From positions 2,441,501-2,505,500 of the forward strand of contig NZ_CP118611.1 of NCBI RefSeq assembly GCF_028993555.1: a DNA stretch of 64,000 nt, given 5' to 3'. The notes under the pieces are model-generated. The model saw only the letters and a list, made by a program, of their open reading frames with translations. It was not told where the DNA came from and ran no database searches. The DNA is from Ensifer adhaerens (GTDB taxonomy: Bacteria; Pseudomonadota; Alphaproteobacteria; Rhizobiales; Rhizobiaceae). This document shows positions 1 through 64,000 of this stretch, in pieces (within the stretch, counting starts at the first letter, position 1; the number at the start of each line of letters is the position of its first letter). Position numbers and translations under genes: made by a program.

Positions 1-934
1 CATAGGCGGCGAGCGCATAGCCTGGAATTTGCGCCAAGGCGATGAGAACGAGGAAACCATAACCGCGGACGAAGCCGAAGCCCTCGCCCGCGAGCCGCGG
101 TGGCATCCAGGTGAAGACGCCGTAGTAGGACACGGAGACGAGGAACCACACCGCCAAGATCAGAAGACTGCGACGGCGCAGATCCCCGGAAAAGATGCCG
201 GCGCTCGGGGAGGCCGCAGGAAGCACGATCGATACCCCCGTTTCGAGCTGAGGGCGGCGATTGGCGACGAGCATCCGGTTGACGATGGCTGTTGCCTCAG
301 CAGCCTTGCCCGCGCGAAGCAGATAGAGTGGCGACTCCGGGACGAGGAAACGCAGTCCGAGGCCGAGCACCGCAGGAATGGCCGTGACAGCGAAAATATA
401 GCGCCACGCGTCAGTGAGTTCAGCGAGTGCCACGAGCCATGCCGCCACAGCGACAATCAGGGTTCCGACGGCCCAGAACCCCTCGAGCATGACGAGCCAG
501 CGACCACGGCTTCGGGCGGGCAGGAACTCCGACATCATGGCGTAGTCGACCGGCAGGGTACCGCCGACCGCAACACCCGTGAGGAAACGCAGGAGCAAGA
601 GGATGCCGAAGCTGGGAGCGAAAATCGACAGCATGCCGAAGATCGCATCGCAGGCCACGGTGACGATCAGTACCCGCCGGCGACCGATCCGATCGGCAAG
701 TCGGCCGAAACCAACCGCCCCGATCAGCATGCCGAGAAAGAACAGGGTCCCGGTCTGGAGTGCCTCAGGAACCGTCAGACCGAACGTCGCGGCGATGGAG
801 GCTGCCGTGAAACCAACGGCGAGAACCTGCATGGCATCGGCCGCCCAGACCAACCCGAAGATGCCGATCAAACGGTACTGATAGGGTCCCGTGCCGGCAC
901 GGTCGAGCGCTTCGTTCATCGTGATCGTGGTCAT
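1..934 (-). CDS. MFS transporter, NiaP/SV2-like, C-terminus cut by window edge
   Basis: The minus strand has an open frame from an ATG at 934 to the left edge, about 311 codons. The start follows an AGGACGG-type ribosome site. The translation is a hydrophobic major facilitator: an early GRLADRIGRRR loop between helices 2 and 3, a signature-like stretch in helices 4-5 (RFLTGVAVGGTLPVDY), a charged central loop with ESPLYLL, and helix 7 with SYYGVFTWMP. This pattern is typical of the sugar-porter/SV2/NiaP branch that imports small organic acids or niacin. The last helices lie outside the window. The substrate cannot be told from sequence. The gene is divergent from the RpiR regulator. Confidence 0.85.
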   Translation of the reverse strand, partial: MTTITMNEALDRAGTGPYQYRLIGIFGLVWAADAMQVLAVGFTAASIAATFGLTVPEALQTGTLFFLGMLIGAVGFGRLADRIGRRRVLIVTVACDAIFGMLSIFAPSFGILLLLRFLTGVAVGGTLPVDYAMMSEFLPARSRGRWLVMLEGFWAVGTLIVAVAAWLVALAELTDAWRYIFAVTAIPAVLGLGLRFLVPESPLYLLRAGKAAEATAIVNRMLVANRRPQLETGVSIVLPAASPSAGIFSGDLRRRSLLILAVWFLVSVSYYGVFTWMPPRLAGEGFGFVRGYGFLVLIALAQIPGYALAAY

Positions 935-1050
935 TCCGTCCTGCCTTGCAATCGATGCGCGGACACTACGTCGGCAGATCGAACTTGAACAGCGGCCCTC
1001 GGACGCGGCGGCAGACCGGCTGTACCGCGGCAATGACGGTTTGCGCCGCC

Positions 1051-1209
1051 TTGCAAAGATTCTTTCTGAAGAAATCAGAAGTTGCGCCACCAGGGCCAGC
1101 ACGCACGGTGAACTAGCAATCAACGACTGGTTTCTCGCTCCTGGCGCCGCGATCGGAAGCAACCCAACTTGCGCGCCTGGGCGCCTTGCAGGGTCTTGCA
1201 AAGATTCTT
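1051..1209. promoter_or_regulatory. Candidate RpiR operator region with two 14-bp direct repeats
   Basis: The 346-bp gap between the divergent MFS and RpiR genes holds TTGCAAAGATTCTT twice, at 1051-1064 and 1196-1209. The first copy runs on into an imperfect inverted repeat (GATTCTTTC-TGA-AGAAATC). Repeats placed between a regulator and a divergent gene are typical operators. Which protein binds here is inference. No other gene is seen in the gap. Confidence 0.45.
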
Positions 1210-1280
1210 GCATCGCCCTCGTTGACGGCACGAAAGATTGCAGAAACGATAGATCCTGCAAATGAACTTGCGGGGACGTC

Positions 1281-2117
1281 ATGACGATACTCGATCGTAT
1301 CAAGACCCATTCCAGGCGGCTGACCGATGCGGATCAGAAACTGATCGCGACCATGCTGGAAAACCGGGCGGAAGCTGCGTTCCTGTCGGGCCCGCAGCTT
1401 TCCCAGCGCGCTTCCGTTCACGAGGCCACGGCCACGCGGCTTGCGCAGAAGCTGGGCTACAAGGGTTTTCCGGACCTTCGCGCACAATTGCAGCGTGAGG
1501 TGCTGGATGATCAGGACGCCGCCAACCGCATGCGCCGGTCGGTCTCCAAGGTCGAGCATGGCGATTACCTGACCGATCTGATTGCGGCCGAGATCACGGC
1601 ACTCGAAACGCTCGCCCGGTCGGTCGAACAGGCGGAAATCGACCGGGCTGCCGATCTGATCTTTTCCGCGCGCCGCGTCTTTATTTTCGGGCAGGGCCAT
1701 GCGCAATCCGTCGCCGGCTTCCTGCAACGCCGCCTCGATCGCTTCGGCATGACCACGATCCAACTGACGGGGCGCGGCCGCGACATAGCCGAGCGCCTGG
1801 TCAGCATGGATGCTGGCGACCTGGCGGTGGCGCTTGCTTTCCGCAAGCAACCGCAAAGCTACGGCCCGCTGATGCGGCACGCGACGCGCGTCGGCGCGAA
1901 ATCGATCCTCGTTTCCGATCTGGCCGGGCCGCTGATGGAGCCCGCCGCCGATCTGATGCTCGCGGCGCCAAGGGGGCGCTCGGGAAGCGAATTCCAGACA
2001 CCGACGATCCCGTTTGCGATCGTCAACGCCATCGTCCTGACGATCGCCGGGCGCCACCAGGGGCAGGTCATCGGCAGGCTGGAGAAGCTGTCGGAGCTGT
2101 TCAACGACTTCGACTGA
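1281..2117 (+). CDS. MurR/RpiR family transcriptional regulator
   Basis: A 278-residue regulator. Residues 1-75 form the RpiR-type helix-turn-helix (LSGPQLSQRASVHEATATRL, about 36-55). From about residue 120 there is a SIS domain (RRVFIFGQGHAQSVAGF), the fold that binds phosphorylated sugars in this family. The stop lies 26 bp before the start of a solute-binding protein gene on the same strand, so it heads or borders that operon. Family knowledge suggests it senses a sugar phosphate or other phosphate ester, which fits the phosphatase and Na/Pi genes downstream. The exact ligand is unknown. Confidence 0.9.
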   Translation: MTILDRIKTHSRRLTDADQKLIATMLENRAEAAFLSGPQLSQRASVHEATATRLAQKLGYKGFPDLRAQLQREVLDDQDAANRMRRSVSKVEHGDYLTDLIAAEITALETLARSVEQAEIDRAADLIFSARRVFIFGQGHAQSVAGFLQRRLDRFGMTTIQLTGRGRDIAERLVSMDAGDLAVALAFRKQPQSYGPLMRHATRVGAKSILVSDLAGPLMEPAADLMLAAPRGRSGSEFQTPTIPFAIVNAIVLTIAGRHQGQVIGRLEKLSELFNDFD

Positions 2118-2143
2118 GGGAAATGAAAAGGGAGGAGAAAAAC

Positions 2144-3265
2144 ATGTTGAAACGACTGACCAATGCCGCACTTGCCGCGTGTTTCGTATTGCCGTCGATC
2201 GCGATGGCGTCCGATCTCGATGGATTGACACCGCAGCAATTGCTGCCGCTCGCGCAGAAGGAGGGGAGCGTCACCGTCTTCTCGCTGTCGAGCCGTATCG
2301 CCAAGATCGAGAAGGCATTCGAAGAAGCCTACCCGGGCATCGACCTGATCGGCCTAGACATGAGCTCGACCAAGCAGATCGCCCGCGTCGAGGCGGAACA
2401 GCAGGCCGGCGTGCACGCCGTCGACGTACTTTACATCGCCGATACGCCCGTCGTGTTCACCAAGCTTCTGGAGGGAAAGCGGATCGTGAACTACGTCCCG
2501 CCGCGTGTCTTGAATGAACTGGAAGACCGCTACAAGGCACCGCTTCTGACCCAACGCCTCTCGACCAAGGTGCTGATGTACAACGAAAAGGCGTTTCCGG
2601 ACGGTTCGCCCGTCACCAATCTCTGGCAGCTTACGGAGCCGGAATGGCAGGGCCGGGTGCTGATGGTCGATCCGAGCCAGCGCGGAGAACTGCTCGATCT
2701 CTTGACCGAGATCGCACTTCATCCGGACGAGATGGCGGCCGCCTACAAGGCGCATTTCGGCAAGGACATCGAAGTGGAAGGCGATCTTCAGGGCGCCGGC
2801 GAGCAGTTCATCAAGGACCTGTTTGCCAATGACCTGATCCTGCTCCCGAACAGCGACGTGCTCAACAAGTCGATCGGCGACGTCAATGCCAAGAACCCGC
2901 CCGTCGGCTTCGGCACCTATTCCGACCGCCGCGACAACGAGAAGGAAGGTTGGGCCCTGCAGATCGCCAACAACGTCGAACCGGCCAACGGCATCCTCTT
3001 TCCGGCGGTGCTGACAGTCGCCGACAAGGCGCCGCATCCGGCAGCAGCCCGGTTGCTGATCGACTTCATGTTCGGCGACGACACGCCAACGGGCGGAGCC
3101 GGCTTCGAGCCGTTCAATGTTCCCGGCGACTACGCAACCCGCAAGACCATCGCCGACCATTCTGACTCGGTCAAACTCAGCGAGCTGAAGGCCTGGACGA
3201 TCGATCCGGCAAAGACGGCCGCTGCGCGCGGGCGCATCGCCGACCTGATCATCACGCTCCAGTAA
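2144..3265 (+). CDS. ABC transporter periplasmic binding protein, iron/organophosphate type
   Basis: A 373-residue protein. The ATG at 2144 is chosen because a strong GGGAGGAG ribosome site stands 7-10 bp ahead; an in-frame ATG at 2123 lies upstream of that site. Residues 1-22 are a Sec signal peptide ending in AMA. The mature part is an extracellular solute-binding protein of the family that includes FbpA/AfuA (ferric iron, or hexose phosphates for AfuA) and PhnS (aminoethylphosphonate). It is followed by a matching permease and ATPase. The RpiR regulator and phosphatase in the same operon favour a phosphate-containing ligand over iron; this is inference. Confidence 0.88.
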   Translation: MLKRLTNAALAACFVLPSIAMASDLDGLTPQQLLPLAQKEGSVTVFSLSSRIAKIEKAFEEAYPGIDLIGLDMSSTKQIARVEAEQQAGVHAVDVLYIADTPVVFTKLLEGKRIVNYVPPRVLNELEDRYKAPLLTQRLSTKVLMYNEKAFPDGSPVTNLWQLTEPEWQGRVLMVDPSQRGELLDLLTEIALHPDEMAAAYKAHFGKDIEVEGDLQGAGEQFIKDLFANDLILLPNSDVLNKSIGDVNAKNPPVGFGTYSDRRDNEKEGWALQIANNVEPANGILFPAVLTVADKAPHPAAARLLIDFMFGDDTPTGGAGFEPFNVPGDYATRKTIADHSDSVKLSELKAWTIDPAKTAAARGRIADLIITLQ

Positions 3266-3272
3266 CGGTAAC

Positions 3273-3312
3273 CGTCTGTCGACATGCTTTTCGCAACGCG
3301 TGTCGACAGACG
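3273..3312 (+). other. Intercistronic hairpin between binding-protein and permease genes
   Basis: CGTCTGTCGACA at 3273-3284 pairs with TGTCGACAGACG at 3301-3312, a perfect 12-bp stem with a 16-base loop. It starts 7 bp after the binding-protein stop. Hairpins at this place commonly stabilise the upstream mRNA and give binding protein in excess over permease. It also argues against the ATG at 3284, which would lie at the stem end. Confidence 0.75.
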
Positions 3313-3325
3313 CCGAGGCTCGCAC

Positions 3326-5071
3326 ATGACATCCCTATCCATATTCGCACCATCGGGCAGCCGGCTGCTCCGATCGGGCTTCCTCTTGCCGGCGCTTCTC
3401 GTTGCCATCGTCGCCATTCTGGTTGTTGCTCCGCTGCTGCGCATCCTCGTCACCACGTTGACGCCGGAGGGGCTTGCGGCGTGGAAGGCCGTGCTCATCA
3501 GTCCCTTGTCCGCCAATCTCTGGTGGCGGCCGCTCCTCAATACGATGGTCCTCGGCTTCAGCGTCGGTGGCGGCTGCCTGCTCATCGGCGGGTTCCTCGC
3601 CTGGCTGGTCGTGCTCACCGACGTCCCGGGCCGCCGCTTCCTCGGCCTGATGGCGACGCTGCCCTACATGATCCCGAGCTTTGCCGCCGCCCTTGCCTGG
3701 GGCACGCTGTTTCGCAATTCCCGCCTCGGCGGCTCGGCCGGTTTCTTCGAGACCAGCGGCCTTGCCATTCCGGACTGGCTCGCCTGGGGCCTGATCCCGA
3801 CGGCAATCGTGCTGATCGCGCATTACTATTCGCTCGCCTACACCATCATCGCCGCGGCACTGAGCTCGGTGGGTGCCGACCTCGTCGAGGCCGGACAAAT
3901 GGCCGGCGCCAAGCGCCCTCGCATCTTCTTCGGCATCATCCTGCCGGTCGTCACACCGGCCTTGATCGCCGCCACGTCCCTGACCTTCGCCGGCGCCGTC
4001 GCCAACTTCGCCGCACCCGCACTGCTCGGCCTGCCGGTGCGCATGCAGACGCTTTCCACCCGCCTCTTCGGCATGATCGAGACGGGGCAGAACGAGCGCG
4101 GCTTTGTCATCGCTCTACTGCTGATCGCTGTGTCTGCTCTCTTTCTCTGGCTCTCGGACCGTATCGTCTCCGGGCGCAAGGCCTTCATCACCGTGACGGG
4201 CAAGGGCGGGCGGACCAAACGTTTCCCGCTCGGCGCCTGGCGCTGGCCGCTCTTCGCCATCGCCGTCGTCATCGGGCTTCTGACAACGATCCTTCCGGTC
4301 CTCGTGCTAGCCGCGTCGAGCCTTGCGCCACAAAGCGGCGCACTCTTCTCCAACTGGACGCTGCATTTCTGGATCGGCGAAGGCGGCGGCGAGATGGCGC
4401 AGGGACAGGCCGGAATCTTCCGCAATCCCGTACTGATCGATGCGATCTGGAACACGATCCGCCTCGGCCTCGTCGTCGCCTTCACGACGATGCTGCTCGG
4501 CCTTGCGCTTGCCTATACCATCGTGCAACGCAAGGGCAGCCTGCTTGCGACGCTCCTCAGCCAGCTCGCCTTCCTGCCGTTGCTGGTACCGAGCATCGCC
4601 TTTGCCGCCGCCTATATCGCGCTCTTCGGCGCGCCGATCGGGCCGCTGCCCTCGCTATACGGCACCTTCGCGCTGCTGGTCATCGCGGCATCCGCGCACA
4701 ACCTGCCCTTTGCCGTGCAGTCCGGCCGCTCCGTGCTTGGCCAGATCTCCGCCGATATCGAAGAAAGCGCCCGGCTCACGGGTGCGGGCCTGATCCGTCG
4801 TCTCTTCGCGATCATCTTTCCGCTCGCCATCCGCGGCCTCTTTGCCGGGGCAATCCTCGTCTTCGTCAAGATGGTGCGGGATCTGTCGCTGGTGGTGCTG
4901 TTGTTCACCGCCACCTCGCCGGTACTCAGCATGGTTGCCTACCGCTATGCGGCCGAAGGTTTCATGCAGTTCGCCAATGCCATCACCCTCGTCATCCTCG
5001 TCGTCTGCCTGGCTGCCTCGTTCCTCGCCCACGCCCTGCAGAACCGGGTCCAGAAATGGAAACAACCATGA
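3326..5071 (+). CDS. ABC transporter permease with two fused membrane domains (FbpB/AfuB-like)
   Basis: A 581-residue inner-membrane protein with about twelve helices in two halves, each with the conserved cytoplasmic EAA loop that docks the ATPase: EAGQMAGAKRPRIFFGIILP in the first half and EESARLTGAGLIRRLFAIIFP in the second. The double-length permease is characteristic of the iron/thiamine/phosphonate ABC subfamily. The ATG at 3326 has a GAGG at 3314-3317; an upstream in-frame ATG at 3284 lies inside the intercistronic hairpin and is less likely. The stop overlaps the start of the ATPase gene by 4 bp (ATGA), so the two are translationally coupled. Confidence 0.9.
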   Translation: MTSLSIFAPSGSRLLRSGFLLPALLVAIVAILVVAPLLRILVTTLTPEGLAAWKAVLISPLSANLWWRPLLNTMVLGFSVGGGCLLIGGFLAWLVVLTDVPGRRFLGLMATLPYMIPSFAAALAWGTLFRNSRLGGSAGFFETSGLAIPDWLAWGLIPTAIVLIAHYYSLAYTIIAAALSSVGADLVEAGQMAGAKRPRIFFGIILPVVTPALIAATSLTFAGAVANFAAPALLGLPVRMQTLSTRLFGMIETGQNERGFVIALLLIAVSALFLWLSDRIVSGRKAFITVTGKGGRTKRFPLGAWRWPLFAIAVVIGLLTTILPVLVLAASSLAPQSGALFSNWTLHFWIGEGGGEMAQGQAGIFRNPVLIDAIWNTIRLGLVVAFTTMLLGLALAYTIVQRKGSLLATLLSQLAFLPLLVPSIAFAAAYIALFGAPIGPLPSLYGTFALLVIAASAHNLPFAVQSGRSVLGQISADIEESARLTGAGLIRRLFAIIFPLAIRGLFAGAILVFVKMVRDLSLVVLLFTATSPVLSMVAYRYAAEGFMQFANAITLVILVVCLAASFLAHALQNRVQKWKQP

Positions 5072-6168
5072 ACGCCATAACAACCGGCACCGCGGACGCC
5101 ATCAAGATCCGCAGCCTCGTCAAAAGGTTTGGTGCCTTCACCGCCGTCAAGGACGTCAACATCTCCGTACCCGCCGGTTCCTTCCTGGTTCTCGTCGGGC
5201 CGTCAGGCTGTGGCAAGTCGACTCTCCTGCGCATGCTGGCCGGGCTCGAGAGCCCGAGCGAAGGGGAAATCGACTTCGTCGGACAGACCGTTTCCAGCGG
5301 TGCAGGCGGCGTCATCGCCGACGCCGGCCGGCGCAATGCCGGCCTCGTTTTCCAGAGCTACGCGCTCTGGCCGCACATGACCGTCGCCGGCAACATCGCC
5401 TGGCCCCTCAAGGTCGCCAAATGGCCACGGGACAAGCGGGAAGGGCGCGTGAAAGAGGTGCTTTCGTTTCTCGGCATCGACGCGCTTGCCGAGCGCTATC
5501 CGGCAGAGATCTCCGGCGGCCAGCAGCAGCGCGTGGCGATTGCCCGCACGATCGCGCCAGAGCCGAGCATCCTGCTCTTCGACGAGCCGCTGTCGAACCT
5601 CGATGCCAAGCTGCGCATCGAAATGCGCAGCGAACTGATGCGTATCCACCGGGCGACCGGCGCAACATCGGTCTATGTGACGCACGACCAGGTCGAGGCC
5701 ATGACCATGGCGACCCATGTGGCCGTGCTCAACAATGGTCGCGTCGAACAGTTCGGCAAGCCGATCGATCTGCTGCGCAACCCGCAGACCACCTTTGTCG
5801 CGACCTTCCTCGGCACGCCACCGGCAAACCTGATACCGGTACAACGGGTGGATGACAGGTTCATGTTCGGCGAAACGGCGCTCGCGCCGGCAACCCTTGC
5901 GGTCGGCCGCGACGCAGTGCAGCTCCTCTATCGCGCCGAGGACGTCAGCGTCGGCTCGGTCGCCGGAGCCCCATCGCTCTCCGCCCGCTTTGCCGAAGCC
6001 GCGCCGATTGCCGGACGCACCATGGTGACGGCGATGGTCGACGAGATGCGCGTCACCGCCATGGCCGACGGCTACTTCACCGCGACGCCCGGGGAGACGA
6101 TCCCCCTTTCCTTCATTCGTACACCCGATGCGGTTTTCGCCGCCACCGGAGAAAGGATCCATCAATGA
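5068..6168 (+). CDS. ABC transporter ATP-binding protein
   Basis: A 366-residue ATPase. It has Walker A GPSGCGKST (44-52), Q-loop VFQSYALWP (about 94-102), signature ISGGQQQR (148-155), Walker B ILLFDE (168-173) and switch histidine in VTHDQ (H206), followed by a TOBE-like C-terminal domain of about 120 residues. The start overlaps the permease stop (ATGA) and the stop overlaps the next gene by 4 bp, so it is in the middle of a tightly coupled operon. It energises import by the binding protein and permease upstream. Confidence 0.93.
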   Translation: MNAITTGTADAIKIRSLVKRFGAFTAVKDVNISVPAGSFLVLVGPSGCGKSTLLRMLAGLESPSEGEIDFVGQTVSSGAGGVIADAGRRNAGLVFQSYALWPHMTVAGNIAWPLKVAKWPRDKREGRVKEVLSFLGIDALAERYPAEISGGQQQRVAIARTIAPEPSILLFDEPLSNLDAKLRIEMRSELMRIHRATGATSVYVTHDQVEAMTMATHVAVLNNGRVEQFGKPIDLLRNPQTTFVATFLGTPPANLIPVQRVDDRFMFGETALAPATLAVGRDAVQLLYRAEDVSVGSVAGAPSLSARFAEAAPIAGRTMVTAMVDEMRVTAMADGYFTATPGETIPLSFIRTPDAVFAATGERIHQ

Positions 6169-6770
6169 GGCTCATCCTCATGCGCCACGGCGAGACCGAA
6201 TGGAACGCTGAACAACGGCTTCAGGGCCAGGACAACTCGCTCTTGTCCGAGCGCGGTGTCGCGCAGGTGCGGCGGTTTCGCCCCTATGCCAAGGCGCTGA
6301 AACCGGTTCGCATCATTGCGTCCGATCTCGGGCGCACCCGGCAGACCGTCGCACTCATCGGCCATCCCGATGCGCCAACGGACGAGCGTTTTCGCGAGCT
6401 CGACATGGGCGAGTGGACCGGGCGGCGCAAGCCGGACCTGATCGCCGAACGCCCGGAGGAATATGCGGCCTGGCGCGCCGGGACCTTCACCCCGGCCAAT
6501 GGCGAAACCTGGGGTGCCTTTCGCGGGCGCGTGGCCGAAGGCGTTCACGACTGGATGTCCCGCACGGAAGGGGACCTGTTGATCGTCGCCCATGGCGGCG
6601 TCGTCCGCGCCGCCTGCCACGAATTCCTCGATCTTCCGCCGTCGCGCGTCGTTCCGGTGACCCCTGGGACGGCAACCATCCTGCATTTCCCGCGACGCGG
6701 CAGCATGGCCGCGCAGCTCGAAGGCTACAATATCGGCTCTGTCGCCCCCGACGAATCCGTCGCCGACTGA
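6165..6770 (+). CDS. Histidine phosphatase family protein (phosphoglycerate mutase-like)
   Basis: A 201-residue protein with the family motif LMRHGETEWN (R7, H8, G9; H8 is the phosphate acceptor), a second arginine in SDLGRTRQT (R57), the proton donor region RELDMGEW (E78) and the second histidine in VAHGGV (H143). These residues are the full catalytic set of the branch-1 histidine phosphatases, which act mostly as phosphomonoesterases on small metabolites. It overlaps the ABC ATPase gene by 4 bp. No signal peptide is present, so it acts in the cytoplasm, probably on the imported compound. The substrate is not known. Confidence 0.9.
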   Translation: MRLILMRHGETEWNAEQRLQGQDNSLLSERGVAQVRRFRPYAKALKPVRIIASDLGRTRQTVALIGHPDAPTDERFRELDMGEWTGRRKPDLIAERPEEYAAWRAGTFTPANGETWGAFRGRVAEGVHDWMSRTEGDLLIVAHGGVVRAACHEFLDLPPSRVVPVTPGTATILHFPRRGSMAAQLEGYNIGSVAPDESVAD

Positions 6771-6792
6771 TGCCTGCGACGAGGGCAGCGAG

Positions 6793-8478
6793 ATGAACTC
6801 CGGAACATTGGTCATCCTGGAACTCCTTGGCGGCGTGGCGCTGCTTCTGTGGGGCGTGCGCATGGTGCGCACCGGCGTCATGCGTGGCTGGGGTGACCGG
6901 CTGCAGCGTTTCGTCGAGGAGCGCCTGTCGAACCGGCTCACGGCCTTCGGCAGCGGTGTGCTGGCGACCGCCGTGCTCGGCAGCGCAACGGCGATGGCGC
7001 TGATCGTTGCCGGACTTGCGGGCGCCGGGGCGATCTCGGCACCAACAGGACTTGCGGTCCTGCTTGGGGCGGATATCGGCTCGGCGCTCGTCTCGGGCCT
7101 CTTTGCCTCCGGCTCCTCGCTCGCGGCGATGCTCGCCCCACTGTTTCTGTTCGCCGGCTATGTCGCCTTCAACGCGTCGAGCGAATTTCGCCCGCGAAAT
7201 GCGGGGCGCATCCTGATGGGCCTCGGCCTGATGCTGATGGCGTTGAAGGTGATCGTTGCCGCGACCGCGCCGCTGCGCCAGGCGACGCTCTTCCACGATG
7301 TTCTGGGAACCGTTGCCGGTGAGCCCGTGCTCGGCTTCCTCGTCGGCGCATTGCTTGCCTGGCTCTGTCACTCGACGCTCGCGGTCATCCTGCTTGTGGC
7401 TTCGCTTCTGATGAGCGGCAGTCTCGAAATTGCCGGAGCCGTGCCCCTGATCCTGGGCGTCAATTTCGGGGGCGGCCTTCCGGCCGTCAGCGCCACGCTC
7501 GACCAGCCACCCGTGGCCCGCAAGCTGCCGCTCGCCAACCTGTTTTGCCGCGGTCTTTTGGCGATCGCGCTCCTGCCTTTTGCGCGAGAGATCGTGGAGA
7601 TCGCCGGGCGCCTGCCCGCCGAGCCGCTCCACGTCGCCGTCGGCCTCCACGCTGCCTTCAACCTGCTGGTCGCAGCCGTGTTCCTGCCGCTGTCTCCGAT
7701 CGTCATCCGCCTGGTCGAGCGCCTTGTCCCGGCACGCCCCGTCGCGGACGACCCGCTTGCGTCCCCGCGCTATCTCGACGGAAGGACCCTCGAAACACCG
7801 GCAATCGCGCTCAGCAATGCGACGACCGAAACGATACGCATGAGCGAATTATTGGAACGCATGTTCCTGATGTCGCTGACGGCGCTGCAAACCGGTCGGA
7901 TGGAACCGCTGAAGGAATTGCCCTCGATCGACGCGAGGCTTGGAAACTACATGGCCTCGGTCCACGCCTATCTCGGTCAGTTGACGCAGGACGAGCTTTC
8001 GGCCGAGGATACCGGCAGAGCCCACGAGATCATGCTGTTTGCGAGCAATCTCGAACATGCCGGCGACGTCATCAAGCTCAGCCTCGCCGACCGCATTCGG
8101 GCCAAGGTCAAGCAGGACGTCGCCTTGAGGGCGAGCCAGCGCGAGGCACTCGATGCCCTCTCGGAAGTGATCGCCGCGTCGCTCAGGCTGCTTCCTGCGG
8201 CGCTCCTGTCGCGCGACGTCTCCGCCTCAGCCCGCCTTGCAGCCCAGAAGGATCGCTTTCGAGACTTGGAGGATGACGTCGTCGGCCGGCATCTCGGTCG
8301 CGAACGCATCGAAGCGGCCGGCGATGCGAAAGGCAATGCGCTGTTCATCGACCTCGTTCGCGACCTGCACAGGATCAACTCCGATATCGCCGCCGCCGGC
8401 TACCCGCTGGTTCAGGCAGCCGGGCTGTTGAGCAGCAGCCGAATCAGAAGCACTCTGCCGGCAGGTGCTGCCGGCTGA
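6793..8478 (+). CDS. Na/Pi-cotransporter family protein with PhoU-like tail
   Basis: A 561-residue protein. The first 320 residues hold two repeats of the NptA/Na-Pi cotransporter membrane domain: GSATAMALIVAGLAGAGAIS with GLAVLLGADIGSALV in the first, CHSTLAVILLVASLLMSG with ILGVNFGGGLPA in the second. The C-terminal part (about 340-550) is helical and PhoU-like. Bacterial members move phosphate across the inner membrane, in either direction depending on gradients. It starts 22 bp after the histidine phosphatase gene, so phosphate released by that enzyme is the obvious cargo; export would be one plausible direction. Confidence 0.88.
   Translation: MNSGTLVILELLGGVALLLWGVRMVRTGVMRGWGDRLQRFVEERLSNRLTAFGSGVLATAVLGSATAMALIVAGLAGAGAISAPTGLAVLLGADIGSALVSGLFASGSSLAAMLAPLFLFAGYVAFNASSEFRPRNAGRILMGLGLMLMALKVIVAATAPLRQATLFHDVLGTVAGEPVLGFLVGALLAWLCHSTLAVILLVASLLMSGSLEIAGAVPLILGVNFGGGLPAVSATLDQPPVARKLPLANLFCRGLLAIALLPFAREIVEIAGRLPAEPLHVAVGLHAAFNLLVAAVFLPLSPIVIRLVERLVPARPVADDPLASPRYLDGRTLETPAIALSNATTETIRMSELLERMFLMSLTALQTGRMEPLKELPSIDARLGNYMASVHAYLGQLTQDELSAEDTGRAHEIMLFASNLEHAGDVIKLSLADRIRAKVKQDVALRASQREALDALSEVIAASLRLLPAALLSRDVSASARLAAQKDRFRDLEDDVVGRHLGRERIEAAGDAKGNALFIDLVRDLHRINSDIAAAGYPLVQAAGLLSSSRIRSTLPAGAAG
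8457..8475 (+). terminator. Hairpin at the end of the Na/Pi gene
   Basis: GCCGGCAG and CTGCCGGC form an 8-bp stem around a GTG loop, ending directly before the TGA stop at 8476. There is no T-run, so it may be an RNA-stabilising or Rho-assisted end. Confidence 0.4.
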
Positions 8479-8628
8479 ACGGAGGACGACTGTCAGCTTC
8501 GGTCGTGTCGTGTCCGTTTTCGGCGCGCCAGGAGTCTTGAAGCCACTTTTCCGTGCCGCGATGGCCCGGCAACGTGATCCAATAGTGTTCGTCAAGCGGC
8601 GGCGTTCTCTCAAAACGCCCCCGACCCG

Positions 8629-9138
8629 TCAGTAGGGCGAGATGCAGATCTGCCGCGGACCGTGATAGGGCTGGTACGTATCGTCGTAAGCTCTGTAGGA
8701 CCGGTAGCGGGCATAGCACCAACTCGTGTGCGCATCGCCGCCATAATAGGTCTGCCGGTAATAGCGCGGCGCATAGTAGCGCGGGCGATAGTAGGTCGGG
8801 CCGTAATAGCCTTGGTTGTAGTAGCCCTGATTGTAATAACCCTGATCGTAGTAGCCCGAGCCATAATAGGGCTGCGCCAGCGCTCCACCGATGATCGCAC
8901 CAGCGGCCAGTCCGCCGAGCGCCCAGGCCCAATCGTCGCCGCCGCCGTGGTTGTGCCCGTGATAATTACCGCCATGGTAGCCACCGCGGTAACCGCCACC
9001 GTATCGTCTGTACTGAACCAGTTGCGCTTGCGCCGTCTCGATCTTCGGGGCGCCCGCTATCGTGGGAAATGCCATGGCCGGCGAAACGCTGGTCAGCGCC
9101 GCCGCCGTGGACAAGGCAATGATCGTCAGCCTGTTCAT
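8629..9138 (-). CDS. BA14K family protein, Tyr/Gly-rich exported protein
   Basis: A 169-residue protein on the minus strand. The ATG at 9138 follows a perfect GGAGGTAAG ribosome site. Residues 1-23 are a signal peptide ending in AMA. The middle has a Gly/Tyr/His-rich stretch, a short hydrophobic glycine segment ([16 protein letters not shown]) and tandem YYNQG units followed by [12 protein letters not shown] repeats. The C-terminus with [15 protein letters not shown] and QICISPY resembles the BA14K domain, named from a Brucella 14-kDa immunoreactive protein with lectin-like activity. Likely envelope-associated. A TATACT box at 9171-9176 on this strand suits a promoter with a very short leader. 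Confidence 0.82.
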
Positions 9139-9388
9139 TGGCTTACCTCCATTTTCCCCGCTTGTGCCGGAGTATACATCGGAAAAGCCGCCGAAGCACT
9201 GCGTTTTGGCGGCGCGCGCCGCCGGGTGTGGCGCGCCGCCGGACGCGTTTCTTTCGGACAACCGCACGCGAGATCGGCTTGGCCGCCCACTAAGGATCGG
9301 GTTTCCGAGATCTTCACGCCCGTACGGCTGCGCCTTTGATCGCGGAGGATGCTCATACCGCGTGCCACCATCTTTTATTTCATTTTTC

Positions 9389-9428
9389 GCAATTCAATCG
9401 CAATTATTATTGCAATTCAACGGCGCAA
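9389..9428. promoter_or_regulatory. Phased GCAAT repeats upstream of the cysteine hydrolase
   Basis: The 392-bp gap between 9139 and 9530 contains an AT-rich island with GCAATTCAA at 9389 and 9412, GCAATTATT at 9400 and GCAAT at 9424. Steps are 11, 12 and 12 bp, about one helical turn. A 16-bp GC palindrome lies at 9208-9223, nearer the BA14K gene. Both look regulatory; binders are unknown. Confidence 0.4.
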
Positions 9429-9530
9429 TCCGGTCGGCTACATCTGTTCTCACCAAACGAGTTCACCACCGACCGGAACGACCAGGCACCGACGCCCCGC
9501 TTTTCAACCAGCTCAAAGAGGAGAAAGCCC

Positions 9531-10220
9531 ATGTCCAAACTCGAAGTCCTGACCCCGCAGAACAGCCAGCTGATCTTCATCGACCAGCAGCCGCAGATGG
9601 CCTTCGGCGTTCAGTCGATCGACCGCCAGGTGCTGAAGAACAACGTCGTCGGCCTTGCCAAGGCCGCAAAGGTCTTCGACATCCCGACGACGATCACCAC
9701 CGTCGAGACCGGATCCTTCTCCGGCCACACCTATCCCGAACTGCTCGCCGTCTTCCCGGAAAACGATATCCTCGAACGCACCTCGATGAACTCCTGGGAC
9801 GATCAGAACGTCCGCGACGCGCTGGCCAGGAATGCCGCCAACGGCCGCAAGAAGATCGTCGTCTCCGGTCTGTGGACCGAAGTCTGCAACACCACCTTTG
9901 CGCTCTCGGCCCTCCATGATGTCCCGGACTACGAGATCTACATGGTCGCCGACGCCTCCGGCGGCACCTCGGTCGATGCGCACAAATACGCCATGGACCG
10001 CATGGTCCAGGCCGGCGTCATCCCAGTCACCTGGCAGCAGGTCCTGCTCGAATGGCAGCGCGACTGGGCCCGCAAGGAAACCTACAATGCCGTCACTTCG
10101 CTGGTGAAGGAACATTCCGGCGCCTATGGCATGGGCATCGATTACGCCTACACCATGGTCCACAAGGCCGACGAACGCGTCCGTCACGGCAAGACGATCG
10201 GCCCCAACCCGGTCAAGTGA
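9531..10220 (+). CDS. Isochorismatase-family cysteine hydrolase (YcaC-like)
   Basis: A 229-residue protein. The ATG at 9531 has an AGAGGAGA ribosome site 7 bp ahead. The sequence has the family layout: an early IFIDQQPQMAFG with the conserved aspartate, then VSGLWTEVCNTTFALSAL, where the cysteine is the predicted nucleophile. The match is closest in style to YcaC-type hydrolases, a group with unsettled substrates. It stands alone between an AT-rich leader and a strong hairpin. It is a cytoplasmic enzyme; isochorismate itself is unlikely as substrate, since no siderophore genes are near. Confidence 0.88.
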   Translation: MSKLEVLTPQNSQLIFIDQQPQMAFGVQSIDRQVLKNNVVGLAKAAKVFDIPTTITTVETGSFSGHTYPELLAVFPENDILERTSMNSWDDQNVRDALARNAANGRKKIVVSGLWTEVCNTTFALSALHDVPDYEIYMVADASGGTSVDAHKYAMDRMVQAGVIPVTWQQVLLEWQRDWARKETYNAVTSLVKEHSGAYGMGIDYAYTMVHKADERVRHGKTIGPNPVK

Positions 10221-10268
10221 CCCCCGGCCCGACCAGCGAAGCTCCCCATCGCTTCGGCACGATTGACA

Positions 10269-10294
10269 AGGCCGGTCCCGCAAGGGGCCGGCCT
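10269..10294 (+). terminator. Strong hairpin terminator after the cysteine hydrolase
   Basis: AGGCCGGTCCC and GGGGCCGGCCT pair as an 11-bp stem with one wobble around a GCAA tetraloop, 48 bp after the stop. The T content downstream is low (CTGCGTTTATG). Confidence 0.65.
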
Positions 10295-10453
10295 CTGCGT
10301 TTATGCGATTTCGATTGAGATCGCGACACGCCCCGAAAGCCGCAGATGGCCTTTCAGGTCGCGTTTCCCGGCTCTCCGCATGCCGCAAGCCCGGTTGCCG
10401 GCACCACTATGCCGAATTTGAAATTAAGGAACACAGTCATTTTCCAAATTTGA

Positions 10454-10499
10454 TTGACAACTCGGCTCCTCGCGCGCATTTTAGAAAACAATAGTTTTC
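10454..10499 (+). promoter_or_regulatory. Predicted emrA-like promoter with overlapping operator
   Basis: TTGACA at 10454-10459 and ATTTTA at 10478-10483 are 18 bp apart. Directly after the -10 lies an inverted repeat GAAAAC-AATA-GTTTTC (10484-10499), placed where a repressor would block transcription. The remaining 336-bp gap to the previous gene holds only the hairpin terminator. Confidence 0.5.
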
Positions 10500-10556
10500 C
10501 TAATTCGGCGAACGGCGTTTTGGATCGCCCCGCCATACCGGGGAAAGGAACCGGTC

Positions 10557-11759
10557 ATGAACCAGCACACGGCAATCGCCATCACAGAAGCCCCCTCTCC
10601 GACTGCCGAGACGTTGCCGGCCATTCGGCTCCCCGAGGAACTGCCTGCTATCCCGCCTGCCCTGGCGCCGAACGCGAAGGTACCCGCGAAGCGGTGGCTG
10701 CGCGGCCTGCTCTTCGCCTCGGTGGCCGCCGCAGCCCTGGCGGCCGCCGCCGATTTCGGGTGGGGATACTGGACGACAGGCCGCTTCCAGGTGTCGACCG
10801 ACGACGCCTATGTGAAGGCCGACAGCACGACGATTGCGCCCAAGGTATCCGGCCATATCGCCGAGGTGCTCGTGGCCGACAACGAGCGGGTGAAGGCGGG
10901 ACAGATCCTCGCCCGCATCGACGACCGCGATTTCAACGTCAGCCTCGAACGGGCGATGGCCGAGGTCGAGGCAGCCGAAGCCAACATCGCCAACAAGCAG
11001 TCGGCCCTGGTGGCCCAGCAATCCGCGATCGAAGCGGCAAAGGCGACGGTCGAGGCCGACAGGGCCGACCAGACCTTTGCCGAACAGGACGACAAACGCT
11101 ATTCGGAACTCGCCAGACAGGGCTTCGGCACCATTCAGAATGCTCAACAGGCGGCTTCGCGCATCACGGCCGCCCGTGCCGCGGTAACACGGGATACGGC
11201 AGCACTTGCCAATGAAACCAAGCAGCTTGACGTGATCAAGGCCGAAGTCGCCCAGGCGAAGGCGGCACTCGACAGCGCCAAGGCGGCGCAGAACCAGGCT
11301 CGCCTGAACCTCTCCTATACCACCCTTGCCGCCCCCATCGATGGCGTGATCGGCAACCGTACCCTGCGGGTCGGCCAATATGTACAGGCCGGCACCCAGT
11401 TGATGGCCGTCGTCCCGACGGAGGCGGCCTACATCGTCGCCAACTACAAGGAGACCCAGCTTACCGGCGTCCATCCCGGCCAGAAGGTGACAGTCGAAGT
11501 GGACACCTTCCCCGGCCAGGTCTTCGAGGGGCATGTCGACAGCATCTCGCCGGCGAGCGGCCAGGAATTTGCGCTGCTGCCGCCGGACAATGCGACGGGA
11601 AACTTCACGAAGGTGGTGCAGCGCATTCCGGTCAAGATCGTACTCGACCGGGGCATCCCACGATCGGTGATCTTGCGGCCCGGCATGTCGGTCTACCCGA
11701 CCATCGATACCAACCCGACGGCGACCGAAGTCGCGTCAAAGTCGGAAAAGATCTACTAG
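10557..11759 (+). CDS. HlyD/EmrA-family membrane fusion protein
   Basis: A 400-residue periplasmic adaptor. A single transmembrane helix lies near residues 47-68 after a proline-rich cytoplasmic tail, followed by a lipoyl/barrel-sandwich segment (DDAYVKADSTTIAPKVSGHI), a long alanine-rich coiled coil (about 130-250) and the second lipoyl half with LNLSYTTLAAPIDGVIGNR. This is the EmrA layout, which partners a 14-helix MFS pump and an outer-membrane channel. The EmrB-like gene follows after 48 bp; no TolC-like gene is in the window. Role: efflux of hydrophobic compounds or acids. Confidence 0.9.
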   Translation: MNQHTAIAITEAPSPTAETLPAIRLPEELPAIPPALAPNAKVPAKRWLRGLLFASVAAAALAAAADFGWGYWTTGRFQVSTDDAYVKADSTTIAPKVSGHIAEVLVADNERVKAGQILARIDDRDFNVSLERAMAEVEAAEANIANKQSALVAQQSAIEAAKATVEADRADQTFAEQDDKRYSELARQGFGTIQNAQQAASRITAARAAVTRDTAALANETKQLDVIKAEVAQAKAALDSAKAAQNQARLNLSYTTLAAPIDGVIGNRTLRVGQYVQAGTQLMAVVPTEAAYIVANYKETQLTGVHPGQKVTVEVDTFPGQVFEGHVDSISPASGQEFALLPPDNATGNFTKVVQRIPVKIVLDRGIPRSVILRPGMSVYPTIDTNPTATEVASKSEKIY

Positions 11760-11807
11760 GGGCGATTGGGCGCCCGTCTCACCAGCCAGACACGGCAGGA
11801 GGGTGTT

Positions 11808-13418
11808 ATGTCCACCATTGCTGATACAGCTGCCCCCGGCACGCTGCCAACCGCAGCGGCGCCCTCTGAAAAGGCGAGCACGAAAGCATGGATCGCGGTG
11901 ATTGCCGGCCTGATCGGCGCCTTCATGGCGATCCTGAACATCCAGATCACCAACGCCTCGCTGCTCGATATCGAGGGCGGCATCGGCACGGGCGTCGACA
12001 ACGGCGCCTGGATATCGACCTCCTACCTGATCGGCGAGATCGTGGTGATCCCCCTTACCGACTACTTCAGCCGCGTCTTCTCGTTCCGGCGCTACATCCT
12101 GGCAAATGCCATCCTGTTCCCGATCTTTTCCGCGGCTTGCGCCTTCGCCCATGATCTCGGCTCGATGATCGTGCTGCGCGGTCTGCAGGGCGTTGCGGGT
12201 GGCGTGCTCATCCCCATGGCTTTCACGATGATCCTGACCCGGTTGCCCAAGGCGCAGCAGCCGTTCGGGTTGGCACTCTTCGCCCTGTCCGTCACCTTCG
12301 CGCCGGCGATCGGCCCGACGATCGGCGGCTATCTCACCGAGAACTACGGCTGGCAGTCGATCTTCTTCGTCAACACGCCTCCAAGCATGGTCATGGTGGT
12401 TGCGCTCTACTTCACGCTCGAGAAGAAGCAAATGCAATTGTCCCTGCTCAAGGAGGGCGACTGGGCCGGCATCATCACCATGGCGATCGGGCTCTCGGCC
12501 CTGCAAACCGTACTCGAGGAGGGCAACAAGGACGACTGGTTCCAGTCGCCGCTCATCGTCAAGCTCGCCTTGGTCGCAACCGTGTTTCTGACCGCCTTCG
12601 TCATCATCGAACTCAAGGTCGAAAAGCCGCTGGTCCAGCTGCGTCTGCTCAGGCAGCGCAACTTCGGCGTCGGTGTCCTCGTCAACGTGCTGGTCGGCGT
12701 GGCGCTGTTCGGCACCGTCTACATCCTGCCGCAGTATCTGGGTCAGGTGCAGCGCTACAATGCCGAGCAGATCGGCTTCGTGCTCGCCTGGACCGGGTTG
12801 CCGCAGCTCCTCATCATTCCGCTCGTACCGACATTGATGAAGCGCTTCGACGCGCGCTACGTCGGCTTCGTCGGCATCAGCATCTTCGCCGTCAGCTGTT
12901 TCATGAACACGACGCTCTCGCTCGACAGCGCCGGCGACCAGTTCTTCGTACCCAATATCGTGCGCGCCATCGGCCAGGCACTGGTGCTGACGCCGATCAC
13001 GGTGATCACGACCGCCGGCATTGCTCCAAGCGAGGCGGCCGCCGCTTCCGGCCTGTCGAACATGCTGCGCAATCTCGGCGGTGCAGTCGGAACGGCCACG
13101 CTCGCGACCGTGCTCACCAAGCGCGAGCAGTTCCATTCCAACATCATCGGCCAGTCCGTCACGCTTTCCCGCGACGAGGTCCGTGACCGGATCGGCGATC
13201 TGACCCAGCACTTCTTGACGCATGGCGTAACCGACGCCGCCGTTGCACAGCACAAGGCGATCGCAGTTATCGGCGCGACGGTTCACCGCCAGGCGCTTAT
13301 CCTGGGCTTCAGTGATACGTTCGCCGTAATCGGCACCGTGTTGGCGCTCGCTGCCATCGCCCTGCTTTTCACCCGCAAGATCCAGCTCGGCGGCGCAGGT
13401 GCGGGCGGTGCCCATTGA
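11808..13418 (+). CDS. DHA2 family MFS efflux pump (EmrB-like)
   Basis: A 536-residue protein with about 14 helices. The ATG at 11808 has AGGAGG 6 bp ahead. Typical parts are GAFMAILNIQITNASL in helix 1, GAWISTSYLIGEIV in helix 2, the RGLQGVAGGVLIPMAFT region in helix 4 and motif C-like FAPAIGPTIGGYL in helix 5. It pairs with the membrane fusion protein upstream to pump drugs or toxic acids across both membranes. No local TetR or MarR regulator gene is found, although an operator-like inverted repeat lies at the promoter. Confidence 0.92.
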   Translation: MSTIADTAAPGTLPTAAAPSEKASTKAWIAVIAGLIGAFMAILNIQITNASLLDIEGGIGTGVDNGAWISTSYLIGEIVVIPLTDYFSRVFSFRRYILANAILFPIFSAACAFAHDLGSMIVLRGLQGVAGGVLIPMAFTMILTRLPKAQQPFGLALFALSVTFAPAIGPTIGGYLTENYGWQSIFFVNTPPSMVMVVALYFTLEKKQMQLSLLKEGDWAGIITMAIGLSALQTVLEEGNKDDWFQSPLIVKLALVATVFLTAFVIIELKVEKPLVQLRLLRQRNFGVGVLVNVLVGVALFGTVYILPQYLGQVQRYNAEQIGFVLAWTGLPQLLIIPLVPTLMKRFDARYVGFVGISIFAVSCFMNTTLSLDSAGDQFFVPNIVRAIGQALVLTPITVITTAGIAPSEAAAASGLSNMLRNLGGAVGTATLATVLTKREQFHSNIIGQSVTLSRDEVRDRIGDLTQHFLTHGVTDAAVAQHKAIAVIGATVHRQALILGFSDTFAVIGTVLALAAIALLFTRKIQLGGAGAGGAH

Positions 13419-13460
13419 ATGCCCGCAGGTCAAAGGACGCGCACTTAGAGGAGGCAGATC

Positions 13461-13925
13461 ATGAACAGTTCGACGCCCGCTCGCCTCTTTCTCGACGACC
13501 TCTATGTGGGCCAACGCTTTACAAGCGCGACCCATATCATCGACGAAGCCCAGATCAAGGCTTTCGCCATGCAGTTCGACCCGCAGCCTTTTCACCTCGA
13601 CGAGGCAAAGGCCAGGGACACGCTCTTCAAGGGGCTGGCCGCAAGCGGATGGCACACCGCCGCCATCACGATGCGCCTCAATGTCGAGACCGGCCTGCCA
13701 TTTGCCGGTGGCCTCATCGGCGCAGGCGGAGAAATCAACTGGCCGGCGCCGACGCGCCCCGGGGACACGCTGCATGTGGAAAGCGAAGTGGTGGAGATCA
13801 TACCGTCCCGCTCGAAGCCTGATCGCGGCATCGCCGTCGTTGTCAGCAGCACCATCAATCAGCGTGGCGAAGTGGTGCAGAACCTCAAAGCCAAACTCGT
13901 CCTCAAGCGGAAAGCGGCAGATTGA
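13461..13925 (+). CDS. MaoC family dehydratase
   Basis: A 154-residue hot-dog fold protein. The active-site motif of R-specific enoyl hydratases appears as DPQPFHLD (D40, H45), followed by FKGLAASGWHTAAITM. It starts after a GAGGAGG site, 42 bp downstream of the efflux pump and on the same strand. It is probably an enoyl-CoA or acyl-thioester hydratase acting in the cytoplasm. Its link to the efflux genes is by position only. Confidence 0.87.
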   Translation: MNSSTPARLFLDDLYVGQRFTSATHIIDEAQIKAFAMQFDPQPFHLDEAKARDTLFKGLAASGWHTAAITMRLNVETGLPFAGGLIGAGGEINWPAPTRPGDTLHVESEVVEIIPSRSKPDRGIAVVVSSTINQRGEVVQNLKAKLVLKRKAAD

Positions 13926-14144
13926 CGCTGACCCAGCCCGAATAGGTGCAAGGACGGGCGACCTTCATTCCGTCGCAACCAAATCATCTAGCATCGGACT
14001 GGCCAGCGCGAGCCGGACCGCGCGCTCGGACAGACGGCGTTGCACGCGCCGAGCAGAGGCTGGAAACGAGGCAATGCTCGTATTTCTCAACAATCAACCG
14101 ACCACTGCCGCGTTCACGGCGTGCGCGAATGCGGAGGCACTGCG

Positions 14145-14903
14145 ATGGAACTGACCGCCCTGACCATTATGGTCGCCTTTGCCGGGGTATTCCTGATCTG
14201 CTTCATGAAGGGGGCGTTTGGCGGCGGTTTTTCCATACTCGGTATCCCGCTGCTGTCGCTGGTGATGGACCCGGTCACCGCCGGCGGCCTTCTCGCGCCG
14301 CTCTTCGTGGCAATGGATCTGTACGGCTTGCGCTACTTCAAGCGCACGACCTGGTCTGCTCCCGACCTCGTGCTGCTGCTTCCGGGGCTCGTGATTGGCA
14401 TCGGGCTCGGCTATCTGCTGTTCCGCTTTCTCGATCACCGCACCGTCGCGATCGTGATGGCGGCGACGACGCTGCTCTTCGTCGGCCTGTGGCTTGCAAG
14501 GGGCGCAGAGGTAACGGCGCGCCCACGCTCGACCCCCAAGGCAATTTCGGCCGGCCTCGCCTCAGGCATCACCACGATGGTCGCCCACTCCGGCGGACCG
14601 CCACTGGCGATGTATCTTCTGCCGCTTGGCCTCAGCAAGGAGGTCTATGCGGGAACGACGAGCCTTTTCTTTACCGTCGGCAATGCGACCAAGGCCCTGC
14701 CATGGTTGTTCCTGGCAAAGCCGAACGCCGATCTCGGAGTGCTGATGGCGATCTGCCTGTTCGCCATTCCGAGCGGTGTTACGCTCGGCTGGCGGCTCCA
14801 GGGCAGGCTCTACCAGCGGCAGGTCTATCGCGCCTGCTATGGATTGCTGGCCCTGGTCGCGCTGAAGCTATTGTGGGACGGTGTTTCCGGCTTTCTCGCT
14901 TGA
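14145..14903 (+). CDS. TauE/SafE family sulfite/organosulfonate exporter-like permease
   Basis: A 252-residue membrane protein of about eight helices. The ATG at 14145 has GGAGG 8 bp ahead. The first repeat shows the family's GAFGGGFSILGIPLLSL, and the second begins with SGITTMVAHSGGPPLAMYLLP; these two glycine-rich motifs define TauE/SafE (DUF81) proteins, which export sulfite, sulfonates or other small anions. It stands alone, with no sulfur genes adjacent, so the substrate is open. Confidence 0.88.
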   Translation: MELTALTIMVAFAGVFLICFMKGAFGGGFSILGIPLLSLVMDPVTAGGLLAPLFVAMDLYGLRYFKRTTWSAPDLVLLLPGLVIGIGLGYLLFRFLDHRTVAIVMAATTLLFVGLWLARGAEVTARPRSTPKAISAGLASGITTMVAHSGGPPLAMYLLPLGLSKEVYAGTTSLFFTVGNATKALPWLFLAKPNADLGVLMAICLFAIPSGVTLGWRLQGRLYQRQVYRACYGLLALVALKLLWDGVSGFLA

Positions 14904-15121
14904 CCGCCGCATCGCCTGACGACCCAAGGAAGCGAGACAACCCAAAGAAGATGGCGTTGCGAAGGCGCAGATCACGCCATAGGCTTATCGCGCAAGCTGC
15001 GCCTGCAAGGCTTCGCACTTTGCGTATTGACCTAAGTTTCTCAAAGAGTTGAAGTACCCTGGCCACTCAAGCGAGGAATTTCACCCTGCACAGCAGCGCA
15101 CCCTTCACGGCAGCGGGAGAG

Positions 15122-16915
15122 ATGGGTCAGCTGATCCGATCTCATCGCTGGGATGACAGCCCGCTCGGCCCCATGGAGGCTTGGCCGCCATGCCTGGCGG
15201 CGGCGGTCGACATCATGTTGCCGGCGCAGGCGCAGATTGTGATGTTCTGGGGCGAGGAGTTCGTTGCGCTCTACAACGACGCCTATGCGCCCACCATCGG
15301 GGACAAGCACCCTCGTGCGCTGGGGCGCCCGGCACGCGAAAACTGGGGTGAGCTTTGGGGTGACCTCGAACCTCTGCTGCAGCGCGTGCTGAAGCGCGGC
15401 GAGACGGTGGTTGCGAAAGACCGTCCCTTCTACATCGAGCGTCACGGTTATCCCGAAACGGTGTACTTCGATATCTCCTACTCGCCCGTCCGGGACGAGG
15501 AAGAGAGGGTTCGAGGCGTGTTCTGCATTGTCAACGAAACGACGGAACGCGTGAAGTTCGAGAGCGCCCTGCAGGCCAACGAAGAGCGGCTTCGCGCAAT
15601 CTTCTCGCAATCGGCCGCCGGCATCAGCCAGATGGACCTGACGGGCCGCTTCCTCTTGGTCAACAATCGCTTCTGCGAAATCGTCGGCTACAGCGAAGCC
15701 GAATTGCTGACGATGCGCATGCATGACATCACCTTTCCCGAAGACGTCGCCGAAAGCGCCCGCCTGTTCAAGACGATGGTGAGCACGGGCCAAAGCTACG
15801 AGATCGAGAAGCGCTACCTGCGCAAGGATGGTGGTCTTGTCTGGGTAACGAACTCGGTCTCCGCGCTCCGCGACGAGCGCGGCAATTTTCGTCAGGCCGC
15901 CGCCGTCATCGTCGACATCACCGAGCGCAAGCGGGCCCAGGAGGTCGAGCGTCGTCTTGCGGCCATCATCGCGTCCTCCAACGATGCCATCCTCGGCATC
16001 GATCTCAGGATGAGGATCACGACCTGGAACGCCGGAGCCGAAAGGCTCTACGGTTACTCGGCCGAGGAAATGGTCGGCCGGTCCGTGATGACGCTGGTGC
16101 CCGAGGACCGAATTGACGAAGAGCCCGCGATCCTCAGACAGGTGAGCGCGGGCCTCAAGGTCGAGCCATACGAGACCAAACGGCTCCACAAGGACGGTCG
16201 AAGCGTCGACGTCCTGCTCAGCGTTTCACCGATCTACGACGCCTATGGCAGCATCGTTGGTGCTTCGAAGCTGGCCCACGACATAACCGTGCGAAAGGAA
16301 GCCGAGCGCCTTCAGACCGTCCTCGTCGGCGAGCTGAACCATCGCGTCAAGAACGTGTTTGCGACCGTTCTGGCCATTGCCCGGCAGACGCTCGGCCGCA
16401 GCGACGCGACGGACGCCGGCGAGGTGCAGGCCTTTGAGGCGCGGCTGGTTTCGATGGCGCGGGCCCACGACCTTTTGACCCATGGAACCTGGGAACGGGC
16501 GGAGTTGCAGGCGATCATCAACCAGGCGATCTCCCCCTACGCGCAGGAGAGGTTTGTCGTGTCCGGCCCGCCGATCCAGGTTCCACCGCGAATGGTCGTG
16601 TCGCTGTCCCTGGCGCTGCATGAGCTCGCCACGAATGCCGCCAAATACGGCGCCCTTTCGACAGCGGACGGACGGGTCTCGATCACATGGTCGCTCAAGA
16701 CCGGCACGCCGACCCGGCTGACGCTGCGCTGGCAGGAATCCGGCGGTCCGCTGGTAAAGCAACCATCGCGCAAAGGATTCGGCTCGCGTCTGATCCAGAC
16801 ACTCCTGGCAGCCGAACTCAACGGCCAGGTGGAGATCAGCTACCACCCCTCGGGCCTGGTGTGTTCCGTCGATGCAGCCCTGCAAGTCGGGTGGGACGAG
16901 CCCACTTCGTCCTGA
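15122..16915 (+). CDS. PAS-domain HWE-family sensor histidine kinase
   Basis: A 597-residue cytoplasmic kinase with three PAS regions (about 5-145, 150-275 and 276-400) and a C-terminal HWE kinase domain. The phospho-accepting histidine is in VGELNHRVKN (H407), and the ATP-binding part has LALHELATNAAKYGALS. The open frame extends upstream of the ATG at 15122 to a stop near 15053, and relatives usually carry a few residues before GEMG. A CTG at 15086 has GAGGA 8 bp ahead and is a possible unusual start adding 12 residues. No response regulator is adjacent; HWE kinases in rhizobia often feed the general stress response or light sensing. Confidence 0.88.
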   Translation: MGQLIRSHRWDDSPLGPMEAWPPCLAAAVDIMLPAQAQIVMFWGEEFVALYNDAYAPTIGDKHPRALGRPARENWGELWGDLEPLLQRVLKRGETVVAKDRPFYIERHGYPETVYFDISYSPVRDEEERVRGVFCIVNETTERVKFESALQANEERLRAIFSQSAAGISQMDLTGRFLLVNNRFCEIVGYSEAELLTMRMHDITFPEDVAESARLFKTMVSTGQSYEIEKRYLRKDGGLVWVTNSVSALRDERGNFRQAAAVIVDITERKRAQEVERRLAAIIASSNDAILGIDLRMRITTWNAGAERLYGYSAEEMVGRSVMTLVPEDRIDEEPAILRQVSAGLKVEPYETKRLHKDGRSVDVLLSVSPIYDAYGSIVGASKLAHDITVRKEAERLQTVLVGELNHRVKNVFATVLAIARQTLGRSDATDAGEVQAFEARLVSMARAHDLLTHGTWERAELQAIINQAISPYAQERFVVSGPPIQVPPRMVVSLSLALHELATNAAKYGALSTADGRVSITWSLKTGTPTRLTLRWQESGGPLVKQPSRKGFGSRLIQTLLAAELNGQVEISYHPSGLVCSVDAALQVGWDEPTSS

Positions 16916-16956
16916 TCGCACCGTGGCGGCGCACAAACAGCATGGCCGGTACGGGC

Positions 16957-17496
16957 TCACGCCTTGCCGGTGAGCGCAAGAACGCGATCCAACGCCGCCG
17001 TAAAACCCTTGAGTGACACCGAGAACGCTACGTCCTTTTCCGTATCGCTCGCAAAGGCACCGATCTTCAGCGTCGTTCCACTGCGCAGCAGTGCGACCGT
17101 ACCCTCGGTAAACGTCAACGACACGATGCAGCCGATCAGCAGGCAGGTACGGAAGGGCGTCGGCTTGCCGCCGGTCGCCTCGTCGACGCCGAGGGTGACG
17201 CCCTTTTCCAAATAGAGGCCGAAAGGCAGCGCGAGGCTTCCCTCCAGACCGGCATTTTCGGCCGGCCGAAGCTCGAGCGTCAGCACGTGCTGGCCGCTCT
17301 TGTGAAACTGCCGCTGTGACACGAGGCAGTGCTTCTTACCTTCGACCTCGGCGCAGGCGACGCTCCAGTCCTCGTATGTTTCGGAGAGCTGAGAGGGCGC
17401 CGCGGCCTTGCTGGCCGCCGCGTCCTCTGCATGAAGCGGCGTGATGGCGACGAATGTCGCCATCAGCACTGTCGATAGCCAGACAAGCCGACGCAT
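16957..17496 (-). CDS. Invasion-associated locus B (IalB) family protein
   Basis: A 179-residue protein with a signal peptide (residues 1-23, cleavage after LHA). The family pattern is clear: YEDWSVACAEVEGKKHCLVSQ near the N-terminus, and a second cysteine pair in FRTCLLIGCIVSLTF, so two disulphides are likely in the periplasm. IalB proteins are named from Bartonella, where the locus affects erythrocyte entry; in rhizobia the role is not settled. Its ATG overlaps the autotransporter stop by one base (TGATG), so it is translated together with that gene. Confidence 0.9.
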   Translation of the reverse strand: MRRLVWLSTVLMATFVAITPLHAEDAAASKAAAPSQLSETYEDWSVACAEVEGKKHCLVSQRQFHKSGQHVLTLELRPAENAGLEGSLALPFGLYLEKGVTLGVDEATGGKPTPFRTCLLIGCIVSLTFTEGTVALLRSGTTLKIGAFASDTEKDVAFSVSLKGFTAALDRVLALTGKA

Positions 17497-20400
17497 CAGA
17501 AGCGCACGTCAAGCTTGGCGTCGACCGCATTCTGCGTCGTGCCGGAGCCGAACTGGCCGGTGTAGGTGACGCCGAGGCTCGCATTGCCGGTCAGCGCGAA
17601 GTCGATGCCGGCCTCGATGATCGCCGCATCCTCGGCAATCGGCGTGCCGGCAACCGAGAAGGCGCTGCCCGTGCCGAAGGCCACGGTGGAGAACGGCGTC
17701 GTATCGCCGAAGGCGTGCTGCCAGCCGAGCATGCCGCGCACCTTGGCATCTGTGGTACCGAGGCTGAGCGGAGCAGAAGCGCGCAGACCGAGCGTCGTGA
17801 AGGTCGTGTCGGTCGTGTTGCTCTTGCTCGACAGCGCGGCCGCCGCACCACGCTCGGTGAAGCCGTCGGTGTGCAGGCTGACATAGGCGAGGTTTGCGAA
17901 GGGCTCGAGTGCGACGCTCGGCAGGTCGATGCGATAGCCGACTTCACCGAAGGCCTGGAAGGTGCCGGCGTCATAATCGGCCTTCAGCTGGTCGGAGAAA
18001 CCAGGGAAGGCAACACTGCGCGAGGTGTTGATCGAATGCCAGGTGTAAGCGAGGCCCGACCTGAGCGCGACATCGCCCCAACGGCCACCGCCATAGACGC
18101 CGAGGTGATAGTTGTCGCTGTCACCATTGGAGGCACGGCTGTCGACGTCGAAGTTCGTCCGGCTGTAGCCGGCCATGATGCCGATCAGCGCGTTGTCCGA
18201 GACCGCCGCGTCGAAGCCGGTGACGAAGCCGCCCGTTGACTGATCGAGGCCGCCGGCGTTGCCGTTACCGTCGGTATTGGTCCAGGAGCCGAACACCTGG
18301 CCCCAGCCAACCATCGCCGGCGGCGCGGCGGGAACGGCGTTGACGGCAGCGACGGCACCCGTCGTGATCTTGTCCTCCGGGCCGTAGCCAAGAACCGGAA
18401 CGCTCGCAGCCCCTACATCGCCGAAAGCGTCGCGAATGCGATTGTTGGCAGCATTGCGCAGCAGGCTGCTGTCGTTGATCAGCGCCGTCTGCGCCGAAGC
18501 ATGGACTTCGCCGGACAGTTGGTCGAAGGCTCGGCGTGCGGCATCGCCGTCGAGGATCGTCAGCGCATTGTAGAGCCCGAGCGACGGGCCACTCTGGGCG
18601 AGCGTGTTGAGCGCGAGCGCCGTCTGACGCTGATTGCCGGTGGCAGCCTCGCCTTCAAACACGCCGGGTTCTGTGGGTTTCGGTTCGCTAGGTTTCGGTT
18701 CACCGGGCTTGGGCTCCTCGCCGGGTTTCGGTTCTTCGCCTGGCTTCGTACCGCCGTTCTTGACCTTGATCTTGAGGTCGACCTGCTTCTCCTTCTGGTC
18801 GAGCGAGACCTCAAGGAACGCCGATTTCGAGATAGCCTCGGCAAACTTTCCTTCGATGGCGCGGTCGGCGGTCAGGATCGTATAGGTCTGCCCGGTCTTG
18901 TAGCTCGTGTTCGGATCAAGGGCAGTGACCTGCACATTGGTGCCGCCGCCGATCTTGGCAATACCGGTGTTTTCGTTGGTGCCGATGCTCTTGACGACGA
19001 TCCGGTCGGAGCGGCCGTCACCGGCAACATCGGCTTCATAGATCGAACCGCCCGCCATATCCAGCCGACCCATGATCGTCAGAGTACCGGTCGAATTGTT
19101 GCCGGGCGAAATAATCGCATTCTTGTCGATATAGGTGTTACCGACCGTGCCGGAACCGCCGAGACGGCCGAAGGCCGTGCTGCTCCTCGATTCGCCCCAG
19201 ACGTTCACTTCACCGGTATAGAAGCGGTCCCCCTCAATCCGCCCTGTCGCGCCGTCGACGATCAGCGTGCCATTGGTCACTTCGAAATTGGTCTCGCTGT
19301 AGTAGAAAGGCGCTGTACGCGGGTCGTTGTCGATCGTGTCCAGGTTGCTCTTCAGGACAAGCTTGCCGCCGGAAACATTCACTTCGCCGTTGAACTTCGT
19401 CAGATCGCCGCTGACGATGGTCTCACCGGAGAAGCTGTTGATCGCACCCTCGCCGACGATCGTATTTGCGAACTCGTAACCGGTGTTGGTGTGGTTGAAA
19501 TTGACGTTGCCCTCGCGCGGGCCCATGTCGATCGTCGTTGACGGATCGATCGTGCCGGCCGCCTGCGCCTGCCGGGCCACCGGCTCAGCGATGTTGTTCA
19601 GATCGACCTTGCCGCCGATCGTCAGATTGCCCATGCCTGGGTTGTTGATGCCGCCGACGGCGGAAAGCACGATGCCGCCACCGGCCGAAAGCTTGGCCCC
19701 GTTGGCGACGGAAAGGTTGACCCTTCCTGCTTCGCCGATCGTCAGCTTGTCGGCGACCTTCAGCTCGCTGCCGACGCCGTCGACATGGACCTGAATGGTG
19801 TCGACGCTCTCATCCTCGCGCAAGACGGCGGTGTTGGTCGTAACCACGGCGCCGTTTTCGATCGTGAAGCTGTCGCCGACCGTGAGTTCGCCCGTGTTGA
19901 CCCAACGCGAATTATCACCGGTCACCAGGACCGTGCCGTTTTCGAAGTAGGCGGTCTTGGAGTTGATGAGGCCGCCGTTCTCGATCCTGACCGCAGCCGT
20001 GTTGAGCGTCAGCGCGCCATCGGCCACACCCAGATAGTCGGTGGTGAGCATGGAACCGGCACCGCGCACCACGAGCGTTCCGTCGCCTTCCTGAAGCGAG
20101 CCGACATAGGTTTCCTTGGCGGAGACCGTACCGCCGTTTTCGACGATCAGCGTGCCCTTGCCGCCATAGATGCCGTTTTCGAAACCGCCGATAAAGAGCG
20201 CGCGGTAGCTGTTCGGATTGGCGTCGACGATGTCCCAACTGGACCCCGGACCGGAAACGACGACCGTGCCGACGGAGCCTCTGCTGTCGGCGATGTAGCC
20301 GTTGGTGCTCTCGACCTTGGCGCCATTGTTGATCGTCAGCGTGGCGCCAGCGGGACCGCCGCGGATCACGAGATTGCCGTTGATCGTGTGGTCGCTGGAC

Positions 20401-20585
20401 CAGGTCTCGTCGTTTGGTACGACCAGTCCTGCCGCCTTTGCCGGCGACGGTACGAGCGGCATCGCCGCCAGCATCATCGAGACAAGACCGACGCGGCCAA
20501 GGGCTGTCGAACTCAGAAGGTTGATCCTCGAAACGTCCGCCTTCGCACAGGTATTCAATGTCTGCCCCTTTTCCTTTGCATTCAT
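17496..20585 (-). CDS. Type Va autotransporter adhesin-like protein
   Basis: A 1029-residue protein. The chosen ATG at 20585 has GGGAG about 10 bp ahead; an in-frame ATG upstream at about 20635 would add 17 residues. It has a long signal sequence ending near PAKA (about residue 52), a beta-helix passenger with repeated short units (GTLIVENGG, GTVLVTGDN, FTIENGAVV), a proline/glutamate-rich linker of GEEPKP units, and a C-terminal autotransporter beta-barrel of about 270 residues starting at WGQVFGSW and ending in KLDVRF with the terminal phenylalanine used for outer-membrane insertion. No protease motif is seen, so adhesion or aggregation is likely. It is divergent from a LytS/LytTR pair that may control it. 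Confidence 0.92.
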   Translation of the reverse strand: MNAKEKGQTLNTCAKADVSRINLLSSTALGRVGLVSMMLAAMPLVPSPAKAAGLVVPNDETWSSDHTINGNLVIRGGPAGATLTINNGAKVESTNGYIADSRGSVGTVVVSGPGSSWDIVDANPNSYRALFIGGFENGIYGGKGTLIVENGGTVSAKETYVGSLQEGDGTLVVRGAGSMLTTDYLGVADGALTLNTAAVRIENGGLINSKTAYFENGTVLVTGDNSRWVNTGELTVGDSFTIENGAVVTTNTAVLREDESVDTIQVHVDGVGSELKVADKLTIGEAGRVNLSVANGAKLSAGGGIVLSAVGGINNPGMGNLTIGGKVDLNNIAEPVARQAQAAGTIDPSTTIDMGPREGNVNFNHTNTGYEFANTIVGEGAINSFSGETIVSGDLTKFNGEVNVSGGKLVLKSNLDTIDNDPRTAPFYYSETNFEVTNGTLIVDGATGRIEGDRFYTGEVNVWGESRSSTAFGRLGGSGTVGNTYIDKNAIISPGNNSTGTLTIMGRLDMAGGSIYEADVAGDGRSDRIVVKSIGTNENTGIAKIGGGTNVQVTALDPNTSYKTGQTYTILTADRAIEGKFAEAISKSAFLEVSLDQKEKQVDLKIKVKNGGTKPGEEPKPGEEPKPGEPKPSEPKPTEPGVFEGEAATGNQRQTALALNTLAQSGPSLGLYNALTILDGDAARRAFDQLSGEVHASAQTALINDSSLLRNAANNRIRDAFGDVGAASVPVLGYGPEDKITTGAVAAVNAVPAAPPAMVGWGQVFGSWTNTDGNGNAGGLDQSTGGFVTGFDAAVSDNALIGIMAGYSRTNFDVDSRASNGDSDNYHLGVYGGGRWGDVALRSGLAYTWHSINTSRSVAFPGFSDQLKADYDAGTFQAFGEVGYRIDLPSVALEPFANLAYVSLHTDGFTERGAAAALSSKSNTTDTTFTTLGLRASAPLSLGTTDAKVRGMLGWQHAFGDTTPFSTVAFGTGSAFSVAGTPIAEDAAIIEAGIDFALTGNASLGVTYTGQFGSGTTQNAVDAKLDVRF

Positions 20586-20674
20586 GGGCGCACAACTCCC
20601 AGGCGAATGGTGACGCCGGGAAAGCGCGGTCATGGGCCGGCTATAGCAAGCCTGCGAAGGGGGAGAATTCGGCT

Positions 20675-20748
20675 TTCTGCAAACGGCAAATTGCAGCGCT
20701 GAAGGGCTGTAGCATTCTGCAAACGGCTTGATTTCGCCGACGAACGGC
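20675..20748. promoter_or_regulatory. Phased LytTR-type operator array
   Basis: The gap between the divergent autotransporter and LytS-like genes has TTCTGCAAACGGC at 20675-20687 and again at 20715-20727, GAAGGGC (one mismatch to GAACGGC) at 20701-20707 and GACGAACGGC at 20739-20748. The shared core AACGG recurs at 20682, 20702 (degenerate), 20722 and 20743, so steps are 20, 20 and 21 bp. On the minus strand the last site reads CCGTTCGTC, like known AlgR/LytTR sites, which are direct repeats about two turns apart. Confidence 0.7.
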
Positions 20749-20785
20749 AATCGACATCGGCGCGCGCTTGGACCATAAAAATGGC

Positions 20786-21880
20786 ATGAAACCAGAGGAT
20801 GAAGCCAAATCGATGGACGGAAGCGCCTACATCGCAAGCGTACGGCGCGCGACGCTCTGGCTCGGTTTCCTCTACTGGTTCGTAGAGTTCCTCATCAGCA
20901 GCATCCTATGGGGCATACTCGGGATCGATCCGATCATGTCGGCGCCGGGAAAGTTGCTGCTGATGATCTGCGGCATGACCTTTTCCTATGGCATCGCCGC
21001 GGCGATGTTTGGCGTGCGGCACCAGCACATCGCGGTCAAGATCGTCGTCGGCTTCGCCACCTCGCTCGTAGCCGCCTTTGCCAATACCGGCGTCGACTTT
21101 CTGCTTTACCTTCTCATCGTTCGCCCCGATCCGATCACGGTCGACTGGACCAGCATCGGCTATACGCTCGTCTACAGCATGGCGACGTTCGTCGGCTGGT
21201 CGTTCTTCTTCGTCGCGCTGCTCTACAGTTTCGAGCTGCGCGAGCGCGAAAGGCGCCTGGCGATCACGCGCGAGGAGGCGCTGGCGGCACAAATGCGGGC
21301 GCTGCGCTACCAGGTCAATCCGCACTTCCTGTTCAATACGCTGAACTCCATCACCGGGCTGATCGAGGAAGGGCAGACCGTCGCCGCGACGCGCATGGTC
21401 ATGTCGCTTTCCAACTTCCTGCGCACGACCCTGGAGCTCGATCCCTTGCACGACGTGCGGCTGGCGGATGAACTGGCCCTGCAAGCCGGCTACCTGCACA
21501 TCGAAGGCGAGCGGTACTCCGATCGGATGAAGCTCAGGATGGACATTGCCAGCGGCCTGGAAGAGGCACTGGTGCCGAGCCTGATCCTGCAGCCGCTGAT
21601 CGAGAACGCGGTCAAACACGGCGTTGGCCGCTCGCCCGAACAGGTCGAGATCGTCATCAGCGCCGCCAAGGTCGGCCAAGCGCTCGAGATTACCGTCGAG
21701 AACGATATCGCAGCCGAGGCTGGCAATGGGCGGCGCCAGGCCTCCGGCACCGGCATCGGCCTCAAGAACGTCGCGGATCGCGTCCAGGCGCGTTTTCCGG
21801 GAGTCGGTGCGTGCGTATCCGGGCTGGTCACGCCCAGACGTTTCAGAGCCGCAATTACAATGCCCCTGAGGCTTGCATGA
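20786..21880 (+). CDS. LytS-type sensor histidine kinase
   Basis: About 364 residues with four hydrophobic segments in the first 150 residues, then the His-kinase domain of the LytS/YehU class with QVNPHFLFNTLNSITGL (H180 from this start) and a C-terminal ATPase domain with LQPLIENAVKHG. The start is uncertain: the ATG at 20786 and another at 20813 are in frame, and neither has a good ribosome site. The stop overlaps the response regulator start by 4 bp (ATGA). It senses an unknown envelope signal in the inner membrane. Confidence 0.88.
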   Translation: MKPEDEAKSMDGSAYIASVRRATLWLGFLYWFVEFLISSILWGILGIDPIMSAPGKLLLMICGMTFSYGIAAAMFGVRHQHIAVKIVVGFATSLVAAFANTGVDFLLYLLIVRPDPITVDWTSIGYTLVYSMATFVGWSFFFVALLYSFELRERERRLAITREEALAAQMRALRYQVNPHFLFNTLNSITGLIEEGQTVAATRMVMSLSNFLRTTLELDPLHDVRLADELALQAGYLHIEGERYSDRMKLRMDIASGLEEALVPSLILQPLIENAVKHGVGRSPEQVEIVISAAKVGQALEITVENDIAAEAGNGRRQASGTGIGLKNVADRVQARFPGVGACVSGLVTPRRFRAAITMPLRLA

Positions 21881-22680
21881 ACGAAATCCAGACAGTCCCC
21901 CTTTCGATCCTCATCGTCGACGATGAGCCGCTCGCCAGGCGCCGTTTGCTGCGGCTTCTGGGCGCGATGCCAGGGGTCGAGCTCTTGGGAACCGCCGGCA
22001 ACGTCCAGCAGGCCTGCAGCCTCATCGCCGAAATGCAACCGGACGTGATCCTGCTCGATATCCAGATGCCGGGCGGCACCGGTTTCGACATCCTGGAGCA
22101 AGCGGGAAGCAACGCGCCCGCGGTGGTGTTCGTGACCGCGTTCGATCACTATGCGCTTCGCGCCTTCGAGGCTGCCGCCGTCGACTATGTCACCAAGCCG
22201 ATCGAGGCCAGCCGCCTGCGTACCGCGATCGAGCGGGCGCGCGTAGCGATTGCCGCGCGAACGAGCACCGAACGCGTGGTGGAACTCAACGAAACCGTGC
22301 AGGCGCTGCGACAGGCGCTGCGCAAACACGAAACCCAGTCGGCCGATCTCTGGATCAAATCCCGCGGCGAATTCGTTCGCATCGCGCTCGACCGGGTCGT
22401 GCGCTTCCAGGCGGAGCGCGACTATGTCCGCATCCACATCGAGGGCCGGTCCTATCTGCATCACGAGAGCCTGGCGTCGCTCGAACGTCGGCTCGATCCG
22501 GCAGAGTTTCTGCGGCTTCACCGCAGCTCGATCGTGCGCCGCGACTGTATTGTGGGGCTGAAACAGGCCCCCTTCGCCGCCCTCATCGCCCTTCTCTCCG
22601 ATGGCAGCGAAATTCGTATCGGGCGAACCTATGCGCGCCATATCCGGCCGACCACCGGCGAGCGCCCGCAAGCGGACTGA
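21877..22680 (+). CDS. LytTR-type response regulator
   Basis: A 267-residue protein: receiver domain 1-125 with acidic pocket DDE (15-17) and phospho-acceptor in DVILLDIQMPGG (D61), the lysine in YVTKP, then a LytTR DNA-binding domain from about 160 with WIKSRGEFVRIALDRVVRFQ and FLRLHRSSIVRRDCI. LytTR proteins bind tandem 9-10-bp repeats spaced about two helical turns, exactly what is seen 1.1 kb upstream between this operon and the autotransporter. It starts inside the kinase stop codon (ATGA overlap). Confidence 0.93.
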   Translation: MNEIQTVPLSILIVDDEPLARRRLLRLLGAMPGVELLGTAGNVQQACSLIAEMQPDVILLDIQMPGGTGFDILEQAGSNAPAVVFVTAFDHYALRAFEAAAVDYVTKPIEASRLRTAIERARVAIAARTSTERVVELNETVQALRQALRKHETQSADLWIKSRGEFVRIALDRVVRFQAERDYVRIHIEGRSYLHHESLASLERRLDPAEFLRLHRSSIVRRDCIVGLKQAPFAALIALLSDGSEIRIGRTYARHIRPTTGERPQAD

Positions 22681-22709
22681 GGGCGGAAACCGGGAGCGCT
22701 GACCAGCGA

Positions 22710-23603
22710 CTAGCGCAAGACCCCGCGCAGCCGCGGCACCGCAAAATCCACGAAGGCCCGAAGCTTCATCGGCACGAGACCCTGCGGCAGATACACCAGC
22801 TGGACCGGAAGCGGCGGGTGTTCGAACACCTCCAGCAACGGAACAAGTAGCCCTTCAGAAACCGGACGTGCCACCTGATAGGAAAGCACGCGCGTCAGGC
22901 CAAGGCCGGCGATGGCGGCATCGACGGCTGATTCCGCCGTGTTGACGATCAACCGCGACCGGATCGGGGTCGCCAGTTCGCGCCCACTGTCGAGGAAGCG
23001 CCAGACATGGGCGGCCGTGACGTTTTCGAAGGTGATGCAGTCGTGCCCGACGAGTTCATTCGGATGCCCGGGGGCGCCGTGCCGCGCGACATAGTCGGGG
23101 CTGGCATAGACTACGCGGCGGACTGAGCCGAGCTTGGTCGCCACGAGGTTGCTGTCGGGAAGGTTGCCGATCCGAAGCGCCACGTCGATGTGGTCGTCAA
23201 CGAGATTGGCAAACCGGTCGCCCAGCGCCAGCCGCATGTCGATCTGGGGATGGGCCTTCAGGAAGTCGACAACGACAGGCAGCACATGCAGGCGACCGAA
23301 GACGATGGGGGCAGAGATCGTCAGGTCGCCCTTCACGGCATTGTATTCGCCGGCGGCCACTCTTTCCGCCTCCTCGACGCGCGCCAGAATCTCCTTGGCG
23401 GCCTCGACATAGGAGCGGCCGGTTTCCGTCAAGAGGACCTTGCGGTTCGTCCGGGTGATGAGCTGGGCGCCAAGATGCGCTTCCAGTTCCGAAACCTTTC
23501 GACTGACGGTGGCAAGCGGAACCTTGAGCTGCCGCGAGGCGGCCGACAGGCTGCCGTTCTCGATGACGGCAAGCAGAACGCCCATGGCGTCGAGACGATC
23601 CAT
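22710..23603 (-). CDS. LysR family transcriptional regulator
   Basis: A 297-residue regulator. The ATG at 23603 is chosen because GGAAGGA precedes it; a TTG at 23615 would lie upstream of that site. Residues 1-60 are the LysR helix-turn-helix ([25 protein letters not shown]) and the rest is the effector-binding domain. Its style matches the subgroup that controls a neighbouring glutathione transferase or quinone reductase. It is divergent from a GST gene with 146 bp between starts, where a LysR-type motif is present. Confidence 0.92.
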
Positions 23604-23627
23604 CTTTCCTTCCAAAAAACGGGAATC

Positions 23628-23648
23628 AGACTATCATACCCGCAGTCT
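23628..23648. promoter_or_regulatory. LysR-type operator between lysR and GST
   Basis: AGACT (23628-23632) and AGTCT (23644-23648) are inverted with an 11-base spacer, the T-N11-A arrangement bound by LysR proteins. It lies 25 bp upstream of the regulator start and about 100 bp upstream of GST. Confidence 0.5.
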
Positions 23649-23749
23649 ACTGCCAAAAATTGGAAAGTCATAGATTGTTCTCGAAGACGGTTCATCCCGA
23701 ACTGTCGGAGGGCCGCGACGGCTCTCATGCTCTTCGAGGGACATCTCCC

Positions 23750-24361
23750 ATGAAACTCTATCGCCATCCGTTGTCCGGCCACTCGCACCGGGCGCAGCTC
23801 TTTCTGTCGCTGCTCGGCGTACCGCACGAACTGGTCGACGTCGACCTCAAGGCCCGAGCGCACAAGGAGCCGGAGTTCCTGAAGCTCAACCCGTTCGGCC
23901 AGGTTCCGGTGCTCGATGACGATGGCACCGTCATTGCCGACAGCAACGCCATCCTCGTCTATCTCGCCAAGAAGCTCGGCCGCATCGACTGGCTGCCGGA
24001 AGATCCGGCCTTGGCTGCCAAGGTGCAGAAGTGGCTTTCGGTCGCGGCCGGCGACATCGCCTTCGGCCCCGCGGCTGCCCGGCTCGTCACCGTCTTCGGC
24101 GCCAGTCTGCGGGCGGACGAGGCGATCGCCCGAGCGCATCGCGTTCTGGCGCAGGTCGATGCGGAACTGACCGGGCGCGACTTCCTGCTCGGCGCCCGGC
24201 CGACCATCGCCGACGTTTCCCTCTACAGCTACGTTTCCGCCGCGCCGGAGGGCAATGTCGACCTCTCCGACTACCCGCAAGTCCGCGCGTGGCTTGCCCG
24301 CATCGAGCGCCTGCCCGGCTTCGTCGGCTTTGAGAAGACGGCCGTTGGCCTCGCCGCCTGA
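23750..24361 (+). CDS. Glutathione S-transferase family protein
   Basis: A 203-residue protein starting at the ATG after GAGGGAC. The N-terminal thioredoxin fold (1-78) has [22 protein letters not shown] and the glutathione-binding [11 protein letters not shown] with cis-proline and ADSNAIL. The all-helical C-terminal domain has [17 protein letters not shown]. The catalytic residue is probably a serine in the LSGHSHR loop. It is followed at 58 bp by a flavoprotein-ferredoxin fusion and is likely induced by the divergent LysR protein. Confidence 0.93.
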
Positions 24362-24419
24362 CGAACCGGCCCGGGGCGGCCAAACTGCCCCGGGCCTCAC
24401 CCCAACGAGGTTTCAGATC

Positions 24420-26486
24420 ATGCCGGACAATGCACAACAGAAGCGGCCGGACTCCCCCTGGCACGAAGGCGAACTCGCCATCCAGCGCAGCCTCGGCGTC
24501 GTCGAGCGCATGGACGCGACCGGACGCAATTTCGTCCGTACCTTCATGCCCGAGCAGCACCAGCAGTTCTTCCCCATGCTGCCGTTCGCCGCCTTCGGCG
24601 CGGTCGATGCGAAGGGCGATATCTGGGCGACGATGCGCGCCGCGGCCCCCGGCTTCATGCAGGCGCCCGACGCCTGGAACCTCGACGTGCAGTTACCGCG
24701 CGAACCCGACGATCCGGCAGATGCCGGCATGGACGATGCCAATTCCATTGGCATGCTCGGCATCCAGCTCGAAACCCGGCGCCGGAACCGGCTGAATGGC
24801 GCGATCCGGCGCGACGGCGACGACGGCTTCACCATTCGGGTGCGCCAGAGCTTCGGCAACTGCCCGCAATATATCCAGCTCCGGCAGTTCTCCTTTTCCC
24901 GCGACCCATATGAACCGGCATCGCAACGGCCAGTCCGCTACACGGGCCTCGACGATCGTGCCCGGGCAATCATCGCCAATGCCGACACCTTCTTCGTCGC
25001 CTCCTATGTCGACCTCGACACCGGCGAGCGGCAGGTCGATGTCTCTCATCGCGGCGGCAAGGCCGGCTTCGTCGAGATCGGCGAAGATGGGGTGCTGACC
25101 ATCCCGGATTTCTCTGGCAACCTGTTCTTCAACACGCTCGGCAACTTCATGGTCAACCCAAGGGCCGGATTGCTGTTCGTCGACTTTGCAACTGGCGACA
25201 TGCTGCAGATGACCGGCAGCGCCGAGGTCATCCTGTCTTCGCCGGAAGTCGCGGCTTTTCAAGGCGCCGAACGCCTGTGGCGCTTCCGTCCGCAACAGGT
25301 CGTCTATCGTGCTGACGGCATGCCGCTTCGCTGGGCGTTCGAAGAGAATGGCTGGTCGCCCAGCCTGCTTTCCACCGGCGACTGGGATCAGGCGAAGGTC
25401 CGCCTGCAGGCGGCCTCGCTTGCCGAAGCGTGGCGGCCGTTTCGGATCGCCCGCATCGAAGATGAAAGCGCGACGATCCGCTCGCTTTACCTCGAACCGG
25501 ACGACAGTGTCGGCCTGATGGCCCATCGGGCCGGCCAGCACCTGCCGATCCGGTTGACGAGCGAAACTGACGGAAAACCGCTGGTCAGGAGCTATACGCT
25601 TTCTTCGGCACCGACCGACGGCTTCTACCGCATCAGCGTCAAGCTGGATGGGGCCGCCTCGCGTCGACTGCAAAGCATGAAGCCCGGCGACCGGATCGAG
25701 GCGCGCGCTCCGGCGGGCAGCTTCACCATCGACGGTACCGAGCGCCGCCCCGCCGTGCTGATCGGCGCAGGCGTCGGCATCACGCCAATGATAGCCATGC
25801 TCAAGCACATCGCTGCCGAAGGCCGCCGTAAGCGCCGCTTGCGTCCGACCTGGTTCTTCCACGCCGCCCGCACAGTGGACGAGCGCGCCTTTGACCACGA
25901 GGTCGCCGCTCTGGTCGAGGAAGGTCAGGGCACAATCCGCCTCATCCGCGCGCTCAGCCAGCCGGGTACAGCCCGTGAGGGGCAGGACTATGACATCGCC
26001 GGCCGCATCGACATCAGCCACCTCAAGGCCACCCTGCCCTTCGACGACTACGACTTCTATCTCTGCGGCCCGGCGGCTTTCACGCAGTCGCTCTATGATG
26101 GATTGCGCGCGCTCAATGTGGCCGACGCCCGCATTCATGCGGAAGCTTTCGGGCTCTCGTCGCTGACCCGGCGGCCGGATGGCGGTTCTGCGCCGATCAT
26201 GCCGCCGCCGGCCAGCGCTCCGGTTCACGTCGTCTTCGCGAAATCCGCCAAGGAGGCGCGCTGGCAACCGGGCGATGGCAATCTGCTCGATCTCGCCGAA
26301 GCGCGCGGCCTGACGCCGGAATACGGTTGCCGCAACGGCAGCTGCGGCTCCTGCAGAACGCCGGTGCTCGAGGGCAAGGTGACTTACCCGTCGCAGCCCT
26401 CCTTCCCGGTGGCAGAGGGCGAGGCACTGATCTGCTGCGCCGTACCGGCGGAAGGCGAGGAGCACAAACTGCATCTTTCGCTCTGA
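24420..26486 (+). CDS. Fused FMN-binding (PNPOx-like) / ferredoxin reductase / 2Fe-2S ferredoxin
   Basis: A 688-residue three-part redox protein. Residues 1 to about 300 form a pyridoxamine-phosphate-oxidase-like FMN domain (FFPMLPFAAFGAVDAKGDIW, then FFVASYVD and GNLFFNTLGNFMVNP). About 335-590 is a ferredoxin-NADP reductase module with SYTLSS for FAD and GAGVGITPMIAML for the nicotinamide. The C-terminus is a plant-type ferredoxin with cysteines in CRNGSCGSC (637, 642, 645) and a fourth near 677. Electrons could run NAD(P)H-FAD-FeS-FMN in one chain. Probably in one operon with the GST. The substrate is unknown. Confidence 0.9.
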   Translation: MPDNAQQKRPDSPWHEGELAIQRSLGVVERMDATGRNFVRTFMPEQHQQFFPMLPFAAFGAVDAKGDIWATMRAAAPGFMQAPDAWNLDVQLPREPDDPADAGMDDANSIGMLGIQLETRRRNRLNGAIRRDGDDGFTIRVRQSFGNCPQYIQLRQFSFSRDPYEPASQRPVRYTGLDDRARAIIANADTFFVASYVDLDTGERQVDVSHRGGKAGFVEIGEDGVLTIPDFSGNLFFNTLGNFMVNPRAGLLFVDFATGDMLQMTGSAEVILSSPEVAAFQGAERLWRFRPQQVVYRADGMPLRWAFEENGWSPSLLSTGDWDQAKVRLQAASLAEAWRPFRIARIEDESATIRSLYLEPDDSVGLMAHRAGQHLPIRLTSETDGKPLVRSYTLSSAPTDGFYRISVKLDGAASRRLQSMKPGDRIEARAPAGSFTIDGTERRPAVLIGAGVGITPMIAMLKHIAAEGRRKRRLRPTWFFHAARTVDERAFDHEVAALVEEGQGTIRLIRALSQPGTAREGQDYDIAGRIDISHLKATLPFDDYDFYLCGPAAFTQSLYDGLRALNVADARIHAEAFGLSSLTRRPDGGSAPIMPPPASAPVHVVFAKSAKEARWQPGDGNLLDLAEARGLTPEYGCRNGSCGSCRTPVLEGKVTYPSQPSFPVAEGEALICCAVPAEGEEHKLHLSL

Positions 26487-26554
26487 GCTCTGGTTCGGCT
26501 ATTGATGATGCACCACATCATCAGTCAGTCGACGTCGGCCGAGCGGGATACGCC

Positions 26555-27775
26555 ATGAACGACCAACAGTTACGCGAAATCGTGCTCTGGCTTTCCGAAC
26601 AGGGCCTGAAAGGCCTGGAAGAGCCGGAGCTGTTTGCCGGGTTCTGCGAGCAATGCCGCGCGGCCGGCCTCGATCTCGCCCGCGCGCTCGGGCTGATCGA
26701 CACATTGCATCCGGAAATCGAGGGCCGCGCCTTCCAGTGGAACGACGAGAGCGAGGTCACGCCCGAAGTCATCCAGTACGGCTCAACGACCACAGGCGAG
26801 GCACTGCTGAACTGGCAGAACTCGATCTTCTACCACATGCTTTGCGACCGAACGGCGGAGCGTCGCCTCCGGCTCTCTGCCGGCGAGGGAACCACCTACA
26901 ACATACTGGACCGGTTGAAAGACGAAGGCCACACCGACTGCGTCAGCATGATCCACCATTTCACCGACCAGGGCCGTGTCGGCGAGATGGACTGTTTCTA
27001 TTCCTATTGGACCACGCGGAATGACAGCGGCTTCAGCGAGGATGATATCGCCGCGCTCCGAATCCTGCTTCCGACCCTTGCGCTTGCGGTGAAGGCCGGC
27101 TCATGCGTGCGCATCATCAGCACGCTCGCAGACGTCTATCTCGGCGCGGATGCTGGCCAGCGCGTGGTCAAGGGCAGCATTGCCCGCGGCTCGGCAGAAC
27201 GTATCGAAACGGTCATGTGGTTCTCGGACCTGCGCGGCTACACACGCATCTCGGACACCGCCGCCCCAGACGAGATCATCCCATTGCTCAACGACTATTC
27301 TGGCACGGTGATCACGGCCGTTCACGACCACGGCGGCAGCGTGCTGAAGCTCATCGGTGACGGTGTGCTTGCGATCTTCAACGCCGACGATCCGGCGACC
27401 GCCTGCGCCAACGCGATTGCGGCGGAACGGCAGTTGCGCCGCATGCTGGCCGAGCTCAACGCAAGCCGGCAGAAGGAAGGCAAGCCGACGACCGATGTCT
27501 ATCTCGGGCTCCATATCGGCGAGGTCTTCTACGGCAATATCGGCAGCCAGACCCGGCTCGATTTCACCGTCGTCGGCCCGGCCGTCAACGAAGTGAGCCG
27601 CATTTCATCGATGTGCCGTTCGGTCGAGCGGCACATGATCATGTCTTCTGATTTTGTCGAGGCGTGTCCGCCGGAACATCAGGTCCATGCGGTGTCGCTC
27701 GGTCGCTTCGCGCTGCGCGGCATCGCCCGGGCAAAGGAACTGTTCACCTGGGATCCGGAATTGCCGGTGAATTGA
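26555..27775 (+). CDS. Class III adenylate/guanylate cyclase with N-terminal sensory region
   Basis: A 406-residue protein with about 215 residues of soluble N-terminal region rich in aromatic positions (WQNSIFYHMLCDRT), then a class III cyclase domain: VMWFSDLRGYTRISD with the first metal aspartate, GGSVLKLIGDGVLAIF with the second, and the FTVVGPAVNEVSRI helix. It has the same layout as the cyclase at 47337-48596. It would make cAMP or cGMP from an unrecognised signal. It lies 68 bp after the redox fusion gene and may be co-transcribed. Confidence 0.88.
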   Translation: MNDQQLREIVLWLSEQGLKGLEEPELFAGFCEQCRAAGLDLARALGLIDTLHPEIEGRAFQWNDESEVTPEVIQYGSTTTGEALLNWQNSIFYHMLCDRTAERRLRLSAGEGTTYNILDRLKDEGHTDCVSMIHHFTDQGRVGEMDCFYSYWTTRNDSGFSEDDIAALRILLPTLALAVKAGSCVRIISTLADVYLGADAGQRVVKGSIARGSAERIETVMWFSDLRGYTRISDTAAPDEIIPLLNDYSGTVITAVHDHGGSVLKLIGDGVLAIFNADDPATACANAIAAERQLRRMLAELNASRQKEGKPTTDVYLGLHIGEVFYGNIGSQTRLDFTVVGPAVNEVSRISSMCRSVERHMIMSSDFVEACPPEHQVHAVSLGRFALRGIARAKELFTWDPELPVN

Positions 27776-27785
27776 GAAGGCGCCG

Positions 27786-28085
27786 CTACTGGCTCATCAC
27801 GCCTTGGGAGACGCGCGAGAGGTGGCGGTGCTGCAGCTCGGCCTGAACCTCACCCTGGAAGTCCATCACCTGCCGGCGGACCTCGTCTTCCGAGCAGCCG
27901 CAGGCAAAGAGCTCGTCGGCGAGAGTGCGGCACCGGCGGCGCCAGAATTGCAGCGCTTCGGCGCCATGCAGGTCCTCGAGTTCGGCGGCAGCGGTGCGGA
28001 TGGCGGTCAATCTCCTCGCCACTGGAAACGGAACGATCGTGCTAACATCGGATTCCGTGGCTTTCACTGATTGATTGCCTGCCAT
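27786..28085 (-). CDS. DUF6074 family small protein
   Basis: A 99-residue protein with the family pattern: an IVPFPVARRLTAIRTAA start segment and a helical FWRRRCRTLADELFACGCSEDEVRRQVMDFQGEVQAEL. Such proteins are common and often multi-copy in rhizobia and have no known function. It is convergent with the cyclase upstream and faces away from the ABC exporter. Confidence 0.8.
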   Translation of the reverse strand: MAGNQSVKATESDVSTIVPFPVARRLTAIRTAAAELEDLHGAEALQFWRRRCRTLADELFACGCSEDEVRRQVMDFQGEVQAELQHRHLSRVSQGVMSQ

Positions 28086-28419
28086 CGTCTCATTCGCCCC
28101 CTGAAACTTCGTGCGTTGACGCGAACGCTTGAAGACGCCCTACGCTTGTCGATATCGAGCACCTCAGATGCCTCCGATGTCCCCAATCGAAGGCGAAGCA
28201 CTCTGGTGATTCCTGTTCTACGAAGCTTATGGTTAACGTTTCCTTCCCGCCGGCGCCGCCAAGTGCGGATTGATCCTTTGCGAGACGGAAGATGTCTTCC
28301 CAGTCAAACGCACGACACGCTTTTCCGCTTTTCTGGGTTGGTTTCCGGCACAAAACATGACATTGAAAATCATATTTCTGCTGACCCCTCGGTCGCCGCC
28401 CCCCAGTGAGTGCCCTCGC
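28086..28419. other. Intergenic region before ABC exporter
   Basis: A 334-bp gap that should hold the promoters of the divergent DUF6074 and exporter genes. The only structure seen is a short inverted repeat GGAAGA-TG-TCTTCC at 28287-28300. No further gene is recognised. Confidence 0.4.
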
Positions 28420-30138
28420 ATGTTGAAGCGTTTCTTCGCGTTCTATCGCCCTTATCGCGGACTGTTCATTCTCGACTTCTCCTGCGCCGTATTGTCCGGC
28501 CTGCTCGAACTCGGCTTCCCGATCGCGGTGAAGCTGTTCGTCGACCAGCTGTTGCCGAGCCAGGAATGGACGCTGATCCTTCTGTCCTCGGCCGGCCTTC
28601 TGCTCGTCTATCTGCTCAACACCGGTCTGATGGCGACGGTCACCTATTGGGGCCACATGCTCGGCATCAACATCGAGACGGACATGCGGCGGATGGCTTT
28701 CGACCATCTGCAGAAGCTCTCGTTCTCGTTCTTCGACAACCAGAAGACCGGTCATCTGGTCGGGCGCCTGACGAAGGACCTCGAGGAAATCGGCGAAGTC
28801 GCCCATCACGGGCCCGAGGACCTTTTCATTGCGATCATGACCTTCATCGGAGCTCTGTTGCTGATGTTGATGGTGCACTGGCAGCTGGCGTTGATCACGG
28901 CGGCCGTGGTGCCTATGACCGCCTGGGTCACCAGCCGTTACGGTGGCCGTATGACCCGGAATTTCCGCAGCCTCTATGGCCGTGTCGGCGACTTCAACGC
29001 CCGGATCGAGGAGAATGTCGGCGGCATGCGGGTGGTGCAGGCCTTCGCCAACGAAGAACACGAACGCAGCCTGTTTGAAACCAACAACCAGAACTACCGC
29101 CGAACCAAGCTCGAAGCCTACCGCATCATGGCCGCCAGTACCTCGCTCAGCTACATGAGCATGCGGCTGACGCAGCTGATCGTCATGATCACCGGCTGCT
29201 ACTTCGTGCTGACCGGTGAACTGACGAATGGCGGCTTCGTCGGCTTCCTGCTGTTGGTCGGCGTGTTTTTCCGCCCCGTCGAGAAGATCAACTCGGTCAT
29301 CGAAACCTACCCGAAGGGTATTGCCGGCTTCAAACGCTTCCTCGAACTGATGGAGACCGAACCCGATATCGAGGACCGTCCGGGCGCTGCCGATGTCAAG
29401 GGCCTCAAGGGCGACATCGCCTATCGCGGCGTCTCCTTCGGCTATAGCGCCGAGAAGCCGATCATCCAGAACATCGACCTGACGATCCATGCCGGCGAAA
29501 CGATCGCCTTCGTCGGCCCCTCGGGCGCCGGCAAGACGACGATCTGCTCTCTGCTGCCACGCTTCTACGAGGTCAGCGAAGGTTCGATCACCGTCGACGG
29601 CACCGATATCCGCGACATCACGCTCTCGTCGCTGCGTGGTCAGATCGGCATCGTCCAGCAGGATGTCTTCCTCTTTGCCGGCACCATTCGCGACAACATC
29701 GCCTATGGGCGGCTTGGCGCCAGTGAAGCGGACATCCAGGACGCCGCCCGTCGCGCCAAACTCGACGGCATGATCCGGGCCTTGCCCGAGGGCATGGATA
29801 CGGTGATCGGCGAGCGCGGCGTCAAGCTTTCCGGCGGGCAGAAGCAGAGGCTGGCGATCGCCCGCATGTTCCTGAAGAACCCGGCGATCCTTATCCTCGA
29901 CGAGGCGACCTCGGCGCTCGACACCGAAACGGAAAGGGCGATCCAGCAATCGCTGGCCGAACTTTCCAAGGGCCGGACGACGCTGATCATTGCGCACCGG
30001 CTGGCAACGATCCGCGATGCCGACCGCATCGTCGTCGTCGACGGCAGCGGCATTCGCGAACAGGGGCCGCATGAAACGCTGCTTGCCGCCAAGGGCGCCT
30101 ACAGCCGCCTCTACCATGCCCAGGCAGGCGCCGGCTGA
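28420..30138 (+). CDS. ABC exporter, fused membrane and ATPase domains (MsbA-like)
   Basis: A 572-residue half-transporter. Residues 1-300 hold six helices starting at FAFYRPYRGLFILDFS, and 320-572 hold the ATPase with Walker A GPSGAGKTT (about 366-374), signature LSGGQKQR, Walker B ILILDEATSALD and switch histidine in IAHRLAT. It works as a homodimer in the inner membrane and exports lipids, drugs or peptides. A start at 28270 would add 50 residues that do not look like the family, so 28420 is preferred. The ribosome site is weak. Confidence 0.9.
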   Translation: MLKRFFAFYRPYRGLFILDFSCAVLSGLLELGFPIAVKLFVDQLLPSQEWTLILLSSAGLLLVYLLNTGLMATVTYWGHMLGINIETDMRRMAFDHLQKLSFSFFDNQKTGHLVGRLTKDLEEIGEVAHHGPEDLFIAIMTFIGALLLMLMVHWQLALITAAVVPMTAWVTSRYGGRMTRNFRSLYGRVGDFNARIEENVGGMRVVQAFANEEHERSLFETNNQNYRRTKLEAYRIMAASTSLSYMSMRLTQLIVMITGCYFVLTGELTNGGFVGFLLLVGVFFRPVEKINSVIETYPKGIAGFKRFLELMETEPDIEDRPGAADVKGLKGDIAYRGVSFGYSAEKPIIQNIDLTIHAGETIAFVGPSGAGKTTICSLLPRFYEVSEGSITVDGTDIRDITLSSLRGQIGIVQQDVFLFAGTIRDNIAYGRLGASEADIQDAARRAKLDGMIRALPEGMDTVIGERGVKLSGGQKQRLAIARMFLKNPAILILDEATSALDTETERAIQQSLAELSKGRTTLIIAHRLATIRDADRIVVVDGSGIREQGPHETLLAAKGAYSRLYHAQAGAG

Positions 30139-30235
30139 CCACGCCGCGGGGCTGCAGGCATTGCATGCGGAAGGAGGGGGCGATACGAACGGAACACAAC
30201 GTCCCCTACCCTCCGTCCGACAGACCGTCAGCGCC

Positions 30236-31798
30236 ATGAACACTCCTGATCTTTCCGTCCTTGAACGCGCCCTCGCAGCCTTGCCGCAGCACTACCCCGG
30301 ACCGGGCGGCGTTGCCGGTGTGGTGAGAGATGGCGAGGTCATCTTGCGCCACGCCTGGGGCTATGCCGACCTGACGGCCCGCAAGCCGATGACGATGGCG
30401 ACGCGGATACCGATCTGCTCGATCACCAAGCAACTGACCTGCGCCGTTCTGCTGGACACGGTCGGTCATCCCGAAAAGCTCGACCGGGCGCTCGACGCCT
30501 ATCTCCCCCTGCTTGAGGGCAAGCGCCCGACCGCGGCCCATCTCTGCCACAACCAGTCCGGACTTCGCGACTACTGGGCATTGACAGTACTGCAGGGCGC
30601 CAGTCACGACGGCGTCTTCCGCCGCGAGGATGCGCGCCCACTGCTCTCCAAGGCGCGCTCGACGCATTTCGAGCCCGGCACCCGCTATTCCTATTCCAAC
30701 GGCAATTTCCGCATTCTCGCCGGCCTCATCGAAGAGCATACCGGCCGCTCGATGGCGGAACTCTACCAGCGCTCCGTCTTTGATCCCGCAGCCATGCAGA
30801 CCGCCGCCCTGACACCGGATACGAGCCTGCCGCCGGATGGTATCGTCGGCTACGAGGGCAACGAGACGACAGGCTATTTCGAGGCGCTCAACCGCATCTA
30901 TTGGGCAGGCGACGCCGGTGTTTCCGCCTCGCTTGACGACATGCTGGCCTGGGAATGCTTCATCGACCGGACGCGTGACGATGCGGACGGGCTCTACCGC
31001 CGTCTCACTGCGCCGCAGACCTATGCCGATGGCCGCCCGGCACCTTACGGCTTCGGCCTGGCACAGGAAACGATCGGCGATGCGGTCATCAGCGGCCACG
31101 GTGGCGCACTCCGCGGCTTTCGCTGCCGCAGGCTCTACGCACCGGCGGAACGCCTCTCGGTCGTGGTGATGTTCAATCACGAAGGCGATGCCCATGCGGC
31201 GGCGGTGACGCTGATGAAGATCGCTCTCGGCCACGAGGAAACCGAAACCGCATCCGGTAGCTGGGACGCCAAGGGTACCGGCAGCTATCTGGATGCGGAC
31301 ACAGGCCTCGCGCTTGTCACCAGGCCTACCGGATCGTCCCGCGTCGAGCTGCGGTTTGCGACCTCTCCGGAGTCGCTTTCTGTCAGCGCCGACGGCAACG
31401 CGCGTTCGGCCTCAGTGACGCTGACTGCGCAAGCCGGCTCGCTTCGCATGGAACGGCCTCGCGAAAATCTGACGGTGAACGCCGAGCGCATCTCCGGCAC
31501 CGCGCTTCCCGATATCGCCGGTCGCTACTATCAGGCTGAACTCGACGCCCATCTCGACATCGTTTCCACCAATGGTGTCTTCTACGGCGGCTTCGACGGT
31601 TCGCTCGGGACCGGCGCGATGCACGCGATGCGACCGCTGGCCGAAGACGTCTGGCTTCTTCGCTGCATGCGCTCGATGGATGCGCCAGCACCGGGAGACT
31701 GGACAGTGCTCGTCCGACGCGACCCGCAAGGCAACGTGGCTGGCCTCACGATCGGCTGCTGGCTCGCCCGGCGGATCGACTACACGAAGATCGGCTAA
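30236..31798 (+). CDS. dap: D-aminopeptidase (penicillin-recognising serine hydrolase)
   Basis: A 520-residue protein, the same length as the Ochrobactrum anthropi D-aminopeptidase. The catalytic set is in register with that enzyme: SITK with S62 and K65, YSN with Y153, and HGG near 288. The C-terminal 190 residues match the two extra beta-barrel domains of that family. No signal peptide is present, so it is cytoplasmic and releases N-terminal D-amino acids such as D-alanine from small peptides or amides. It starts 97 bp after the ABC exporter on the same strand. Confidence 0.92.
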   Translation: MNTPDLSVLERALAALPQHYPGPGGVAGVVRDGEVILRHAWGYADLTARKPMTMATRIPICSITKQLTCAVLLDTVGHPEKLDRALDAYLPLLEGKRPTAAHLCHNQSGLRDYWALTVLQGASHDGVFRREDARPLLSKARSTHFEPGTRYSYSNGNFRILAGLIEEHTGRSMAELYQRSVFDPAAMQTAALTPDTSLPPDGIVGYEGNETTGYFEALNRIYWAGDAGVSASLDDMLAWECFIDRTRDDADGLYRRLTAPQTYADGRPAPYGFGLAQETIGDAVISGHGGALRGFRCRRLYAPAERLSVVVMFNHEGDAHAAAVTLMKIALGHEETETASGSWDAKGTGSYLDADTGLALVTRPTGSSRVELRFATSPESLSVSADGNARSASVTLTAQAGSLRMERPRENLTVNAERISGTALPDIAGRYYQAELDAHLDIVSTNGVFYGGFDGSLGTGAMHAMRPLAEDVWLLRCMRSMDAPAPGDWTVLVRRDPQGNVAGLTIGCWLARRIDYTKIG

Positions 31799-31874
31799 TG
31801 GGGCTGTCGCTCCGCCGGATAAGCAGAAGCGCGGTAACGAGCCGCCACATGACCAGTAACCGGAAGACCACAGC

Positions 31875-32660
31875 GTGAAGCAGAAGCGACCAACAACCGC
31901 TCGAGACAACGGCCGCCGCCCCGCGGCCGATGCCGGCAAGCGCGTAACCGTTGCCCGCGCGCTTTCCAAGCTCGGCTACTGTTCGCGCACGCAGGCCGAA
32001 AAGTTCGTGCTCGAAGGACGTGTCAGCGTCGGCGGACGCAAGATCACGGACCTTTCACACTGGGTCGATATCGACAAGGATCGCATCACGGTCGACGGCA
32101 AGCCGGTGCTTGCCGAAGACAAGATCTATCTGATGCTGAACAAACCGCGTGGACTGGTCACGACCCGCCACGATCCCGAAGGCCGGTCGACCGTATTCGA
32201 TTGCCTGAAGGATATGGACACTTCGTTCTTGTCCCCGGTTGGTCGCCTCGACAAGGCGAGCGAGGGACTTCTGCTTTTCACCAACGACACGGTTCTCGCC
32301 CAGCGCCTGCTCGATCCTGAAACCCATCTCGGCAAGGTCTACCACGTGCAGATTGCCGGGCAGATCGATGCTGGTCAGCTCGAGCAGATGGTTGCCGGCA
32401 TCGAGGAAGGTGGCGAGGTTCTGCGCGCTGCGCGCGCCCTCCACCTCAGGGGTGGCGACAAGAACACGTGGATCGAGGTCGAGCTGGAGGAAGGGCGCAA
32501 CCGCCAGATCCGCCGCATGCTCGATGCGCTCGGCTTCGAGGTGCTGCGCCTGCTGCGGATTTCGATCGGGACGATCGCTCTTGGCGATTTGCCGAAGGGG
32601 ACGAGCCGCAGCCTGACCCCCGAGGAAGTTACCTATCTGAGGCAACGCACCGGGCTTTGA
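31875..32660 (+). CDS. rRNA pseudouridine synthase, RsuA/RluB family
   Basis: A 261-residue RNA-modifying enzyme that starts with GTG. A lysine/arginine-rich tail is followed by an S4 RNA-binding domain (about 22-80, VARALSKLGYCSRTQAEKFV) and the synthase domain with the catalytic aspartate in PVGRLDKASEGLLLFTND (D126). It ends with the family's EGRNRQIRRML motif. It isomerises uridine to pseudouridine in ribosomal RNA. Its presence on a secondary replicon suggests an extra copy of a chromosomal gene or chromid-like content. Confidence 0.9.
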   Translation: MKQKRPTTARDNGRRPAADAGKRVTVARALSKLGYCSRTQAEKFVLEGRVSVGGRKITDLSHWVDIDKDRITVDGKPVLAEDKIYLMLNKPRGLVTTRHDPEGRSTVFDCLKDMDTSFLSPVGRLDKASEGLLLFTNDTVLAQRLLDPETHLGKVYHVQIAGQIDAGQLEQMVAGIEEGGEVLRAARALHLRGGDKNTWIEVELEEGRNRQIRRMLDALGFEVLRLLRISIGTIALGDLPKGTSRSLTPEEVTYLRQRTGL

Positions 32661-32725
32661 CGGTCCAGTTGCCGCCGACCTGATTGTGCCGCTAGGTCCG
32701 GCGAACGATCTCCACGATAGGCCTA

Positions 32726-34561
32726 TCATTCGTTCGCGGCATCCCCTTCAGGCAAGGTCGGATCGACGAAGCGTGCCTTGGTCGCGCGTATGATCTGCGC
32801 GAAACGCGGCAACGAGCGCAAGCTGTCCAGGTCGTTGTCGTTTTCCATCCACACCAGCAACTCCCCGCTTATCTCCGACGCGATACGCTCAAGTGCGTTC
32901 AGGGCCGCTTCAGCGTCACCACTGATCGCCCAGGCACAAACCAGATTTGCCTGCAGTTGGATGTTGTCAGGCTCCAGCAGACTGGCGCGTGATGCCCATT
33001 CATTCGCCCGCTCACGATCACCGAGGAGCGCAAGGATACCGGCGCCATGCCCGATCGCGCCGCTATGATCCGGCTCGGCAGCGACGATGCGCTCGATCCG
33101 GGCCAACGCGCGGCGACAGGCCGCAAGCGCGGCCTGCTCATCGCCCTTGCCCTGGTAGCATTGGATGGCCATGGCGGCAGCGTTGTAGTCTGCAGGCGCC
33201 AGCGCTGCGGCCCGCTCGAAGTGGCGAATGGCGTCATCATAGCGGCGGCGCATGAGGCAGGTTCTGCCGGCAGCGAGATTGGTGGCGTAGTCGTCGGGTT
33301 CGAGTTGCAGCGCAATCGCACACTGGCGCTCAGCCTCACCGAACTCTCCTCTGTACAGAAACAGCAGCGCCTTTGCGGCATGGGCACTGGCAAGGCCGGG
33401 GTCGAGTTCGAGGGCGCGGTCGATTTCCAGCTCGCCCGTTTCCGCGCCGCCGACGCTGCGTCGCAGACGGTTCAGCGTTTCGCCAAGAAGGGCCCAGGCG
33501 CGTGCATTGCCGGGCTCCAGTTCGGTCACGCGACGGCAAAGCCGGATGATCAGCGGCAGGTGTCGTTCGGATCCGGAGATATTGTATTCGCGCGCCAGCA
33601 GAAACAGCTTGTATGCCTCCGGATCGGTCGGCGCCGTGCGTTCCAAAGCCTGGCGCTCGGAAGGTAGCAACTGAAGCCGGAGCGCCTCGACGACGGCGCT
33701 TGCAAGGTCTGACTGCAGCAGCAACACGTCCCTGATGTCTCGGTCGAAGCGCTCGGCCCAGACGGTCGCTTCATTGCTCCCATCGATCAACTGCGCCGCC
33801 AGTCGGATTCGGTCACCCACCTTGCGCACACTGCCTTCGAGGATGTAGGCGACATCAAGTTGTTGCGCGACGATCCGCGCGCTCTGTGCTTTCAACCCGA
33901 AGGAAGTCGCCCGCGAGACGACCGAAAGCGGCGAGAGCTTGCTGAGATCAATGATGATGTCTTCTGTAACGCCGGCACTGAAATAATCCTGCTCCGGATC
34001 GCCGCTCATGTTGGTGAAAGGCAGGACACAGATACCGATCCGCTCCCGCTTGCCGGTGGTCTCTGCCGGCCCGCCAGCTTGGATGGCAAAGGCGCGGACG
34101 GCACGCTCGATGTTTTTGAGCGACGTCGGCCCGAGATCTTCCAGGGCAAGGCTCAGCTTTCCGGCGATGTGCTCGCGGACCGCTTCGGAGAGGATGATCC
34201 CACCGGGCCGGGCGAGAGCCTGCAGCCGCGCTGCGATGTTGACCCCTTCCCCATAGAGATCGCCGTCTTCGGCGATCACATCACCCAGATTGAGCCCCAT
34301 GCGAAAGCGGAGTGAAGGATCGGTGGCCACTGCCACGCTCTGAAGCGCCATTGCGCACAGGGTCGCGTCGACCGCGCTCGCAAACTCGATCAGGGCACCG
34401 TCGCCCATCAGCTTGACGATACGCCCATGGTGTCGCGCCAGCGCCGGATCGAATGCCGCAAAGGCCGCCTTGACGCGGGCAAGGGTACCTGCCTCATCAC
34501 GTCCCATCAGCTTGCTGTAACCGGCGACATCGATACACAGAACAGCGGCCAGCTTGCGCAT
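32726..34561 (-). CDS. Class III adenylate cyclase with TolB-like and TPR domains
   Basis: A 611-residue protein. Residues 1-165 are a class III cyclase domain (LAAVLCIDVAGYSKLMGRDE, then GRIVKLMGDGALIEF). Next is a TolB-N-like module with VLPFTNMSGDPEQDYFSAGVTEDI and ILEGSVRKVGDRIRLAAQLID (about 183-300), then tetratricopeptide repeats to the end (for example ERAAALAPADYNAAAMAIQC). This architecture is expanded in rhizobia; the cyclase product is cAMP in those tested, while the TolB/TPR part binds partners. It is divergent from the tct operon. Confidence 0.92.
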   Translation of the reverse strand: MRKLAAVLCIDVAGYSKLMGRDEAGTLARVKAAFAAFDPALARHHGRIVKLMGDGALIEFASAVDATLCAMALQSVAVATDPSLRFRMGLNLGDVIAEDGDLYGEGVNIAARLQALARPGGIILSEAVREHIAGKLSLALEDLGPTSLKNIERAVRAFAIQAGGPAETTGKRERIGICVLPFTNMSGDPEQDYFSAGVTEDIIIDLSKLSPLSVVSRATSFGLKAQSARIVAQQLDVAYILEGSVRKVGDRIRLAAQLIDGSNEATVWAERFDRDIRDVLLLQSDLASAVVEALRLQLLPSERQALERTAPTDPEAYKLFLLAREYNISGSERHLPLIIRLCRRVTELEPGNARAWALLGETLNRLRRSVGGAETGELEIDRALELDPGLASAHAAKALLFLYRGEFGEAERQCAIALQLEPDDYATNLAAGRTCLMRRRYDDAIRHFERAAALAPADYNAAAMAIQCYQGKGDEQAALAACRRALARIERIVAAEPDHSGAIGHGAGILALLGDRERANEWASRASLLEPDNIQLQANLVCAWAISGDAEAALNALERIASEISGELLVWMENDNDLDSLRSLPRFAQIIRATKARFVDPTLPEGDAANE

Positions 34562-34698
34562 CCAACCATTCCCATGGGCGAGTGCTTACTGTGAAGGCTC
34601 GGCCTCCACGAGGCCAGTCCAACACACCCAGGCATAAGAAACAAGCGAAGGCGCCCGATCGCTGCTGAACCAAGGACACGGTACCGCGCCTCCCCCTG

Positions 34699-34825
34699 AT
34701 GGGTGGAAATCCACCCATGCGATTGGCCGCTTGTTTCCAAATCCACCCAAATCAACGCATGCGCCCGACAAATACGCGCCGTCGCCCCGCTAAGCCGTTG
34801 TCTGCGCAAAGTTTGCGTTTGCAAA
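34699..34825. promoter_or_regulatory. Palindrome and TTTGC repeats between cyclase and tctC
   Basis: The 333-bp gap holds ATGGGTGGA-AA-TCCACCCAT (34699-34718), with an extra half site ATCCACCCA about 34741. Nearer tctC there are alternating GCAAA/TTTGC half sites: GCAAA-G-TTTGC at 34806-34816 and TTTGCAAA at 34818-34825. Both are operator candidates; the second set is best placed for tctC. Confidence 0.45.
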
Positions 34826-34894
34826 TGGAGAAACCCAGAACCGGCGCGGGAGGAAACCTTGTCGGCTGGCCGATATTTCATCCGGGAGGAAGAG

Positions 34895-35872
34895 ATGAAA
34901 ACCCTGAATGCCCTGCTCGGCGCTGTTGCCGCCCTGTCGCTTTTCGCCGTTTCCGCCAATGCACAGACCTATCCCGAACGCTCGATCACCATGGTCGTGC
35001 CGTTCTCGGCCGGCGGCCCGACGGATACCGTCGCGCGTCTCGTGGCTGAATCCATGTCCAAGGATCTCGGCCAGCAGATCATCGTCGAGAACGTCGGCGG
35101 CGCCGGCGGCACGCTTGGCGCCGGTCGCGTCGCCCAGGCCGATCCGGATGGTTACACCGTGCTTCTGCATCATATCGGCATGGCGACGAGCGCCACGCTC
35201 TACCGCAAGCTCGCCTATGACACGCTGAACTCCTTCGAGTATGTCGGCCTCGTCACCGAAGTGCCGATGACCATCGTCGCGCGCAAGGATCTGGAGCCGG
35301 CAGACCTCAAGGGTCTCGTCGAGTACGTGAAAGCGAACAAGGACACCGTTACCGTTGCCAATGCCGGTATCGGTGCTGCCTCGCATCTCTGCGGCATGAT
35401 GTTCATGAGCGCGATCGAAACGCCGCTGACGACCGTGCCTTACAAGGGTACCGGCCCGGCAATGACCGATCTTCTCGGCGGCCAGGTCGACATTATGTGC
35501 GACCAGACCACCAACACCACGAAGCAGATTCAGGGCGGCACGATCAAGGCCTACGCCGTCACCTCGCCTGCGCGGCTCAAGGTCTTCCCGGATCTGCCGA
35601 CGACGGCCGAGGCGGGCCTGCCGAACCTCCAGGTTGGCATCTGGCACGGCGTCTACGCCCCGAAGGGTACACCGGCCGAAGTGACCGAGCGCCTGTCGAA
35701 GTCGCTGCAGGTCGCACTCAAGGATCCGAATGTCGTCGCCCGCTTCGGCGAACTCGGTACCGAACCTTCGTCGGATGCCGATGCCACCCCGGCTGCGTTG
35801 AAGGCCAAGCTCGAAAGCGAAATCGCCCGTTGGAAGCCGGTGATCGAGGCTGCCGGCCAGTACGCCGATTGA
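34895..35872 (+). CDS. tctC: Tripartite tricarboxylate transporter binding protein (TctC family)
   Basis: A 325-residue periplasmic protein. The ATG at 34895 has GGGAGGAAG directly ahead. A signal peptide covers residues 1-23 (ANA cleavage), followed by the Bug/TctC hallmark YPERSITMVVPFSAGGPTDTVAR and IIVENVGGAGGTLGAGRVAQADPDGYT. Such proteins bind citrate, other carboxylates or related anions and pass them to TctAB. It heads a tctCBA set but is parted from tctB by 228 bp that hold a hairpin and a parS-like site. Confidence 0.93.
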   Translation: MKTLNALLGAVAALSLFAVSANAQTYPERSITMVVPFSAGGPTDTVARLVAESMSKDLGQQIIVENVGGAGGTLGAGRVAQADPDGYTVLLHHIGMATSATLYRKLAYDTLNSFEYVGLVTEVPMTIVARKDLEPADLKGLVEYVKANKDTVTVANAGIGAASHLCGMMFMSAIETPLTTVPYKGTGPAMTDLLGGQVDIMCDQTTNTTKQIQGGTIKAYAVTSPARLKVFPDLPTTAEAGLPNLQVGIWHGVYAPKGTPAEVTERLSKSLQVALKDPNVVARFGELGTEPSSDADATPAALKAKLESEIARWKPVIEAAGQYAD

Positions 35873-35886
35873 TCCATGCTCGTCGC

Positions 35887-35915
35887 GCCGCGCTCTGACC
35901 AGGTCGGGGCGCGGC
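35887..35915 (+). other. Hairpin after tctC
   Basis: GCCGCGCTC and GGGCGCGGC form a 9-bp stem (one G-U pair) 14 bp after the tctC stop. It could protect tctC mRNA and reduce read-through into tctB, as often seen after binding-protein genes. Confidence 0.45.
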
Positions 35916-35977
35916 CGCTCGACTTCGGGCGATGCATTGACGGCACGCCTCACGAGGGATCGAACCCGTCAGCATCT

Positions 35978-35993
35978 GTTGACAGCTGTCAAC
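35978..35993. other. parS-like palindrome, class A copy 1
   Basis: GTTGACAGCTGTCAAC is a perfect 16-bp palindrome fitting the repABC parS pattern GTT-N2-C-N-GC-N-G-N2-AAC. It lies between tctC and tctB, 6.2 kb from the repC end. Confidence 0.8.
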
Positions 35994-36100
35994 GCAACCA
36001 TGCCCACTGAGCGAACCCGGCTCCGCGCCGGCAATGCAAATGCGGGAGGCCGCTCGTCACGCCTCGGCCGGCTGCCCCGCTAGCAACATATGGGGACACG

Positions 36101-36562
36101 ATGAAATCACTCTCCTTTGACACCACCAATGCGCTTTGCGGCGGCATCCTGACGGCAGTCGGACTGTTCTTCGCCTGGCAGGCTTTCAATCTCGAGCTTG
36201 GCACCGCCTTTCGCATGGGCCCGGGATACTTCCCGCTGGTGCTGGCGATCATCCTGACACTGCTCGGCGTCGTGATCCTCGTGCAGTCCACCCGCGTCCA
36301 AGGCGAACCGATCGGCCCGATCGCGATCCGTGGCATGGCCTTCATCCTGCCGGCGCCGGTCTTCTTCGGCATGACTGTGCGCGGCCTCGGCTTCGTGCCC
36401 GCGCTGTTCTTCACCGCTCTGATCGCCTGCTTCGCGTCGGGCCGGATGACACCACTGATGGCGCTCGCGCTGTCGGCGGCGCTGACGGCCTTCTCGGTCG
36501 CAGTTTTCAGCTACGGTCTTGGCCTTCCCTTCCAACGCTTCGGCCCCTGGGTCCAGTTCTAG
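36101..36562 (+). CDS. tctB: Tripartite tricarboxylate transporter small membrane subunit (TctB family)
   Basis: A 153-residue protein with four predicted helices. The sequence starts with a short tail, then GGILTAVGLFFAWQAFNL and the family-typical RMGPGYFPLVLAIILTLLG. TctB works with TctA to form the membrane part of the sodium-driven carboxylate importer. It is followed 10 bp later by tctA, whose ribosome site AGGAG overlaps the tctB stop. Confidence 0.9.
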   Translation: MKSLSFDTTNALCGGILTAVGLFFAWQAFNLELGTAFRMGPGYFPLVLAIILTLLGVVILVQSTRVQGEPIGPIAIRGMAFILPAPVFFGMTVRGLGFVPALFFTALIACFASGRMTPLMALALSAALTAFSVAVFSYGLGLPFQRFGPWVQF

Positions 36563-36572
36563 GAGACGCGCA

Positions 36573-38078
36573 ATGGAACTCTTCGACAATCTTGCACTCG
36601 GCTTTGTAACCGCCGGCTCTCCAGCCAACCTGCTCTTCTGCCTGATTGGCGTTTTGCTCGGCACCTTGATTGGCGTCCTTCCTGGCATTGGCGCCACGGC
36701 GACCATCGCCATGCTGCTGCCCATCACCTTCCAACTCGAGCCGGTCTCGTCGCTGATCATGCTGGCCGGCATCTACTACGGCGCCCAGTACGGCGGCTCG
36801 ACCACCGCCATCCTGATCAACATGCCAGGCGAATCATCCTCGGCGGTGACCGCGATCGACGGCTACCAGATGGCCCGCAAGGGGCGCGCCGGAGCGGCAC
36901 TCGCCATTGCAGCGCTCGGCTCATTCTTCGCCGGCACCGTCTCGACTTTCCTCGTCGCAGTCTTTGCACCGCCGTTGACCGAGATCGCTCTGCAGTTCGG
37001 CGCGGCCGAGTACTTTTCGCTGATGATCGTCGGTCTCGTCTCCTCGATCGCCCTTGCCCATGGATCGATCACCAAGGCTCTGGCCATGGTGGCGCTCGGC
37101 CTGCTGCTCGGGCTGGTCGGCACCGACATCTATTCCGGCACGCCGCGCTTCACGCTTGGCATCCGGGAATACGCCGACGGACTGAATTTCGTGGCCCTCG
37201 CGGTTGGCGTCTTCGGCATCGCCGAAATCCTGCGCAACCTCGAAAACGAGCGCACCCGCGAAGTGCTGATGGCCAAGGTCACAGACCTGATGCCGACCCG
37301 CGATGACTTCAAGTGCATGTTCGCGCCTGTCGTGCGCGGCACCATCATCGGCTCGGCACTCGGTATCCTACCGGGCGGCGGGGCAATCCTTGCTGCCTTC
37401 GCCTCCTATACCGTCGAAAAGCGTGTCTCGGACCGTCCTGAAGAGTTCGGCCACGGCGCCATCGCCGGCGTTGCCGGTCCGGAAAGTGCCAACAATGCCG
37501 GTGCACAGACCTCGTTCATCCCGCTCCTGACCCTCGGCATTCCGGCCAACCCGGTCATGGCACTGATGATCGGCGCGATGATCATCCAGGGCATCGTGCC
37601 CGGTCCGAACGTCGCGACCGAGCAGCCCGCGCTCTTCTGGGGCATCATCGCATCGATGTGGATCGGCAACCTGATGCTGGTGGTCTTGAACCTGCCGTTG
37701 ATCGGGCTCTGGGTAAAACTGCTCAAGATCCCCTACTACGTGCTCTTCCCGATCATCATGGCCTTCTGCTCGATCGGCGTCTACAGCGTCAACTCCAACG
37801 TCTATGACCTCTATGCCGTCGCCTTCTTCGGCCTCGTCGGCTACCTGCTGCTGAAGCTGCGCTGCGAACCAGCGCCGCTGCTGCTCGGCTTCGTACTCGG
37901 GCCGCTGCTTGAGGAAAATCTCCGCCGCGCCATGATCCTGTCGCGCGGCGATCCGACGACCTTCGTCACCCGACCGATCAGCGCGATCCTGCTTCTGATC
38001 GCGGCGTTGGTGCTCATCGTCGTATTCCTGCCGAGCGTAAAGGCCAAGCGGCAGGAGGTCTTTGTCGAGGAAGATTGA
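36573..38078 (+). CDS. tctA: Tripartite tricarboxylate transporter large membrane subunit (TctA family)
   Basis: A 501-residue protein with about twelve helices. The family motif GTLIGVLPGIGATATIAMLLP is near the N-terminus, followed by YGAQYGGSTTAILINMPGE and, in the second half, IGSALGILPGGGAILAAFASY with ANNAGAQTSFIPLLTLGIP. It is the main transport subunit for TctC-bound carboxylates. The start at 36573 follows AGGAG at 7 bp and fits the family start. It ends the operon. Confidence 0.94.
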   Translation: MELFDNLALGFVTAGSPANLLFCLIGVLLGTLIGVLPGIGATATIAMLLPITFQLEPVSSLIMLAGIYYGAQYGGSTTAILINMPGESSSAVTAIDGYQMARKGRAGAALAIAALGSFFAGTVSTFLVAVFAPPLTEIALQFGAAEYFSLMIVGLVSSIALAHGSITKALAMVALGLLLGLVGTDIYSGTPRFTLGIREYADGLNFVALAVGVFGIAEILRNLENERTREVLMAKVTDLMPTRDDFKCMFAPVVRGTIIGSALGILPGGGAILAAFASYTVEKRVSDRPEEFGHGAIAGVAGPESANNAGAQTSFIPLLTLGIPANPVMALMIGAMIIQGIVPGPNVATEQPALFWGIIASMWIGNLMLVVLNLPLIGLWVKLLKIPYYVLFPIIMAFCSIGVYSVNSNVYDLYAVAFFGLVGYLLLKLRCEPAPLLLGFVLGPLLEENLRRAMILSRGDPTTFVTRPISAILLLIAALVLIVVFLPSVKAKRQEVFVEED

Positions 38079-38126
38079 TCGCTGCCAGCCATTTTCGCAA
38101 CAATATCCATATAAATCAAAACGTTA

Positions 38127-38160
38127 GAACGCCGCACTTTCAACCGGACGCGCGGCGTTC
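38127..38160 (+). terminator. Hairpin after tctA
   Basis: GAACGCCGC and GCGGCGTTC form a perfect 9-bp stem with a 16-base loop, 49 bp after the tctA stop. There is no T-run, so termination may need Rho. Confidence 0.5.
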
Positions 38161-38268
38161 CCATGACTGCGGCATTCTGCCCCTGCGCGGTTTGCCACAT
38201 TGAGCTTTGTCAAGCTGCTCGCCTATCTCTGGCTTCGTCGAAGAAAGAGACGAGGACGAAACTGAGCG

Positions 38269-38664
38269 ATGACACGTCGCACGAAATCAAGATGGGACAA
38301 GGCCCTGCGCACCCTGTGCGCCATGGCTCTTTTCCTGCTGGGTTTCGCCCATCTCGGCCCTGCGCTCGCGGCCCCAATCTCGGCAACCGACTATGCGCTC
38401 TACGCCCTGCCCGACGGTTCACTGCCGGACTTCTGTCAAACCGGTACTGACCCCGACGGGAAGGAAAAGCCGGCGCAGAAACATGTCTGCAGTGCCTGCC
38501 GATTCTTCTGGGCGCTGCTGCCCCCACCGGGTGACACCGTCGGCGAGCGCCTGCAGGGAAGCCTTGCGCCCTTGGTTGCGGTCGCCGCCGTACAGCCGGC
38601 GACACAGGTTCATTTCCCGAATTCCAGTCCGCGTGGGCCACCTGAAGCCGTCGCCTGGCTTTGA
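38269..38664 (+). CDS. DUF2946-like exported CxxC protein
   Basis: A 131-residue protein. Residues 15-35 are a hydrophobic signal or anchor (LCAMALFLLGFAHLGPALAA). A single CxxC follows in KHVCSACRFFW, with another cysteine in DFCQTG, and the tail is Pro/Ala-rich. The arrangement recalls the DUF2946 family, small exported proteins with a CxxC and frequent metal links, but the match is only by style. Three neighbours point the same way: a Crp/Fnr regulator and a small membrane protein downstream. Function unknown. Confidence 0.6.
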   Translation: MTRRTKSRWDKALRTLCAMALFLLGFAHLGPALAAPISATDYALYALPDGSLPDFCQTGTDPDGKEKPAQKHVCSACRFFWALLPPPGDTVGERLQGSLAPLVAVAAVQPATQVHFPNSSPRGPPEAVAWL

Positions 38665-38670
38665 AACCGC

Positions 38671-38686
38671 GTTGACAGCTGTCAAC
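38671..38686. other. parS-like palindrome, class A copy 2
   Basis: GTTGACAGCTGTCAAC, a perfect copy, 7 bp after the CxxC protein stop and 70 bp before the Crp/Fnr start. Confidence 0.8.
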
Positions 38687-38755
38687 GCCCCCCTTCGACG
38701 TCGGATCGCAGCGAGGCTGCCATGCCTCCTTGCATTCGCAGCGCGGACAAATCCT

Positions 38756-39460
38756 ATGCCCGAAACCCAATCCACGGTCGCCCCACCCGCGGCCCCTCCC
38801 CTTGCGTCCCTGACCAGACCGCCACGTGTTCCAGCTCGCAGCCGTGTGGTCGGCGAAAACTTCACACTGCTCTTTGAAGGTGGCCGCAACCGCTCGCTGT
38901 TTCGCGTGCTCGATGGCTGCATCGTTCTCTCCCAGTTGCTCGACGACGGCCGCAGACAGATCACCGATGTGCTCGGTCCAGGCCGGCTTTTCGGTTTCAC
39001 AGTCGAGGGCCGCAACATTGCCACGGCAGAGACATTGAGCATCGCGCGTATTGAAACCCTCGGCGACGCCGAACTTCACGCAACCAATCCGGCTGTCGCC
39101 AGCGAGTTGAAGACGACGTTGCATAGGCTACAGACGCATGCCACTCTGCTTGGCCGCAAGACCGCGAGCGAGAAGGTGGCCAGTGCTCTGGTCGAATTGT
39201 CACGCCTGTTCAATCGCAGCGGTCGCAGCGGCGCCCCTGCCCGATTGTGCTTTCACCTGCACCTTACCCGAGCAGATCTTGCCGACTGGCTCGGCCTTAC
39301 CGTCGAGACCGTCAGCCGGTGTCTCAACCGCTTCAAGCGCGAAGGTCTGATCGACTTCAGCCATCCAAAGAGCATGCGTGTGCTCGATCCCGAACGCCTT
39401 GAAACCGCTGCCGGCCTCACCCGCCAGCGGACGGCCAGCGGCGTGCAACCCCAGAATTGA
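38756..39460 (+). CDS. Crp/Fnr family transcriptional regulator
   Basis: A 234-residue protein with a cyclic-nucleotide-type beta-roll (about 25-130, RNRSLFRVLDGCIVLSQLLDDGRRQI), a dimer helix and a C-terminal helix-turn-helix with LTRADLADWLGLTVETVSRCLNRFKREG. The ETVSR motif is typical of the FNR/FixK DNA-reading helix. It lacks the N-terminal cysteine cluster of oxygen-sensing FNR, so a FixK-like regulator controlled by other means is likely. An ATG at 38756 gives a normal family length, but the ribosome site is weak. Confidence 0.9.
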   Translation: MPETQSTVAPPAAPPLASLTRPPRVPARSRVVGENFTLLFEGGRNRSLFRVLDGCIVLSQLLDDGRRQITDVLGPGRLFGFTVEGRNIATAETLSIARIETLGDAELHATNPAVASELKTTLHRLQTHATLLGRKTASEKVASALVELSRLFNRSGRSGAPARLCFHLHLTRADLADWLGLTVETVSRCLNRFKREGLIDFSHPKSMRVLDPERLETAAGLTRQRTASGVQPQN

Positions 39461-39512
39461 AGCTCTCCGAACAGAACATCCCCACCCGGACTGCCCCAGA
39501 AAAGGAAGAACA

Positions 39513-39728
39513 ATGATTGCCAGACTTGTCTACAACGTGCCGGTGTTCGGCTGGATGCTGAAGGAAGCCGCACAGGGATCACAGACGGCAAAAGTCCTGT
39601 TTGTGATCAACTGCGCATTGATCTGGCTGCTCGCGATCATCGCTTTCGGCTATCCAGCGATCATCATCCCGGCCCTGGTTCTTGTCCCCGTCGTTTTCGT
39701 GCTGCTGATCTTGATCACCATGGGCTAG
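39513..39728 (+). CDS. Small two-helix membrane protein
   Basis: A 71-residue protein after a good AAAGGAAG ribosome site. The N-terminus reads MIARLVYNVPVFGWMLKEA, then two near-contiguous hydrophobic stretches (about 27-47 and 49-70). No family is recognised. It begins 52 bp after the Crp/Fnr gene on the same strand and may be its partner or target. It is convergent with the DUF1612-type gene. Confidence 0.7.
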   Translation: MIARLVYNVPVFGWMLKEAAQGSQTAKVLFVINCALIWLLAIIAFGYPAIIIPALVLVPVVFVLLILITMG

Positions 39729-39763
39729 TGGCCAGATGCTCCCATCGGCATTCAGCGCATGAC

Positions 39764-40927
39764 CTAAAGCACACCCCAGCCGCGGTAACGTCCGCGGCCG
39801 GTCATTTCACGGATGCCCAGTTCCCTCACAAGGTTCAATGCACCGCGCGGCGTCACGCCGACATGCTGGGCGACGAGCGTGGCGGAAACGATCGGTCGCG
39901 ACAGAACCAGCTCGATCAGCGCCGGCAGGCTGCTGTTGGAGCGGCGATCGCGGATGCGCATCTCCATCTGGGTCTTGGCCAGCGATAGACGGTCGAGTTC
40001 CTTAAGCCCGAGATCCGCGGTCACCGCCATCGCTTCCAGGAAGGCACTCCATCGTGTCGCTGGGTCTTGTGAGCGCCGCCGCTCATGGCGGACGACCTTC
40101 TGTCCGGCATTGAAGGCGAGGAGATGCGAGGTGATCTTCCCGCGTGATCTCAGATAGGCGCCAACGAGCAGCGAGCCCAACCAGTGCTGGCGACGCAGCG
40201 GCTCGATCCGCTCCCAGGCATCGAAGAGCAGTACGGCGCCAAGGCTGGCCGGCAGCTTGTCTGCGGTTGCGACCACCTGTCGCCATTCGTCGATCCGCGC
40301 GTCTTCGTCCCATTCCTCGTCAAAGAGCAGGCCTAGCTGTCCCATGGGCTCCTGTGCGGTCACGCGTGCCGCGCGCTCGGCGACTTCGAGCGTATCCTTG
40401 TCGTGCGCTTCCAGCAGCTGCTGTGACCGGGCGATCGCTGCATCGATGGCCGCGAACTCGGCAGCCATCGGATTGCCGTCCTCGTCGTCGTCCACCTCAA
40501 GATCGCGGTCGTTGCCGGTGGCGTGAGATTGCGGCTCCGGCCCTGCCTCTGCAGGCAGAGCGCCGGCATTCGCTGGTGCAAGCTGTTCGCCTCGAAGGGC
40601 GGCGATCCCCTGAGGCGAAAACGCCCATCCGGGCTCGCCCAGCCAGATGCGCCGCCGCGCGCGAATAACCGAATGGGCAATCGTCAATTCATGCGTCGGG
40701 GCACGCGCATCCATATGGGCATCGTGCAGCACGAGGTCCTCGACATGGACGAGCTCTCCGGCAACCCATAGCGCCGCCGCCGCGTCGAAGAAATGGCCAC
40801 GCTCACGAAAACCGTCTTCGACCGCATGACGGTTTGTTCGCTCGTCCAGTCGCGCCAAGGCATCTTCTGCCGAAATCAGCAGCGGAAGCAGTGTCGGATG
40901 ATAGGGATCGGGGATCTGGTATCGCAT
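39764..40927 (-). CDS. DUF1612 / helix-turn-helix protein of repABC neighbourhoods
   Basis: A 387-residue protein with no signal peptide. The N-terminal two thirds (LLPLLISAEDALARLDER, GHFFDAAAALWVAGELVHVEDLVLHDAHMDARAPTHEL) match the DUF1612 type, and the C-terminus has a winged-helix-like region (SLPALIELVLSRPIVSATLVAQHVGVTPRGALNLVRELGI). Genes of this type (RHE_PE00001 family) are often found beside rhizobial repABC cassettes. A DNA-binding role in plasmid biology is likely but untested. It lies on the same strand as repABC, 1.3 kb downstream of repC. Confidence 0.82.
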   Translation of the reverse strand: MRYQIPDPYHPTLLPLLISAEDALARLDERTNRHAVEDGFRERGHFFDAAAALWVAGELVHVEDLVLHDAHMDARAPTHELTIAHSVIRARRRIWLGEPGWAFSPQGIAALRGEQLAPANAGALPAEAGPEPQSHATGNDRDLEVDDDEDGNPMAAEFAAIDAAIARSQQLLEAHDKDTLEVAERAARVTAQEPMGQLGLLFDEEWDEDARIDEWRQVVATADKLPASLGAVLLFDAWERIEPLRRQHWLGSLLVGAYLRSRGKITSHLLAFNAGQKVVRHERRRSQDPATRWSAFLEAMAVTADLGLKELDRLSLAKTQMEMRIRDRRSNSSLPALIELVLSRPIVSATLVAQHVGVTPRGALNLVRELGIREMTGRGRYRGWGVL

Positions 40928-41168
40928 TTCAAACTAAGGGTCTCGGCGTCGAAACGGAACGTAACACGATATTCATTTCCGTCACAGATGCGCGGCAATG
41001 CAATCTGATCTCGACCATTGCGAGAGGGGCGCCGTTCCGGCGGAACGCAGGCGCGGCCACCTTCTTTGACTTATGGCCAGCACTATCGTTGTCCGAACTC
41101 AGACGCACACGGCTCACTGTCCGACTAGGGACGGCAGGTAGGTTGGCATCGGCCCAGGTGCAGCGACT

Positions 41169-41184
41169 GTTGACAGCTGTCAAC
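41169..41184. other. parS-like palindrome, class A copy 3
   Basis: GTTGACAGCTGTCAAC, perfect copy, about 1.0 kb downstream of repC. Confidence 0.85.
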
Positions 41185-41803
41185 CTACCAGAGACGTTGA
41201 GCCGCTCCGTCGGGAGCGCCGCGCTGAATACGTCATTTGGCGGGCCGCGAGATCGGCTGTTCTTCAGGTCTGCGGGGTAGGGACACGCCCAGCTATTGCG
41301 CGGATTGGCGATTGCTTCCAGGTTCATCTGCACCGTTCGTTCCGGCGTATCGGTATTTGAAATCTCCCGCCCAAGCATATGCCGGTTTCGGTTGATCACC
41401 TCGTATGTCCGCACGACAGCATCCCCCCAATTGCTTGCGTCCGACACGGTTTGCTTCCCGATTAATGACGCAGTCGATGGGCGCCCAAAGCGTGAAAACG
41501 AAGACCGGCGCCTCATGAGGTAGCCCCCCCCCCGCAGAATAGATCGAGCGTCTCTGGGCCTTCAAAAACATAATCAAAGATGGTTGCCCCCATGGCCAGA
41601 AGGGCTGCAGTCAGGTCAGCGCCCGCTCGGTAGTCGAACCGGGCCTGAGAGAGTTTCGAACATCTTCAGGGGCCAAGTGTAGAGCGTCTAACCGCTTCTT
41701 GAGCGGCAGCCACGTCGCTCTCTTATCGACGGAGATTGTTGATAGGAATTCTACCGGCCACCGTAAGCCCGAGTAGTTCTTTGCCCAACGGTCGCCCAGT
41801 TGC

Positions 41804-41819
41804 GTTGACAGCCGTCAAC
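41804..41819. other. parS-like palindrome, class A copy 4 (one base changed)
   Basis: GTTGACAGCCGTCAAC, one mismatch to the perfect palindrome but still within the parS consensus. It lies about 400 bp downstream of repC. Confidence 0.75.
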
Positions 41820-41983
41820 ACGGGCCTCGCGCAGACGGAAACCGACTGTCTCTACGCCTATCTTCGAAAACCTACCCCAGCGGACACTGTTTCGCCGTGG
41901 CTATTTTCAATCTCACTGGTTCCCCGCACAGACATCTGCCCCGAGAGATCGCTCGGTCATTCTCAGTGCCGTCTGAGCAACGG

Positions 41984-42013
41984 AAGAAAAGGCCCCCTTT
42001 CTTTCCGAAAGGG
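41984..42013 (-). terminator. Probable terminator of the repABC transcript
   Basis: CCCTTTC (41995-42001) and GAAAGGG (42007-42013) form a 7-bp stem with a 5-base loop. On the minus strand it is followed by GGCCTTTTCTTCC, a T-rich tail. It lies about 205 bp beyond the repC stop. Confidence 0.5.
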
Positions 42014-42217
42014 ATAGAAACATCAATATTTTCTGGGAGATGGCAGGCGTTCAAATTGTATCTCGAACACTACAATAACTCGAAGATATCAACGAATCCC
42101 TGCACTTCCAGTTTCTCGCATTTGCTCGCCTTGTACAAGCTTGCTTCGACCTCGGAGAGAAGCAGCACCGACATCAGAACGCCACGCTGAATTCCTATCG
42201 AATGGCTATCCCTTCGT

Positions 42218-43507
42218 CTATCCGACGGCAGAAAGCTGAGCGCGTAGCCGAGCCGATAACATTGCCGAGACAGCGAAGGATTGGCTCTTCGCACGGCGCG
42301 TAAGGTCACGCAGATAGGCACCAGCTGAATGAATGTGCTCAGCGCGCTCCAGAAGGCACGCCAGCACGGTCGCGGTGGTTTCTGGCCCGAGGGTTGCGCA
42401 GGCTTCGTTGTAGGCATCAGGGCTGATCCCAAGCATGTTTTTGACCACTGTGGCCGCTGTCAGGAGATCGCGCCAGTTGTCGATACGACCGGATGGGCCG
42501 TAGTCGCGGATTTGCGGGCAGGCCTTCAAGACGAGTGGCAGTGGCACAGCGCGGTTCAGAGGAGGGGTTGCCGCGTGATGTGAGTGAAGTTTCGGCAGCA
42601 GTGATGTTTCGGTATCGGTGACTAGATCACTGCCATCTTGGCTCCCTGGCAGGACACTTGCTGAAACGCTGCGCGAAAATGCCACTCCAAGTCCTTCATC
42701 AGCCTGTTCAGATTCAGAAAGATAATCGGATTCTGAATTCTGTATGTGCCGCTCATTTTGGCGTTCATTGGCAGCCATATTTTGTGTTTTCAGTAGATTT
42801 TCCAGACGATTAGTCAATTCGTCCTGCAGTTGGGCAAGAACGGGGAGGAGGCGCTCGATTTCGGCGAGCGAGGGCTTGCGTGTGAGGGACATGTAGACGG
42901 CCTGGCAGCGCGCTTCGGCGTCTTCGGCGTAGGCACTATCGGAAGGCCGCAGCAGATCGATCAGCTTTGCTACATCGCGGCGGCAGAGGCTCATGCGTTC
43001 ACGCATCATCTGCAGGTAACGCCGGTCGGCTTCCAGACGCGCAGCTTCAGCTTCGAATTCGGCCGCGCGAGAAAGCAACGGCGCAAGGTCGAACCCGAAA
43101 GCCTGGCCGATCGCTCCCTTGCGGTCGCGGCGAGCGTAGCGCTTACCGTTGGGGCTATCGCGCCGGAGAATGAGGCCGGCCTCGACCAGGGTGGCGAGGT
43201 GCCGCCGAAGCGTTGTCTCTGCCATGCCATGCGTTCTCAGAGAAAGCTGAGCATTGGATGGAAACACGACGAGACCGTCGGCCCCCTCGAGTTCGGTCTT
43301 CGGATAGAACGACAGCAATGCGTTCAAAACCGCAAGAGAACGATCGGAAATGCCAAGGCTCGACTTGGCAGCACAGACCGTTCGAAACAATTTCCATTTA
43401 TCGACCTTGCCTTCGTCGACGGCCGAAACGCTGGAAAGTTGGTGTGCCAACATCCCAAGCGACATCGCCCGCCGCCCGAAGGGCGTCGTGACAATCCCAC
43501 AATCCAT
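42218..43507 (-). CDS. repC: Replication initiator RepC
   Basis: A 429-residue initiator. The N-terminus MDCGIVTTPFGRRAMSLGML is the conserved RepC start, followed by a winged-helix DNA-binding part (LSLRTHGMAETTLRRHLATLVEAGLILRRDSPNGKRYARRD). The C-terminal half holds the acidic/serine-rich linker and the helical tail. In repABC plasmids the origin lies inside repC; the AT-rich stretch around 42690-42830 is the best candidate here. The start has an AAGGTGAAG site. It is the only gene of the cassette strictly needed for replication and is limited by the antisense RNA directly upstream. Confidence 0.96.
   Translation of the reverse strand: MDCGIVTTPFGRRAMSLGMLAHQLSSVSAVDEGKVDKWKLFRTVCAAKSSLGISDRSLAVLNALLSFYPKTELEGADGLVVFPSNAQLSLRTHGMAETTLRRHLATLVEAGLILRRDSPNGKRYARRDRKGAIGQAFGFDLAPLLSRAAEFEAEAARLEADRRYLQMMRERMSLCRRDVAKLIDLLRPSDSAYAEDAEARCQAVYMSLTRKPSLAEIERLLPVLAQLQDELTNRLENLLKTQNMAANERQNERHIQNSESDYLSESEQADEGLGVAFSRSVSASVLPGSQDGSDLVTDTETSLLPKLHSHHAATPPLNRAVPLPLVLKACPQIRDYGPSGRIDNWRDLLTAATVVKNMLGISPDAYNEACATLGPETTATVLACLLERAEHIHSAGAYLRDLTRRAKSQSFAVSAMLSARLRAQLSAVG
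42690..42830. other. Candidate replication origin inside repC
   Basis: The segment within repC around 42690-42830 is clearly richer in A and T than its surroundings (for example ATATTTTGTGTTTTCAG and GAAAGATAATCGGATTC). RepC-driven origins of the family lie in such an AT-rich internal repC stretch. The exact RepC site is not visible by eye. Confidence 0.5.
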
Positions 43508-43601
43508 TCGTCTTCACCTTTTTCAAGGCAAAAGAAATTCGTTCGCCGAAACGACGTTGAAAACTCTTGACACCGATTCGCGGAAATGGGATTCTCTAGT
43601 T

Positions 43602-43655
43602 GCTACACGAGAGAAGGGTTTCCGCAGCGCTAGTCGTTCGGAAGCCTTTTTCTTT
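43602..43655 (+). ncRNA. Antisense counter-transcribed RNA of repABC (ctRNA, incompatibility RNA)
   Basis: In the 156-bp repB-repC gap, the strand opposite to repABC has TTGACA at 43567-43572 and GATTCT at 43590-43595 (17-bp spacing). The predicted RNA ends in a hairpin GGTTTCCG/CGGAAGCC (43617-43624 with 43639-43646, one G-U pair) and a T-rich run (TTTTTCTTTT). The RNA of about 54 bases fits the size and place of known repABC ctRNAs, which pair with the repC leader and lower RepC synthesis. The start point is inferred. Confidence 0.82.
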
Positions 43656-43663
43656 TGCTCTGT

Positions 43664-44674
43664 TTAGTCTCCTGTTTCCTCTTGGTATTCGAGGTACAGA
43701 GATTTGAGCCTCTGCCTCACGAAATCTGCAAAGCCCGGCGCCTTCTTCCTGTTGAAGGACAGCGTCGTTTCGACGTCCGTTTCACGGATCCGGACCGGGG
43801 TTGTATCGTCGGGCGCCACCCATGAGATGGCTCTGGCGCGCGCCTTGGAGGTGTTGAGGAAGGCAAAAAGCGCATCAAAGCGCTGATCGCTCCCGGCCTC
43901 CTGGAGTTTTTTGTCTTTGACAAAGACGTCTGCAGCTTCGGCCTTTCCGTCCTGGGCCAGAAGCTCGGCGAGTTCGAACCAGCGACGGCGACCGATCTCC
44001 GGTGCCGGGCCAATCGCCTCGATCAGGGCGATCGGTAGCCGACGAACGACGGAAATCATCTTTGAAAGTGCGGCCTTGTCGACACCGAGCGAGGACATGA
44101 TGACTTCGCGGGAGAAGCCGCGGTCTTCAAGGCGCGTCGCGAAAAGTGACCGCTCGATGAATGACAGATCCGTGCGGGTATTGTTCTCCTGCCCCTGAGA
44201 GACGACCAGCTGCTCGTCGCTGAGATCGCGGACAACGGCGCGGACCTTGCCGCCAAGCTCGCGTGCAGCGGCCAATCGCCGATGACCGTAGGCAACCTGG
44301 TAGCGCCCTTCGTTATCGGGATGCGGGCGCACTAGAATGGGCACCTGTTGTCCATGCTCGCGGATCTGTGCAGCAAGAGCGGATTGTGCATCTACCCCAA
44401 TCTCGAGACGGTCGACGACGAAAGAGGCGTCGATGAGCGCTGGGTCGAGATCGACGATCGTCAATCCTTCGGCAAGCTGGCGCTCCAGCTCCTGAGCGCG
44501 CTCAACCTTCTGGGTGATGTTCGACAGGGACCGAGTAATGCCGCCGACGGCGCTTACTGGCCGAGTCCCGACGCTGAGACCGGCGATTGGCCGGGCGGCT
44601 GCCCGCTCCAGAGCCGTTTCAGCGTCGTTTCCGGTCGTGTCGCCGGTAATGCCAATCAGATTTTTGCGGGCCAT
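43664..44674 (-). CDS. repB: Partition protein RepB (ParB family)
   Basis: A 336-residue centromere-binding protein. The N-terminus MARKNLIGITGD is typical, followed by a ParB/Srx nuclease-like domain (AALAAQIREHGQQVPILVRPH, then YQVAYGHRRLAAARELGG, about 80-160) and a helix-turn-helix region (RGFSREVIMSSLGVDKAALSKMISVVRRLP). It starts 3 bp after the repA stop with GGGAGGAAG inside the repA end as ribosome site. It binds parS and is loaded with RepA to segregate the replicon. Two palindrome classes in the window are candidates for its site. Confidence 0.96.
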   Translation of the reverse strand: MARKNLIGITGDTTGNDAETALERAAARPIAGLSVGTRPVSAVGGITRSLSNITQKVERAQELERQLAEGLTIVDLDPALIDASFVVDRLEIGVDAQSALAAQIREHGQQVPILVRPHPDNEGRYQVAYGHRRLAAARELGGKVRAVVRDLSDEQLVVSQGQENNTRTDLSFIERSLFATRLEDRGFSREVIMSSLGVDKAALSKMISVVRRLPIALIEAIGPAPEIGRRRWFELAELLAQDGKAEAADVFVKDKKLQEAGSDQRFDALFAFLNTSKARARAISWVAPDDTTPVRIRETDVETTLSFNRKKAPGFADFVRQRLKSLYLEYQEETGD

Positions 44675-44677
44675 GGA

Positions 44678-45877
44678 TTACTTCCTCCCCCAAACCTGGC
44701 GGATCAGTTCTTCGATCTCGCCATTGACCTGGTTCAGCGAATCCATGGCGCGGTCGTAGGTGCCGCGGACAAACTGCGAGCGCTCGACTTCATAGAGTGT
44801 CTGCTTCGTCACGCCGGCATCGGAGATAGCTGTCGACTTCACCATCGCGTTTTGCAGCATGCGGTTGCCGAAAATGGCGCGCATGAAGCCGGTCATCTGG
44901 CTCTGCGGACCGTCATTCGGCTCAAAACGCGTGCCGAGATAGCGCATCCAGTCGTAACTTGTGCGACCACCGGCTTTTTCGACGACGCTCATCAGTTCGC
45001 TCGTCATCGACAGGAACTGCGACATCGACATGACGTCGAGCATCTGCGGATGCACGGTGATGAGAACGGATGTGGCAGCGCAGAGCGCCGACATGGTCAG
45101 GAAGCCGAGTTGCGGCGGGCAGTCGATGACGACGATATCGTAGAAACTCTCGATTTCTGCCAATACGTCGCCGATACGCGCGAAAAAGAGGGTCTCGGCA
45201 GCGCCACCCATCATCATTGCCTTCGGCGTCTCGTGCTCGAATTCCATGAGTTCGAGATTGCCAGGAATGAGGTGAAGGTTGGCCGTGTAGGTCGAACGGA
45301 CGATGTCGGCGATCGGCCGCGGCTCGTCGTAGCGGATCGCCCCATAAAGCGTTTCGCCCTCGCCAACGTCCAGTTCCGGCTGGTGGCCGAAGAGGGCGGA
45401 AAGCGAAGCCTGCGGATCGAGGTCGATCGCGAGCGTCCGGTAGCCGCGCAGGGCCAGATATTGGGCAAGGTGGGCAGATGTCGTCGTCTTCGCCGAGCCG
45501 CCCTTGAAATTCATGACCGATATGACTTGAAGCTTCTCGTCGCCGCGGCGGTGCGGGACGTATTTCCCGGACTTGCCGCCTTCGTCGAGAACACGACGGA
45601 TGCGCTCGATGTCCTCAACCGCGTACATGCGCCGACCGTTTGACAAGGGCGCCGGGCCGTGGCCCTCTGAGGCCACCTGTCTCAGATAGCCTTCGCCGAT
45701 TCCAATGAAGGCCGCGGCTTCGGCAGGGCTGAAGAGGCGCATTGCCTTTTGGGCTTGCGGAGGGAAGATCTTCTTTTGATGCTGCTGTAGCTGATGCGCC
45801 AGTTCCAAAGCATCGGCAGCCAGAAGCGTCGGCAGATGCTCCTGTTCGTCGTGACCTTGAATTTTCTGTTGCAACAT
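44678..45877 (-). CDS. repA: Partition ATPase RepA (ParA family)
   Basis: A 399-residue ParA-like ATPase. Residues 47-95 form a helix-turn-helix with FSPAEAAAFIGIGEGYLRQV, used for autorepression. The deviant Walker A is FKGGSAKTTT (124-133), followed by IDLDPQASLS and FYDIVVIDCPPQLGFLT. The ATG at 45877 with GGGGA 6 bp ahead is preferred; an upstream in-frame ATG at 45910 would add 11 residues. It is the first gene of the cassette and represses its promoter together with RepB in related plasmids. Confidence 0.95.
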   Translation of the reverse strand: MLQQKIQGHDEQEHLPTLLAADALELAHQLQQHQKKIFPPQAQKAMRLFSPAEAAAFIGIGEGYLRQVASEGHGPAPLSNGRRMYAVEDIERIRRVLDEGGKSGKYVPHRRGDEKLQVISVMNFKGGSAKTTTSAHLAQYLALRGYRTLAIDLDPQASLSALFGHQPELDVGEGETLYGAIRYDEPRPIADIVRSTYTANLHLIPGNLELMEFEHETPKAMMMGGAAETLFFARIGDVLAEIESFYDIVVIDCPPQLGFLTMSALCAATSVLITVHPQMLDVMSMSQFLSMTSELMSVVEKAGGRTSYDWMRYLGTRFEPNDGPQSQMTGFMRAIFGNRMLQNAMVKSTAISDAGVTKQTLYEVERSQFVRGTYDRAMDSLNQVNGEIEELIRQVWGRK

Positions 45878-46196
45878 TGGGTTCCCCGAAAACTGCGCAA
45901 AAATCGTCATATCGGAACAATATGCGCAGATGCACTATGCTCCGATTCGGTTCGCTTTTACAAACGCATAGCGATTTATACCCAGGGCCCCATTTGGGCG
46001 GCGAATGAACCTGGGATAGCGACCAGTTGTCCGCGGACAACTGAGTTCGGGTAGCGGACCTATCGGTAGGCTCTTCCGCCGACGCGCCGGTAGGCCTGTG
46101 AAGCTCTAAAAGAGTATAGAATTTATAGACTATTGACAGATGAGCGGATTGTGTCACGATTGTGGCCATCAGAGACGCGATGCGAGAAGGTTCGCT
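45878..46196. promoter_or_regulatory. repA upstream control region
   Basis: The stretch ahead of repA holds a perfect class B palindrome at 46024-46043, and an AT-rich block at about 46105-46140 (TATAGAATTTATAGAC) that is nearly palindromic and carries CTATAC-like -10 boxes on the minus strand. This is the best place for the repA promoter. The -35 is poor, so the exact start is unclear. Confidence 0.45.
46024..46043. other. Class B parS-like palindrome, copy 1
   Basis: A 20-bp perfect palindrome with core GTTGTCCGCGGACAAC and flanking CA/TG. The core also fits GTT-N2-C-N-GC-N-G-N2-AAC. It lies 147 bp upstream of the repA start codon. Confidence 0.8.
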
Positions 46197-46373
46197 ATGT
46201 TCTATCTTGGTGGAATGACCCTCGGTTATCTGGCGCCGCCGCCGCCGAAGGCGACGCGGCAGTCGCGTGTGGAGATCGCGTCAGCTTCGGTTGAAAAGCC
46301 GGACTGCGAAGAGTCTGGCCGCAATCAGGAATGGGCGCGTGCCTTCCTGACGCCGTGGCATCTTCTCTATTGA
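46197..46373 (+). CDS. Possible small protein upstream of the GntR gene
   Basis: A 58-codon frame with AGAAGG 6 bp before the ATG. The peptide begins MFYLGGMTLGYLAPPPPKAT and ends WARAFLTPWHLLY. No family is recognised. A TTGACA at 46133 lies upstream without a good -10. It is divergent from repA. Only the ribosome site and placement support it. Confidence 0.4.
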   Translation: MFYLGGMTLGYLAPPPPKATRQSRVEIASASVEKPDCEESGRNQEWARAFLTPWHLLY

Positions 46374-46394
46374 TCCCCAGGCGCTGCTGCAGGT

Positions 46395-46410
46395 GTTGAC
46401 ACCTGTCAAC
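46395..46410. other. parS-like palindrome, class A copy 5 (central base changed)
   Basis: GTTGACACCTGTCAAC, with one change that breaks the central GC. It lies about 100 bp before the chosen GntR start and 500 bp upstream of repA. Confidence 0.65.
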
Positions 46411-46505
46411 AGTCGTCTGATCCGGCTTCGGGCGCCATGGTGGAAAAGCGCGAAACAGAGAGAGAAGGGCTGTTTCGCCGCCCGGAAATGATTAAGTTCG
46501 GTGTC

Positions 46506-47285
46506 ATGGACACCAAGCAAGACCGAACCGTTTCAAACGACCAGCCCGGCGATGCCGTCGATAACCAAGGGCAATCCTTGTCCTTGCATCAGCGTATCCT
46601 CGGGGACGTGGAAGGGCGCATCCTCTCCGGGGAATGGCCGCCCGGTCACCGCATTCCATTCGAACACGAGTTGACCGAACAGTATGACTGCTCGCGGATG
46701 ACCGTGAACAAGGCGCTGACGGAGTTGGTCAAGCGCGGATTGATCGAGCGGCGACGCAAGTCGGGCAGCTACGTCACCTTTCCGCAGGTGCAGTCGGCGG
46801 TCATGGAGATCCACGACGTCAAGCTCGAAGTCCAATCGCTGGGGCTCGACTACAGTTTCCAGCTGGACGAGCGAAAGGTTCGCAAGGTGGAGAGCCGGGA
46901 CGTCGAACGCCTGGATCTTCCGACATCGGCCAGGTTGCTGGATGTCACGTGCCGGCATTTTGCCGGCGGTCGTCCCTTTTGTTTCGAAGAGCGCCTGATC
47001 AGCCTTGCGGCGGTGCCCGAGGCGGAAGCGGAGTTGTTTGAGACCGCGGCCCCCGGTTCGTGGCTGCTTGGCAAGGTGCCATGGAGTACGGCCGAACACC
47101 GCATTCGCGCCGTTTCAGCTAACAAGCTGGCGGCGCAGGCGCTCGATATTTCGACCGGCACCGCCTGCCTGGTCATCGAGCGCCGCACCTGGAGCGGTCG
47201 TGCACCGGTCACGCATGTGCGGCTGACCTATCCCGGCGATCGCCACGAACTCGTCGCTCAGTTCGCGCCGAGCCCGATCGGATAG
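46506..47285 (+). CDS. GntR family regulator with UTRA domain (HutC-like)
   Basis: About 259 residues from the ATG at 46506, which gives the usual family length; in-frame ATGs at 46437 and 46488 are alternatives and no start has a clear ribosome site. The winged helix is EGRILSGEWPPGHRIPFEHE with CSRMTVNKALTELVKRGLIERRRKSGSYV. The UTRA effector domain has GRPFCFEERLIS and the C-terminal APVTHVRLTYPGDRHELVAQF, as in histidine-utilisation repressors. No hut genes are in the window, so its targets are elsewhere or local. The gene is flanked on both sides by class B palindromes. Confidence 0.87.
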   Translation: MDTKQDRTVSNDQPGDAVDNQGQSLSLHQRILGDVEGRILSGEWPPGHRIPFEHELTEQYDCSRMTVNKALTELVKRGLIERRRKSGSYVTFPQVQSAVMEIHDVKLEVQSLGLDYSFQLDERKVRKVESRDVERLDLPTSARLLDVTCRHFAGGRPFCFEERLISLAAVPEAEAELFETAAPGSWLLGKVPWSTAEHRIRAVSANKLAAQALDISTGTACLVIERRTWSGRAPVTHVRLTYPGDRHELVAQFAPSPIG

Positions 47286-47313
47286 CCGGCTAATTCTCGC
47301 CGACCGGTAACGT

Positions 47314-47337
47314 GCCAGTTGTCCGCGGACAACTGGC
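47314..47337. other. Class B parS-like palindrome, copy 2
   Basis: A 24-bp perfect palindrome with the core GTTGTCCGCGGACAAC and flanks GCCA/TGGC. It sits in the 51-bp space between the convergent GntR and cyclase genes and touches the cyclase stop codon. Confidence 0.8.
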
Positions 47338-48596
47338 TATTCTCCCACCACGCGCAAGACGGGGGCCGGACCGTTGCCCGAAAAGGCGAAGACCTCGATC
47401 GGCTCACCGATGCCCCTGACGGGATAGGAGCCGAGATGCTCCATGCTGGATGCACAGCCGGCCAGTTCGACGAAAGCCCGCGACAGAAGCACCGGGCGCT
47501 TCGTTTCCTTGGTCAGGCTCTCCAGTCGCGAGGCGATGTTGACCGCGGGGCCGATCACCGTGAAGTCCAGCCGCCGACGCGACCCGATGTTGCCGTACAT
47601 CACGTCGCCGACGTGGACGCCGATCCCATAGCCAAAGGGTTCGCGGCCCTTTTCGAGGTTGTCCTTGTTGAGGAGGGCGATTGCCGCTTCCGCCTCACGG
47701 ATTGCCTGCAGCAGGTTTTCGGCGGCATTGGCATTGCTGAGCGGGAAGATCGCCAGCAGCCCATCGCCCATGAACTTGAGGATTTCGCCGCCGTGCCGTT
47801 CGATCGGTTCCGACATCGCGTCGAAATAGGCGTTGAGCAGTTCGATCACGTCGTCGCGCGGCCACAGGTCGGAGAGTTTCGTGAAGTTGCGCAGGTCGCA
47901 GATCAAAATCGCGGCACCGACGGTAACGCCGCTGCCGCGCGTCGTGGCGCCGGCAAGAATCTGCTCGCTGGCATGCGGACCGACATAGGTCTCGAGCAGC
48001 GTTCGCACAAACCGGTTCTTCAGCCGGATTTCGCTGACGAGCGCCAGCGCTGGCAGAAGATCCGAGAGAAGGGTGATGTGCTCATCCTCGAAGCCGCCCA
48101 TTCTGTCGGTGGTAAAGGTCACGACATGGCGTTTGCCCAGCGTGTGCTCGAGCGGCCAGGCAATGTACTCGGTCAGGCCCTCGGCTTTCAGGTCGACATA
48201 GAGTGAATTCTGAGATTGCTCTTCCGGCAGAGCCTCCAGATTCATGCGAACTTCGGTGCCGCCGTTGTTGATTACATAGAGCGGGCTGTTGAGGTAGACT
48301 GCGGTGTTTTGTGTTCCATAGTCGTAGAGATCGATTTCGGCTTCCGCCAAGCCCTTGCGCCATAGAATGCGGGCGCCCAACCACTGCGGATGGTTGATGC
48401 GGAAATGCAGCGTCGCACGTGCAACCGGGACACCGACCGTCTGTAGCCGGTCGCACATTTCAACGAGGATATTGTCGATAAATCGCTCGTTGCGTGTTTC
48501 TATGATCAACCAGTCGAGCACGCTCCGGCGCCGGGCCGGCCAGCTTTCTCCTTCGGTCGAAGGGGAGGGGGCCTGCGAAGACATCTGCATATGCAA
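47337..48596 (-). CDS. Class III adenylate/guanylate cyclase with N-terminal sensory region
   Basis: A 419-residue protein. About 200 residues of soluble N-terminal region (LDWLIIETRNERFIDNILVE, WLGARILWRKGLAE) precede a cyclase domain with AILICDLRNFTKLSD and GGEILKFMGDGLLAIFP for the metal aspartates and FTVIGPAVNIASRLESL. The layout is the same as that of the cyclase at 26555-27775, so the two are paralogues. It is convergent with the GntR gene and follows a two-component operon on the same strand. Confidence 0.9.
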   Translation of the reverse strand: MHMQMSSQAPSPSTEGESWPARRRSVLDWLIIETRNERFIDNILVEMCDRLQTVGVPVARATLHFRINHPQWLGARILWRKGLAEAEIDLYDYGTQNTAVYLNSPLYVINNGGTEVRMNLEALPEEQSQNSLYVDLKAEGLTEYIAWPLEHTLGKRHVVTFTTDRMGGFEDEHITLLSDLLPALALVSEIRLKNRFVRTLLETYVGPHASEQILAGATTRGSGVTVGAAILICDLRNFTKLSDLWPRDDVIELLNAYFDAMSEPIERHGGEILKFMGDGLLAIFPLSNANAAENLLQAIREAEAAIALLNKDNLEKGREPFGYGIGVHVGDVMYGNIGSRRRLDFTVIGPAVNIASRLESLTKETKRPVLLSRAFVELAGCASSMEHLGSYPVRGIGEPIEVFAFSGNGPAPVLRVVGE

Positions 48597-48734
48597 TTCT
48601 CCATGCTGGTCGAGCGCTCAGCCGGTCGTCCGGCGAACGTTCATGATGTATCGCTGCAAATGTGGAGCATCAGCGGCGCCTTGATAAGGGGGAAGCCGAA
48701 AGCTTTTGAGAAAAGGGGATGGTTACGTCCGCGC

Positions 48735-50192
48735 TCACGCCGATTTGTGCGCCGGGCGGCTCCCGTCGATAAGCGGCAAATGCAAGCGGACGCGGGCTCC
48801 TCGCCATGGGCCGACAAGGATGTCGATGCGGCCGCCGTGGAGGCGGGCGATCTCCCGTGCCAGATTGAGCCCCAGACCGGCGCCGGTGGAGCGGGGACGC
48901 AAGCGATAGAAAGGCTCGAAAACGCGGTCGCGTTCCTCGAGAGGAATTCCGGGGCCCTCGTCCTGGATTTCAAGCCCGCCCTCGGCATTGACCTGCACGG
49001 TGATGGTGCCGGTGCCGCCGCCATGTTCGATGGCGTTGCGCAAGAGATTGGCGACGGCCTGTTCGATCTGGCGTGGCCGAGCGTTGACACGCGCCTCCGG
49101 CACCTCGGTTTCGAACGCCAGTTCGTAGCCAGCTTCGAACGCCAACGGCGCAAAGTCTGCGACGATGTTTCTCGCGAGGGCAACAAGATCCACCACTTCG
49201 AGTGCGCCACCGGCATGCTCGAGCACCTGCCGGTCGAGGAGCTGCTGAGCGAGGTGAGACAGACGCTCGATATCCAGTCTCAGGCGGGCGCTTTCCGGAG
49301 CTTCCTGCAGAAGTTCGGCACGGGTTCTGAGGATCGCGATCGGGGTGCGCAATTCGTGTGCCGCGTCGGTGAGGAAGCGGTTGCGCTGGTCATATCCTTC
49401 GCCAAGCCGCGCCAGCGCCCTGTTGAAGGCACGCACCAACGGCGCGATTTCGGTCGGGACATGTTCGGTTTCAAGCTGAACCGCTCGATTGTCGATATCG
49501 ATGCGACCGGCTTCATCAGCCGTCGATATGAGGCTTGCCAGGGAACGCCGAACGACGGCTGGCGCCGTGACCAATGTGGTCACGCCCATCACCAGAACGA
49601 TCGGCAACAGGAAACACAGGATGAGCAGTGCGATCATCGGGACGACCTCGGTCCAGGTCGTCGTGCCGTCGAGGTCGCGTGCCATGTCGACGTTGACGCT
49701 GATCTGCACGTCCAGCGGGCCATTGTCGCGCCGCGAAGCAACCGTCGAGGCGATGATCTGGACGCGGCCGGCCTCGGTCTCGGCGTTGTGGAGGACGGCG
49801 TCCGGCAGCGTTCCGCCGTCATCGAACAGCAGTTTCGCGCCCTCCACACGTCGCAGCAGGTCGCCGCCGCTTTCGTCATAGGGGGAGGGAACGGTTCCCT
49901 GTCGGAGAACCTGGCCGGCGTCGTCGCGGATGATGAACCAGAGATTGGGGTGGGACTGGCGCAGCTCCCGTAGCTCGTCCGTCTCACGGATCATCAACGC
50001 GCCGCTCGCATCACGCCCGACGGCGTGGTCGAGAACATCCACGGCCGCTTCGTTGTCGACGAGGAGGCGCGGCTGGGCGATGAACATTGCCAGAAAAAGC
50101 AGGCCGATAAAGACAAACAGGGTTGCCGCCTGCAGCAGGATGAGGCGGCGCACGAGCACCCATTGCAGCGAGCGAGGCCGAGCTTTCTTCAT
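48735..50192 (-). CDS. Sensor histidine kinase (OmpR-partner type)
   Basis: A 485-residue inner-membrane kinase. Helix 1 is at about 14-38, a periplasmic sensor of about 140 residues follows, helix 2 is near 185-210, then HAMP, a HisKA domain with FLTDAAHELRTPIAIL and an ATPase domain with NLLRNAIEHGG, DEGPGIPLEERDRVFEPFYR and GAGLGLNLAREIA. Its start overlaps the response regulator stop by 4 bp. The signal is not known. Confidence 0.93.
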   Translation of the reverse strand: MKKARPRSLQWVLVRRLILLQAATLFVFIGLLFLAMFIAQPRLLVDNEAAVDVLDHAVGRDASGALMIRETDELRELRQSHPNLWFIIRDDAGQVLRQGTVPSPYDESGGDLLRRVEGAKLLFDDGGTLPDAVLHNAETEAGRVQIIASTVASRRDNGPLDVQISVNVDMARDLDGTTTWTEVVPMIALLILCFLLPIVLVMGVTTLVTAPAVVRRSLASLISTADEAGRIDIDNRAVQLETEHVPTEIAPLVRAFNRALARLGEGYDQRNRFLTDAAHELRTPIAILRTRAELLQEAPESARLRLDIERLSHLAQQLLDRQVLEHAGGALEVVDLVALARNIVADFAPLAFEAGYELAFETEVPEARVNARPRQIEQAVANLLRNAIEHGGGTGTITVQVNAEGGLEIQDEGPGIPLEERDRVFEPFYRLRPRSTGAGLGLNLAREIARLHGGRIDILVGPWRGARVRLHLPLIDGSRPAHKSA

Positions 50193-50863
50193 GTCGTTGC
50201 GCGCAGGAGATAGCCAAGGTTGCGGATGGCCCGGATCTCGACGCCGGCACCGACATCATCGAGCTTTCGGCGCAGGCGTGAAAGATGCGAGTCGAGCGCA
50301 TTGGACTCGATCTCGTCTTCCATGGCGTAGACCGATTCCTCCAATGTCGCCCTGAGCACGGTTCGGCCCGGTCGACGCATCAAGGCTTCGAGCGCAAGGC
50401 GTTCTCTGCGCAAGAGATCGAGCGGCTTGTCGTCCACGGCTGCTTCGCGGTGGTGGAAGTCGTAAATCAGGCGTCCGACCTTGGTTTGCTCGGCTTTCAA
50501 TGAGACCGGGCGGCGGGCGAGCGCCCGTAGCCGGGCCATCAGTTCTTCGACGGCAAACGGCTTGGACAGGTAGTCGTCGGCACCGGCATCGAGGCCGGCG
50601 ACCCGATCGTTGATCGATCCCAATGCCGTCAGCATCAATATGGGCGCCGCGACCCCGAGACTGCGCAGTTTCGGGATGAGGTCCAGCCCCTCGCCATCCG
50701 GTACCCGGCGATCGAGCACGACGACGTCATAGGGCCAGAGTTCGGCGACGGCTTCGGCGTCGGCCAGCGTCGAGACGTGATCGACGATCACCTGACGCCG
50801 CTCCAGCGCCGCCTTCAGCGCCGAAGCCATCTCCGGCTCGTCTTCCAGCAGCAGGATGCGCAT
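50189..50863 (-). CDS. OmpR family response regulator
   Basis: A 224-residue protein. The ATG at 50863 follows GGGAGAA at about 6 bp. The receiver domain (1-120) has acidic residues at 8-9 and the phospho-acceptor in DVVVLDRRVPDGEG (D51), with lysine in YLSKPF. The C-terminal winged helix has RLIYDFHHREAAVDDKPLDL and ESNALDSHLSRLRRKLDD. It is the first gene of a two-gene operon with the kinase. Confidence 0.94.
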   Translation of the reverse strand: MRILLLEDEPEMASALKAALERRQVIVDHVSTLADAEAVAELWPYDVVVLDRRVPDGEGLDLIPKLRSLGVAAPILMLTALGSINDRVAGLDAGADDYLSKPFAVEELMARLRALARRPVSLKAEQTKVGRLIYDFHHREAAVDDKPLDLLRRERLALEALMRRPGRTVLRATLEESVYAMEDEIESNALDSHLSRLRRKLDDVGAGVEIRAIRNLGYLLRATT

Positions 50864-50972
50864 GCCAGTTCTCCCGATCGCAGGTCTTTCCGAGCAGAGC
50901 ACTCAATAAAAATATGCATAGATTCAAATATTTACAATGAATCCATGCGACTCACCAGAAGGGCTGCAGCCA

Positions 50973-51356
50973 TCACTCGCATTCCAGTTTCGGCTGGCGG
51001 AAGTTGGTGATGTACCAGCGGCCCTGCTGCATTCGGGCATAGAAGGTGTAGAAGCACTCCTGTTCCTCGACATAGCCCGGCGTCGTGTATTCCTCGTAGC
51101 GCATTCCGCGTCGAGTGTCTCTGATTTCACCGCTGGAGGTGCCGGAGACGACATTCGTCGAGATCTTGCGCCACTGATAGGCGCGCTCGTTCCAGCCGAG
51201 ATCGAGAACGTTCGAAGGCGGACCGTAGTCGATGATGACGGATTCGACCGGCTGGCCGATATAGGTTTTCATCGTGTCGGATGCACAACCGGCCAGGAGG
51301 ACGGCGGCGGCGGCGGCGAGGCATACGAGGGCGCGACGCCCTTTGCTGAAGAACAT
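50973..51356 (-). CDS. Small lipoprotein
   Basis: A 127-residue protein with a lipoprotein signal peptide (RRALVCLAAAAAVLLAGCAS; the lipobox cysteine is about residue 24). The mature part has KTYIGQPVESVIIDYGPPSNVLDLGWNERAY-like sequence, aromatic residues and two more cysteines (EEQECFYTFYARM and the C-terminal LECE). It resembles small outer-membrane lipoproteins common in alphaproteobacteria. No function is known. It faces away from the two-component operon by 110 bp. Confidence 0.82.
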   Translation of the reverse strand: MFFSKGRRALVCLAAAAAVLLAGCASDTMKTYIGQPVESVIIDYGPPSNVLDLGWNERAYQWRKISTNVVSGTSSGEIRDTRRGMRYEEYTTPGYVEEQECFYTFYARMQQGRWYITNFRQPKLECE

Positions 51357-51753
51357 GACGGATCCCGGTTTCCCGCAGCGCCGGCATCCATGCGGACGCG
51401 CAAAACGCACGGTCGTGCTTTGACCTGCCGCATGCCCGAGTGTTGTTCCGGGTCGAGGCGGCGACAACCCGCTGCTAAAGGGGCAAGATTACAGGGACAT
51501 TGCGGGAGGACGGCGTGTCCCCGGAGAGATTGCCGACGGTTCAGTTTCGATCGTGGCGCGGCTGATCAGGAGAAAGCTGCGCGCTTGCAAGATGATACTG
51601 GGTGCGCTCGGCGATCGTACTGTTCGCAATGAGGGCAACGGAAATCTGGCGGAAAGCACAGGAATCCCCGCGGACGTCTTCCACAACGTTCCGGCCATGA
51701 CCATCGCTGGATTTGGGCCGGAGGCCATCGAGGCGCGGTCGAGCCAGAGGCGG
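51357..51753. other. Intergenic region without recognised gene
   Basis: A 397-bp stretch between the lipoprotein and the 101-residue hypothetical gene. Both neighbours run on the minus strand. Overlapping open frames exist on both strands, but none has a ribosome site or motif that I trust. Confidence 0.4.
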
Positions 51754-52059
51754 TCAGGCGGCGCGATTCGCTTCTTTCTTTGCAGCCGCCGTTTCGGCCG
51801 CATAGACAAGGCCGGGCTCTACGATCCATTCGCCGGAGCGAAGCGACAATACGTCGAAGCCACCACTTGGCAGCCGCGGAGCCACGCCGACGAAGCGATA
51901 GCAAAGGCCGCTGCCATCCCTTACCGCTTCCCGTATAGGCCTGCCGGCAAGGTAGCCGATCACGACGCCCTCGAAAGCAACATCCGCCAGGATGAAATAC
52001 TCCGTCGGCAATCGGCGGCTGGTCTTGGGGTTGGGCTTGAACCCGTTCTTGATTTTCAT
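51754..52059 (-). CDS. Hypothetical protein, 101 residues
   Basis: A soluble protein without signal peptide. It begins MKIKNGFKPNPKTSRRLPTE, then FILADVAFEGVVIGYLAGRP and a C-terminal lysine/alanine tail. It reads as a compact beta-rich domain with even amino-acid use, unlike shadow frames. No family is recognised. The ribosome site is poor (GAGCAAGAC). Confidence 0.6.
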   Translation of the reverse strand: MKIKNGFKPNPKTSRRLPTEYFILADVAFEGVVIGYLAGRPIREAVRDGSGLCYRFVGVAPRLPSGGFDVLSLRSGEWIVEPGLVYAAETAAAKKEANRAA

Positions 52060-52514
52060 TGTCTTGCTCGTTGTGAGACGTTTCCGCGACCGGGGAGGTC
52101 GGTGCCGAGGCGTCTGTGCACTTCTCTCGTCGTTGCCACGCGGGTGCGCGAGTCAGGCTGCACATTGCAAAGGTGACACGTTCCGCAATTCGGCGATGTT
52201 CCCGGCGGCACGGCGTCTCAAGCCATCGAAAAACGGCGCTAAGAAGGCGGAGCCATTGAGGCTTGTTGCGGCATTTGCGCCGTCTCCTGTTAGCGTGAAA
52301 CAAGGTAGGAAATCGCTTGGGAAGACGGAGCCTGGGCATAAGGAACCCATAAAGACACACAGCGTCTCCGCAGCGCGGGCGGACAGTCGCGTTTCGGATC
52401 GGCCGCACCAAAAAAAATCTTCCAGCACCGTTGTATCGTTTCATTCGGCCATATTCTCGACATCGAGATTGTCGACCTCTTCCCGCAGGCTGGGACCACC
52501 CGGCGCTCACCAAG
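52060..52514. other. Intergenic region before orphan terminator
   Basis: About 450 bp between the hypothetical gene and the hydrolase-like gene. No gene is recognised. It contains an A-run (52409-52416) and locally lower GC than its neighbours. A plus-strand terminator closes it, so a short unrecognised transcript is possible. Confidence 0.4.
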
Positions 52515-52557
52515 CGCCCGCTCCCGCTTCCTATCGGGAAGCAGGAGCGGGCGTTTT
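52515..52557 (+). terminator. Strong Rho-independent-type terminator
   Basis: A 17-base arm at 52515-52531 pairs with 52537-52553 with one mismatch (10 plus 6 bp), loop of 5 bases, followed by TTTT. Its T-run is on the plus strand, yet no plus-strand gene is seen upstream for 2 kb or more. Confidence 0.7.
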
Positions 52558-52580
52558 GCGCCTATTGAAAGATCATCCAC

Positions 52581-53729
52581 TTGTCATTCGACAGATCCTC
52601 CGGGCACGTCACGAAACGAACTGTGCTGCACTTTCCAGGCTTTGAGCCACTGGACGCCGCAAAGCACCAGGCGCGCTACAAGCGATCGGCGGTTAAGACC
52701 GCCAAGCTTCAGGACTTTGCGGTCGAGGTGGGACCGGTACAGACCGAAGGGCCCAGCCGCTACTTCGACGTGGACAGTCAAGGCATCGATTGGCGAACGA
52801 TGAGCCGCGTCTACGTCTTCGATCACGACGAAATCGTCAAAAGCCTCAACGGTCGGTCGATGCTACATCGAATGGCTGCTGGGTACCTGAGTGCCGCACG
52901 CGTGATCTGGGAAGGCGGCGCTTGGTCTTACTTCTGGCATGCGTGGCGCTTCGGTCTGTTCTTCCTCTTTCCATTCCTGATGGTGGCGATTGGGCTCGCT
53001 CTGAGCGTGCTGATCGGTACTGCGCCCTATTGGCTTGCGCTTGAGTCGTGGCTCCTGATCCCAAGTGCAATCATCGCCTATGTGGCCTTCTTCCGGCTCT
53101 TTTTGCCGTGGTCGGACAGATGGCACACGCTGCACCTCTTTTCCGATTGGGAACTGGCCGTTGCCGTCGCCAGCCTGGAAAAACCTTATTTCAAGCAGTG
53201 GGTTGAGGATAATTTGGCGTCCGTGCGGGCGGCACTCAGCGAGCCGGCCGACGAATATGTCATCAGTTCCCACAGCATGGGATCAAGCATCGCCACCCAG
53301 GTTATCGGCACTTTGGTAGAAAGAGAGCCGAGCCTGTTTGAGGGAAAACGCATCATCTTTGTCACGCTCGGTGGCGCGATCCTGCAATGCGCATTGCTTC
53401 GCTCGGCCGAGGTCTTGCGGGGCCGTGTCGGGGCCATCGCCCGTGTGAAGGACATCTTCTGGTTCGACGTGCAATGCCTGACCGATGCGATCAATTTCTA
53501 CAGATGCCAGGTCGTTTCACTGGCCGGACACCATGATGCGCCCCAGCCGCCCATCGTCTTCATCCGGCTAAAGCACATGCTTTCGCCGGACCGCTATCGC
53601 AGGATCAAACGCGACTTCCTTCGCGTTCACCGGCAATACGTGCTTGATGCCGACGTCCGCGTGCCCTTCGATTTTACGATGATGACGGCCGGACCGCTTC
53701 CAGCCGCCTCATTTGCAAATCCGAGCTGA
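52581..53729 (+). CDS. Membrane-attached alpha/beta-hydrolase-like protein
   Basis: About 382 residues from a TTG start at 52581; a GTG at 52623 is the only other good initiator nearby, and neither has a strong ribosome site. Two helices lie near 125-175 (FGLFFLFPFLMVAIGLALSV and LIPSAIIAYVAFFRLFL). Further on, YVISSHSMGSSIATQVIG looks like a lipase nucleophile elbow with serine in SHSMG. Lipase-like proteins of this membrane type occur in alphaproteobacteria with no assigned role. The C-terminus has no clear catalytic aspartate or histidine motif. It is convergent with the sugar transporter operon. Confidence 0.75.
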   Translation: MSFDRSSGHVTKRTVLHFPGFEPLDAAKHQARYKRSAVKTAKLQDFAVEVGPVQTEGPSRYFDVDSQGIDWRTMSRVYVFDHDEIVKSLNGRSMLHRMAAGYLSAARVIWEGGAWSYFWHAWRFGLFFLFPFLMVAIGLALSVLIGTAPYWLALESWLLIPSAIIAYVAFFRLFLPWSDRWHTLHLFSDWELAVAVASLEKPYFKQWVEDNLASVRAALSEPADEYVISSHSMGSSIATQVIGTLVEREPSLFEGKRIIFVTLGGAILQCALLRSAEVLRGRVGAIARVKDIFWFDVQCLTDAINFYRCQVVSLAGHHDAPQPPIVFIRLKHMLSPDRYRRIKRDFLRVHRQYVLDADVRVPFDFTMMTAGPLPAASFANPS

Positions 53730-53748
53730 CGAGGTTCAGCCGCTTCGC

Positions 53749-54831
53749 TCAGGACTTCAGCAAGGAGAGTCCGCTTTCCCGGTCGAAGAGATGCAGGCTC
53801 TCAGGCTCGATGGCGAAAGATACGGCGTCTCCTGGTTTGGGACATATGGTTGCCTTGACCAGCGCGCCGATTTCCTTTTCGGCAAACAGGAAGGTCACGA
53901 GCGCTTCATTGCCGTGAAACTCGACGAGATCGGCGGTGCCGGAGAGAAGGTTGTGGCCTTCTGCTGCAATCGTCAGATCGGCCGGACGAATACCGAGCAC
54001 AAGTTGCTGGCCATGGCGGAGCGCGAACTTGTCATCCGAGAGCACGAAGTTGCTGCCGGCGCTGCGAAGCAGCCATCCGCCTTCGGTCTTCTCGGCGGTG
54101 ACGTCGATGAAGTTCATATTCGGCGTGCCGATGAAACCGGCGACGAAGAGCGTGCGCGGGCGCTCGTAGATTTCGGCTGGCGTGCCGACCTGCTCAATCG
54201 CTCCGCCCTTCATCAAAACAATCCTGTCGGCAAGCGTCATCGCCTCCAGTTGGTCGTGCGTCACGTAGATGGTCGTGGTCTTCAGCTTCTGGTGCAGCCG
54301 GGCGATCTCGACGCGCATGTGGTTTCTGAGCTTTGCATCCAGGTTCGAAAGCGGCTCGTCGAAGAGGAAGACGCGCGGCGTCTTGATCATGGCGCGGGCG
54401 ATGGCGACGCGCTGCTGCTGCCCTCCCGACAATTCAGTCGGCTTGCGGGTTAGGTAGGGATCAAGCCCGAGCGTTGCCGCGACAGCCAGAATGCGCGTGT
54501 CGATCTCCGTCTTCGGCACCTTCATGCGCTTCAGCCCAAAGGCGATGTTGTCGTAGATCGTCATGTGCGGGTAGAGCGCATAATTCTGGAAGACCATGGC
54601 GACGCCGCGATCCCTTGGCGGCAGGTCGTTGACCGTGCGTCCGCCGATCGAGACGGTGCCGCCGGATATGTCTTCAAGACCAGCGATCATGCGCAGCAGC
54701 GTGGACTTGCCGCAGCCGGATGGACCGAGGAACACGATGAACTCGTGATCGGCGACATCGAGGTTGAAATCCGTGATGACATTGACGGCGCCGTATTGTT
54801 TGTCGACGCCGGAGCAGACGATGTTCGCCAT
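53749..54831 (-). CDS. Sugar/polyol ABC transporter ATP-binding protein (UgpC/MalK type)
   Basis: A 360-residue ATPase with Walker A GPSGCGKST (36-44), signature LSGGQQQR, Walker B VFLFDEPLSNLDAKL and VTHDQ, then a MalK-type regulatory C-terminal domain (from about 240: GTPNMNFIDVTAEK and VLGIRPADLTIA). It is the last gene of the operon, 3 bp after the dehydrogenase stop. It powers the binding protein and two permeases encoded upstream. Confidence 0.94.
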   Translation of the reverse strand: MANIVCSGVDKQYGAVNVITDFNLDVADHEFIVFLGPSGCGKSTLLRMIAGLEDISGGTVSIGGRTVNDLPPRDRGVAMVFQNYALYPHMTIYDNIAFGLKRMKVPKTEIDTRILAVAATLGLDPYLTRKPTELSGGQQQRVAIARAMIKTPRVFLFDEPLSNLDAKLRNHMRVEIARLHQKLKTTTIYVTHDQLEAMTLADRIVLMKGGAIEQVGTPAEIYERPRTLFVAGFIGTPNMNFIDVTAEKTEGGWLLRSAGSNFVLSDDKFALRHGQQLVLGIRPADLTIAAEGHNLLSGTADLVEFHGNEALVTFLFAEKEIGALVKATICPKPGDAVSFAIEPESLHLFDRESGLSLLKS

Positions 54832-54834
54832 GGC

Positions 54835-55881
54835 TCAATCCTTCCCGCTGTCCATAAGGATCTGCAGCTTGATGTCCGTCGGCCGGGCGGAAGCAGCCCG
54901 CTCGAACGCCTTGATGCTGTCTTCGAACCGGAATGTCTCGGTAATCAGCGGCTTCAGGTCGACCTTGCCCGATGCGATCAGCTGCAGCGCGCGATCGAAG
55001 ATGTTGGCATAGCGGAATACCGTTTCGATGCGGACCTCCTTCGAGATTGCGCCCGGCACGTCGAACTGGACAGCTTCGACCGGCAAGCCGACCAGCACGA
55101 TGGCCCCGCCCGGGCGAACGAGATCGAAGATGCCTGAGAATGCCTTGGCGCTGCCGCTTGCCTCGAAGACGACATCGGCACCCCAGCCGCCGGTTTCAGT
55201 GGCGATCACATCGGCAAAGGAGCGCTCGGCGATGTTGACCGGGGTGATGCCCGGATATTGCGCCGCGATGGCCAGTTTCTCGGTGCTGAAATCGGAGATG
55301 AAGACACGGCTGCAGCCCCCGGCAAGGGCTGCCAGCGCCACCATGATGCCGATCGGTCCGCAGCCGATGACGGCACCGACGTCGCCGGGTGCTATCCGGG
55401 CGCGGGCGGCCGCCTGCATGCCGATGGCGAACGGCTCGACCATCGCGCCCTCGGCAAACGAGACGTTATCGGGGAGCTTGTAGGTGAAAGCAGCCGGATG
55501 GACGGTGAAGGGAGCGAGCACACCATGGACCGGCGGCGTCGCCCAGAAGCGAACCTTGGGATCGACATTGTAGATGCCGAGCTTGGAAGCGCGGGACGTA
55601 AGATCCGGAACACCCGGCTCCATGCAGACGCGGTCGCCGACTTCAAGCGTTTCCACGTTGCTGCCGACGGCGACGATGGTGCCGGCCGCCTCGTGCCCGA
55701 GCACCATCGGCTCGCGCACCACATAGGGGCCGATGGCACCATGGGTGTAATAGTGCACATCGCTGCCGCAGACGCCGACCGTGTGGATGGCGATCTTGAC
55801 GTCATCGGGGCCGAGCGTGAGCGGGAGGTCGATCTCCCTGAGCGCGAGCTTGCCTTTTTGCTCGAGGACCAATGCTTGCAT
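54835..55881 (-). CDS. Zinc-dependent polyol dehydrogenase (xylitol/sorbitol type)
   Basis: A 348-residue medium-chain dehydrogenase. The catalytic zinc set is visible: [10 protein letters not shown] (cysteine about 38), GHEAAG with the histidine-glutamate pair, and a later glutamate in VEPFAIG. Unlike many homologues the four-cysteine structural zinc loop is absent. The nucleotide fold has [15 protein letters not shown]. Xylitol, D-sorbitol or L-iditol dehydrogenases share this form. It sits between the permease and ATPase genes, so the imported polyol is likely oxidised at once to a ketose. Confidence 0.92.
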
Positions 55882-55913
55882 GGAGGACTTCCTTGTTTTT
55901 CCAGTCTTGGGTT

Positions 55914-56735
55914 TCATTGAATCTTGCGCTTGAAGGCGCTGTTGAGCATGCCACTTAGGACCCCGATGAAGAGCAGCGGCGGAATGGAGAGCAGCACGAC
56001 GGATGCATTGAGAATGCCCCAGGGCACGTCGCGGCCGAGCTGGGTCAGTTCCGAGGCGACGATCGGCAGCGTCTTGGCGTCCGAGGTCGTCAGCATCAGT
56101 GCGATCAGGAACTCGTTCCAGACGAGCACGAAGGCAAAGGCGACGGCGCCGATGAGCGAACGAAGGGCAATTGGCAGCGCGATCAGGAAGAAGATCGCAT
56201 AGGGGCCGTAGCCATCGACGCGGGCCGCTTCCTCGACTTCCTTCGGCACCCGGGCGAAGGCCGGGACGCTGAGCCAGATGATGGTTGCGAGCGTCAGCAG
56301 CGAATAGGTGACGATCATCGACAGGCGCGTGTCGTAAAGGCCGAAATCGAGCCAGATCACCATCAGCGGAATGGCGATCGCGACCGGCGGCAGGAAACGC
56401 AGCGACAGCACGAAGAACTGGATGTCGCGTGACCAGCGGTTGGGATAGCGCGCGATCGCGTAGGCCGCGGGCAGGCCGAGCACCGCGCCGATCAGCACCG
56501 CAGCACCCGAGATCAGCAGCGAATTGACGAGGCCGGCAAAGACGCTTTCGCGGCCGAGCACATAGGCGAAATTGTCGAGCGTCGGCTCGAAGATGAAGAG
56601 CGGTGTCGGCGTGACGATGTCGACGCGGTTCTTGAAGGCGTTGAGCGCCGTCCAGAACATCGGGAAGATGGCGGAGAAGGCGGCGAGGCCAAGGATCAGC
56701 CGGCCGATGAGGCGGCCAAGGGTGTGGGCGGTCAT
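55914..56735 (-). CDS. Sugar/polyol ABC transporter permease (MalG type)
   Basis: A 273-residue membrane protein with six helices and the EAA loop [22 protein letters not shown]. The start at 56735 overlaps the first permease stop by one base (TGATG), so the two are coupled. It forms the channel together with the MalF-type partner. Confidence 0.93.
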
Positions 56736-57595
56736 CACTGAACCCTCTTCCAGATGAAGGTGAAGGCGATCGAGGTGGCAATCATCATCAGAACGGCCAT
56801 GCTGGAGGCGTAGGAGATACGGCCGGACTCGATGAAACCTTGCGAGAAGGCGTACATGTCGAGCGTTTCGGTCGCGATACCGGGGCCGCCGCGGGTCATG
56901 ACGTAGATCAGGTCGAAGGCGCGCAGCGACTCGATCATCTTGACGAAGGCGAGCGAGATCAGCGGCGCCTTGAGCATTGGCAGAGCGATGAAGGCATAGA
57001 TTTCCCAAGTGCGCGCGTGGTCGAGCTTTGCTGCCTCGAACGGCTGCGGCGGCAACGTTTCCAGAAGTTTCAGCACGATGACGGCGAAGAACAGCCCCCA
57101 CTGCCACACGTCCACCAGGGCCACGGTCGCAAGTGCGGTTGCCGGATTGGAGAGGAGGTCCAGTGGCTGGCCGGTGATCGCCTTATAGGGATAGGTGGCA
57201 ATACCGTAGAGCGGATGAAAGGCGAACTTCCAGACGAATGCAGCCGAAACGCGCGGCAGGATGACCGGCACCAGAAACAGAAGCGCCAGCAGATTGCGCG
57301 TGCGCGGCGACACGCATTCGAACAGCAGAATGCCGAGGCCGACGGCGATCAGAAGCGTCATGCCGACGGTAACGGCTTCCCATGTCAGGGAGACGCCGAT
57401 GGCGTTGACGAAACGGCGATCCGAGAACAGATCGATGTAATTGGCGAAGCCGATGAAGCTGCCGTCGGGACGGCTGAGCTCCCGGTTCTGGAAGGAGATG
57501 TAGATCGCATAGGCCGTCGGCACGAGGGCGAGAACGGCGAGGATGCCCATGGCCGGGGTGAGGAACACCGCCGGCAGGCTGTTTTTCTGCTTCAT
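56735..57595 (-). CDS. Sugar/polyol ABC transporter permease (MalF type)
   Basis: A 286-residue membrane protein with six helices and an EAA-like loop [22 protein letters not shown]. The ATG at 57595 has AGGAC about 8 bp ahead; longer frames upstream have no family character. It is followed by the MalG-type partner with TGATG overlap. Confidence 0.92.
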
Positions 57596-57686
57596 GTCAT
57601 GACGTCCTGCGGCTTCAAGCGCCGATGGTGCAGCGGTCCACCGGCGTGGCTGTCTGCCTTGCCGATGGACCCCGGGAGGAACGCTG

Positions 57687-58964
57687 TTACTGGCTGCGGG
57701 CAACCAGGTCCTTGGCAAAGCCGTCGAGTTCGTCGAGGCCTTCCTTGATGTCGCTGCGCGTTCCGGTGATCAGCTCTTCCAGGATGATGCCCCAGCGATC
57801 GCCGAGATCAGGCCATTGCGGGCTCTGCCAGAAATTGACGGCAGTGACTTTGCCGGTGTCGGCAAGTGCCTGGCCGAGATCGGGACCGTAAAGCTCGGCG
57901 AATTTCGGGCTGGTCATGATGCTGGTGCGGTTCAGTTCGCTGAACTGTCCGGCTTCAAGCCGCCGTGCCTCGTTGTCCTTCGAGGTCGCCCAGGCGATGA
58001 ACAGACCGGCGCAGGCCTTCGAAGCCTCGTCCTTGTTGGCCTTGGTGCCGATCGCCAGGCCATGGCCGTAGCCGCCGCCCGTCAGTGGCGCTGGTGGCGG
58101 CAGGTAGCCGACCTTACCGGCGACCTTGGATGATTTCGGGTCGATCGCCATGCCGACGAGCGGGGTCGATTCGATCAGCATCGCCACTTGGCCGGACGTG
58201 AAGGCGCCAACCGCCTCGTCCCAGCCGCCAGTCTGGCTGCCCGGTGCCGAATACTTGAACAGCTCGAGATAGGTTTCGGTTGCCTTGACCGCCTGTTCGC
58301 CGTCGAAGACCGGCGTCTTGCCGTCGAACCAGTTACCGCCAAACCCCTTGAAGAAGGGCATCCAGCGCCAGACATTGGCACCCGATCCGCGTTGGCCGCG
58401 AAGCGCCGTGCCATAGATGCCCTGGTCCGGCTGGTTGAGTTTCTTCACCGCGGCGATGTATTCATCGAGCGTCTTCGGCGGGGCGATGCCGGCCGCTTCC
58501 AGCAGGTCCTTGCGGTAGACCATCAGGTCGCCGCCGCCGGTGATCGGAGCAAACCAGACCTTGCCGTCATAGGTCGCCACCTTTTGCCGGCCGGGATCGA
58601 AGTCGGCATAGTCGTAGTCCGCAGGATAGTAGTCCATCAGCGGTGCGACCCAGCCGGCGGACGCAAAGAGCGCCACATTGGCCTCGTCGATGTAGTAGAC
58701 GTTGTACTTGCCGATGGTCGAGGCGTCGGCCTTCGTCTTGGCGCGTCGATCGTTTTCGTTGAGATAGTCGATTTCGAAGGATGCGCCGCCCGAGAGCTTT
58801 TCGAATTCGGACTTGTAGTCCTCGAGCAGCGTCAGGCCGTCACGCGGCTGGGCGAGCACCTTGATCGTGCCGGAGCATTCGGCCGCGACAGCGACAGTCG
58901 TCAGGCCGGTGGAAAGAAGGCATGCGAAGGCAATGCTCGAGACGAGCGTCTTGGCTTTTGTCAT
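57687..58964 (-). CDS. Sugar/polyol ABC transporter binding protein
   Basis: A 425-residue periplasmic protein. The ATG at 58964 follows a strong GGGGAGGT site. The signal peptide ends near AVAA (residue 27-28). The mature part is a cluster-B extracellular solute-binding protein with WVAPLMDYYPADYDYADFDPG and GSGANVWRWMPFFKGFGGNWF. Being the first and best-translated gene of the operon is usual for binding proteins. The ligand is probably a polyol, judged from the dehydrogenase in the operon. Confidence 0.93.
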   Translation of the reverse strand: MTKAKTLVSSIAFACLLSTGLTTVAVAAECSGTIKVLAQPRDGLTLLEDYKSEFEKLSGGASFEIDYLNENDRRAKTKADASTIGKYNVYYIDEANVALFASAGWVAPLMDYYPADYDYADFDPGRQKVATYDGKVWFAPITGGGDLMVYRKDLLEAAGIAPPKTLDEYIAAVKKLNQPDQGIYGTALRGQRGSGANVWRWMPFFKGFGGNWFDGKTPVFDGEQAVKATETYLELFKYSAPGSQTGGWDEAVGAFTSGQVAMLIESTPLVGMAIDPKSSKVAGKVGYLPPPAPLTGGGYGHGLAIGTKANKDEASKACAGLFIAWATSKDNEARRLEAGQFSELNRTSIMTSPKFAELYGPDLGQALADTGKVTAVNFWQSPQWPDLGDRWGIILEELITGTRSDIKEGLDELDGFAKDLVARSQ

Positions 58965-59138
58965 TGTGAAAAGACCTCCCCAGGTCTGCGATGCGCGCCG
59001 GATACTCCTCAGATCCGGTGCGCTTTCCTCATAGCGAACCGTTTCGCTGGGTTCGATGATAGGCCTTACGCTCCGCCGAACTAGCGTGCGCGATGCGGCG
59101 ATTCTGTACTTTCTTGCGAAAAATAGGCGAATGCCAGC

Positions 59139-59158
59139 CGTTTGCAGCGCAGCAAACG
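59139..59158. promoter_or_regulatory. Candidate AraC-type operator
   Basis: In the 227-bp gap before the binding-protein gene, CGTTTGC (59139-59145) and GCAAACG (59152-59158) form a perfect inverted repeat with 6 bases between. It lies about 180 bp upstream of the binding-protein start and just beyond the AraC stop, a reasonable place for activation of the operon. Confidence 0.4.
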
Positions 59159-59191
59159 CAAGGATTCATCGTCTGGGTGGGGGAGATGCGT

Positions 59192-60124
59192 TTAGGAACG
59201 GGACGTGCGGCGCTGGCCTGTCAGCCGACGATAGGCCGACGGCGTCATCTTGTGCTGGCGCAGGAAGGTGCGGTTGAAGTTGGAGATGTTGAGGTAGCCC
59301 ACCTCGAAGCAGATGTCGGTGATCGGCATGTCGGTTTCGGCCAGAAGTTTGCAGGCCTGCCAGATGCGCAGCTTGTTGACGTGGTCGGTAAAGGTATTGC
59401 CGGTGTTCTTCTTGAAGAAACGGGAAAAGGCCGTCTCGCTCATGTCGGCCTGCCTGGCAAGATCGGCAAGATGAATGTCGGTGGCGATGTTTTCGTAGAT
59501 GAAGGCCAGAGCGCCGCGCAGCACGTCAAGCGATTGCTGGTCGAGTTCTGGCGCGAATTCCGGCGAGGAGAGCAACTCGTATTCCTCGGTGTTGACCAGA
59601 AGATCGAGCAACTGGATGAATAGCGAGAAGCGCGAGAGCCCTTTCAGGCTGCCCATGCGTTCGATCAGATCGGCGCCCTTGGCGCGGGCATCGCCATGAA
59701 ACACCAGGCCACGCTCGGCGCGGGCGAAGAAGGCTTCGAGCTCGGCAAATTCCGGCAAGGCGTCGGTGATCTCGCGCATGCGGTCCGGATGGAACTGCAT
59801 GACGATGTCGCGGCCTTCGATGATTTCGTCGGGCGCGGTGACCGTCACCCAGTCATGCGGCAGATTGCTGCCGATGACCGTGAGGTAGCCCGGGCCGAAC
59901 TGGCCGATATGGTCACCGACGAAGGCAAGGCCCGAGGCTTTCCGGATCAGGTGGATCTCGATCTCCGGGTGGAAGTTCCAGACGTTCCGTTCCCAGGGAT
60001 AATCGTCAAGACGCCAGAGGAATGTCTCGTCGACGCCGGTGACGATGTGCTCGAAGGTCGGCGGGTTGGTCGCAAGCGAAGCGGGATTGGCCGGCGCGCG
60101 CCTGGAGTTTCGCGCCGTGTTCAT
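59192..60124 (-). CDS. AraC family transcriptional regulator
   Basis: A 310-residue regulator. The ATG at 60124 has AGAGGGA about 9 bp ahead. The N-terminal half is a cupin-like ligand domain (VWNFHPEIEIHLIRKASGLAFVGDHIGQF), and the C-terminal 100 residues carry two helix-turn-helix units (LADLARQADMSETAFSRFFKKNTG and ITDICFEVGYLNISNFNRTF). It is encoded directly upstream of the polyol ABC operon on the same strand and very likely activates it in response to the sugar. Confidence 0.92.
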   Translation of the reverse strand: MNTARNSRRAPANPASLATNPPTFEHIVTGVDETFLWRLDDYPWERNVWNFHPEIEIHLIRKASGLAFVGDHIGQFGPGYLTVIGSNLPHDWVTVTAPDEIIEGRDIVMQFHPDRMREITDALPEFAELEAFFARAERGLVFHGDARAKGADLIERMGSLKGLSRFSLFIQLLDLLVNTEEYELLSSPEFAPELDQQSLDVLRGALAFIYENIATDIHLADLARQADMSETAFSRFFKKNTGNTFTDHVNKLRIWQACKLLAETDMPITDICFEVGYLNISNFNRTFLRQHKMTPSAYRRLTGQRRTSRS

Positions 60125-60177
60125 TGCCCGGTCCCTCTTGGAACAGTACCGATCGTTCGTCTCCCCTTGAACAGGTG

Positions 60178-61410
60178 TTAGGCGCGCTCCGCCCAGATTT
60201 TCGCCAATTCGACGAGCGTCTTGACGCTGCGCTCCATGTCCTGGCGGCTTACCCATTCGAGCGGCGAGTGGAAGGCATGACCGCCGGCAAAGAGGTTGGC
60301 CGAAGGCAGGCCCATGAAGGAGAGCCGCGAACCGTCGGTGCCGCCGCGGATGCTGCCGCGCACCGGCTGCATGCCGGCCCGCCGGATTGCCTCGATGGCA
60401 TTCTCTACGATTTCCGGGTGGCGGTCGAGCACGACCTTCATGTTGCGGTACTGCTCGTTGACCTCGAAGCTGTAGGTCGAGCCTGGATAGGCCGTCATCA
60501 CATCCTTGACGATCGCCTCGAGCATGGCCTCCTTCTTGGTGAGACCCGCCTCGTCGAAATCGCGCACGATGAAGCCGAGCTGTGCCTTGTCCATCGAACC
60601 TGCCACGCCGGTCGGATGCACGAAGCCATCGCGGCCCTCGGTGCCTTCGGGGGACACGTCTCTTGGAAGCCGGCTAATGATGTCGCCGGCGATCTTGATC
60701 GCGTTCTCCATCTTGTCCTTGGCAAAACCTGGATGGATCGCCACGCCGTGGATGACGATCTCGACGCCATCGGCGGAAAAGGTCTCATCCTCGATGTGTC
60801 CGGCTGTCTCGCCGTCGACGGTATAGGCAAATTCGGCACCGAGCTTTTTAAGGTCGACCTTGTCGACACCGCGGCCGATCTCCTCGTCGGTGGTGAACAG
60901 CAACTTGATCGTGCCGTGTTTGATATCGGGGTTGTCGACGAGGATCTGCGCCGCCGTGACGATCTCAGCAAGGCCGGCCTTGTCGTCGGCACCGAGCAGC
61001 GTCGTGCCATCGGTCGTGACGATGTCGTTGCCGATCTGGTCGTTCAGGACCGGATGGTCGGCGACGCGGATGACCTGCTGCGCGTCGCCCACAAGCCGGA
61101 TGTCGCCGCCCTGGTAGTCGCTGAGGATTTGCGGCTTGACGTTGGTGCCGGTGAAATCGGGTGCGGTGTCCATATGCGAGCACCAGCAGATGACCGGCAC
61201 AGGCTTATCCACATTCGAAGGAATGGTGGCGTAGACATAACCGTTCTCGTCGAGATGCGCGTCGGAAAGACCGATTGCAAGCAATTCCTCGACCAGCACG
61301 CGACCGAGGTTCTTCTGCTTCTCCGTGGAAGGCTGCGTCTTCGACTTCGGATCGGACTGGGTGTCGATAACGACGTAACGAAGGAAGCGGTCGAGAACGG
61401 TATCGGTCAT
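60178..61410 (-). CDS. pepT: Peptidase T (tripeptide aminopeptidase)
   Basis: A 410-residue M20-family metallopeptidase. It has the two-zinc ligand set: SHMDTAPD (H79, D81), LGADDKAG (aspartate about 142), TTDEEIGRG (glutamates about 175) and the C-terminal GGHAFHSPLEWV. It starts at 61410 to fit the family; a start at 61440 adds ten residues. PepT removes N-terminal residues from tripeptides in the cytoplasm. It lies upstream of araC by 53 bp, so read-through is possible. Confidence 0.95.
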   Translation of the reverse strand: MTDTVLDRFLRYVVIDTQSDPKSKTQPSTEKQKNLGRVLVEELLAIGLSDAHLDENGYVYATIPSNVDKPVPVICWCSHMDTAPDFTGTNVKPQILSDYQGGDIRLVGDAQQVIRVADHPVLNDQIGNDIVTTDGTTLLGADDKAGLAEIVTAAQILVDNPDIKHGTIKLLFTTDEEIGRGVDKVDLKKLGAEFAYTVDGETAGHIEDETFSADGVEIVIHGVAIHPGFAKDKMENAIKIAGDIISRLPRDVSPEGTEGRDGFVHPTGVAGSMDKAQLGFIVRDFDEAGLTKKEAMLEAIVKDVMTAYPGSTYSFEVNEQYRNMKVVLDRHPEIVENAIEAIRRAGMQPVRGSIRGGTDGSRLSFMGLPSANLFAGGHAFHSPLEWVSRQDMERSVKTLVELAKIWAERA

Positions 61411-61562
61411 GGGCGGGATCCAATGCTGGTGGGCGTGCAACCGCTATACTCCTGCGTCACGATTCCTCAAACCGGATTCGGTGGCGGAATGTCGAGGCTA
61501 TTGGCAGGCCTGTACTTGTCTGGTGGTCGATGAGGCAGCCTGCGTCAACACCTGAGAGCGCC

Positions 61563-62375
61563 TCAGTAAGACCCGCCCGATCGCCCCGCCGCTCCAAGAT
61601 GGTCTTGGGCCCCCTTGAACTCCGCGGCCAGCTTCGTCGTTGCGCCCACCAGCAGACTGACATCGTTGCCGACGGCGACGAAGGTGGCGCCAAGTTCGAG
61701 GTAGCGTCGTGCAAGGGTCTGGTCCGAGGTGAGAATGCCGGCGGCTTTTCCATGCGACTGGATGGCGATCAGCGCCGCTTCGACCGCTTCCTGCACCTCT
61801 GGTGCCCCGGGCTTGCCGAGAAAACCCATGTCGGCGGCAAGGTCAGCCGGGCCGATGAAGACGCCATCCACACCATCGGTGGTAGTGATCTCGTCGAGGG
61901 CGGCAAGGCCGGCACGACTTTCGATCTGCACGAGCAGGCAGATCTCGTCATTGGCCGTCTGCAGATAGTCGGGGATACGATTGAAGGCCGACGCCCTGGC
62001 AAGGGCGGCGCCGACGCCGCGCACGCCGTGGGGCGGGTAGCGCACCGCGCGCACCAAGGCGCGAGCCTGTTCCGCGCTTTCGACCATCGGCACCAGCAGT
62101 GTCTGGGCGCCGATATCGAGGATCTGCTTGATCATCCAGGTTTCGCCGATCGGCGGGCGAACGATCGCGTGGCTGGGCGAAGCCGAAAGTGCCTGAAGCT
62201 GTGCTGCCAGAAGCGGCACGTCGTTCGGTGCGTGCTCGGCATCAAGCAGCAGCCAGTCGAAGCCGGCACCGCCGCAGACCTCGGCGGTGTAGGGATTGGC
62301 AAGCGCCAGCCAGAACCCGATCTGCGGACGCTTTTCGGCGAGAGCCTGTTTGAACAGGTTGCGGGGAGCGGGCAT
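61563..62375 (-). CDS. hpaI: HpcH/HpaI family aldolase
   Basis: A 270-residue class II aldolase. The ATG at 62375 has AGGA 6 bp ahead. Motifs are [33 protein letters not shown] with the metal-site region, [45 protein letters not shown] (metal glutamate) and [14 protein letters not shown]. It splits 4-hydroxy-2-oxoheptanedioate into pyruvate and succinate semialdehyde in homoprotocatechuate breakdown; relatives act on other 2-keto-3-hydroxy acids. It overlaps in reading space with the hydratase, which ends at 62384 after it starts. Confidence 0.9.
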
Positions 62376-62383
62376 GGTCGTTC

Positions 62384-63187
62384 CTATTCGAAGAAGCAAC
62401 TGATGGTGCCGGACGGGCCGAAATCGGCGACGATGGTGTCGCCGTGGCGGGCCTCGACCGGGCGGATGAAGGAACCGGCAAGCACGATTTGGCCGGCTTC
62501 GATGCGGTCTCCATAGAGCGCAAGCCGATTGGCGAGCCAGGCGATGCCGCGGGCCGGGTGGTTAAGCACGCCGGCGCCGAGCCCCGTCTCCTCCACCTCG
62601 GCGTTGCGTGAGACGATCGCACCCATCCAGCGCATGTCGATTGCATCGGGCCGCATCTGGCGGCCGCCGAGAACGATGCCGGCATTGGCGGCATTGTCGG
62701 AGATGGTGTCGACGATGGTGCGCGCCTTCTTCGTTTCCGGATCGACCCGGAGGATGCGGGTGTCAAGAATTTCGAGCGCCGGGGTCACGTAGTCAGTGGC
62801 GTTCAGCACGTCGAAAACGGTGACGTTGGGACCGACGAGCGGCGCCTTCATCACGAAGGCGATCTCGGCCTCGATGCGCGGCTGAATGAAGCGGTTGCCG
62901 GGGATGCGGGCGCCGTCTTCGAACAACATGTCATCGAACAGCACGCCGGAATCGGGAATGTCGATGTTGAGCGCATATTGCATCGCCTTGGAGGTGAGGC
63001 CGATCTTCCAGCCGATTACCCGACGCCCCCGGGTAATCTTCTGTTTCACCCAGGCGGCTTGCACCGCATAGGCGTCGTCCATGGTCATCTCGGGGTGCTT
63101 GAGCGAGAGCAGGCCGGTCTGGACACGCTCGCGTTCGGCGGTATCGAGGGCGGCCGCTGCCGCTTCGATCTGGGATTTATCGAGCAT
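62384..63187 (-). CDS. hpaH: 2-oxo-hept-3-ene-1,7-dioate hydratase (HpaH-like)
   Basis: A 267-residue protein of the hydratase/decarboxylase family. It has [50 protein letters not shown] with the metal glutamates and [17 protein letters not shown]. This is the reaction before HpaI in the homoprotocatechuate meta-cleavage route, and the next gene encodes that aldolase. The stop precedes the aldolase start by 8 bp. Confidence 0.92.
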
Positions 63188-63190
63188 GGG

Positions 63191-64000
63191 TCAGGCCTCG
63201 TCCGCAATCGGGTTGATGAGCGTGCCGATGCCTTCGGCCTGGACCTCGACCATGTCGCCGGGCTTCAGCCAGATCGGCGGATCGAAACGGGCGCCCGCGC
63301 CGGTCGGCGTACCGGTGACGATGACGTCGCCGGGAACCAATGTGGTGAATGTCGAGACGTAGTTGATGATCTTGCGGAAGGAGAAAATCATCCGGCTGGT
63401 TCGGTCCTGCTGCCGCACTTCTCCGTTCACACGTGTTTCGAGCCTGATATCGGCGAGTTGGGCCTCGTCAGTGAAGGGTACGAGCCAAGGGCCGATCGAA
63501 CCGGTGCGGTCGAAGTTCTTGCCCTGGGTGACGTTGAACTTGGCGTGGCGCACCCAGTCGCGGATCGTGCCTTCGTTGCAGAGTGAAAGCGCGGCAATAT
63601 GGTCGAGAGCGCTCGCCTCGGGAATGCGGCGGCCGCCCTTGCCGATGACGATGACGATCTCGCCTTCGTAATCAAGCTGCGGGCTTTCAGGCGGGCGGAT
63701 CAGCGGCTGTCCGTGGCCGGTAAACGAGCGCGGAAAACGGATGAACAGCGACGGGTTGGAAGGGGCTGCCTGACCGTCCTTGTACTCTTCGTTTCTGTCG
63801 GGGAAATTGACGCCGACGCAGATGATTTTTTCCGGCGCCGGCACCGGGATCTCATAGCGGATGTCATCAAGCGATATGTCGGGCGCCGTTCCCGCCACCT
63901 CGTCCGCAAGCCGCGCAAGGGCATTTGCCTCGATCACTTCGCGCAACGTCGGAAAGGTCGATCCGTGCCGCCTCGACAAGTCGACGATACCGTTGCCGGA
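63191..64000 (-). CDS. Fumarylacetoacetate hydrolase family protein, N-terminus cut by window edge
   Basis: At least 270 residues run to the right edge without a start; the in-frame upstream codons read SGNGIVDLSRRHGS, a normal family N-terminus, so the gene continues beyond 64000. The core has ICVGVNFPDRNEEY, LDYEGEIVIVIGKGGRRI with metal glutamates, FNVTQGKNFDRTGSIGPWLVP and IVTGTPTGAGARFDPP. Family members cleave or isomerise keto-diacids; with hpaH and hpaI downstream an isomerase/decarboxylase role in homoprotocatechuate breakdown is possible. Three genes in tandem 3-8 bp apart form an operon. Confidence 0.92.
   Translation of the reverse strand, partial: SGNGIVDLSRRHGSTFPTLREVIEANALARLADEVAGTAPDISLDDIRYEIPVPAPEKIICVGVNFPDRNEEYKDGQAAPSNPSLFIRFPRSFTGHGQPLIRPPESPQLDYEGEIVIVIGKGGRRIPEASALDHIAALSLCNEGTIRDWVRHAKFNVTQGKNFDRTGSIGPWLVPFTDEAQLADIRLETRVNGEVRQQDRTSRMIFSFRKIINYVSTFTTLVPGDVIVTGTPTGAGARFDPPIWLKPGDMVEVQAEGIGTLINPIADEA

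Follow-up and report, generated by a model that had tools for sequence, protein, structure and literature searches.

The operon at positions 1281 to 8478 of the window, the 64-kb stretch of Ensifer DNA analysed here, is best explained as a self-contained, RpiR-repressed system for scavenging a phosphorylated organic nutrient, a reading to which we assign a probability of about 0.58. In the proposed mechanism, a binding protein would capture a phosphate ester in the periplasm, a fused permease and its ATPase would import it, and a cytosolic histidine phosphatase would remove the phosphate, yielding Pi and a carbon compound for general metabolism. The SIS domain of the RpiR regulator would sense the ester once imported, or else a sugar phosphate related to it, whereupon the regulator would leave three phased operators. 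Where present, a Na/Pi-PhoU protein would most likely let out surplus Pi, and in cassettes that lack it Pi would be used or handled by other transporters. An earlier sequence-only reading had proposed the same path of import, dephosphorylation and export; its first two steps gain support in four ways: a phosphatase accompanies the importer in 52 of 53 assessable loci, the active site of that enzyme is intact, the binding proteins are devoid of paired iron-type tyrosines, and clusters elsewhere in the genome show similar pairings.

Gene organisation

The six genes are collinear on the + strand, and open reading frames and Pfam families agree with the placement first proposed. The first, rpiR (1281..2117), encodes a protein with an HTH_6 domain (59.7 bits, cut-off 28.3) and a SIS domain (24.3 bits, just below the cut-off of 25), a combination that assigns it to the MurR/RpiR family. 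It is followed by sbp (2144..3265), encoding a periplasmic solute-binding protein of 373 aa (SBP_bac_11/SBP_bac_1), and by a 581-aa permease (3326..5071) in which BPD_transp_1 matches two stretches of a single reading frame, such that two permease halves are fused; longer alternative starts exist for both frames. The ABC ATPase (5068..6168, 366 aa, ABC_tran), the histidine phosphatase gene hpt (6165..6770, 201 aa) and napi (6793..8478, 561 aa), an optional member encoding a Na/Pi-cotransporter family protein with a PhoU domain, complete the operon. The 4-bp overlaps noted earlier from permease to phosphatase are ATGA sequences at the permease/ATPase (5068-5071) and ATPase/hpt (6165-6168) junctions, and gaps of 26, 60 and 22 bp separate rpiR from sbp, sbp from the permease gene, and hpt from napi, respectively.

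The sbp/permease gap (3266..3325, + strand) can form a stem-loop of -29.2 kcal/mol (z -4.1), and stable folds of differing sequence occupy this gap in 24 of 25 chosen loci (energies taken without shuffles; L024 not folded). Such a structure would perhaps keep the binding-protein mRNA in excess.

The hpt product belongs to branch 1 of the histidine phosphatases (His_Phos_1, 154.5 bits). Its catalytic residues R7, H8, R57, E78 and H143 are invariant in 52/52 copies, and among solved structures it lies closest to phosphatases such as 1h2e/1ebb.

Conservation of the cassette

Because the order RpiR, binding protein, fused permease, ATPase and histidine phosphatase recurs in 52 of 53 assessable loci, the gene set is not a product of chance. 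Carriers of this five-gene core are mostly alphaproteobacteria of many genera, and the genes flanking it vary from genus to genus. An rpiR gene is present at 54 of 55 loci (L025 starts after the place of rpiR) and in 53 of them no more than 250 bp separate it from sbp; at L032, extra binding-protein genes stand between the two. The distant G620 possesses the importer without the phosphatase. Co-occurrence of all six families in relatives, originally suggested as a check, thus holds for the five core genes and fails for the Na/Pi gene, which accompanies 16 of 48 representative loci.

The loci whose flanks were clustered (L005-L033 and the window) share no catabolic gene beside the cassette. Sugar-acid, fructose-bisphosphate and PTS genes occur near some copies and serve as leads only.

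A second-branch copy of the cassette is found on pSymA of S. meliloti 1021 at 280693-286218, which makes the question directly testable in a laboratory strain. The genes SMa0391-0396 were considered for this role and rejected, as the only match in pSymA 200001-250000 was to the ATPase. By its place on the map, SMa0520 would be the RpiR of the pSymA copy; the papers that name SMa0520 give no substrate for it in their available text. The sequence-only reading knew of no named system with the full gene set, and the literature searched, as far as its available text extends, likewise held no description of a set comprising RpiR, importer, phosphatase and optional Na/Pi gene.

The importer and its ligand

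Automatic database names call the importer an iron(III) transport system, and the best PDB matches of the binding protein are the 7f6* entries, which are annotated as iron-binding and which we take to be a metal-citrate binder. In FbpABC ferric importers, however, adjacent tyrosines serve as the iron ligands, and a search by sequence for this pair, the feature that had been singled out beforehand as evidence against an ester ligand, returned it in 0 of 55 cassette binding proteins. The linkage of a phosphatase and an RpiR regulator, and the lack of an iron gene as shared neighbour in the flanks examined, likewise argue against import of ferric iron, which we regard as very improbable in spite of the database labels and the iron-binding annotation of the structural kin.

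A second possibility is uptake of a small molecule without phosphate, such as a carboxylate or metal-carboxylate, that is phosphorylated inside the cell, with the phosphatase preventing build-up of a toxic phospho-intermediate. The annotation of the 7f6* matches would fit such a ligand, and an RpiR protein would sense a phospho-intermediate equally well, but no kinase family is common to the cassette flanks across genera (L005-L033 and the window), and related importers of the same genome adjoin phosphate-releasing enzymes. We consider this alternative unlikely.

The description of the importer as Afu/Phn-like, with which the analysis began, survives as a statement of general architecture and not of sequence. 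A profile of 26 sequences gave 15 matches with E up to 10, none of them named AfuA, and the binding protein has no sequence match to solved phosphate-ester binders. Its residues R81, R121, R138, K142, R180 and R303 are specific to the cassette and are candidates for lining the ligand pocket. The sugar-binding triad of AfuA is described as His205-Asp206-Glu229 (PMC4546632); its ligand residues were mapped onto the binding protein through intermediate paralogs, by an alignment that is unreliable. The AepXVW/PhnS2-T2-U2 group is represented by models TIGR03261/03262/03265; at a threshold of 0.001 no NCBIfam model, PhnS2 included, matches the binding protein.

Import of a phosphonate, in the manner of AepXVW/PhnSTU, would be consistent with matches of the permease and ATPase to the PhnU2 and PhnT2 models, and with cluster C of the same genome, a true 2-aminoethylphosphonate (2-AEP) cluster that combines PhnS2/T2/U2 with PhnW, PhnA, PhnY and a Na/Pi gene. 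The permease and ATPase of cluster C are kin to those of the operon; its binding protein has no BLAST match to the operon's. Yet the operon's permease (131.5 bits, cut-off 593.25) and ATPase (304.9 bits, cut-off 457.7) both score below the model cut-offs, the binding protein is unmatched, and no gene for C-P cleavage appears as a shared neighbour, in a survey where unannotated flanks were clustered and not all named. A phosphonate ligand is accordingly improbable, and a phosphate ester remains the preferred candidate.

Upstream region and regulation

Three copies of a TGCAA-N6-TTGCA palindrome, spaced at 30 bp and without assigned strand, lie upstream of rpiR. The first, TGCAAAGATTCTTGCA (1197..1212), is perfect and stands at the same or nearly the same position in many related loci; the second (1227..1242), 30 bp further on, is degenerate with two mismatches, and the third, TGCAAATGAACTTGCG (1257..1272), another 30 bp on, has one. 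The palindrome precedes rpiR in both branches of the cassette, between which the RpiR proteins are only about 32-40% identical. Given three copies ahead of rpiR and the presence of the palindrome in both branches, the operon is probably repressed by its own RpiR through these putative operators, with a sugar phosphate or the ester itself as predicted ligand.

A candidate -35 hexamer, TTGACG (1222..1227, + strand), was picked out by eye; a consensus scan did not pick it up, and a good -10 hexamer was not identified. A genome-wide operator search gave 181 matches against 186 in a reversed control, and the one perfect match beyond the operon's own appears on inspection to fall within a coding gene; hence no regulon was found.

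The Na/Pi-PhoU gene

The napi product has Na_Pi_cotrans repeats and a PhoU domain (116.5 and 29.5 bits) and matches NF037997 above its cut-off. As sixth gene of the operon, as the sequence-only reading had it, napi is indeed present in the window, yet it is no fixed part of the cassette: one branch has a Na/Pi gene at 16 of 33 loci and the other at 0 of 15, leaving 32 of 48 representative cassettes without one. Cassette Na/Pi proteins nevertheless form one supported clade of 20 rows, five of them of unknown context, which marks a cassette-linked lineage. Among 19 genomes that lack an adjacent Na/Pi gene, 2 had none that could be found.

In Na/Pi cotransporters of the SLC34/NptA/YjbB kind, both repeats contain QSS motifs, as the SLC34 alignment shows. 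In napi these are replaced by LGSATA and CHSTLA, within which G63-S64 and H193-S194 are invariant among 26 aligned rows. Because the usual motifs are missing, Pi export by napi is put forward as a predicted role, and the export step of the original proposal stands only in part, the gene being optional, restricted to one branch and altered in its transport motifs. The protein may instead have another task: it may take up Pi, carry a different anion, or sense Pi via PhoU. Altered motifs and optional presence would suit such a task, proteins related to Na/Pi-PhoU can import Pi, and the direction of transport is not evident from sequence; co-inheritance with the cassette, however, fits Pi disposal, as does the presence of Na/Pi genes beside two further phosphate-releasing clusters in the same genome. 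Another task is thus possible without being favoured; it concerns the sixth gene only and is compatible with ester scavenging by the remaining five.

Related importer clusters

The Ensifer genome has five PF02690 genes, three of which adjoin importers of this kind together with phosphate-releasing enzymes. Besides cluster C, a third cluster joins an importer to an inositol-monophosphatase family protein and a DSPc phosphatase, with a Na/Pi gene, a metallophosphoesterase and a second DSPc nearby; the DSPc match of L091 is below the Pfam cut-off. Among 23 distant loci, a DSPc homologue adjoins the importer on the opposite strand in five (L039, L042, L046, L051 and L054).

Phosphatase-family genes, counted among the top 25 families listed per set, make up 14 of 63 genes near distant importers (63 of 73 listed, after removal of ten that were short, very long or of ABC type) versus about 5-7 of 63 farther genes (63 of 88 listed, 25 being dropped), with the proviso that the broad HAD and PHP families also contain proteins other than phosphatases. 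Two L036 genes, one HAD and one inositol-monophosphatase, are among the dropped control genes; if they are counted the control becomes 7-9 of 65, and the one-sided Fisher p ranges overall from 0.02 to 0.16. Conversely, part of the control set comes from the same clusters (L036, L052), which works in the opposite direction. The excess of phosphatases beside distant kin of the binding protein is not convincing.

A broader and tentative proposal, which we think doubtful, is that these clusters belong to a large undescribed superfamily, in which a divergent fused-permease ABC importer is repeatedly paired with whichever cytosolic phosphatase is available (histidine phosphatase, HAD, dual-specificity, inositol-monophosphatase, PHP or PTP-like phytase), and in many cases joined by a Na/Pi-PhoU protein to vent Pi. 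Within this proposal, the Paenibacillus cluster L036, where a PTP-like phytase stands with three binding proteins, a permease, an ATPase, a HAD protein and an inositol monophosphatase, gives a hint of inositol phosphates as substrates. Were it true, organic phosphate would be used mainly for carbon, with free Pi returned to soil and sea. If the operon itself imports and strips an ester, it would open a carbon-driven path for the turnover of organic phosphorus in alphaproteobacteria of the rhizosphere and elsewhere, and would be a compact, self-regulated sensor-importer unit whose iron(III) transport annotations would be corrected. To our knowledge, binding-protein importers of intact phosphate esters have rarely been characterised.

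Comparison with known systems

UgpBAECQ, an ABC importer of glycerol-3-phosphate and glycerophosphodiesters, resembles the operon in importing phosphate esters, as the operon is predicted to do, and in its linkage to a hydrolase; it differs in that the hydrolase is a phosphodiesterase, regulation is of the PhoB type, and the two permeases are separate. YjbB/NptA shares the Na_Pi_cotrans and PhoU architecture of napi, whereas in napi both QSS motifs are altered.

AfuABC, once called a ferric transporter, is described as an importer of hexose and heptose phosphates that takes phosphate esters intact (PMC4546632). Like the operon, it consists of a periplasmic binding protein, a permease and an ATPase; the operon has in addition an RpiR regulator, a phosphatase and, optionally, a Na/Pi gene, and its binding-protein profile has no match to an AfuA structure with E up to 10. 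P5PAB, a pyridoxal-phosphate importer protein 54% identical to AfuA, is an AfuA relative that likewise takes a phosphorylated compound (PMC8427247), whereas the operon's binding protein has no detectable similarity to AfuA; by the account in that source, no ATPase gene lies downstream of P5PAB, and its main text mentions no phosphatase. Use of 2-aminoethylphosphonate as nitrogen source is reported to be accompanied by Pi export (PMC8316502). AepXVW with PhnWAY differs from the operon in its C-P bond chemistry, its LysR regulator and its binding-protein family, but shares with it, as that source describes, an importer that adjoins phosphate-releasing enzymes, to which cluster C adds a Na/Pi gene.

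Organization and conservation of the cassette

Positions 1281-8478 of the window are filled by six genes, all on the + strand, and family profile matches agree with the sequence-only reading in naming them an RpiR regulator (rpiR), a binding protein (sbp), a fused permease, an ABC ATPase, a histidine phosphatase (hpt) and a Na/Pi-family protein (napi). The 4-bp overlaps that it described from permease to phosphatase are seen as ATGA at the permease/ATPase and ATPase/phosphatase junctions. The 60-bp gap 3' of the binding-protein gene contains a stem-loop of high predicted stability (-29.2 kcal/mol, z -4.1), and by raw fold energy the sbp/permease gap also folds stably, with differing sequence, in the 24 of 25 chosen loci that could be folded. 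Elsewhere in the window are a BA14K-family protein (8632-9267, - strand) with a tyrosine/glycine-rich middle of ten-residue repeats, and an isochorismatase-family hydrolase with an EmrA/EmrB-like efflux pair, HlyD plus MFS, behind it (9531-13418, + strand).

A pattern scan of a species-genome collection returned 52 loci, divided by binding protein into 29 close (63-96% identity to the window's) and 23 distant (28-38%). More diverged cassettes, such as the Sinorhizobium meliloti pSymA copy, form a second branch (about 55-63%), added from plasmid records and from searches of 297 and 385 genomes, where it is uncommon (9/297 and 3/385 positive at strict thresholds, the source genome being counted in each). 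Among the 55 close loci assembled, which include the window and S. meliloti four times, the order RpiR, binding protein, permease, ATPase, phosphatase is kept in 52 of the 53 that reach the phosphatase position and is nowhere broken; L021 and L025, which stop before that position, were left out of this count. A representative set of 48 loci (the 55 minus L021, L025, L070, L073, L074, L077 and L109) has the phosphatase in 47. In the distant genome G620 no phosphatase match was found, and the gene that comes next appears to encode a Cas9-like protein. Because the genes flanking the cassette vary from genus to genus, its five members appear to form a self-contained unit.

Several individual loci are unusual. 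The cassette of L109 (NZ_CP084753, Roseateles sp. XES5, marked unverified) shares about 90% identity with that of the window, like the Shinella copies; its presence on a betaproteobacterial-labelled record reflects either transfer or a mislabelled record. A gammaproteobacterial Cardiobacteriaceae MAG (L032) has the cassette with extra tandem binding-protein genes, and the L024 permease and L013 napi are each split into two matching pieces, by draft error or decay.

The region upstream of rpiR

Three copies of the palindrome TGCAA-N6-TTGCA precede rpiR at 30-bp spacing, at 1197, 1227 (two mismatches) and 1257 (one mismatch). The 31 first-branch upstream regions contain 72 sites that differ from the palindrome by no more than two bases, against 6.1 expected, figures that give no probability because the regions are related to each other; in three of these regions (L033, L069 and L066) the site is absent. 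Of the second-branch upstream regions, 14 of 15 carry one site or more (a raw count). The RpiR proteins of the two branches are only 32-40% identical, yet the palindrome is common to both. A genome-wide operator search of the source genome found no wider regulon.

The Na/Pi gene

Of the two genes whose conservation beside the transporter the sequence-only reading had set as a check, the phosphatase is conserved and napi is not: napi directly follows the phosphatase in 16 of the 48 representative loci (first branch 16/33, second branch 0/15). Seven gains or losses account for its distribution on the tree, versus 13.8 for shuffled labels, and 15 cassette proteins (the split L013 protein excluded) fall within one supported clade of 20 rows, the other five being of unknown context. 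Thus napi either moved together with the cassette, with several later losses, or joined it on a few occasions. Where no napi adjoins the cassette (19 genomes), another family member is present in 17 and none in two. The window's protein has LGSATA and CHSTLA at the positions of the canonical QSS motifs; QSS is retained in the first repeat of all four other family members of this genome. We infer that the cassette protein transports Pi, and likewise the direction of that transport.

Function of the cassette

The phosphatase retains its whole catalytic set in 52/52 cassette copies. The adjacent tyrosines typical of ferric binders are absent from all 55 cassette binding proteins, and a profile search with the binding protein found no structure of AfuA, its counterpart in the AfuABC hexose-phosphate importer. 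Eight residues (R81, R121, R138, K142, R180, R303, E268 and Y259) are fully or almost fully conserved in 53 cassette binding proteins but seldom or never found in 15 distant relatives; this sequence pattern makes them candidate ligand contacts.

Function is most clearly indicated by the same genome, where three of five Na/Pi genes, the window's included, lie close to importers of the same general kind. One such cluster (L090, C2:1625000-1644000) encodes a 2-AEP pathway, with PhnS2 and its permease and ATPase (PhnS2/T2/U2), PhnW, PhnA and PhnY, together with the Na/Pi gene and a phn LysR regulator; by BLAST its permease and ATPase match the window's, and its binding protein gives no match. In the other (L091, C2:1652500-1672000), an importer made up of a fused permease, an ATPase and two binding proteins stands with an inositol-monophosphatase family protein and a DSPc phosphatase; the Na/Pi gene, a metallophosphoesterase, a second DSPc and a LacI regulator lie nearby. 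On C1, a further Na/Pi gene (L092, 8681-11171) directly adjoins another histidine phosphatase gene, 29-31% identical to the window's, with no importer among the genes called.

Among distant relatives, families that contain phosphatases (HAD, DSPc, PHP, histidine phosphatase, metallophosphoesterase, PTP-like phytase) supply 14 of the 63 near genes, in 11/21 loci; the near set was drawn from 73 listed genes lying no more than two positions from the importer. The farther genes make a weak control, with about 5-7/63 in these families (7-9/65 with two further L036 genes), for a Fisher p of 0.02 to 0.16. Because of this, and because HAD genes are common anyway, the pairing is a lead rather than a result, of which the best part is the repeated DSPc neighbour, found also beside distant loci L046, L051 and L054 and at 5/23 in total. 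In Paenibacillus doosanensis (L036, 7310-20030) a PTP-like phytase, LacI-like regulator, three binding proteins, permease, ATPase, MgtC, HAD hydrolase and inositol monophosphatase run in one direction; an MgtC/SapB family gene also lies upstream of an Agrobacterium second-branch cassette (L068, 461-937).

The best reading, to which we give a probability of about 0.58, slightly reduced by the weak control among distant relatives, is that the importer would bring in a phosphate ester, which would be dephosphorylated in the cytosol, with the Pi optionally vented. Among the matches listed in a literature search that mostly lay outside subscription journals, no such system is described. A precedent for the venting step is the use of 2-AEP as a nitrogen source, which is reported to be accompanied by Pi export (PMC8316502).
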